41,250 nt of DNA. It comes from Zychaea mexicana (Eukaryota > Mucoromycota > Mucoromycetes > Mucorales > Lichtheimiaceae). The stretch spans positions 1-41,250 of the forward strand of contig NW_026516883.1 of the NCBI RefSeq assembly GCF_025766255.1. The letters are read 5' to 3'. Of this stretch, positions 1-41,250 are shown piece by piece. Under the pieces are notes generated by a model. It worked only from the letters and a program-made list of their open reading frames with translations. It made no database searches and was not told where the DNA came from. Both the position numbers and the translations under genes were made by a program. Position 1 is the first letter of the stretch, and every line of letters begins with the position of its first letter.

Positions 1-3000
1 ATTTGGATGTCATGCTTGGTGCGTTTCAAGTCATGAACCAATGCCAGGTGGGATCACAATGATAGGGTAGAGATATGGATCATAACCTGTTATTTTAGAA
101 AGAGAAGTGCTACGCGTACGAGTTTTTTTTCTTACGCGTACGAGTTTTTCTGAGCGGGTTTTTAAAGTGGTTGTGTTGTGAAACCTTGTATAGCCAATCC
201 AATTGCCGGTCTTACACGTACGAGTTTTTTGCTAAAGGAACTGAACAGCATATGCGTACGAGTTTTTGTCTATCCATCAATCTTCCGTTTTTTTGGATGG
301 CCTTGTCAAAATAAATAGCTATTGTCATACTTCTTGATATACAAACTGCTCATCAAATGGGCGCAATGGATTTATTTACGCTGTTCTTTTCGAGATCTTA
401 CACGTCTGTTCTGCCACCATACAGTAATGGCATATATAAGTTTGCATTCGCTTCTTTTCTTTAAGTTCTTGGCCTTTTCCCCAATATTTGATGCCACACC
501 AAGCGATATCAGGATTCTAATCAATCAAGCAATTCACTTGTTCATGTGGAGGAGTTTTCTACCGAGTTCATATAGTTAGCAATCATTTATATAAAAAGAA
601 CTTCGGGCAGCGCTCTTTTACGCGTACGAGTTTTTTTCTATAGTGGTTCCACGCGTAAAACAGCCCTTTAACATAAGCTACTGTGATAAGAAGTCGGTGT
701 TTATGTATAAAAAGGTAAAATCCAAGAGAAAATATAAGAGAATTAAAACGCTAATTCATGTGAGAGTTAATATAAGGTGGATAACAGTAATTGTGTCTGA
801 CAGAGAAAAATAGAAATGAAATGGAGGAGAGATAAACAAATGGGTTGTTGCAACAAGAAAAAATCGGAAAAAAGGTAATGAAAGCTGTCAGATACTATTT
901 ATACGTTTCTGGAAATACAATGGAACCAAACTGTGCACTTTTCCACATGCGAAGTCGTGCATAAGATGTGAGATCTTCAACGCCTTCTATCTGCATTAGA
1001 TCCCATTCATTGAGATTTTTGCTCCTTCTACCTTCTTCCAGATCTTCAGCTATAAGTAAAATGGCTGTTTCCGGCGCAAGGATCATTTGGATGTAAGACA
1101 TGTATGTAAGGCGCAATCTTTCAATGTTGTGGTCTTGGTCAAGTTTTTCCATAAACATATCAGCAAGTGTTTCTGTAATGACAACACTTCCACGAGATCC
1201 GTAGTATCCAGGCTATGATTATGTTGCTTGTATGTTAGATTTTATCCACAAGTGATATACACAGCAAAATGATTGGGAAAGTAAACGTACCCGTAGTTCG
1301 GAGACGCGACCCAACATGACGCCAATATTTTGCGCATTTTGAGCACCATTCTTCTTGATTGATTTTATGGTGAGGTCTTTGTAAAAGCTTGGTCGTCTAC
1401 CGTAGAGGATGTCTTCGAGCTGGCTTTTGAAATTATGAATGCGCTTTGGGAGTGCGACAAAGTCGATGGATAACGGATAGAATTCCTCAGTAGCAATGGC
1501 TCTATAAACATATTCTATACGATGCGTATAGCAGAATAGCTGTTGTTCTTGCTTTTTAAGACCCAACGTAGAAAAGAACTGTAATTGTCTACGTTCTGCT
1601 GCTGATAGGAACCCGGTGGTCTTGACCCGCCATTTGCGTGTTTCCTCAAAATTCGCAGATATTTGTAATTTCTTGTCAAGCTTCGCGACTGCGCGTGGGT
1701 ATGGAGTTGCCAACATTTCCTTGCAAAAAAAGCATTCTATCACTATATTGACATGCTCCGTTAGTATCGATATTTATATTCAATACCATATAAAGATAAA
1801 AACGTATAGAAAAGGACACATACTGCTTCCAACGCGTCCGCATATAGTAGGCTCGAGTACTGCTTGTAGTTCATTCAGCTCGTCAATGTCTAACCGAGCC
1901 TTGTACCTGTCATTGACGCTAGCCAACTTGTAGCATGCTACGACTGTTTTGTCTGAATGACAAAGGTCTTCAGGCGGGAACTCGCTTGTAACTTTGTCTT
2001 GAACTATTTGTACTTGTTTCTGCAGGTTGTCGATCTGTGCAAGAAAATAGGAATCGTTGTGTTCAACGGTGGCAACAGTGTAAAAGTGAGCGCCCGAATC
2101 TGCAGTACTGAATATTTTTGCTTGTAGAACGTAATGGGCATCATCGAACCGGAGGTTGTACGGAAAGTGGGTGTAGGACAGTCCTCCTTTGCCTGCCGGA
2201 TCCTGGGTCTGTGTTGCACCCAATACAAGAAATGGCGAATATCTTGTTATGGCGTTGTGTTGATCAGCATCTTCGTTACACGATTCATGTGCGCATTTTG
2301 ATGTCGTTGGTGCCAGGATATGGTGAGCGTAAAACTGGTCCGAGAATTGAACAGGATCTCTTGTTGTTATGCATTCATGGATACAATCGATGTCTAACAA
2401 GAGGTTCTTTGATACGGATTCGTGGCCAGCAGGGCACCGCTTGACCTTTGTATACATTGGGAAAAAGTTCTCTCGAAGACGATTGGAAAGATTCCCCAAG
2501 ATAAAATGCTTTAAAAATTTATGCGGGCTGTCCATGCTCTGGGAGGAGTATTCCGGGCTGCACCAAGCAAAGTTGCGTGCAGTAAGTGCTGCGTTGGACC
2601 TTCCAATCTCGTGATTTTCTTGATGATGGTGATGTGTACAAAGCAGTAGAATATCGGTCGGGTTATACACACCACAGCGTATAGGCGAGACAGGAGTAAG
2701 GTCAATATACGGCAGCACAGAGTTCCATAGCATCTCCATCGGTGCATCAATGAAGCATGAGTTGTGTGAATTTGGCTCTAAGTATGTTACGTAAGGCACT
2801 GCGTTGTACATGTATACATACAAATATTTGTTTAATAAAGTTGCATATGTATGTACAAAATTTCTTTTTAATGAGTCAGCCATTTACCTTCTTTTAGAGA
2901 AGACCTGTTTCGAGGCGCATTTTTGTGTTGATTGGGTGGAACAGTAATTGAAGGAATGATAGCATCAACGGTTGAATTTGAGCTCAATGGTCTGTAGAAA

Positions 3001-6000
3001 AGAAGCAAGTATTATGTATTAGCTATATGAGCATCGACTTTACAGATGACACGTAAACAAACCAAGCATGCGAGATATACTTACTTTTTACGATGGTTTG
3101 TAGCAGAGGTACCAGCATCCAAAGGTCGTTTCCTGCTAGACAGTTTATCTTCGTTCTTTTCGTTCGACTTGTTTACTTTCTTGATTATAGACATGCGTGT
3201 CTTCTTCGCTCGATCCTTTGGTCGACCTCTTGCTTTGACATTTTTGGGGAGGTAGACCTTGTCGATACCAGGTTCCACTTTTGCGGTTGATATCGCCTTT
3301 TCGATGGTTCCCATGAAAGCATTTAACCGCTGATGATCTTGGATGGAAGTGAGCTTTTCTTGCAAACTATGTATCAGATTGGTCGCTCTGTTTGATAATT
3401 CAGCGCCAATAAGCTCCACAGAGTCGAATACTGCAAAAATGTAATATAGTGTTACTATCAGTGCTGTAACGTATTTAAACATATTGATGAATAAAAATTA
3501 TCTTTGAGATTACTATACCTTCTTCATCAAGGTGCCAAAAGGGATGAATGCTTCCAATTGTTAATTTAGTATTAGCTTGCATGGTATGGCGGCATGGGAT
3601 CTTGTAGTTCTGCTTGACCATACAGCAGCAATCAGCGTCCATATCGAGAGAGTTGATGTTCGCATATTCGTTTCGAAGAAGGATTAAACCACAATGAGAT
3701 ATTCTTCTTGCCACTTTTTCGAAGTAGCCGTTAGTGGCAGCGTCACCAGCAATGATTACTGGTCTGTTGATCATTTCTTTGTAAAAAGTACCGGCTTCAG
3801 CATCCATCTATAATGTATAATTTATACAATCATATACAGTATCTTATATTAGCTCTTATCATAGGCAGCATATATGTGATATATGCAGAAAGATAACAGA
3901 AGTCAATATCGTACTTACAGATGCGCTGCGATTTTCATGTAATTTCTCAAACAAATAAAGCAGAGATCCTGGCTTGCCTAGTCTGCTTTTTAGACTTCTA
4001 TGGGCACTTTCCACTCTCTGAGTAGTACGATTCCCAAAATGCGCGTACTTTCGCACCAGGGGCCAGCCCAACGTTCTTTGTTAACCAAAGTCCTATATTA
4101 TGTAAATCATTTGCATATGAGTTGATGTCTTAAAGGCAGTGGTCATGATACAAGGAATGTTGAGAAAAGGCAAAACAACTTACTCGTCTAAATATTGCCC
4201 AAGCATTTCACACGCTAATGACTTTCTTACGTGGGTGCGATACTCAGTAACTGCTGCATCAAACTCTTCTTCGCTTCTGCTCCAGAGTAAGTTCTTTATA
4301 ATCACATCCATGTAGGCTTGATCCGACAGCTTTTTTCCTTGCTTTTTGCTTGAGAATTTGCCCGTATATCTGTCCATAAAGTTCTTCTGAACGTGCCACG
4401 CGCAAAGGATCGTGTCGCTCTCCAGAAATACCATTGTAATGCTGTTGATGAGTTGGTTATCTTGGTCGGTTACAAAAAGCTTCGGCTCGCTAGCAATTAA
4501 TGTGGGCCATACAACTTCACGCAGCTTTTGGGCCATCCAAAGGTACGACGGTTCCTTCTCGTTTGCCATCAACACCGAAGCAACAACAAATGTGCGGAGT
4601 CGAGTAGTTCCCAGGTTACTGACACCAACAATGTGGACAAACGGCATGTTGTGAAGATTGGTCTTGTATGTGGAGTCAATAAGCACCACTTCTGAAAATC
4701 GCCTTGCCATTACAATCGAGTCCGGGTGCACTACAAAAAGTGCCTTGAGAGTGCCTGTTGACGCCGTCACATCATAATGAATGATATAATTTTCGGCTTT
4801 CAGAAAGTCCAGCAACGGAGTAAATTCGCTAGATGCTCCTAAAGTACCAGTGGTCTTGTAATAAAAGTTTTGCACATCCTTGGTCGTCATTACAAATCCA
4901 TCATGCTTTTTATCAATGATATGCACAACTTCAGGTGCTGGGACGTTACGGCTCATAGATGATAGGGTTCGGACTACGGGTTCGGTGGGTTTACGATGCT
5001 GATGATACACCTTGGACAGAGCCTTGACGTCTTGGACAAGTGGATGGTTGTGGTGCACCACGTCACTGGAGTCTTCAGTTGGGACAGTGGTCTTGCCTTT
5101 CTTGATACTGTATTTCTCTCCAGAGTGGATACGTACATATCGAACTTCCCATTGTGGTTCTTGGCCCGGGTCTTGGGACTTCTTTGGCAGCGAGACGGTT
5201 ACACGCCAACAACAGCCTGTCTTCTTGGTACTCTTGTTGCGCTGACGTTGATCGCCTCGTTCATCGATATACTCCCCTTTACACGTGCACTGACAGTAAA
5301 CCGTATCTCTAAGACCGTTGATGCTGAAATTGACAGCAAAACCATGTGTCTTGGCGTACATTTGAACGTCCACCTGGATTTTCTCGTAGCTGAAATATCT
5401 TCTGCCGATAAGCTCACTCATTCGGATTTGATAGTATTTTGGAAGTATAAAGAAGTGATAGAATAAAAGAAAAGAAAGAAGAGGGCAATGTAAATATTCA
5501 AACGACTCGACAGTATATATAACGTCTATTCCCCACGGCCCGGCGGAGAGAAACTTTTAACATTTTCTTAAAACACATGCTTCTGAATATAATATCAAGT
5601 AGCAAACCATGTGACATTTATTAGTCATATAGTAAAGTGTCACGGTGCGTTAAATATATGATTCAGCAAACAGAGTACACAACATAAAGTAAGTTATGTA
5701 GTGTGCTATTCTATAATATTGTTACTGTAATGAAGTAGTAAAGGAGTACTTAAACTTACTATTACTTCCACTAAATATGTTAGATCAAAATCTTTTTACA
5801 TTTGAAGAGCATATAGTACTCGAAAGTACAGTAAGCAACTATCTTATGAGACTTCCACTTCCTGTGGAGCTGTTGAACGGTTTTCAAATAACAAATAACC
5901 CACTGTAACCAGAATAGAGAAAACTCGTACGCGTAAGCAGATAACTGTCAAAACACATCCCAGCTACTTATGATTCACGTGGAACCAGAATAGAAAAAAC

Positions 6001-7380
6001 TCGTACGCGTAAGCAGATAACTGTCAAAACACATCCCAGCTACTTATGATTCACGTGGAACCAGAATAGAAAAAACTCGTACGCGTAAGCAGACAGCTGT
6101 CAAAACATATCCCAGCTACTTATGATTCACGTGGAACCAGAATAGAAAAAACTCGTACGCGTAAGCAGACAGCTGTCAAAACATATCCCAGCTACTTGTG
6201 ATCCACGTGGAACCAGAATAGGAAAAACTCGTACGCGTAAGCAGATAACTGTCAAAACATATCCCAGCTACTTATGATCCACGTGGAACCAGGAAAGAAA
6301 AAACTCGTACGCGTAAGCAGAAAGCTGTCAAAACATATCCCAGCTTCTTATGATCCACGTGGAACCAGGATAGGAAAAACTCGTACGTGTAAGCAGATTA
6401 CTGTCAAAACTTGTCCCCGCTACTTATGATTTACGTGAAACAGGTTAAAAAAACTCGTACGCGTAAGCAGAAAGCTGTCAAAACATATCCCAGCTTCTTA
6501 TGATCCACGTGGAACCAGGATAGAAGAAACTCGTACGTGTAAGCAGATTACTGTCAAAACTTGTCCCCGCTACTTATGATTTACGTGGAAACAGGTTAAA
6601 AAAACTCGTAAGCGTAAAAGAGCGCTGCCCGAAGTACTTTTTTTTATAAATGATTGCTAACTATATGAACTCGGTAGAAAACTCCTCCACATGAACAAGT
6701 GAATTGCTTGATTGATTAGAATCCTGATATCGCTTGGTGTGGCATCAAATATTGGGGAAAAGGCCAAGAACTTAAAGAAAAGAAGCGAATGCAAACTTAT
6801 ATATGCCATTACTGTATGGTGGCAGAACAGACGTGTAAGATCTCGAAAAGAACAGCGTAAATAAATCCATTGCGCCCATTTGATGAGCAGTTTGTATATC
6901 AAGAAGTATGACAATAGCTATTTATTTTGACAAGGCCATCCAAAAAAACGGAAGATTGATGGATAGACAAAAACTCGTACGCATATGCTGTTCAGTTCCT
7001 TTAGCAAAAAACTCGTACGTGTAAGACCGGCAATTGGATTGGCTATACAAGGTTTCACAACACAACCACTTTAAAAACCCGCTCAGAAAAACTCGTACGC
7101 GTAAGAAAAAAAACTCGTACGCGTAGCACTTCTCTTTAGAAAATTGTCATGGAAGCAGCGAAAGCATGCAAGGAAACAATTCGACGAGACGGCAATGACG
7201 GCGACATGTGCCTGCCATCATTTGGCACCCGAATCCGACACGCCGAAGACCAGGTAAGTATCGATTAAAATCTATATTATCCTTCTAACGTCGCAATTTT
7301 AGATCATGACCCTGATGCAGAATGTGGATCCTGCGAGACTTGCTCGCGCTGCCCGAAAGCTTGACTTTTCGAAGTGTTGA
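1..7380 (+). CDS. 3' end of an unidentified host gene, split by MULE-1
   Basis: Three exons read in one frame: before 1 to 47, 7140-7253 and 7303-7380 (stop TGA). The first is cut by the window edge. The junctions are CAG|GTGGGA at 47/48, TTTAG|AAA at 7139/7140, CAG|GTAAGT at 7253/7254 and TTTTAG|ATC at 7302/7303. The visible C-terminal 78 residues are charged and helical-looking and contain a stretch reading ACKETIRRDGNDGDMC. I do not recognise the family. Without the transposon the first intron would be 51 bp (48-98); with it the intron is about 7.1 kb. The codon phase is kept across the insertion, so the gene may still be expressed if the long intron is removed. Alternatively, splicing to the old acceptor at 98 would read into the transposon end and change the C-terminus. 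Confidence 0.55.
102..637 (+). repeat. Left terminal inverted repeat of MULE-1
   Basis: This 536-bp arm matches the reverse complement of 6598-7134 with only a few differences, mainly near the inner end (for example around 594-602). It carries several copies of a box reading TTACGCGTACGAGTTTTT or close variants, near 112, 134, 210, 252 and 619. The box core CGTACGCGTA is nearly self-complementary and is a good candidate for a transposase binding site. An 85-codon reading frame (322-579) lies in the arm and recurs in the other arm; I treat it as incidental. Confidence 0.95.
895..5421 (-). CDS. MULE transposase fused to USP-like cysteine peptidase and RTC4-like domain
   Basis: Exons: 5421-4184, 4075-3919, 3807-3519, 3430-3085, 2991-2888, 2798-1824, 1742-1291, 1212-895. 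They total 3,879 nt, or 1,292 residues, in one frame with GT-AG introns of 78-111 nt. Domain order: FAR1-like zinc region (residues 10-130; Cys 43-47, KTGC 67-70, HHNH 123-126); MULE core with Asp249 (LIDSTYKTN), Asp319 (VTDQDN), C340-x2-H343 and probable Glu435 (RVES); SWIM finger C525-x-C527...C537-x-H539; basic linker with GRPKDRAKK; peptidase with Cys726 (NSCFIDAP), His949 (GAHFYTV), Asp968 as third-residue candidate and Cys/His pairs for a zinc ribbon; RTC4-like domain with C1040-x2-C1043, C1107-x2-H1110 and a PGYYGSRG segment early in exon 8. Transposition role is from the family; peptidase and RTC4 roles are inferred. The first splice acceptor (4076) is the least certain junction. Confidence 0.85.
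5513..5522 (-). promoter_or_regulatory. TATA box of the MULE-1 gene
   Basis: TATATATA lies at 5514-5521, about 92 bp upstream of the ATG at 5421. On the coding strand the leader between them is rich in pyrimidines (runs of CTTCTTTCTTTTC), as is common just upstream of fungal starts. The start context reads CCGAATGAG. Confidence 0.5.
5523..5917. other. MULE-1 internal spacer without a gene
   Basis: This AT-rich stretch lies between the promoter and the 76-bp array. I see no conserved frame, terminal motif or repeat in it. It presumably holds upstream regulatory sequence of the element. Confidence 0.5.
5918..6612. repeat. 76-bp subterminal tandem array of MULE-1 (about ten boxes)
   Basis: The box CTCGTACGCGTAAG starts at 5924, 6000, 6076, 6152, 6228, 6304, 6380, 6454, 6530 and 6605, so the period is 76 bp with two slightly short units (74 and 75). 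Each unit also holds a CACGTG-type box followed by GAACCAG and a segment reading CTGTCAAAAC. The CGTACGCGTA core is the same one found in the terminal repeats. Later units alternate two variants, CGTACGCG and CGTACGTG. The likely role is multiple transposase binding sites, which is an inference from shared sequence with the ends. Confidence 0.92.
6598..7134 (-). repeat. Right terminal inverted repeat of MULE-1
   Basis: This is the reverse complement of the left arm. It starts inside the last unit of the 76-bp array and ends with GCACTTCTC at 7126-7134, next to the target duplication. The pyrimidine-rich end plus the duplicated TTTAG rebuilds a usable 3' splice site for the host gene. Confidence 0.95.
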
Positions 7381-8506
7381 TTTTTTTCATGAATAGATTG
7401 CCAGTTCAAGCTTTTTTTATTTGAAAGATACTTTCATGAACGGATCGTCGAGGGCGCATCCTCAACCGTTATCTTGAGTATTTTCACTGAGCATCATCTA
7501 TATTGTAAAAATGTAAAGAGCTGAGGGTGTCTTCCAGGTGATGATGTCCAGACGGTGGGTGGACGCGGCGGCACGCAGCATGGAGCAATGGGTTGACTAG
7601 GTGACGAATCTCAGCCAAATAAGTTTGATCTACAGCTTTTTGAGTGTCAAAGATTTTTCGCATAGCTCAAGAGTGACCCTTTCTGTGGACGTGATGAGCC
7701 ATAGACTAGTTTGATCGGATGACTGGTAGGCGAGCTAATGGGTATCAATGGGTGAAGCTACCGGCGGTGATTCCTCCTCTTGCATCCTTACAACCAACAA
7801 AGTATAGGCCAATCCGTTTGTAAACAAAAAAAGAAAATATGGGATTGATGCCTACTTTCATCGTTTGAAAATGACTTGTCAATCTCTGAAGGTAAAAAAA
7901 AAATAGCAGCCATGCCAGTCCCTTTTCTTCTTTTTTGTATTCTTTGCCTGTTACAATCTTATCATGTGCAAAAATGAAATAAAGAACACGACTATCTGGC
8001 CACTTTAGCTGTGAACCGGTCACTGGAGACGATGATTGACAAAATGGTCAGTTCAGCCAAGAGAGTGCGGTTGATGGTGAAAGATTTTGCTGGTCTTTCC
8101 ACCAATGTAAAAGATCTACGGCGCTTCATCAAAATCAACAAGAAGTTCCGAGGTGGTGGTAGACATTGGCCACAAGGTGGAAATATACAGTCGACATGAA
8201 ATCGTTTCGTATGTTTTTACGGTTCATCTCGAATACTGTAGTACTCAATTGCCTTATTTATTGATACACTTTTGCTTTTGAAGCGCATACTGTTTGGATG
8301 GCCCTTCCCAATCCATCAAGGTTTGGATGAGCGTTATTCGCTCCTCCCTTTCGTATGCGTCGTCCGTATTAGCAAAAAGAAAAAAGAAAAAGTAAAAGCG
8401 AAGAAGAAAGGAAAACAAGTGTGGCTCTTTGCAGGCACGATCCATTTTCACAATGAAGGCTTGTTTTCGCAGAGCCAGCTCAGTTCATTGGGATGACCCA
8501 TTTTCC
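7381..8506. other. Unassigned stretch with one possible terminal exon
   Basis: Most of this stretch shows no convincing gene. A possible exon begins after CTTTAG at about 8002-8007 and runs on the plus strand to a TGA at 8197-8199. It encodes a basic, coding-like tail (MIDKMVSSAKRVRLMVKDF, then a GGGRHWPQGGN segment). No upstream exon or family was recognised, so it may be a remnant. Confidence 0.3.
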
Positions 8507-8789
8507 AATCATCGACCCCAGGGTGTGGATGTAAGACATTGGTCTGAACCACTTCCCCTTTTGTATTCATTGACGTGTACAAGTTTTGGAGTTAAATTGT
8601 TGATTAAAGTTCGTCTGTCCCCTCCTGGTTTGGACATCAAAGTCCCTCGATCGACGCATTAAAAAATTGAAACATTGGTGCTGTCCCACTTGGTATTGTT
8701 GCTAAAATTAACACGGTGATGTGATCCAATTGAATTGTGTTACCTAATAAACAGTTTCCATTCAATCCAAAAAAAAAAATCATCGACCC
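8507..8789 (+). mobile_element. Poly(A)-tailed retroposed fragment with target duplication
   Basis: A 12-bp sequence AATCATCGACCC at 8507-8518 is repeated at 8778-8789 (the first A's overlap the tail). Between the copies lies about 250 bp ending in an AATAAA signal at 8746-8751, then 17 nt later a run of 11 A at 8769-8779. Removing the insert leaves a clean site in which GACCCATTTTC occurs on both sides. This is the signature of LINE-type retroposition of a polyadenylated RNA. The body has no clear frame and looks like a 3' untranslated end; a tailed SINE is the alternative. Confidence 0.6.
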
Positions 8790-8893
8790 ATTTTCAGCAA
8801 CTAGGCTCACTGTCGCTAAACTAACCCATTTTGTGTGACCCAGATCAAGCTTAAGGTTTTATCAGTACCATTAACAATAAAAAGTGTTTTATT

Positions 8894-10219
8894 TTACATT
8901 GGGTTCCTATTGACGCAATCGACGATTCGAGAAGCAGAGTACCCAATAAATCCTTCAGGATCTTTGATTTTTACCTGCTGACAAGCTTCAGTAATCCTAC
9001 CAGACAATGTTTCCGCATCCAAAAGTTTGTGTCGTCTAATTTTGCCTTTGACAATCGCCCAGAATTGCTCAATAGGGTTGAGTTCTGGAGAATATGGAGG
9101 CAGATAGGCACATCGGTATCCCCTTGAAACCAATAATTTTTCAATTGTCTTCGACGTATGAATTGGAGCATTGTCCATAACCAGATAGAAGCCTTTCATT
9201 TGAGGACATTGATCCAAAATGTCTATTAGAGATATCAAGAAGCAGATGTAATTGTTGGTATTTGTACCAGTGCATGGACTGCTGGCACGACTATCTCTTA
9301 ATCGTCGCTTCTTGCTTTTTGGTGGATTTGGCTTTCGAAGAGTTATATCCACTACACCGTACGACGAAATCGCCCCAAGTATAGTTGTTGTCTTGGCTCT
9401 TGTTACAGGAACAGTGGCGACAGGTGTCTTTCCTTTTCGTGCCCATCCATAAGTTCTTTTCAAGTTGATGCTAAATGCAGATTCGTCGATGAATACGCAG
9501 TTTTTTAAAAAATCCTTGTCTGTGGTAGCCATTTCCATTGCCCAGGTGTATCGTTTTTCAATGGCATCTTCGCCGTTGCGCTTAAGAGGTTGTAGATGCA
9601 CTTTCTTAAATGAAAGTTTGCATTCCTCTTTCATGAACCGGTTAACAGTTGTTTTGTTGATTTTCAGATCTTCAAAAGCTGCTGTTAAACTGTTCATGAC
9701 ATCAGTCACTGTTGCCGTGGAGTTGTCGTCAATAAACCGTGTTACGTGGTCTTTGTGCGCTTCTTCAAACAGTGCCGGCTTAGGTCCGCGTTTCTTTTTA
9801 TCGGCTCCAGTGGGGATTCTTCTCTCTGGATCTTCATAATATTCCTTTGCCAACCTCTGAGCGACGCGTTCATTCATACCCACTTGTCGTCCGGCTTCTG
9901 CCGCATTTAATCTCTTTTCCTCCATAAGCCAAATGACCTTGTATTTTTGCATGTCTGTGTACGTAGTTCTTGTAGGAGTTGACGAGGCAGTTTTCGATTT
10001 GGGTTGTTTTGGGTGAGTAGAGCTTGTTGATGTAGCGGTATCTGGCTCCATGGCTTGATCATTTTTTTGATCCTTTTGATATTGTTGATAGCTGCCCAAA
10101 TTTAAAAGACATTCTAGGACCTCTGCATCGTCTTCGCTCATTTCGACATCAACAGCATAGTGCCCTTCTTCATCATATGCATTGCCTTGACCGTCTTCAT
10201 ACAGAAATTGAGAGCTCAT
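8894..10219 (-). CDS. Tc1/mariner-type DD34E transposase
   Basis: A single open frame of 441 residues from the ATG at 10219 (MSSQFLYEDG); an upstream in-frame ATG at 10255 gives 12 more residues but a hydrophobic start, so I prefer the inner one. An acidic, serine/threonine-rich leader of about 85 residues precedes a helix-turn-helix region (MQKYKVIWLMEEKRL, then GRQVGMNE). The DDE core follows: Asp245 in VFIDESAF, Asp349 in YLVMDNAPIHT and Glu384 in LNPIEQFW. Thirty-four residues lie between the second Asp and the Glu, the classic Tc1 spacing. It should cut and paste at TA dinucleotides, from family knowledge. The frame is intact and the three acidic residues are present. Confidence 0.9.
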   Translation of the reverse strand: MSSQFLYEDGQGNAYDEEGHYAVDVEMSEDDAEVLECLLNLGSYQQYQKDQKNDQAMEPDTATSTSSTHPKQPKSKTASSTPTRTTYTDMQKYKVIWLMEEKRLNAAEAGRQVGMNERVAQRLAKEYYEDPERRIPTGADKKKRGPKPALFEEAHKDHVTRFIDDNSTATVTDVMNSLTAAFEDLKINKTTVNRFMKEECKLSFKKVHLQPLKRNGEDAIEKRYTWAMEMATTDKDFLKNCVFIDESAFSINLKRTYGWARKGKTPVATVPVTRAKTTTILGAISSYGVVDITLRKPNPPKSKKRRLRDSRASSPCTGTNTNNYICFLISLIDILDQCPQMKGFYLVMDNAPIHTSKTIEKLLVSRGYRCAYLPPYSPELNPIEQFWAIVKGKIRRHKLLDAETLSGRITEACQQVKIKDPEGFIGYSASRIVDCVNRNPM

Positions 10220-10296
10220 ATGATGATAAATCAGAAAGAGTTTCCATATAAACAAAAAAAAAAATAAATCAGAAAGAGAAGCGACTTATTTATTTT
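10181..10296 (-). repeat. Leader segment of the Tc1-type element, copy 1
   Basis: This 116-bp piece covers the first codons and the 5' leader of the Tc1-type gene. It is repeated almost exactly at 11907-12022. The two copies diverge after TTATTTATTTT. Confidence 0.85.
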
Positions 10297-10312
10297 ATTT
10301 TCACTATCTTCT

Positions 10313-11633
10313 TTATCTGTGATCTTAAACGCAAGAGGGTAACCTTGTCCTGTAACTGTATGCTTGGCAACGATAGAAAACAGATACGCATCAGCCCGAC
10401 CATTGATGATAGATTTGCAAGTCTTGTGTGTGGCATCAATACAGATCTCATTTGATTTTTGAGCAGCTATAAAGCACATACGCATCTTAATATACGAACA
10501 TTGTATTATATTTAAGTATATATCTTTTCTTACCAAAGCTTGTCGTGGTGATATCCATGCAACAACAAAAGTAGAATCCGTGATATATTCCAACGTTTGA
10601 TAACCTTGATCTTTTAAAAAGAGAAGCCACTTGACTACACTTTCTTTATCGATTAAATCTTTTCTTGCTAATCTTGACTGTTGGTTGGCGATGATATTCA
10701 TGACATGATGCTGCTTCAAACGTAAGGCTTCCGGGAACGGTCCTTCGCCTTCCTCGAGCTGATACCACAGGTTAGCATCTCTACAAGTTATCATCATAGT
10801 TTTGCTTTACATGTATAGATGATACTTACATCTTGAAGTTGTTTATCAGAGTCAAACGCAGATGTTCCTGAATTTGATCCCACTCCAACTTGTTATTGAC
10901 AAGTTCTTCGATCCATTTACGTGTTTCAGCGGGGAGTTGTGAGCGAGTAGCATTGGTTATCTCGGTAGGGTCATGGTGTTGATGTTGCCAGTGATATACA
11001 AGTTTGATTTTGCCTGAGAATAAGTATTGAATACGGTATCGAGCACGACAATTTACTTTAATAGATGGTTTTGCAAGTCGACGTTTTTTTATGGGAGCAG
11101 GTTCAGTTGAGTCTATAGGCAGAGCAGGGACAGCTGGAGCCGATGTTTCTCTTGAGTGATCACAAAAAAAAGTGACACTACGTTCAACTGTCCGAGGACG
11201 GCCGGCATTATTTCGGCGTGCATCTGAAGCCTTGGGTACGGAGATGTACTTGTTGTTGGTGATGAAGTTGGCATGCTGCTTGGGGTTTTCTTTAACCCAC
11301 TCGTCAAGTTGTTGCTGGTTGTCAAAAGTCTCTGTAACTACTTCGGTCGGGTAGGTGGGAAAGACACGGACAAGGTATCCAAGGCTATCACATAGAGGCC
11401 ATTGTTGTAGGTGAGCAATTGACAAAACAACAAAGGTACAGTTGCGACGCGTCGCTGTGGGAACTTGAAAAAATTTTACTCTGATGAATAACGAAACCGG
11501 CATCGGACACAGATGTGGCCAGAGCTTGTGTGATTGCTTGTAGCCAGTTTTTCGACAATGCATAATAGGCACGGCAATGCAGGTCAGACTCAGATATGAC
11601 ACGACGATAAAGTGCTTGACAATCACCCATCAT
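10313..11633 (-). pseudogene. Truncated second MULE transposase (N-terminal half)
   Basis: Reading leftward on the minus strand, a frame ending near 10830 joins in phase through a 49-nt GT-AG intron (10829-10781) to a second exon. The N-terminal part has a basic segment (KKRRLAKPSIKVNCRARYR), then VYHWQHQHHDPTEI, which resembles DNA-binding leaders of MULEs. The second exon has the start of a transposase core, EICIDATHKTC, followed by an AYLFSIVAKHTVTG segment. Homology stops at KITDKEDS (about 10313), where sequence belonging to the Tc1-type element begins, so the second Asp, the Glu and the rest are missing. The start is uncertain because two frames are open upstream of 11400. The family is only distantly like MULE-1. 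Confidence 0.6.
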
Positions 11634-12332
11634 ACCTTTCCTACCAAGAAGAGTTTGGTTGTAGGAATCACCCCACGCCCAGGAAGTCGAGGAAATCCCC
11701 TTCTTTACCTAGTATAAAACTAGGCACCAACCGCGAGGCGTTTGGAACAGGTATCTGCTGCTACAAGGCGTGTCAATCAATAAAATAAACAAAAGGAAAA
11801 GGAAAAGGATGCCACTGCAAGCTTTCGGAAAAAACAAAGGTCAAGGTCTACGTCAGCAACACGGAGTCCAAAAATGCTTGCAATAAACCCTTGTTTTTTT
11901 TTGAATATTGCCTTGACCGTCTTCATACAGAAATTGAGAGCTCATATGATGATAAATCAGAAAGAGTTTCCATATAAACGAAAAAAAAAATAAATCAGAA
12001 AGAGAAGCGACTTATTTATTTTTACGCATTGCGACTTGGGCTCATCTGCTGAGTCGACCTAATTTATCACTAAGAGCGACTAAAATTCCATCCAACCAGC
12101 GACTTGTATTGTGACACAAATTTCACTCCTTGAACGACTTATGATTTTTGGGGGGACCGCCTAGCTGATAGTAGGCGATACAATGCAAACGATGTACTGT
12201 ATATCACCAAGATAGATTCCGTTTTGGAGCCCAAGATGAAGATAAATACACACCTTGTTTCTTCTCTCCTTTTTTCTCTCTCTCCCTCTCTCTCTCTCCC
12301 ACATACACGTTTACCCCCCCCCTTGACAAAGA
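11634..12332. other. Intergenic stretch with leader copy and URC4 promoter
   Basis: It holds a short perfect hairpin CCTAGT-ATAAA-ACTAGG at about 11708-11724, the 116-bp leader copy at 11907-12022, several GCGACTT-like boxes to about 12137, and a CT-rich tract (12255-12320) just upstream of the URC4-like start. No gene is seen. Confidence 0.55.
11907..12022 (-). repeat. Leader segment of the Tc1-type element, copy 2
   Basis: This matches 10181-10296 with a few changes, including the ATG and first codons of the Tc1-type transposase. Downstream (12023-12140) it continues with boxes reading GCGACTT or close variants near 12028, 12072, 12100 and 12133. It may preserve the true terminal region that copy 1 has lost. 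Confidence 0.7.
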
Positions 12333-13754
12333 ATGACCATCCCTGCTCAAGATTACTTGCGTACACTCGGTTCGATTCGTGACCGATGCCAACAGGTCTA
12401 TGAAAAAGCCCTACAGGGCCAGCTCTGCTACTTTGACACGGACGAGACAAAGCTTGACGTTATCGTGGACCACGTCGCAGAGTTGACACATCGACGATTC
12501 TCTGATATTAGCAAGATCCCACCTCACTCGCGCCTGCGACACTTGGGTGAAACATACGAAGCGTGGCGAGCCAAGCAAGAGCCTGGTTTAGAATTGGCAC
12601 GCAAGATGGTGGATTTGGTGATTGTATCGGTGCTGGTGGATGCTGGTGCTGGACAGCAATGGAAGTATACGACACAGACTGGCGAGCAAATCGGTCGCTC
12701 AGAGGGTCTAGCGATTGCTTCTGTCGACATGTTTTTGAAAGGATATTTTGCACAAGACGCGACAGATCATGTGGATGGTATATTTTGATTATGCATGAGG
12801 AGGTGTGTGTTGCGTGTGTCGGTGTGTGTGGGAAAAAACAACTAAATTTGGGATTGTTTGTTTGTGTATATGTGTATATGTGTCGATGCACTAGCCGGAG
12901 GACTCAGCAAACTTTCGGTGGAGCGCATGACGGAAGGATTCCAAGTGTCGGAAGGCAACCCTATGGTTGGCTTAGAAGGTCGCTCGCAGCTTCTAAACCG
13001 TCTGGCTAGTGTGATACAAGACCAGCCCACCTACTTCCCAGCTGCTTCTAGTGGCGCCGTGCGCCCGGGTAACCTCGTCGATTACCTTTTGGATGGCAAC
13101 AAGGACACCAAGACTGTTCCGATTGACAAGTTATGGAAGGCCGTGATGAGCCTCGGTGGCATCTGGCCTGCGCGAATTGAAGTCGAAGGCGTCCAATTGG
13201 GTGACGTATGGCCATGCACTTGCTTGGCTGATGCGTCGCCTGCAAACTTGGTGCCTTTCCACAAGCTCTCACAATGGCTCACCTACTCGCTGATCGAAGT
13301 GATTGAGTCGTGCCTCGGCATTACCGTTGAGGGCGTTGAACAGATGACCGGGTTGCCCGAATACCGTAACGGTGGATTGCTTGTTGATTATGGTTTGCTT
13401 ACGCTCAAGCCAGAGGTCGCCAAGCGTGGCGGTGGCGCCGATGATGGCTCCTTACCTACTTTTGAGGGCTCAGATCCAGCCATTGTGGAATGGCGAGCAC
13501 TCACGGTTGTCTACTTGGACAAGATCCACAAGGCCATGGAAACCCGATTAGGCCAGAAGCTCAAGTTGGCACAGGTCTTGGAGAGCGGCACATGGACTGC
13601 AGGCCGTGAAATTGCGGCTAAGTTGCGACCGGATACTGCTGGACCTCCCATTGTCATTAAGGTAACTAGTATCAATATAAACACATGCATCTCTCATTAT
13701 ACAGAGCGCTCATACTGACTTGATTCGCTATAGAGCGATGGAACCATATTTTAA
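12333..13754 (+). CDS. URC4/Urg3-like protein (DUF1688), uracil catabolism
   Basis: Exons 12333-12777, 12895-13661 and 13734-13754 give 410 residues. Introns are 117 nt (G|GTATAT...CTAG) and 72 nt (AAG|GTAACT...TATAG). The last exon is only 21 nt and supplies the C-terminus SDGTIF, which with the preceding PPIVIK fits the usual end of this family. Recognisable blocks are FQVSEGNPMVGLEGR at the start of exon 2 and DVWPCTCLADA in the middle. Members are linked to uracil degradation in yeasts (URC4, Urg3); the exact chemical step is not established. The start is the first ATG after a CT-rich leader. It converges on the Yrb30-like gene, 37 bp away. Confidence 0.85.
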
Positions 13755-13791
13755 ACGATAGCAGTAGATGCACATAGTCAATTGTTTGCTT

Positions 13792-15066
13792 TTATTCCGC
13801 CATGTACAATTCAATAAGATCATCCGAAGCATCCAAATGATCCATTTGTTCCGATATTTCCAGTAATGCCAGCTTTATCACGGATTCCAGCAGCAACAGT
13901 GATGGCTGATCAATAGCCTCCTGATCTTGCTTTCCTTTCGCTCCTGCTGCTTCTGCAGAGCCTTGTTTTTCATCCTTTTTATCATCGTCATTGTCATCGT
14001 CATCACTATCGTCTTCATCACCATTGGTCCATATCTCCACCGCATACCAAGATGCTTGTTCCAGCTCACTTTCTAAGATCTCTGGATTTTCTTCTTTGAC
14101 TTCAATGTTGCCAGCATCTTCCTTTTCGCCTTTGTCTGCATCCTTCTTGTCCTTTTTTATGACCTTGAGCACCAGGACAGGTGCTTTAGAATCTTCGATA
14201 TTGAGCAATGCGCCGCTGCGGGTATAGTACATTTTCTTGATATTCGCCAAGTCAATGGCCAATGTTTCAGGCGATTCGCCTTCTTCGTGGTATCGTCCAT
14301 CATCCAGACTCTCGATCAGCTTGAGCTCATACGCATAGGATGGAGAGGATGATGACCCAGTAGTACTCTTGTTATTGACTTGCAACTGACATTTTGCGAG
14401 ATCCTCCTTCCAAGTAAATCCAGCGGCATCCTCGCGAACATTGGCAGCAAATAAGGAGTACAGCCGTAGCCGAAAGACACATTCTCTTGTAGATTTTAAT
14501 ATGGCCGAAGCTTGCAGTAATCTTGAGCTCGATATGCGTTTTTGGCCATACGGGGACTCAAGACTACGTAGCGCCAAATGAAGCGAAGGGACAGAATCAT
14601 CCACACTGGCCAGCAGTGCCCGGAGACGGGTTCGTACATAATCATTGCTGTTATTGCTCTTGGCGTCCTCCATCTCTTGCGCGAACCTGTCGATATCTCG
14701 TTTCAAGTCGTTACACAGCTCCAGCGCTGGCTCCAGATCTTGGTTGCCATCGGCCACGCTGCGAGCAATCATGTCAATGGTCGGTTTAAGATTCTTGATT
14801 TTGAGGTCAAATTGGCGTTGCAATGCCTTGAGTTCTTCTGATTCCCGTTTGCCCTTGGGTTGCTGCGTAATGTAGCCAGTGACGCCGCGCTATTGTTTTT
14901 GAATTAAGAGAGAGAAATAGTAAGTATCTTGTGTGGAACGATAATGACAGTAAACATGAGAGAAATAATTTACAATGGCAGCGTTGGTGGCGTGACTAAT
15001 GGCGATTCGAGACACTGTGTTGACAGTGGACATTGCCAGTTTGCCAAACAGATCTTCCAGTGACAT
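13792..15066 (-). CDS. Yrb30-like RanGTP-binding protein
   Basis: Exons 15066-14974 and 14889-13792 give 396 residues; the 84-nt intron is ATT|GTAAAT...AATAG. The short first exon reads MSLEDLFGKLAMSTVNTVS, the typical start of the fungal RanGTP-binding family that includes yeast Yrb30. The middle has a conserved helix region with ARSVADGN and a domain with NIKKMYYTRSGALLNI. A strongly acidic low-complexity stretch (GDEDDSDDDDNDDD) lies near residue 330, followed by a helical C-terminus. Yrb30 binds RanGTP and modulates its GTPase cycle in nuclear transport; that role is carried over from the family. It shares a divergent promoter with the branching enzyme. Confidence 0.75.
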
Positions 15067-15340
15067 TTTCGGTTAGGTGGTGTGCTGCGACAGAGAGAAA
15101 AAAAACCAGTGGAACCAAGCAGAACAGTGGGACGATCGATTAAAAGAAAATGCAAAAGCGGGTTTTACCATATCTGGAATTGATGTCAAGCGCATGAGCC
15201 TGAGGAAAGAACAGACCAACTTTGAACCCAACAAAAAAAAAGTGCTTTTGTTGGGATCCCGAGTCCTTTTTCTTCACTTTCCCTTCTTTTTTATCTCTTC
15301 AGCATCTTCCTCTTTGTTCTCTTGCTGGTGCTCTTCTCTC
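15067..15340. promoter_or_regulatory. Divergent promoter between Yrb30-like gene and branching enzyme
   Basis: These 274 bp separate two start codons facing away from each other. The side toward the branching enzyme ends in a CT-rich tract (about 15255-15340). No clear TATA box is seen on either strand. Confidence 0.55.
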
Positions 15341-18112
15341 ATGGTCACCGAAACTTTTGATACTGAAGTCGAACCTGGACGCGTTCTGACGATGCCTGCA
15401 GATGGTACTGGCCTCGCGGTTCTCGACCCTTGGTTAGATCCTTTCCGAGATGCTTTACGCACAAGGTATATCGACCAAGTTTCATAAGCGAGACGTTATA
15501 TACAACATGCGCATCCACACTCATCAAATCGTTTGTCATTAATAACACGGCTTGATTATTTAAAGATATGCTCATTTCAAGACATTCGAAGACAAGGTCA
15601 TAGCAGCAGGTGGTTTCGATTCATTCACAAAAGGTCATGAATACTTTGGCTTTAGCGTTGCCAAGGACGCTACCATCACGTATCGAGAATGGGCTCCAAA
15701 TGCGACAAGCGCAAGTCTTGTAGGCGATTTCAGTAAGGAAAAACCTGGGGAGGAGGGGGGGATAAGAGCATCCGGAAAAGAGAGAGAGAGAGTACAAGCG
15801 GACCATCGGTAAAAGTAATAGATATTGACGATAACAATAGACAAATGGGATGCGGAAGCACATCCTATGAAAAAGATTGAGAATGGGGTGTTTGAGATTG
15901 TGCTTGGGCCAACATCGGCTGGTGTACCAGCGATCGCCCATAACAGTAAAGTCAAGGTAGTACAGGGTTTAATTCTCCAAAACGTGTTTTTCTTCGACTA
16001 GTACAAGAGGTGAATAAAATACCTAATTGGTTCCCTCTTGTCCTGTTACACTCTTTGCAACAACAACAACAATTAGATAACATTGATGACTCCCGACGGG
16101 GAAAGATTATATCGATTGCCTGCATGGATCCGTCGGGTCACACAAGACCTCAGCGTGAGTCCTGCGTACGATGCTGTGTTTTGGAACCCAGATAAGCCAT
16201 ACCTCTTCAAGCATCCACGTCCCCAGCGACCCAACAGTCTACGTGTCTACGAGGCTCATGGTAAGAAGATCAACGCTTGTCTGAGCGTATCAGCCCACGA
16301 GAAGAATGAATAATGAACAACTTTGGCTTACATGGACATTATGTATAGTTGGCATCTCGACGTCGGAGCCACGGATAGGCACTTTTGCAGAATTCACTCG
16401 CAATGTCATCCCGAGGATCGCCTATCTCGGGTACAACACGATCCAACTGATGGCTATCATGGAACACGCCTACTATGCATCCTTCGGCTACCAAGTCACA
16501 TCCTTTTTTGCACCGTCATCTCGCTATGGCAGTCCAGAAGACCTCAAGGAGCTTGTGGATGTCGCCCACAGCTATGGTATCACAGTGCTGTTGGATGTCG
16601 TCCATTCGCATGCCAGCAGCAATGTCTTGGATGGTTTGAATATGTTTGATGGTACAGATCACTGCTATTTCCACGGCGGTGGACGCGGCCGGCACGATCT
16701 ATGGGACTCGCGCCTGTTCAACTATGGCTACCTGCCTGTGATGCAGTTCTTGCTCTCGAATTTGCGTTATTGGATGGACGAATATCAATTTGACGGGTTC
16801 AGGTTTGATGGTGTAACGAGCATGCTGTATAAGCATCACGGGATCGGCTACGGCTTCTCGGGCGATTATCATGAGTATTTTGGTGACTTGGTGGATGAGG
16901 ATGGTGTGATGTACCTGCAGCTTGCAAACAAGTTTCTGCATGACATGTACCCAGACGTGATTACGATTGCTGAAGGTAAGAAGCACCAGTTAGCGGATAT
17001 CACGCCAGTGTGTGCCGTGTGTTTGTTGTGATATATGGTTTCTGGGTTACTGGGTGCTAATCAAATAAAAACTCGATCAGATGTTTCGGGAATGCCGGGA
17101 TCGTGCCGACCGGTCCGTGAAGGTGGTGTCGGATTTGATTACCGCTTAGCCATGGCTGTGCCGGATATGTGGATTAAGATGTTAAAAGAGCAGAAGGACG
17201 AGGACTGGAATATAGGCAAAGTCATCCATACTTTGACTAACCGACGACACTTGGTAAAGCGGCCAGACTTCTTACATGTGTACGAGGATGGAAAAAGAAA
17301 GCTAACACTCTGCTATCTCTCTCCAAAAAAAGGAAAAAGCAATCACTTATTGCGAATCACATGATCAAGCACTTGTGGGCGACAAAACGATTGCGTTCTG
17401 GCTCATGGACAAGGAGATGTATACGCACATGAGTGACGTGACGGATCGTACACCCGTCATTGACCGTGGCATGGCCATGCATAAACTTATCCGTTTCCTC
17501 ACCCATGGACTCGGCGGCGAAGGTTATCTGAACTTTGAAGGAAACGAGTTTGGCCATCCAGAATGGCTGGATTTTCCTCGTCAAGGCAACAACTCAAGTT
17601 TCCATTACGCTCGTCGTCAATGGAACGTGCTGGATGACCCCTTGCTACGCTACAAGTATCTGAACGAATGGGACCGAGCCATGCAAAAACTAGAAGAAAA
17701 GCATGGCTGGCTAGCCGCTCCACAGGTACGTGCACGGAAATAAAGAGAGCGCGACGCGAGAAGAAGCATAAACTAATTTAACCGCCAAAAAAACCGTTGA
17801 CAACAACAACAACAACAGGGTTGGGTTTCTCGCAAACACCAAGGTGACAAGGTGATAGTCTTTGAACGCGCCAACTTGCTCTTCATTTTCAATCTCCATC
17901 CAACAAACTCGTTTACGGATTATCGCGTGGGCACCAATTTGACTGGCAAATTAAAGGTCGTGCTCAACTCGGACGCTCCCGAGTTCTTTGGGCACAATCG
18001 TATTGACCCGTCGTGCGAGTACTTTACGACCCAAGGTGACTGGGATGGCAGGCAGAACTGGCTGCAGGTTTATATGCCTTGCCGAACAGCCATCGTTTTA
18101 GCTTTAGTTTAG
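15341..18112 (+). CDS. GBE1: 1,4-alpha-glucan branching enzyme
   Basis: Eight exons: 15341-15465, 15566-15732, 15841-15956, 16077-16260, 16349-16975, 17081-17253, 17333-17725, 17819-18112. They give 692 residues, the usual size for fungal and animal enzymes. Introns are 79-120 nt with GT-AG ends. An N-terminal carbohydrate-binding module ([16 protein letters not shown]) precedes a GH13 barrel with [15 protein letters not shown] (Asp351, nucleophile), TIAEDVSG (Glu406, acid/base) and [12 protein letters not shown] (Asp475), then the C-terminal all-beta domain. It makes alpha-1,6 branches in glycogen in the cytosol. All catalytic residues are present. The start was chosen as the first ATG giving the family N-terminus (LDPWLDPF). 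Confidence 0.96.
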
Positions 18113-18695
18113 ATGTCATGTTGTACGTATAGTGTTTAACGTGTATCATTATTAGCGGAAGTTGGTTGTATGTATCCTACTACAAGCAGAGTTGCACGGT
18201 CCAATATACAGTCCAGGAGCTTGAGCTCGGGGTGTAACCTTCCCACACTTGTGTACCAGCAACATATATACTGGGCTTTAAAGCTTGAAAAACCATCATG
18301 CAAAATTTGGAGAAGAAAGGAAGGGAAAAGAAAAAGGAGACTACAATACAGGCAGTAGTAGTAGTAGCAGTAGTAGCAGTAGTAGTAAGCGAAAATCAAA
18401 AACGCACGCAGGGTGAGAAGAAGTCCCACCGCCTCCCTTCCTGTAGAAATCCCTTTTAATGTGTGCACGGTCACCAACAGTTGGGATGCGTCATCGTATG
18501 TTATACGTGTGCGTGGGGATTTTTGTGATGTTGAGAAAAAAAAAGAGAGAGAGACCCATCATGTGGTGTGAGGTTTTTCTTCTTTTGCATTTGATTGCTT
18601 TGCCAGGTGAACGCATAAAGATACACAGTTGCATATCCTACAAACACAATTCTTTTCTTTCCTTCTTCTTTTTGCTCATACCACAAGCAATAAGA
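18113..18695. other. Intergenic: branching enzyme 3' end to Lon promoter
   Basis: It includes an imperfect GTA/GCA trinucleotide tract at about 18351-18388 and a CT-rich stretch just before the Lon ATG. No gene is seen. Confidence 0.6.
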
Positions 18696-21600
18696 ATGCC
18701 ATCTTTGCCAGAATCACTCGTAGCAGTCCCTCTTGACAAGAAGGTCCTGCTACCGTCCATTGTCATTAAAGTCACTCTTCGTGGCCGAGAAGCAACTCTT
18801 TTGGTCCGCAGGCACTTTAAGCAGCAAGAGTACCAACGAGGTCCTTTGCAACTTGCCTGTATTCCAGTACGGCCATCGCCTCCTTCAATAACAAATGCAG
18901 CATCATTGGCTCCAGCGGTGGCGGCTGCTTCAGATGAAGATGTTCCACCGCAAGAAGCTGGTACGGCCATTGTTCCACGGCCAGGCGCTGCACCAGCAGG
19001 CTCCCCAAAAGACCAGGAAGAGGAAAAGCTTGTTCCGAAACGAATGCGGCCGTCGCTATTCAACTATGGCTGTACGGGCCGAATTGTTCGAGTACAGCGT
19101 CTAGGTACGGGTGCTTATGGTATATTCCTTGAAGGTCTTGCTCGGTGTAGGATCAATGGCTATTCGGAAGAAGAAACAGAGGGCCTGACAACAGCCAAGG
19201 TCAGCTACGTAAATAAGAATTACTCATCCGAGCAGCAGCAACAGCACGCCAAGGAGGATATGGCTCGATTCGTGGCGCTAGCGCGTGCGTTTGTCAGCAA
19301 GATGCGTGACCTGCAGATACCGCAAAGCTTGGTCGAACAGTTGTCTGCATTGCTGGATTCACAACCCGTACCAGTTATGGCCGATATGCTCGTATGCGTG
19401 ATTGAAACCTCGTTCGAGGAGAAGCTCAGTTTGCTGGCTACAGAGGATGTCAAGGAGCGATTGAACAAGGCATCTCAGTGGATGACGCGCCAGTTACATG
19501 TAACAATTGGTGTTTTGGTTCTTGGAGAGGCAGAGAGGCCGGTTTCTTTTTTCACACAGGATGTTTTTGTTAATGTTTGTTATTGTTATGGGAAAAAAAG
19601 GTACTAAAAATATCCGATGAAATACATTCAGCAGTGGAAGGGAGCTTGACCAAGAAGCAACGCGAGTTTTACCTCAAGCAGCAGTTGGATGCCATTCGTC
19701 AGGAGCTGAATCAAAGCAAAAACAACAATACATCATATAGTACGTCGGCATCCAATCCGGCAGTACCAAAGCGTCATCCACAAGATGTAGAGGAAGATGA
19801 TATGACCATGCTTAATCGACGCATAATGGAAGCCAAGTTACCGAACGAGGCCTTGACCGTTGCGCAACGTGAGCTCAAACGTATCCAGCGATTGCAGCCT
19901 TCGTCGAACGAATGGGCAGTCGCGCGAAACTATCTAGAATGTTTGGCAGATATACCATGGAGCAAGCAGACTAAGGATATTTTGGATATTGCCCGTGCAA
20001 AGAAACAGCTTGATGATGATCATTTTGGTTTGGCTCATGTCAAGAAGCGCATTATTGAATATTTGTCGGTCGCAAAGCTGAAAGGAGATCTAAAGGCACC
20101 CATCCTTTGTTTTGTTGGACCTGTAAGTATTGTAAAAAAAGACAAAAGAATGCGTGTCTGGTGCTGGATTACTAAAATGATTTATTATTATCACTTTTTG
20201 TGTGTGTAGCCAGGCGTAGGTAAGACCTCATTAGGTCGATCTATCGCCCTGGCCCTCAGTCGCAAATTTCATCGGATCTCTTTAGGCGGTGTTCGAGACG
20301 AAGCAGACATGCGGTAAGAGTTTTTTTTTACCTAACCATTTTGCCTTCCAAAATTTGTTAACGAAACTCTGTTGTATTACATAGCGGTCATCGACGAACG
20401 TATGTGGGTGCCATGCCTGGTTTGATTATCCAAGGCGTGCGCCGCTGTGGGGTCAATAACCCGGTTTTCCTTCTTGACGAAGTCGACAAACTCGTACACT
20501 CAAGCCACTATGGCGATCCAGCAGCTGCGCTACTCGAAGTCCTCGATCCTGAACAGAACGTCAGCTTCAGCGACCACTATCTCAATGTGCCATTCGACCT
20601 GTCCAAGGCTATTTTTATAGCGACAGCCAACTCCCTTGACACAATCCCAGCGCCGCTTTTGGACCGCATGGAAGTCATCCAGTTACATGGTTATACCTTT
20701 GAAGAAAAGCTCCACATTGCACGCACTCATTTACTCTCCAAGCAAATCGAACAACACGGACTTACGCCAGATAAGATCAGTATCGATGATCAAGCTCTGC
20801 TCTGGTTAGCAGAACAGTATACCCGGGAAAGCGGCGTTCGTAACCTCGAGCGAACGATTGCATCTGTGATTCGTAGCAAGTGTGTACAGCTTGCAGATCT
20901 GTTGGAAGAAGGGCAAGAGCATCATTATAGCCCCATAGTGATGCTGAAGGATATTCCAGATATGCTTGGCGCTCCACCATTTGAGAAGGAAGCTGTCGAG
21001 CGAGAGCCTCTCCCCGGCGTTGCCACTGGATTGGCTTATTCGAGCAGCGGAAATGGTGGTATTTTGTTTGTCGAGTCTACCAAGATGCCAGGCAAAGGCA
21101 ACTTACACCTGACAGGTAAACCCATTATAAGATGAGAAGCTCGGCCCCTCAATTTAAAGGGTTCAGAGCATCCCGTTTCCCTTTTCTTCCTTCTGCAAAA
21201 GCTCTCTAACCTTACACGCCGCATCTGCTATATAATAATCTAGGATCGTTGGGTGATGTGATCAAAGAATCCGCTCAGATTGCACTGACGTGGGTCAAGG
21301 CAAATGCGTTCGCACTCAAAATTGTACAGACACAACATGAAAACATTGTCGCGCACCACGATATCCATGTCCACATCCCGTCGGGTGCTATGAAAAAGGA
21401 TGGGCCGAGTGCCGGTGTGACTTTGATCACCTCGCTCGTATCACTTTTTACCGGATGCATAGTCTCGCCTACGACAGCAATGACTGGTGAAATATCTCTA
21501 CGAGGCAACGTTTTGCCGGTGGGTGGTATCAAGGAAAAGGTGATATCTGCGCATCGTGCTGGTGTCCGTAAAATTGTGTTGCCGGAGCGCAATCGTAAGG

Positions 21601-21737
21601 ACGTGGATGCTGATGTACCTGCAAGTGTTAAGGCCGATATTCGGTTTGTGTATGCGAAGACGGTGTGGGATGTACTCGAGGCAACAATCGTAATGGCGGA
21701 TAAGTCAGTATGGCGACCGGTGGAGAGCCATTTGTAG
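18696..21737 (+). CDS. Peroxisomal Lon protease (LONP2/Pln-like)
   Basis: Exons 18696-19499, 19601-20122, 20210-20313, 20385-21115 and 21244-21737 give 884 residues. Order: N-terminal LON substrate domain ([17 protein letters not shown]), helical linker ([19 protein letters not shown]), AAA+ module with Walker A GPPGVGKT (441-448) and Walker B FLLDEVDK, then a Ser-Lys protease domain with Ser776 (KKDGPSAG) and Lys819 (GIKEKV). The protein has no mitochondrial presequence and ends in SHL, a variant of the peroxisomal C-terminal targeting signal. This and the length favour the peroxisomal paralogue over mitochondrial Pim1. It would unfold and degrade matrix proteins using ATP. A glutamine- and alanine-rich insert (about residues 68-110) is not conserved in the family. 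Confidence 0.93.
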
Positions 21738-21840
21738 TAGTAGTAGTAGTTATAATATAACTTGGATACAATGTTGGTTGTTCTTGTCTTCTTTTTTTAT
21801 TATTTTCTATACACAAAAAAAGAGCTTTCTCTCTCTCTCT

Positions 21841-22500
21841 CTATTTGGTCTTGATCATTCTCAACTTGCCGGCCGAGTACTTGTAGTTGTCAGCATAGGC
21901 CTTCTTGACGAAGCTGGACTTCTTGGGTTCCTGAACATAGTAGTTCCAACCTGTATTTGACAAAATCACCCGAGAAGACAATAACATTCAATTAATATCC
22001 AACAATCATGATACGAACACTTTTTTTCTTTTTCTCTACCTTGTCGCTCAGCGAACTCAATGGCCGACTCCTTGGAGTAGAACTTGATTTGCAAAGATTG
22101 TTGGTAATCGGCACTGGAAGCCCAACCCATCAAAGGGTTTTCCCAACGGTTGGCATCTTCCACAATATCGAAATCAATTCTCCAAATGCGTGTGTTGTTC
22201 TTTCCCGATTGCGTAGCGGGCTTGGCAGGAGTGAAAATGCGAACCGAACGTTCCAAAGTCAAAGCCTCTACATGTATGGATTTTTTTGCCACGTTAACAA
22301 TTGTTCGAGATTTTCCCTATCGTCGTCGTCTCGGTAAAAAGGGGTCGAGAAGAAAAAAAGAAAATCATACCGGGAGCACCGGAGACAGCTTCGACCGAGA
22401 CGGGCTGTTGTTCGGTACGGGTGACTTCAGAAGACACAAAACGACGACCAGTAAGGTTCCATGCAGACCGAGTGACCGATCGGGCAACGAGTGAGTTCAT
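21841..22500 (-). CDS. NADH:ubiquinone oxidoreductase subunit NDUFS4-like
   Basis: Exons 22500-22371, 22267-22040 and 21950-21841 give 155 residues, with introns of 103 and 89 nt. The start MNSLVARSVTRSAWNLTGRR is an Arg-rich amphipathic presequence for mitochondrial import. The core has RIFTPAKPATQSGKNNT, then RWENPLMGWASSAD and FAERQGWNYYVQEP, which are hallmarks of the NDUFS4/21-kDa accessory subunit. The C-terminus is basic (KLRMIKTK). It sits in the matrix arm of complex I and helps its assembly. The gene converges on the Lon gene with 103 bp between stops. Confidence 0.95.
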
Positions 22501-22579
22501 TGTGAGTGTATGTGTGTTGGTATTAGATAGGTGTTGTTCCCCGACGACCCACTCAATAGGGAAACAAATTTGCTTCGTG

Positions 22580-22660
22580 ATGACATCCGCGCCTCAATCA
22601 TTGTTTTTCGGCTCCGCTAGGGACAAGGCTCGCGCTGAAAGTCACGGCACGAAAAGAAAG
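22580..22660 (+). CDS. Possible first exon of an unidentified gene
   Basis: An ATG at 22580 opens 27 codons (MTSAPQSLFFGSARDKARAE and a basic end), followed directly by GTAAGG at 22661. It is divergent from NDUFS4 with 79 bp between starts. I found no convincing following exon, so this may be a tiny peptide, an unfinished gene or chance. Confidence 0.25.
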
Positions 22661-23436
22661 GTAAGGTTATCATCAATTTATACGACATGGATAAAGAAGC
22701 ACTGTGAGCAGCAGAAGTGCAGTTGCAGAAGGAACAGTTTAGAGAATTTAGGTTATATGAGAGATACAACCAAACAATTAGTTCCTATCTAACCTAATCG
22801 CTGAATTTGCGGTTTGTAGGGTCACTAAGTGTACCGTGAATAGATAAATATCAACCACTCTATACTCTGAGTGATCCAGTATATTACTAACCAAAACATG
22901 AAGCATTGTCCGGGCTCGGTCTACTTGACGTGTTCGACAACATCCGGATATCACTGTTATAGCACCACATTTCATACATTCATCCAAGGTCTACCGCGAT
23001 GATTGATCCAGCAGTACGTCTCCATGTTTTTGGCAACTAATAAAGGTACCACAGCCAAGTATAGAGCCGGGGAAAGTAACATAACCAGTACATGGCAAAA
23101 CCTTTGGATACCCCCTAGTCCCCCAACCGTGCCTCCTCCTCACTAGTCCTTGATCCAACAGTATACCCGCCTATTTGTTTGGCATCATGTTTTGGTGCTG
23201 GTTGTATATGATTATTTGATAAGAAACAAAAATATGTCTATATGAACAATCTTTTGTAGATTCAGTCTCGTTTCTTAGTTATTGTGCAAAAGGTCGAATC
23301 GAGAAAGAAGGATAATTTTTTAATGGATGTGTGTGCTGTTGTTGCTGTTGTTGTTGCTGTTGAATGTTGCTTTGCATGGCGGAAGGGGATACGTCTTTTT
23401 GGACAAAAGGGAAAAAAATCAGGCCATATCATTAAA
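22661..23436. other. Unassigned stretch
   Basis: No conserved frame, RNA gene or repeat was recognised. A 69-codon minus-strand frame at 22778-22987 with CMKCG and GCC pairs is not supported by any context. Confidence 0.5.
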
Positions 23437-23993
23437 TTACAAGTTCAATTCTTCCTTGGTAGCAACGCCCAATTCCTCTCTAACGGGAGCCAACTCGTCC
23501 AAGTATTGCTTGTACTGGTCCTCGTTTTCAGTCTTTTCCTTGACACCTTCAAAGATACGGACAGCCGTAGCATAGTCGTTGACACGGCGCGAGGCTCTCA
23601 GGGCCGACTCGACAACAGAGGGTGCGGGCACAAGATCATAAGCGAAGGCGTTGTTAAGACCACGCTGCAACTCAAAGAGATCCTCGACACCATCAAAGAA
23701 CTTGACATAACGTTCAGTATACGATTCAAAGCTCTCGTCTTCGTGACCAGCCGAATACATGCGGGCACCCATGACTAAAACATTAATCAAATGACAAGGT
23801 TATACATCAGTAAATCTTTTCAATTATTCGATTATTCCAATTATTGTTGTTGTTGCTGTCGCTGCTTGGTTTTTTTTTTTTCGAAGTCGCGTCATGTTGA
23901 GAGTAATTTACCCATGGTGGCACGACGGGCGACGGGAGCGGTCGAGCGAACGGCCGAGCGAGAGACAACACCAGTGAAGGCAGCGCGAAGCAT
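23437..23993 (-). CDS. Cytochrome c oxidase subunit Va-like (yeast COX6)
   Basis: Exons 23993-23912 and 23774-23437 give 139 residues; the 137-nt intron is G|GTAAAT...TTTTAG. The first exon encodes a mitochondrial presequence (MLRAAFTGVVSRSAVRST). The second has HEDESFESYTERYVKFFDG, then LQRGLNNAFAYDLVPAP and RRVNDYATAVRIFEGVKEK, which are diagnostic of the subunit Va/COX6 helical-repeat fold. The protein lies on the matrix side of complex IV. The intron between presequence and mature part is large for this window and contains a TTG/CTG-type simple tract. Confidence 0.96.
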
Positions 23994-24560
23994 TATGTAT
24001 GAAAATGTGCGGAGTGGGGAGAGGTTGGAGGCGTGTTAAAGGAAGCAACTTCTTCTAAAAAAATATAAAGCGGCGTTGCCGGGGGCCAAACCATCGTGAC
24101 GTAGCGTTCGCAAACCGCCGGATATTTTTTTTTACAAAATCAGCTCATAAAAAGTTTCTTTTCGCTCCACTGAAGCTTCTTCAACTCATTCAATACCATT
24201 TTCTTAGACCAAAGCATATGAATCACTTCAACTTCTGCTTTTTTAAGAAGCGTTTGCTAAGTGAGAGTTACCCATGAACCCTACCACGACAACGTAACCA
24301 TGTACTTTTGTTTTGCGGGTGTGGTATATGCTGTTTTGATCATAAAGTGAGACAAATAGATCGAACCCTTGATGACAACAGTCGAGCAATATCACACAGC
24401 ATTGATTTGACCTTTTTTCCTCATGTCATACGTATTCATTTTCGAAAATCATTAGCTTGAAAAAATGAATCCACACTCGAACATATGCGCTAGCATTTTT
24501 TTCTCTTGATTAATGTGACAAATTAAAAAAATTTAACAAAAGGTATACAGATTATCATCT
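23994..24560. other. Intergenic: COX Va promoter and SDR 3' flank
   Basis: It contains a GC-rich patch at about 24065-24125 (GGCGTTGCCGGGGGCC and a GTGACGTAG site) upstream of the COX Va start, and AT-rich sequence toward the dehydrogenase stop. No gene is seen. Confidence 0.55.
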
Positions 24561-25893
24561 CTAGTGGAAGCGACCAGGAACAACTGGGTGACTCGCTGAC
24601 AAGCCGCCATCGACTGCAATAGCTTGACCATTCACGTAAGAAGCCTCCTCGCTAGCAAGGAAGGCGACAACATTGGCAATTTCTGAAGCAACACCGTATC
24701 GTCTGGTAGGGTTCAACTGTCCAATCTTGTGTGCGGAGCCCTTTTGACGAGCATAATCAAAAGTACCCTTGGTCATGCCGGTTTCGATCAAACCCTAAAT
24801 GTACACATAGCACAGTTATTCTACATGTTAGATTTCCTTCCTTCCTTCCTTTCTCTTTCGATCGGATTATTAATATCTTAACGGGGGAAGAGCACTCACA
24901 GGACACATGGCATTGACACGGACATCAGTGCCTGCATATTGGAACGAACTTGTTTGGCACAAGTTAATGACACTAGAAAAGATATAAAGATTAGATCAGA
25001 ATACAAACAGGAATTATGCAAAATTTTGACAATTAGTAACTTACGCAGCCTTGGAGGCAGAGTATTCAGGTGAGCCAGCACCAGATCGAATACCAGCCAC
25101 TATTAATAAAAAAGAAAAAGAGAATCAGAATTCGTATTGCCCTACCACGACGATTGTTGTGTATTTCCTGACAATCAAAGACATACCGGAAGCAGTGCAA
25201 ATGATGGAACCACCAGATCGTTCCTTACTACCCTTGCCAGTAATTTGCATGGCAGGACCAGCATAACGGCACGCCAGGAAAGCACTATACACACAAACAT
25301 AATGTAAACAATCCAATCCACTGCTCTAAAACATGTTGAAAACCTTAAACCACGTTATGATACAACACATACCTCAAAGCATTAATGCGCATCATAGTCA
25401 TGAATGATTCCTCGTCTTCATTTTGCAGAGTGTTGCCGGTAGCAATGCCGGCGTTAGCAAAGAACACATCCAAACGACCAAACTTGTTGATAGCATCATC
25501 AATGATGCCAGTAACATCGGCAGTCTTTGCAGCATTCACGGCGCGCGGAATGACTTGCACGCCTGGATACTGAGCTTCAACGTCCTTTGCAAGTTCTTCG
25601 AGGCTGTCAACACCGAGATCAGTAGCGTAAATGACCTTGGGTCCACGTCGTGCAAGAGCATACACGGTGGCACGACTGAATATTAAAAAAAGTAATGAAA
25701 AAAGGCTTAGTTAGCATATATTGTACCGAGGCAGAAAGAGTTGGTTTCTCGAGGAAAAAGTTGAGTTTTACCCAATGCCGTAGAGGGAGCCTGCACCGGT
25801 GACAATGCAGACTTTGTCCTTGAGAGACGGGCCGACAGCAGCCAAGTGGGCGGCAATCTGACCGACACGATCGTTGGCAGTAGATTGAGACAT
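24561..25893 (-). CDS. Short-chain dehydrogenase/reductase
   Basis: Exons 25893-25772, 25675-25373, 25284-25187, 25099-25045, 24972-24900 and 24794-24561 give 294 residues, with introns of 72-105 nt. Classical SDR motifs are in order: nucleotide-binding TGAGSLYGIG (32-41), NAG (115-117), Ser174, and YSASK (Tyr187, Lys191), then CPG and the C-terminal VNGQAIAVDGG. The cofactor-side residue after strand 2 is Asp (ATDLG), which usually favours NAD over NADP. The substrate cannot be told from sequence. A 25-residue leader precedes the fold. No targeting signal is clear; the end is GRFH. Confidence 0.93.
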
Positions 25894-26281
25894 TTTGCGT
25901 TACAAGAGAGAGAGAGAAAGAGTATGTGTGTGTGTGTGTGAAGGTTGTGTGGGGGAACGGGTCGTCTTCCTAAAATAAGGGTTGAGTGAACTTAATGCAC
26001 TTTTAAAAACTACTTAGTCATTAGAATTAAGATGTGTCAACTCCGTGCTAATACAGACAGACAACCGGGAACTTTTCTCACATCTGAATTCAAGCTTGAT
26101 CATCATCTTCATTGTTCCGCTCCGAGCCTCCCTCTTCTTTCCACAATTCTCCCCTTTCAAATAGTGTTTTTTTTTATTATGTACATTTGATGTTAATATG
26201 CGAAATAGTATGGAGATAGTAGCAAATGAAGATGGAAGGAGAAAAGAATAGAGGTGTGTTTGTGTGTGTGGAATCATTCTT
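25894..26281. other. Promoter of the dehydrogenase and Rpb8 3' flank
   Basis: It has an AG-rich and then a TG dinucleotide tract at about 25907-25941 next to the dehydrogenase start. The remainder is AT-rich with no gene. Confidence 0.55.
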
Positions 26282-27027
26282 CTACTTGCGCATCAAAAGG
26301 TACAGGTGCTCGCCAACAACGATCTTTTGCAAATGTCTATAATCACCCTCCAAGCACATCAATAAGCCGCCAAACGAGATATAAACAGACCTGTTATGAG
26401 CAAAAAACACATAAAAAAATCAATACCCATGATGTTGTCGGTATCCTTTGCTCCCTTTTTATCATCCATCGCAACTACAGCACTTTCACACACACGCCAC
26501 TATATACACTTTTAAAACCGCTTACACTCGCTGTCCTGCCGAAACAGTGCTTGCACCTGATCCGGTTGCAGAATCATCGTATCGGTAGACTTTGCCAAAC
26601 ATAACATATTCGTATTCATCGCTCAAGTCTCGTTCTCCAGGTGCGCGTTCGCGCCAGCTCTCACGCTTTTCAGATCCATCGGCATTGGTGGCAGGAGCAA
26701 CAGCCTCCAACGAAAGAGTTGAAGCCAAAACCAAAGAGAACTTGTCTGCAATCTGAAGTGGGTAGATCTCGGCATTAAAGTCGAGTTGTAAATCCATTTC
26801 GTAGTTTTCAGATCGGGCCACTAATCGAGACACTATATAATATTTGGGAAAATTATTCAAGGATTAAGCATATTTCTACTTAAATTCACGCCGTGATTGC
26901 TGGTACAATCTTTTTGTTACGGAAAAGGTAGAAAAGCATAAGGCATACCACGATCAAATCGCTTTCCATTGGGATCAATGTCCTTAATATCAAAAATATC
27001 CTGGAACAACAGATTCTCTTCGGCCAT
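26282..27027 (-). CDS. RPB8: RNA polymerase I/II/III shared subunit Rpb8 (RPABC3)
   Basis: Exons 27027-26949, 26832-26526 and 26390-26282 give 164 residues, with introns of 116 and 135 nt. The start (FQDIFDIKDIDPNGKRFDR) and VSRLVARSENYEMDLQLD are typical, followed by IYPLQIADKFSLVLAST, EYVMFGKVYRYD and the C-terminal SVYISFGGLLMCLEGD and LYLLMRK. The protein is an OB-fold subunit of all three nuclear polymerases. It is somewhat longer than the yeast protein because of a loop after ASTLSLE (about 20 residues) and a Ser/Gly-rich patch. The last exon is short, so a prediction without it would wrongly end at AGQRV. Confidence 0.95.
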
Positions 27028-27455
27028 TGTGTGTCTCTGTAAGTGTGTGTGGCGGGAAACAAACAAGTGTCAAAGCGAGTGAGGCATTTCCAAAAATCTC
27101 TTGTAGAACAGTCACTCTCGAGAGGCAAAGCACAGACCATTATCAAAATCAAGTATGGCATTAGTTATTATCACCAGGCAACCAACGGTTACTTGAAAGC
27201 ATCATATTGAAACGTGCGTTAGCCAAAACTAGAATTAACCTCCTACAGAGACCATCGTTGATAGAAATATCAAATACTGCATCTCTGTACTATTCATCAC
27301 TTTACTTCAAGTGCGATGCCATGTTAAAGAGTTAAAATCCGGTTTTTGCTTTAGCTTTCTTACTAACTTTGTAATTAAGATAAAAATACCATATTTTACG
27401 ACGATACATACACTGGTGGAGAGAAATGCGAAAAAGCATCAACAACATAGTTATA
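27028..27455. other. Intergenic: Rpb8 promoter
   Basis: AT-rich sequence between the Rpb8 start and the Gly/Cys-rich exon. No gene or repeat is seen. Confidence 0.5.
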
Positions 27456-27656
27456 TTAGTCTCCACAACCTCCTCCTCCATCACCACCATCACATCCACC
27501 TCCTGCTCCATCACCTCCACAGCCAGATGTAGAGCTGCCAAGGCCGCTCTCAACTGAAAACCCCGGGTCACTAAAGCCAAAGTATCTTTCGCAAGCACCG
27601 CCACTGAAAATATTGCCAGAGCCGCTTCTGCTGGTTCGGAACGATGATTGTATCCA
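27456..27656 (-). CDS. C-terminal exon encoding a Gly/Cys-rich tail
   Basis: After a possible acceptor GTACAG (ending 27657) a 66-residue frame runs to TAA at 27458-27456. It starts WIQSSFRTSRSGSGNIFSGG and ends in a Gly/Cys/Asp-rich tail with CGGDGAGGGCDGG and CGD. There is no Met in it and a stop lies just upstream, so it must be a spliced exon or a remnant; I could not identify the upstream exon. The tail composition resembles small Gly/Cys-rich fungal proteins. A longer minus-strand frame over the same bases (27332-27712) reads as low-complexity Val/Glu/Met and is less likely. Confidence 0.35.
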   Translation of the reverse strand, partial: WIQSSFRTSRSGSGNIFSGGACERYFGFSDPGFSVESGLGSSTSGCGGDGAGGGCDGGDGGGGCGD

Positions 27657-28368
27657 CTGTACGCTTTACCTTGACGATACCTTATATTTCGCGTAAAACA
27701 GAGCTCCTTCAATCAAATATTCCAAGTGGATTTGAAGTGAACCTGCGTACGTCCTCCGAGGATCAGTCGACACCTTTTTCAGTCGTTCATTCCCGTTATT
27801 CATTCCCTTTAGACTACTTAAGGCGCATGGCCCGATTCATGATGTATCCTCTCTTCATATTATTTCTGTCCAGGTATTAAATTCCCTATGAGCTCTACCT
27901 TCGTCATTTGCCGAGAGCCACGACAATTTGACCACTGTACGATAGGAGTATCGCCCCGAAGCATCTCTTTGCAAGTAATGAAATTTTAAGCGTTTTCATT
28001 TTTATGTGTTCCAAAATCCTTCATAAAGAGCAGCATTGAAGTTGAATATCTTTCATCCGGTATCAGTGATGACGATATCGTCTATTTTTCTAAATATTGC
28101 TATACTAAAACAAGTCCGCATTACGTTAGTTGAGCTGTAGTCGCACGATACGAGCTATATGTAGAATACACGTTCGCAAACCTTACCCCGTGTACTAACT
28201 TCCTTTGCAGAAAGAACCTTATCAAGGAAATTTTCATTCAAACATAATGCGTTATAGTTTTTTTCTTTGGATTACTTGTTATATAAGAAAGTCATAATAA
28301 TTCAAACCCAATATATCCGTATTCAGTAAGTGCCGCTGCCTGATGGCAAACCGAAATAATGCTCCAGG
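27657..28368. other. Unassigned stretch left of the GCM-type MULE
   Basis: No gene, RNA or repeat was recognised. It may hold upstream exons of the Gly/Cys-rich protein. Confidence 0.45.
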
Positions 28369-28377
28369 GGTGTCACT

Positions 28378-28419
28378 AAAAATGGTGCACCGCTGAAATG
28401 GTGCACCGAGATTTGTGAC
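28378..28419 (+). repeat. Left terminal inverted repeat of the GCM-MULE
   Basis: It begins AAAAATGGTGCACCGC and ends TTTGTGAC. The palindromic GTGCAC core occurs twice. Differs from the right end at two T/C positions. Confidence 0.9.
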
Positions 28420-28428
28420 TCGGAAAAT

Positions 28429-30648
28429 ATGCTTTTTTCTCTTCGGTTCCTGAAAGAACAAAATCTACTGTTCAAAATACAACAATGTCCAAATACATTA
28501 CCTTTTTTCGAAGAAGATTTGTTAAGGACTCCTATGAAGAGGAGGCTCCCGCCTATTTTGACTCCAAAAGCGAAAAGTACTATTTTCGACAAAGCATCTA
28601 GTCCTTCACGACACTCAATCAAACTTACTCAAAACTTTTCGATTTTTGACAGGTACGTAAAACTGAATTTGGACATTGGATGGTCTATGCGCAAGGTTTA
28701 TGGTCCTCGAAAACAAAAGCACAATATCCATCGCTACAAGAAGAAATGCAATGGTTTTGTCCTCTGCACTAGAGAGGCCTGCAAATTCTATGGCAAACAT
28801 TTGCGCCCGCGCTGCGATTTTGAACAAATTCATAAACAATGCCAGCTTGGGTGTATGCGCTGCGGAGGCGATTTAGAGCACGTTGACACTTGTAAAACAG
28901 AGGCGTTCTACTATTTCGACGGCAGTAAATGCACTGTTAAGCAGATCGGCACACATGACCACGAACGATATACTGCGAAGCATCTATCGGAAGTAGAGAA
29001 GGAAACACTGGCAGAGAGAATTCGAAGTGATCCAATGGTGACACCCGAGGCAGCTATTCATGGCAACAACAAGCGAACTGGGGAAATCGTTGAATCGATC
29101 ATTAAGATCAACCCAATTCTTGGCACGAGGGACAGAGCCGAGTATGAAATCAACAAAGTACGCGAGGAACGAGATATTCCAAGAAAAGGTGAATTTCTCG
29201 GCGACTTGGGCAAGATTATGAATGAGTTCCCTGGGTACTTCCTCCACGCCCACGTTCTACCAGGCTCATTCTTTTTGGCGTATCGGTCACCGACTCTTAA
29301 AGAATATGTTCACTTTCAAGATTTTCCGGCTGTTACCGATGTCACTTTCAAGGCATTTGAGAAAGGATACTATCTCTGCTCAACAGTGATCTATGTTCCT
29401 GAACTGAAAAAACACACAGTGATCTTCCAAGCTGTCCTGGATGGCCTTTCACAAACCTACTTTGCCCAATACTTTTTTGCATTCTTCACAGAGTACAACG
29501 TTAAGTTTGAAGGCAACAATTCCTTTCTCGGTATGATGATGGATTTCTCTTTGGCACAAAGGAATGGTTTTCTGCAAGCCTACACACAGTACACCAGAAA
29601 GGATGACGGCATGCGGTTCCTAAAAGGGTGCTATATGCACTGGATGCAATCCATTCAACGTCTCAACAGCAATTACAGCATCGTTCTACCCGAATCCAGC
29701 GAACGATTTCGTGAACTGAACTGCATCATTCGGACAACTGAAGATGCTGATGAATTTTGCCGTAGTTGTAAGGAACTGGTGACAAATTTCAAGCATACTT
29801 TCAAATGGCTCAAATGGTGGCTACAACCATCTATAAGCAGCATGATTTTTCGACATCGCTCCAGCATGAATGACGCCCTCCGCAGCCACCCTTATCGTAC
29901 CACAAATGCAGTGGAAGCGTTCCATAGAGATTTATACCGAGATACTGTACACAACTTGCCTATATCTCTAGCGCTTCCACAAACGTTGAATTATATCCGC
30001 TTAGATGAATTGACACTGAAAAACTATGAAGAAAATGCGGTGCCTGCTTCATACAACAGAGCACCACGACAAACTCGAAAACGATCAAAAAAAAACTTTG
30101 ACAATGATGGACGTGCTCCGGATGTTTTCGGTAAACTTGTTAATGATGTTACCACCGATCAACAACCACTGGACCATTTTCTTTATGACGACCAAGCTGA
30201 AAGCAAGACACTATCACAAGCAGAAAAGACCTCCAACAAGAGCACCATGCCCTTCGCCAAAAGACTTTCGAAAGAGGATATCAAAGCAGTATCACAGCAA
30301 GATATCTTGAATAAGATTGATGAACGCGCCCTGCACCTTTTGGATATGAAAGTTGATCCGTTCACGTTGAAAGAAATTGAGACAATGGCTGAGAACTTGG
30401 AGACAGGGTCAGACGAAATGATGCAATATATCATGGGTGGCGAGATGAAGAATGAAAAGAAGAGGCAAGAAGTGAAGGAGAAAAATGCAATGAGCAAGAC
30501 CAAAGAAAAGATGAAGACGGAGAAGAAAACAGAGAAAACGATGGACAAGAAAACTGAAAACAACCAGAAGAAAAGAAAACAACCGGAAAATCAAGCTGAG
30601 GACTTATGGCCGAGTAACAGGAAAAGTCTTCGAAGAGAACCATGGTAA
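28429..30648 (+). CDS. GCM-type MULE transposase
   Basis: An uninterrupted 739-residue frame; a second ATG at 28534 (MKRRLPPILT) is an alternative start, since the first lies only 10 bp inside the left terminal repeat. A WRKY-GCM1-like zinc domain spans about residues 105-180 (Cys107, 113, 118, 138, 142, 145, 155; GTHDHERY with His176 and His178). The DDE core follows: Asp304 (VTDVTFKAF), Asp372 (MMMDFSLA), C401-x2-H404 (GCYMHWMQS) and probable Glu496 (TTNAVEAFH). The last 150 residues are charged and repeat Lys/Glu. The frame stops at 30646, but a 57-nt GT-AG intron at 30645-30701 would carry it in phase into an OTU-like domain. All apparent catalytic acids are present. Confidence 0.88.
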   Translation: MLFSLRFLKEQNLLFKIQQCPNTLPFFEEDLLRTPMKRRLPPILTPKAKSTIFDKASSPSRHSIKLTQNFSIFDRYVKLNLDIGWSMRKVYGPRKQKHNIHRYKKKCNGFVLCTREACKFYGKHLRPRCDFEQIHKQCQLGCMRCGGDLEHVDTCKTEAFYYFDGSKCTVKQIGTHDHERYTAKHLSEVEKETLAERIRSDPMVTPEAAIHGNNKRTGEIVESIIKINPILGTRDRAEYEINKVREERDIPRKGEFLGDLGKIMNEFPGYFLHAHVLPGSFFLAYRSPTLKEYVHFQDFPAVTDVTFKAFEKGYYLCSTVIYVPELKKHTVIFQAVLDGLSQTYFAQYFFAFFTEYNVKFEGNNSFLGMMMDFSLAQRNGFLQAYTQYTRKDDGMRFLKGCYMHWMQSIQRLNSNYSIVLPESSERFRELNCIIRTTEDADEFCRSCKELVTNFKHTFKWLKWWLQPSISSMIFRHRSSMNDALRSHPYRTTNAVEAFHRDLYRDTVHNLPISLALPQTLNYIRLDELTLKNYEENAVPASYNRAPRQTRKRSKKNFDNDGRAPDVFGKLVNDVTTDQQPLDHFLYDDQAESKTLSQAEKTSNKSTMPFAKRLSKEDIKAVSQQDILNKIDERALHLLDMKVDPFTLKEIETMAENLETGSDEMMQYIMGGEMKNEKKRQEVKEKNAMSKTKEKMKTEKKTEKTMDKKTENNQKKRKQPENQAEDLWPSNRKSLRREPW

Positions 30649-31380
30649 TTTTAATAGATTATTGGGAGCGATTGACAGTATAACTGAATTCAATTCAATA
30701 GTTTCGTCCATCGAGAGATCCCGCTCGATTGCTCGTTTGGAATTAAGCAAATCAAAGCTGACGGATGGTGTTAATATCGTGCCCTTGCTCTCCAACTTCA
30801 TGGTGACCAAGATCAATATATCAAGGTCAAACAAGCAATTCTTGATCAGCTTTTTGCGAACTATGATTTCTATCGCGATACTCTATAGAACGGACGTGAG
30901 GTCATAATGCAAAATGCGATCAAACGAATGGAATATGGTATCACACCAGAAACAGCACAATACCAGAAGTACACTTGCAGTTCGGATTATTGGTTCAATG
31001 CGATAATAGATGCCCAAATTGCTGCAGATGCATATACTGTGCCGATTGCAGTATATGATGATCGCTTGGATTGGAACAGTGTTTAATACTTGCCTTTTAC
31101 TATCCCAAAGGGAACCAATCGACAACCGCAGCCAATAACTCTTTCTCTTAGCTCAAATCACTTTAACGCAATTGACCTCGTTCCATCCAGAGCACTACAT
31201 AGGGAGTGGCCACCCGTCAGACCTTATCATGAGATAGGTTGGCATCGTCTTGGACTTAAGGCAGATTACAAGACTACATGGCGGTATCTTCATAGAAGAC
31301 GCTTGACCGAAAACGAGAAACAATTTTTCATAGACATTGACACAAGTGTCATATATAAACAGCAGAAAAGAATTTATTAA
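30649..31380 (+). pseudogene. Decayed OTU-like cysteine peptidase domain, in frame with the transposase
   Basis: In the same reading frame as the transposase, translation shows ADGWC (Cys codon 30769-30771), a stop, YRALALQLHGDQDQYIKV, a long stretch with SDYWFNAIIDAQIAAD, and LSLSSNHFNAIDL (His codon 31159-31161). These match the Cys box (usually DGNC-x-YRALA) and the His box (NHFN) of OTU deubiquitinases in order and spacing. Stops within the domain are TAA 30772, TAG 30886 and TAA 31084, with no frameshift over about 700 bp. Further stops at 30646-30687 would be removed by the candidate intron 30645-30701. The domain ends at TAA 31378-31380. As it stands the domain cannot be translated whole, so this copy is judged inactive. 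Confidence 0.75.
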
Positions 31381-31570
31381 ATATTACTAAATATCATAAA
31401 TTTCGGTTTACACAGTGCCAGAGCTAAAGTGAAGTTTGGAAGAGAAATTAACGTATGGGATGCATATACGAACGGTAGAAACCGCAGGAGAGAAAGGAAT
31501 GATGGGTGCACTTTTCTGGCACTTTGTCGGTGCACTTTTACTGTGCGCCTCGAACCACCGTCACATCGCT
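31381..31570. other. 3' spacer of the GCM-MULE
   Basis: Non-coding sequence between the OTU remnant and the right terminal repeat. It contains two extra GGTGCAC boxes. Confidence 0.55.
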
Positions 31571-31612
31571 GTCACAAGTCTCGGTGCACCATTTCGGCGG
31601 TGCACCATTTTT
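31571..31612 (-). repeat. Right terminal inverted repeat of the GCM-MULE
   Basis: Reverse complement of the left end with two substitutions. It is the boundary between the element and the satellite-rich region. Confidence 0.9.
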
Positions 31613-31889
31613 CGTGTCTCTCATGCTCCAGCTGCCAACACCCGCACCTCACGAAAAGACATGCCATCGACTGTCTCAACATGCATTCCCGCTCCCGTGT
31701 CAACCGCATACATCACAGCGACCCTTTATCCTTCATTCTCAACCAGCTCCCTTAGTCGCCACCAAAATCAGCCGCACCATCAACCACCTCATAACCACTT
31801 GGACGATAATCTGCACCAACCTGGCAGAACTCGACGCTCTACAACACCCGGACTCCGACCTATAACAATACTATGACGCCAACCCCCCT
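31613..31889. other. Cytosine-rich spacer
   Basis: C-rich, A/C-biased sequence between the transposon end and the satellite region. Open frames on both strands look like composition effects; no gene is supported. Confidence 0.45.
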
Positions 31890-32300
31890 CCCCCGACCGT
31901 ATGCCTTTAAGAATGTTATCCAAACCAATATATATCACCTTGAAGGACTTGTCTCGGCTGTTTCGTAATCGCCAACTATGGATATTAAGCAAAGAGAATC
32001 GTAGCGATCAATGGCAATAACAATTATAATCCTCCCCTCACGTATGCCTTTAAGAATGTTATCCAAAACACTATATATCACCTTGAAGGACTGGTCTCGG
32101 CTGTTTCGTGATCGCCTACTATGAATATTAAAGAAAAGAGAATCGTAACAATCAATGGCAATAACAATTATAATCCTCCCCTCACGTATGCCTTTAAGAA
32201 TGTTATCCAAAACACTATATATCACCTTGAAGGACTGGTCTCGGCTGTTTCGTGATCGTCAACTATGGATATTAAAGAAAAGAGAATCGTAGCAATTAAT
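31890..32300 (+). repeat. Three tandem satellite monomers (about 144 bp)
   Basis: ATGCCTTTAAGAATGTTATC recurs at 31901, 32044 and 32188. Each unit continues with ACCTTGAAGGACT, CTCGGCTGTTTCGT, GATCG-CAACTATG and an AAGAAAAGAGAATCGTA-type segment. Confidence 0.9.
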
Positions 32301-33574
32301 AGCAATAAGAATTGTCGTGCAATACAACATCAAAACAAATGAGAACCCTCTTGTGTAACCCTAGTCGCGAAAGCCATTGTGTCTTGTAAAAAATCCGTAT
32401 GTGCGCTTAGCATAGAGCTCTATTATGGTAATATAAACAGAGATCCGTATGAGAAGTTACCATAGAGCCCAAAGTCTACAACGCAGCATGTTGTGTGGTT
32501 GGAAAGTGGCTGTACAACCGTCAAAACAGCCAAGAACTGATCAACTATGTATATACAAAAAAAGAAAGTTATATGAATTAGTAGTAATAAAGATCATGGT
32601 GGCGGGCTTCTGTCAAAAGCTTGCTTCCCACGCTTTCAGGCTGTACCCTTCTCTTCCTTCTGCCATTCACCAACCGCAATGACTTGAGACTTCTGTTGTC
32701 GTTTGCAATGCTAGATTCAGTAATGTTAACTTTGACATTGTTCGTTATAAAAACTAATTTATATATGTGCAGCAAAGAAAGAATAATACTCACACGGCAA
32801 CAAGAGCACCTTTTTTCGAGTGACGGACCCGCTTTATACACAAAGAGAGGGCATAAAGAGCTTGCTACCGTTCAGGTCGTACCTGTCCGTTCATTCCACC
32901 ATTCACCAACCGCAATTGTTTGAGATTTGTGTTGCCCTACAGTGTACAATTCCGATTGCAATAAAGTTAACTTTGACATTGCCTTTGACATTGTTCGTTG
33001 TAAAAAATACTTTATATGTGCAACAAAGATAAAATAACATACACTTTCGCTGACACCGCGACTCGATCAGCTGCAAAGATTGTTGTACGCAATGCGCGAA
33101 TTGCGTACTGCCACCCACGTTGAGTGTCTGTAAGAGCACCTTTTTTCCAGTTACAGAACCGCTTTATACAAAACCACAGGCGATTAAATTATACTTTATG
33201 CCGCAAAATGGACGTCCGTGCGCACACATATTGTTCTGCTTGCTATACTAGCCATGTAAAACAAAGTCCGCTCCAAAGGCACAGCACTGTAGAAATCTAG
33301 AAAAAGTATAAAGCACGTCATGACGTTTTCTGTTGCCGGTATTATTAGTACCTTCCCATACAGAATTCGGCGGCAGTCTTTTTTTTTATGATCAAATATG
33401 TATGTTTGTAAAAGAAATGTAATATGAAGCATACTTTCCGTGAAACCAACCCAAACCATTGTATGCTGCCTTGAGGAGATCGACGGCGCCCGTTTTCTAT
33501 GATCAACTATGTATATAAAATCAGAAAGTACCATCAGTGACTAAGAGTAATAGCAGTCAATAGTACTAAGAACT

Positions 33575-33785
33575 ATAATGCACTCTCCCTCGACCGTATG
33601 GTTGAAGATGTCACACCACAACATATACCTTGAGGGCGTAACCACCGGCTGATTACGTCATCGTCACCTACATACATCGAAGAAAAGAAGGTCATATCGA
33701 ATATCAATAGTAATGCTGTTGCTGGGTACGCTTAATTTATAATAATCATCTTTCATATAAAAAAGTGTCAAACCGTTATAAACGT
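33575..33785 (+). repeat. Diverged satellite monomer in copy A
   Basis: The order CCTCGACCGTATGG, ATATACCTTGAGGGCGTA, CGGCTGATTACGTCATCG, AAGAAAAGAAGGTCATAT and CAATAGTAATG aligns with the 144-bp monomers over their length. It ends with GTGTCAAACCGTTATAAA at 33765, the box that opens the 153-bp array units. Confidence 0.7.
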
Positions 33786-33816
33786 ATCAGTGTTTTGACC
33801 ACCATAATCTCCATCA

Positions 33817-33873
33817 CAACAACAACAACAACAACAACAACAACCGCAGCAGCAGCAGCAGCAGCGGCAGCAA
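33817..33873 (+). repeat. CAA/CAG microsatellite
   Basis: Nine CAA units are followed by a run of CAG with one CGG. Copy B at 40840-40893 has one CAA fewer, so it is a useful marker to tell the copies apart. Confidence 0.9.
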
Positions 33874-34204
33874 CGCTGGTGAGCAAGAACAGGATTAGAA
33901 AGAGCGAGCAACAATAACACCCGCATCTCATACAGTAGAGCTCGCACAACATAGTGCTGAGCCTTTCGACGTGGATATCTGATTATTAGCAGAGGGTTTC
34001 GGCGGTTCGTCGAACTGATTTTCTAAATGTTTTATCTTATGGTCGACGGAAGAGTATTGCGCTGTTTGCTGTAATGGAGAGATCATCAACAGGGTTGAGC
34101 AGCCCGCAGCGGCACTGTAACCTGACAACAGCTCAAAGCTAAGATTCCCGATTTTTGTGTGAAATTGAAAGAGGTGTGAGAATTGACGGATCCTGCATTT
34201 AAGT

Positions 34205-34780
34205 AAACCGTCAACTCCTATGTATTAAGTACATAAAAATAAGCACTGGCTATGGTGTGCTTGCATTTCGGTAGAATACCTTCGCCACAGATTTTATTAT
34301 ACTATAAAAGAGAATACAGAGCGCAAACACATATATAAATACACTGTGGTAAAACACATCATTACAGTACCTAAATCATCATCGGAATAAGGTACTCGGC
34401 TAAAAATCAAGCAAAAGCATACACAGCAATTACCATGGCAATAAGCTAAGCACTGTCGCATAGAGACAATCCAACCGAGTTGTGTAAAGCACGTAAACAT
34501 TATACTCGGATGATCCAGCATATGTAAGGCTATTATAACCCGATATGGACTGACGCGATATGATGCATAGACGTATGTCATTTGTGATCTCTTAATCTCT
34601 TATACGATTATTTACCAAGAAAAGGGAGCCGATGATGCACTCAGAACGGAAGTTTTGTCATCACAAGTTATATTGACGAATTCAAATCAGAAAAAAGGAA
34701 AAGTATCTGGGGTATGATAGCGGATAGTGTTATGCAAGTTGTTTAATATGATATCTTATCACCAGCATGACTGAGCGTGT
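34205..34780 (+). repeat. Left arm of a diverged large inverted repeat
   Basis: The reverse complement aligns with 37615-38215 over most of its length at perhaps 70-80 percent. Matching blocks include GGCTATGGTGTGCTTGCAT, GAATACAGAGCGCAAACAC, GGACTGACGCGATATGATG and GATAGCGGATAGTGTTATGC. Edges are approximate. Confidence 0.7.
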
Positions 34781-35730
34781 ATTGGATTGGGTGGGAGTAA
34801 ATGTGTGCTGAACGCCGTAGCCAGCGTCTTCTCATACGAGTATATGCCCACGGCAATCAGCGATTGCCGATCGTCCAAGCCCGCAATGATGGATGTGGGC
34901 AGCTTTGAACAAATTGTCAAATTATAGACCAGCATGGCTGTTTTCGGTTAATCAAGGGGTTGAAAGGGGCGTGGCGAGCGAAACAAACCATTAAACTGGT
35001 TCTCTCAGCTTAGAACAGCTTGCCTTAAGCGCCGTTGTTGCTGGAGTCCATACCCTCCCAACAAATTCTTTCCTTTCGATTATTTCGCTAGCAGAACTAC
35101 GCGACCACAGAAATGTAAAAAAAGGAAAGGTGCAAAGTGCATTCCAAAGTGTGATAAAGCGCGTTGTGATCGTTTTACTGTCGTCTGTCATTGTTCCCCG
35201 CTTTGTTTAGCACGGAGCTGTGGATGGGCAAAAAAAATAAGGAACTTGTCGTGCACATAAAAAAAAGGCGAAGCAAAAGCGGTAAAACGTTTATAAGAAG
35301 AGTGCGAGAAGAGAAAAATTTGTTTATTGTGTTTATCATTTTCTTATTTGTGTGTAATAAATAATAAGTAATAATAATAAAAGCTCGTTTTAATTATCCC
35401 AACATATACCGTTGGCATCACATGCACCCGAAGGTGCACGATCGGCCGGAGTATATGACCACATTCCCACTGATACATTGCAAAAGATTTCCTATGACCG
35501 GACCACTGAATCCGGCCAATCCTCAGAATCCTCTTGACAATCCCCAGCACAAGCAATGACCCGATCATGGCACTACACAGTGAATCTGTACTACAGATCA
35601 AAGCTGTACCAAAACGAACTGAAGAGAAGAGAAAAAAGAAAGGCGAAATTGCTCGCTTTATATATAGGCAGCCAGGGGGACCACGGGAAAAAGGCTGAGA
35701 CCAGGACCGACAGAGGCAAGACCAGGACCA

Positions 35731-35835
35731 AGGGAAGAGCCAGAGCGAGGGGAAGACCAGAACCAACGGAAGAGCCAGAGCGAGGGGAAGACCAGAACCA
35801 AGGGAAGAGCCAAGAGAAAGACCAGGAGGATCCAA
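35731..35835 (+). repeat. 35-bp minisatellite
   Basis: AGAGCCAGAGCGAGGGGAAG and its variants start at 35736, 35771 and 35806 (period 35). Looser copies lie just upstream from about 35695. Confidence 0.8.
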
Positions 35836-36036
35836 GGGAGTGAAGGGAAAAGAAAAGTGAAGGAAAGAAAGAGTGAAGAGAAAAAGGGAATGGCCTGAAA
35901 AATGTGGGCGTATTTACATTTTTTGAACTCAAACCCCTGTCTTAAAAAAACACGTCACCTGACTTGTGATTCGTCATTCAAAAACATGTGAGAAAGCAAA
36001 GGGTAGGGAAGAAAAAAACATGTGCAGAAGAGACAT

Positions 36037-36067
36037 GGTCAAGCGGTCAAGCGGTCAAGCGGTCAAG
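36037..36067 (+). repeat. 8-bp tandem repeat (GGTCAAGC, four copies)
   Basis: Perfect direct repeats followed by GGTCAAGAAG. Confidence 0.9.
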
Positions 36068-37614
36068 AAGAAGGCGTGTGTGATTTGCGTGTATTATTGT
36101 CCTACGAAGGTTTCCACCGGTATCATGCAGGGCGTGTCCCGACAACGTCGCCGCTTGTTTTCCAATAGGAAGGTACGTGCACCCCGTCAAGCCAGAAGGT
36201 GCACATAGGTTTCAGCAACACATCCCTGAGGAAAAGTAAAAGACAAGTGCCAGGAATGGTTGAAATTGTGAGAAATATTTTATCAACAGAGATTAGTGGT
36301 ACTGTGACAAGATGCTTACATAAGAAGAAGCCACATTACTTTCGTGCCGAACTGAAAAGACTGTCGCCTTTTTGTATACGAAAAGAAGCGTTCGAACTAA
36401 AGGATAGTTGCTTTGATGCAATGACTTTTAAAAGAATGATGCGCACTGTTATCATACCTTCCTCTTTCTCTGTGATTATGTCGTCACTGAGGTCTGGTAG
36501 CAGTTGTAACAGCCACATCAAGGTACATGCTCTACGTATGTGCTTAGTATGGATTATAATTCATATGTACAGTCCAAAGCGTTGCCAAGCGGTCTTTTAC
36601 AACAACTGGGCAAAGCAAACCGCCACAACGGTTGGATTAACTCTATCGCCTCGTCTCAATCACTAATAATACACAAAGTACGCGTAAATTAGCAGACAAC
36701 TAACCAAGATTCAATATGCTCACGACACTTTACGACGGCTCTACGACATTACGTTTCGCAATGAATTGTACTTTCTCAAGTCAAGCAGCAACAACAGCAG
36801 CATCAGAGAAGATGACAATGTCAAGTTTAAAAGAGATTACGCGATGGAAGTGCGTCAAACAACTTTCTGGGCAAAGTAGCTTTGAGTGCCGCGGCGAAGT
36901 TCTACTCTCCATGCTGCAAAACCGAATAACCACGCCACCACATCGCACCATGGTTAATCCAACAACGGCCGAGACTTTCTACAATGGCTCACTTATCCCA
37001 TCAGGAAGCTGGATACGACATTCAGCACATACTTACTCCAAACCAAAAATGATGTATATTTCGCCAACACCTTGCGCGAATATATCGTTATCATCCGAAG
37101 CTATTGTTCACCGGCCCAATATCGACGCGGTACAAATCCAAAAGTAATCTCGTATTCAACATAAGCAACATTGACGGTAGACACTGTACCGAGACCCTTT
37201 GATCCCTGGCTTGAGCTTGGCGCTAACCAAAACTAGTACATGCCCAATCATTCTGATCATAAGTATTTTTTTATGGTCTGGAGGCAGAACTTATTCCCAA
37301 CAGAGTGTCCAGAGGAGTGACGGACTATTGGGTGTGAATACATGTATGAGAAAATGAGGAACAGAGAAGTGACGGAAAAGAGAAACCTATTTATATGTGC
37401 GGTGATAGATGGCAGTGGCATGAGCAGCTACTGCCTGCGGAATGAAAGGGTGGCCTTCGAATATGAAAAACCAATGTGCTGACCAGATCGCTTGAACGAT
37501 GGCGATGCATAGAAGAGTGGTTTTGGGTTGGGAGCAAAAGCGACGTGCGAAGACAGCAGTCTTCATCGCATGTGCGATAGCCGGCAGGCGTGGATCGGCA
37601 CTGTGAAACGGTGC

Positions 37615-38215
37615 CCGAACCAGCTGATGATAAGTATTGATTAGCTTGCATAACACTATCCGCTATCATCGCCCATCCGCTCGTTTCCACCTGCCACTGC
37701 CAGGTGCCTTTTTTTTTTTGTGACAAGACATCCATTCTAAGTGCATCATAAGCAGACCTTCTCTTTCTAAATTATCGTAAAGGATATCAAGAGATCACTA
37801 ACGACATACGCCTATGCATCATATTGCGTCAGTCCATACAGTATCGGCTTATAGCCGCCCCTCGTTGTACAGGTGTAAGATCTTCCATATTCATGATATA
37901 ATCGCAATCGTACTGCTACTGCTTAGAAAAGCTGGATAATCCGAGTATAGTGTTTCCGTGCTTTACAATTGTGTCTATGCTACAATGCTTAGCTGGTTGC
38001 CGTGGTAGTTGTCTGTATATACTTTTGATGTTAACCAAATATCTTATCTGATGATGTCTTTGGACAGTGTAATAATGTGTTTTACCACACAATGTATTTA
38101 AAAATGTGTTTGCGCTCTGTATTCTCTTTTGAAAAACTAGCAACGAAGGTATTCTAGCGAAATGCATGCACACCATAGCTAGTGCTTATACAGTATGTAG
38201 TTAATAGGACTTGAC
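37615..38215 (-). repeat. Right arm of the diverged inverted repeat
   Basis: Reverse complement partner of 34205-34780. It has an extra low-complexity T run near 37708 and lacks some AT-rich sequence of the left arm. Confidence 0.7.
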
Positions 38216-38338
38216 GTATACGTATTGTAACAGTGCATATTTTATTCGGTGTAAGTAGTTTCATCAATTGCTCCATAGTGTTGGGATACAGTAGTAGGGT
38301 GATAAACGTAGGTTGAAAGAAGTTGAAGATATAAAAAA

Positions 38339-39060
38339 GTGTCAAACCGTTATAAATTGCGCTGATGAAACTGTGAGCGGTCCTTGCTTGATCGTAAACT
38401 ATATAGAGAAGAAGGTCATATCGAATATCAATAGTATTGCAGGGTACGCTTCACTTATAAAATAACGATACATTTCAAAAAAGAGTGTCAAACCGTTATA
38501 AATTGCGCTGATGAAACTGTGAGCGGTCCTTGCTTGATCGTGAACTATATAGAGAAGAAGGTCATATCGAATATCAATAGTATTGTAGGGTACGCTTCAC
38601 TTATAAACATCCATCACGATTCCCACATTTCAAAAAAGAGAGTGTCAAACCGTTATAAATTGCGCTGATGAAACTGTGAGCGGTCCTTGCTTGATCGTGA
38701 ACTATATAGAGAAGAAGGTCATATCGAATATCAATAGTATTGCAGGGTACGCTCACTTATAAACATCCATCACGATTCCCACATTTCAAAAAGAGTGTCA
38801 AACCGTTATAAATTGCGCTGATGAAACTGTGAGCGGTCCTTGCTTGATCGTGAACTATATAGAGAAGAAGGTCATATCGAATATCAATAGTATTTCAGGG
38901 TACGCTTCACTTATAAACATCCATCACGATTCCCACATTTCAAAAAAGATTGTCAAACCGTCATAAATTGCGCTGATGAAATTGGCAGCGGCCGTATCTT
39001 CATTGTCAACTATAAATAAAAGGTCATATCAAGTACCAATAATATATTGTTGCTACCCCC
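38339..39060 (+). repeat. Tandem array of about 153-bp satellite units
   Basis: GTGTCAAACCGTTATAAATT opens units at 38339, 38485, 38642 and 38795, with a diverged fifth at 38950; spacings are 146, 157, 153 and 155 bp. Units contain GATGAAACTGTGAGCGGTCC, TGATCGTGAACTATATAG, AAGGTCATATCGAATATC and GGTACGCTTCACTTATAA. The array leads straight into copy B of the long direct repeat. Confidence 0.93.
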
Positions 39061-41250
39061 TCCCCCTCACGTATGCCTTTAAGAATGTTATCCAAACCAA
39101 TATATATCACCTTGAAGGACTGGTCTCGGCTGTTTCGTGATCGCCAACTATGGCTATTAAAGAAAAGAGAATCGTAGCAGTCAATGGCAATAACAATTAT
39201 ATTTCTCCCCTCACGTATGCCTTTAAGAATGTTATCCAAACCACTACATATCACCTTGAAGGATGTGTCTCGGCTGTTTCGTGATCGTCAACTATGGATA
39301 TTAAAGAAAAGAGAATCGTAGCAATTAATAGCAATAAGAATTGTCGTGCAATACAACATCAAAACAAATGAGAACCCTCTTGTGTAACCCTAGTCGCGAA
39401 AGCCATTGTGTCTTGTAAAAAATCCGTATGTGCGCTTAGCATAGAGCTCTATGGTAATTTAAACAGAGATCCGTATGAGAAGTTACCATAGAGCCCAAAG
39501 TCTACAACGCAGCATGTTGTGTGGTTGGAAAGTGGCTGTACAACCGTCAAAACAGCCAAGAACTGATCAACTATGTATATACAAAAAAAGAAAGTTATAT
39601 GAATTAGTAGTAATAAAGATCATGGTGGCGGGCTTCTGTCAAAAGCTTGCTTCCCACGCTTTCAGGCTGTACCCTTCTCTTCCTTCTGCCATTCACCAAC
39701 CGCAATGACTTGAGACTTTTGTTGTCGTTTGCAATGCTAGATTCAGTAATGTTAACTTTGACATTGTTCGTTATAAAAACTACTTTATATATGTGCAGCA
39801 AAGAAAGAATAATACTCACACGGCAACAAGAGCACCTTTTTTCGAGTGACGGACCCGCTTTATACACAAAGAGAGGGCATAAAGAGCTTGCTACCGTTCA
39901 GGTCGTACCTGTCCGTTCATTCCACCATTCACCAACCGCAATTGTTTGAGATTTGTGTTGCCCTACAGTGTACAATTCCGATTGCAATAAAGTTAACTTT
40001 GACATTGCCTTTGACATTGTTCGTTGTAAAAAATACTTTATATGTGCAACAAAGATAAAATAACATACACTTTCGCTGACACCGCGACTCGATCAGCTGC
40101 AAAGATTGTTGTACGCAATGCGCGAATTGCGTACTGCCACCCACGTTGAGTGTCTGTAAGAGCACCTTTTTTCCAGTTACAGAACCGCTTTATACAAAAC
40201 CACAGGCGATCAAATTATACTTTATGCCGCAAAATCGACGTCCGTGCGCACACATATTGTTCTGCTTGCTATACTAGCCATGTAAAACAAAGTCCGCTCC
40301 AAAGGCACAGCACTGTAGAAATCTAGAAAAAGTATAAAGCACGTCATGACGTTTTCTGTTGCCGGCATTAGTACCTTCCCATAAAGAATTCGGCGGCAGT
40401 CTTTTTTTTTATGATCAAATATGTATGTTTGTAAAAGAAATGTAATATGAAGCATACTTTCCGTGAAACCAACCCAAACCATTGTATGCTGCCTTGAGGA
40501 GATCGACGGCGCCCGTTTTCTATGATCAACTATGTATATAAAATCAGAAAGTACCATCAGTGACTAAGAGTAATAGCAGTCAATAGTACTAAGAACTATA
40601 ATGCACTCTCCCTCGACCGTATGGTTGAAGATGTCACCAACCACAACATATACCTTGAGGGCGTAATCGCCGGCTGATTACGTCATCGTCACCTACATAC
40701 ATCGAAGAAAAGAAGGTCATATCGAATATCAATAGTAATGTGTGCTGGGTACGCTTAATTTATAATAATCATCTTTCATATAAAAAAGTGTCAAACCGTT
40801 ATAAACGTATCAGTGTTTTGACCACCATAATCTCCATCACAACAACAACAACAACAACAACAACCGCAGCAGCAGCAGCAGCAGCGGCAGCAACGCTGGT
40901 GAGCAAGAACAGGATTAGAAAGAGCGAGCAACAATAACACCCGCATCTCATACAGTAGAGCTCGCACAACATAGTGCTGAGCCTTTCGACGTGGATATCT
41001 GATTATTAGCAGAGGGTTTCGGCGGTTCGTCGAACTGATTTTCTTTTCTTTAAATGTCTTATCTTATGGTCGACGGAAGAGTATTGCGCTGTTTGCTGTA
41101 ATGGAGAGATCATCAACAGGGTTGAGCAGCCCGCAGCGGCACTGTAACCTGACAACAGCTCAAAGCTAAGATTCCCGATTTTTGTGTGAAATTCAAAGAG
41201 GTGTGAGAATTGACGGATCCTGCATTTAAGTAAACCGTCAACTCCTATGT
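39061..41250 (+). repeat. Long direct repeat, copy B (cut by window end)
   Basis: Two monomers (ATGCCTTTAAG at 39073 and 39217) are followed by sequence nearly identical to copy A. The last base of the window corresponds to 34223 in copy A, inside the start of the inverted arm, so the repeat continues beyond the window. Confidence 0.92.
40840..40893 (+). repeat. CAA/CAG microsatellite, copy B
   Basis: Eight CAA units followed by the CAG run; counterpart of 33817-33873. Confidence 0.9.

What the first reader, a model, noticed from the sequence alone, without database searches (positions are those of the whole stretch)
895..5421. One transposon protein joins a MULE transposase, a USP-like peptidase and an RTC4-like domain
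Eight exons with canonical splice sites join in one frame (3,879 nt, 1,292 residues) with no stop. The C-terminal half carries a Cys box (NSCFIDAP, Cys726), a His box (GAHFYTV, His949) and Cys/His pairs like a USP zinc ribbon, then a C-x2-C and C-x2-H RTC4-like domain. Known plant MULEs (the Kaonashi group) carry a Ulp1-type peptidase; this is a different family plus a domain named after a telomere-capping gene. I know of no standard description of this architecture. A plausible role is stripping ubiquitin or SUMO from the transposase or host chromatin, or self-processing.
Basis: partly seen in the sequence, partly recalled or inferred. Interest (0 to 1): 0.92.

Follow-up and report, generated by a model that had tools for sequence, protein, structure and literature searches.

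The report
Jumping gene with built-in ubiquitin remover
A jumping gene in a mould genome encodes one predicted protein that joins a DNA-moving enzyme, a domain that likely strips the protein tag ubiquitin, and a domain shared with a yeast telomere-linked protein, and sister elements in the same genome carry a different likely ubiquitin-stripping domain in the same slot, which suggests these parasites need to fight ubiquitin tagging in order to move.

Summary
The architecture holds; one splice site does not. The eight-exon, 1,292-residue frame is reproducible, but its exon 2 acceptor is probably wrong: sisters C24 and C9 have one base more in exon 2 and a better acceptor 17 nt upstream. The window copy is thus probably frameshifted, while C24 is open throughout with seven introns. 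Pfam finds MULE (E 5.8e-21) and RTC4 (E 6.6e-18). The element (102-7134) has about 540-bp TIRs and an 8-bp TSD; 10 of 11 elements tested have 8-9-bp TSDs. The genome is very likely Zychaea mexicana. The middle domain resembles a USP: a ten-sequence profile matches only USP7 in the PDB (24 entries of one protein, best E 0.013, best single stretch 0.39), colinear from Cys box to His box. Both AlphaFold runs failed. New: the slot is interchangeable. Other elements carry an OTU-like domain there (OTUD5, E 1e-5), and both domains follow two different transposase families, one of them at 28.4-31.6 kb of this window. The RTC4 block shares an intron with a host-like gene. The swap of two deubiquitinase families points to ubiquitin as the target. 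Activity is unproven.

The parts
102..7134 (.). Whole Mutator-like element, 7.0 kb, ends GAGAAGTGCTACGCG inverted
   Evidence: inverted arms 92-597/6639-7144, 99% complementary; exact ends
94..101 (.). Target site duplication, left copy TTTAGAAA
7135..7142 (.). Target site duplication, right copy TTTAGAAA
102..640 (.). Left terminal inverted repeat
   Evidence: 535 of 544 aligned columns identical to the right end (window 100-640 against 6598-7138); 43 matches genome-wide
6598..7134 (.). Right terminal inverted repeat
5907..6617 (.). Tandem array, 9.4 copies of 76 bp upstream of the gene, with ten sites of the 13-mer ACTCGTACGCGTA (one mismatch allowed); in all 14 sites on the right and 5 inverted sites on the left of the element, none elsewhere in the window
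4184..5421 (-). Exon 1: start, N-terminal region and MULE DDE domain (MULE at 4381-4689)
3919..4075 (-).
3519..3807 (-). Exon 3, SWIM-like C-x-C...C-x-H (residues 525-539, 3586-3630)
   Evidence: SWIM label from motif, no Pfam call
3085..3430 (-). Exon 4, basic linker
2888..2991 (-). Exon 5, linker
1824..2798 (-). Exon 6, USP-like domain: Cys726, zinc-type C833/H837 and C880/C885, His949, Asp968
1291..1742 (-). Exon 7, C1040-x2-C1043 and C1107-x2-H1110, start of the RTC4 domain
895..1212 (-). Exon 8, most of the RTC4-like domain (PF14474) and stop
28365..31625 (+). Second transposon in the window: 55-nt inverted ends (87% complementary), GCM-type transposase ORF 28360-30648, and a decayed OTU-like domain at about 30741-31190 (three in-frame stops)

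Best explanation
The minus-strand gene at 895-5421 lies inside a Mutator-like transposon (102-7134) whose predicted spliced gene joins a MULE transposase, a divergent USP-like domain and an RTC4 domain, and its protein would likely work as a transposase that carries its own deubiquitinase and removes ubiquitin from the transposase complex at the element's ends. Shown: the MULE and RTC4 domains, an open joined frame in sister copy C24, weak but colinear profile kinship with USP7 that aligns the Cys and His boxes, shared introns, TIRs and TSDs, many relatives, and an OTU-like domain in the same slot of sister elements. Inferred: the window copy itself is probably frameshifted in exon 2; intact copies make the protein; its Cys/His site cleaves ubiquitin; and the substrate is the transposase complex (protection from degradation) rather than chromatin. 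Also inferred: the protein is held at the repeated 13-mer of the ends, and the RTC4 block, probably captured from a host gene, tethers the complex to a nuclear partner.
For: Domains; C24 keeps 7 of 7 introns without a stop, C266 at 37% identity keeps 4 of 7. USP kinship: profile A8 of 10 transposon sequences lists 24 PDB sequences at E<=10, all constructs of USP7, best E 0.013, aligned from Cys box to GGHY box; Pfam UCH E 0.0073 on the cut P0003 domain, 2 of 10 members matched. Cys at position 726 in 13 of 14 genome loci aligned, His at 949 in 11 of 12. Slot swap: the OTU-like profile hits OTUD5 at E 1e-5. 30 of 50 OTU-like loci (23 MULE, 7 GCM-type) and 10 of 17 USP-like loci (8 MULE, 2 GCM-type) have a transposase hit within 4.5 kb upstream on the same strand; about 0.008 per locus expected by chance (full GCM list adds none). 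23 of 36 RTC4 hits have an OTU-like (14) or USP-like (9) hit upstream. Omega in the USP-like part 0.28 (C9), 0.29 (C151), 0.29 (C238), 0.16 (C61). Element ends.
Against: Both AlphaFold models are too poor to read (mean pLDDT 37.8 and 32.0). The window's own domain and a first nine-sequence profile find no USP. The 24 USP7 matches are one protein, with best single-stretch E 0.39. A profile-profile test was not significant (E 0.13), and hmmsearch on host USP ORFs did no better than reversed decoys. The window copy is probably frameshifted. The database model of C24 (P0001) begins inside the USP-like domain and splices exon 7 otherwise. C9 has Arg at 949, C137 Tyr at 726. 20 of 50 OTU-like, 7 of 17 USP-like and 12 of 36 RTC4 loci show no partner in the lists. 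Omega for C24 is 0.55 in the USP-like part, from three changes. Nothing shows expression, DNA binding or a ubiquitin substrate.
Confidence: 0.47

Rival explanations
1. Anti-silencing: the deubiquitinase would act on host chromatin (for example ubiquitylated histones) at the element, guided by the repeated 13-mer, and open the element for expression, as sequence-specific VANC proteins of plant VANDAL elements do.
For: In the window the 13-mer sites are confined to the element and inverted between its ends; VANC proteins recognise short motifs in noncoding parts of related elements, and some (KIU) carry a Ulp1 domain (PMC13317346, passages).
Against: No chromatin-binding domain was recognised by Pfam, and the role of RTC4 is unknown; the domain sits in the transposase itself; no histone data.
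Confidence: 0.22
2. Self-processing or SUMO-type peptidase: the cysteine peptidase would cut the fusion protein or remove SUMO, not ubiquitin.
For: Ulp1-type peptidases are the known partners of plant MULEs (PMC13317346); a long basic linker precedes the domain.
Against: Replacement by an OTU-like domain and kinship to USP7 both point to deubiquitinases; Peptidase_C48 has four matching stretches in the genome, none on this contig.
Confidence: 0.13
3. Captured passenger: the USP-like and RTC4 blocks are transduplicated host fragments without function, as in many Pack-MULEs.
For: The RTC4 block shares a phase-0 intron just before PGYYG with a host-like RTC4 gene on C201; MULEs often carry gene fragments; several copies are decayed and the window copy is probably frameshifted.
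Against: dN/dS well below 1 in both blocks for C9 and C151, and in the USP-like block for C238 and C61; the order is kept in C266 and C69, whose USP-like exons are 36-38% identical, and USP-like + RTC4 in Circinella minor P0007 (weak RTC4 match); OTU-like and USP-like domains both sit behind transposases far more often than chance.
Confidence: 0.1
4. Two genes: the transposase and the USP-RTC4 part are separate transcription units that the splice model joins by accident.
For: The database model for C24 starts inside exon 6.
Against: That model lacks the Cys box; the seven introns are shared by C24 and four by C266; the database protein P0003 runs from a transposase tail into a USP-like domain with its Cys box, and P0005 from the same tail (38% over 123 residues to the window's second transposase) into a USP-like domain without it.
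Confidence: 0.08

Closest known systems
Plant non-TIR MULEs with Ulp1 (Kaonashi, KIU; VANDAL/VANC)
   Same: MULE carrying a captured cysteine peptidase of a ubiquitin-like system; strong conservation reported in eudicots (PMC13317346, passages)
   Different: Peptidase is Ulp1 (SUMO), in one of three genes of the element; here USP-like and in the transposase frame, with TIRs of about 540 bp and an RTC4 block
MuDR-6_HM, a cnidarian MULE with an Ovarian Tumour gene
   Same: MULE with an OTU motif (table of PMC6446971, passages), like the OTU-bearing sister elements here
   Different: No USP and no RTC4 in the table rows shown; Mucoromycota groups 4 and 5 there list SWIM or nothing
Helitrons with VTD or OTU deubiquitinases
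   Same: Transposon-encoded deubiquitinases in which different DUB classes replace each other (PMC9741609, abstract and other passages)
   Different: Rolling-circle elements and a different DUB family; no MULE or RTC4 in the passages seen
USP7 and the USP/C19 family
   Same: Cys box and His box in the same order, colinear profile match
   Different: Very divergent, below the Pfam cut-off, fused to a transposase
Fungal RTC4 proteins
   Same: PF14474 domain, preceding C-x2-C and C-x2-H, same intron before PGYYG
   Different: The host-like gene L051 shows no transposase domain and no significant peptidase domain in the two ORFs scanned; RTC4 is named after a yeast telomere-capping screen (recalled; also in PMC9370660, passages)

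Membership tests
Mutator-like elements (MULE) | MULE DDE transposase domain | tested here: met
   PF10551 E 5.8e-21; Asp249, Asp319, Glu435 candidates (DDE roles by motif)
Mutator-like elements (MULE) | TIRs and 8-11 bp TSD | tested here: met
   about 540-bp TIRs; 8-bp TSD here; 10 of 11 elements tested, this one included, have a perfect 8-9 bp TSD, C9 none
USP / peptidase C19 | sequence profile match | tested here: inconclusive
   UCH E 0.0073 on one relative, below cut-off; A8 profile to USP7 E 0.013, 24 sequences of one protein; window copy alone no hit
USP / peptidase C19 | Cys box, zinc-type pairs and His box in order | tested here: met
USP / peptidase C19 | papain-like USP fold | tested here: inconclusive
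   two AlphaFold models unusable
USP / peptidase C19 | ubiquitin hydrolase activity | not testable with these tools
   needs an assay
RTC4-like domain proteins | PF14474 above cut-off | tested here: met
   65.5 bits against 23.7
OTU (sister elements) | OTU profile match | tested here: met
   four-sequence profile to OTUD5 E 1e-5, best stretch 9e-4; Pfam OTU E 0.023, below cut-off, for the window remnant. Against: no Pfam hit for four sister pieces and two window pieces; PF02338 genome search found two places, neither in these copies
Kaonashi / KIU | Ulp1 (C48) peptidase | tested here: not met
   no C48 hit in the protein; four C48 stretches in the genome, none on this contig
VTD deubiquitinases | Asp-x-His catalytic motif (PMC9741609, passage) | tested here: not met
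   His box is D-S-G-A-H-F, no Asp-x-His

The most novel reading that the evidence does not exclude
Mucoralean transposons run a plug-in deubiquitinase slot: at least two transposase families (MULE and a GCM-type one) have each combined with USP-like and OTU-like domains, and some add a captured RTC4 module, because escaping host ubiquitin tagging of the transposase complex is a general need for DNA transposition in these fungi.
Probability: 0.42. Interest if true: 0.9.

Novelty: new variant of a known kind. Interest (0 to 1): 0.79.

Why it matters
Transposon-borne deubiquitinases are known from Helitrons, and SUMO-type peptidases from plant MULEs. A USP-like domain inside a MULE transposase, exchangeable with an OTU-like domain and followed by a captured RTC4 block, was not found in the open-access papers searched (listings, with passages of four papers read). 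If the activity is real, ubiquitin tagging becomes a testable host barrier to DNA transposition. The USP/OTU swap is a natural experiment that separates ubiquitin from SUMO as the target. It also gives the obscure RTC4 domain a new context, and may help explain RTC4 expansions such as that of a rust fungus (PMC9370660, passages; inference).

Tried and rejected
Pfam on the window's USP-like exon: nothing. phmmer of that exon against the PDB: nothing; a nine-sequence profile: two dynein chance hits; the cut P0003 domain alone: three chance hits. A ten-sequence profile with more divergent members found USP7; it was the fourth PDB try for this domain, so its E-value should be read with that in mind. 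Protein database search with residues 700-1292: 3,758 candidates, none significant; with the exon-6 ORF, two Zychaea proteins; with a profile, seven, five of them new. Two AlphaFold jobs gave no usable model, so no fold search was made. hhalign against stitched host USP exons gave only the Cys box at E 0.13; column shuffles scored higher on average (22.1 against 17.9) and were erratic. hmmsearch on host ORFs was no better than reversed decoys. The search for related loci on viral contigs was not possible with that alignment. A first splice alignment with too strict donors misplaced introns and one script crashed; one search replaces both. The C69 splice alignment is poor (17 stops) and is not used for introns. 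A telomere role for RTC4 was left open: only its name supports it.
Full report
Source. The window is contig C136 of a 50.3-Mb assembly in 305 contigs. Two database proteins named Zychaea mexicana lie on contigs of 627,728 and 162,554 bases, the exact lengths of C24 and C9 of this assembly, so the genome is very likely Zychaea mexicana, Mucorales.

Gene model. Other acceptor choices also leave the frame open (1,300, 1,298 and 1,290 residues). A protein-to-genome alignment that allows introns recovered the seven introns in the window and, in the 99% copy on C24, seven introns at the same residues and phases with no stop. But in C24 and C9 intron 1 is 91 nt, not 108: it ends at an ATAG 17 nt upstream, and exon 2 is one base longer there than in the window. 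The window's exon 2 acceptor is therefore probably a coincidence that keeps the frame, and this copy is probably frameshifted in exon 2. C24 is the copy to trust. In the 37% copy on C266 the introns after 412 (phase 2), 465 (phase 0), about 562 (phase 1) and 1187 (phase 0) are kept and one more appears after 240. The linker before exon 6 and the 6/7 junction are badly placed there, and the five stops fall in those two places.

Domains. Pfam calls MULE at 245-347, RTC4 at 1151-1287 and ZSWIM1-3 RNaseH-like. The DDE candidates are Asp249, Asp319 and Glu435, and a SWIM-like C-x-C...C-x-H lies at 525-539 (roles by motif). The USP-like part has Cys726, His949, Asp968 and zinc-type pairs C833/H837 and C880/C885.

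The USP question. Alone, the window's domain matches nothing; a first profile and the P0003 domain alone also failed. After adding divergent copies from this genome (C192, C289, C258, C266) and database proteins, the ten-sequence profile A8 lists 24 distinct PDB sequences at E<=10. All 24 are constructs of one protein, USP7; best E 0.013 for the whole sequence and 0.39 for the best single stretch. The alignment runs from the USP7 Cys box (GATCYMNSLLQTL) to its His box (SGDNHGGHY) with the transposon Cys and His boxes opposite them. Pfam gives UCH at E 0.0073 for the cut P0003 domain (0.022 for the whole protein) and matches two of ten members. In tblastn alignments Cys stands at position 726 in 13 of 14 genome loci (Tyr in C137) and His at 949 in 11 of 12 (Arg in C9). 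By eye C289 has both, P0003 has both, and P0004-P0007 have the His; P0004, P0005, P0006 and P0007 as modelled lack the Cys-box part. I take this as fair, not final, evidence for a USP-like cysteine peptidase. Two AlphaFold jobs with six-row alignments gave mean pLDDT 37.8 and 32.0 and cannot be used.

The element. The arms are 99% complementary over 506 nt and extend to about 540 nt, 535 of 544 aligned columns identical. The element runs from 102 to 7134 with an 8-bp TSD. Of eleven elements tested, the window's included, six have a perfect 9-bp and four a perfect 8-bp TSD; C9 has none, its flanks being mirror images. The left TIR has 43 matches in the genome (40 of 49 candidates scored). From their places I pair three long elements with the gene (C136, C24, C9), one of 5.5 kb (C261) and eleven short ones of about 1.5-2 kb. 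In two of the short ones, C41 and C23, one end is 99% and the other 88-89% identical to the window's TIR. A 76-bp unit is repeated 9.4 times upstream of the gene. The 13-mer ACTCGTACGCGTA (one mismatch allowed) occurs 14 times towards the right end of the element and 5 times inverted at the left, and nowhere else in the window.

Relatives and the exchangeable slot. USP-like hits form 17 loci (25 rows merged), 36 RTC4 hits are listed, and OTU-like hits form 50 loci (60 rows merged). The C268 copy carries MULE, then an OTU-like domain (DGWCGFRTLS...NHWEPV), then RTC4. Of 33 diverged OTU-like loci (about 28-44% identical to the query), 20 have a MULE hit and 7 a GCM-type transposase hit within 4.5 kb upstream on the same strand, and 6 have neither; of the 17 closer ones, 3 have a MULE hit and 14 neither. 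Together that is 30 of 50; for USP-like loci it is 10 of 17 (8 MULE, 2 GCM-type). Chance expects about 0.008 per locus, and the full GCM-type list adds none. Only 150 of 222 MULE candidates were scored, so loci without a partner are not proof of absence. Of 36 RTC4 hits, 14 follow an OTU-like and 9 a USP-like hit, 1 only a MULE hit and 12 none. The OTU label rests on a four-sequence profile matching OTUD5 at E 1e-5 and Pfam OTU at E 0.023; the other OTU-like pieces scanned show no Pfam OTU hit, and the genome search with PF02338 missed these copies.

The second element in the window. At 28365-31625 a 762-residue ORF with a GCM-type zinc domain (PF03615, E 8.4e-6) is followed by a decayed OTU-like domain between 55-nt inverted ends. 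A relative of its transposase on C258 (39%) is followed by a USP-like domain, and a short match on C137 likewise. It also shares its tail with Circinella umbellata P0005 (38% over 123 residues), which ends in the USP-like domain. So both peptidase types occur behind both transposases. BLASTP finds no real similarity between the two transposases (best E 0.009 over 24 residues).

RTC4. A gene on C201 (L051) has the same C-x2-C, C-x2-H and RTC4 order without a transposase hit or a significant peptidase hit in the two ORFs scanned, and a phase-0 intron directly before PGYYG, as in exons 7/8 of the transposon and in C266. Capture of a host gene with its intron is the simplest reading (inference). 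Circinella minor P0007 also joins the USP-like part to RTC4 (weak, 19.1 bits against a cut-off of 23.7).

Selection. Between the window and C9, omega is 0.28 (MULE), 0.28 (USP-like) and 0.14 (RTC4); for C151, 0.29 (USP-like) and 0.23 (RTC4); for C238, 0.29 (MULE and USP-like); for C61, 0.16 (USP-like). C24 differs at few sites (omega 0.52 MULE, 0.55 USP-like, 0.09 RTC4) and C266 is saturated. C9, C238 and C61 contain stops. For the near copies the script kept only codons in stretches of at least 50% local identity, which lowers omega somewhat.

Mechanism. Two deubiquitinase families that occupy the same place behind two transposases most simply mean selection for ubiquitin removal. [quoted passage not shown] acting on chromatin is the main rival. 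All of this is inference until activity is measured.

Prior art. PMC6446971 (passages and part of its table) lists an OTU motif for MuDR-6_HM and nothing like USP or RTC4 in the rows shown. PMC13317346 (passages) describes KIU. PMC9370660 (passages) reports 45 RTC4 proteins in Puccinia novopanici. Searches for RTC4-like, RTC4 domain or PF14474 found no paper, and the combination searches (titles and abstract starts seen) listed none describing this architecture; most subscription journals are not covered.

Noticed in passing
window 28360-31630: A second transposon with a GCM-type transposase (PF03615) and a decayed OTU-like domain, 55-nt inverted ends.
   Followed up: partly
C9:135361-142010 (L071, L072): The C9 copy lacks a TSD; its 16-bp flanks are exact reverse complements of each other, as if the element sat in or made a palindrome.
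   Followed up: no
C4, C14, C23, C41, C46, C63, C67, C90, C168, C252: Ten apparently non-autonomous elements of about 1.9-2 kb share these TIRs; in C41 and C23 one end is 99% and the other 88-89% identical to the window's, a mosaic; contents not read.
   Followed up: partly
C241:157596-161694 and 194431-198530: Two mirrored pairs of RTC4-bearing copies, apparently an inverted segmental duplication.
   Followed up: no
P0001, P0002 (C24, C9): Database gene models for the sister copies start in the middle of the USP-like domain and splice exon 7 differently, so the fusion is hidden in public annotation.
   Followed up: yes
window exon 2, about 3919-4092: The window copy is one base shorter than C24 and C9 in exon 2, so it is probably a frameshifted copy.
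   Followed up: yes
L051 (C201:426562-429927): Host-like RTC4 gene with the same zinc pairs and intron as the transposon block.
   Followed up: partly
literature, PMC9370660: RTC4 proteins are expanded in a rust fungus (45 copies); they might be transposon-borne too.
   Followed up: no
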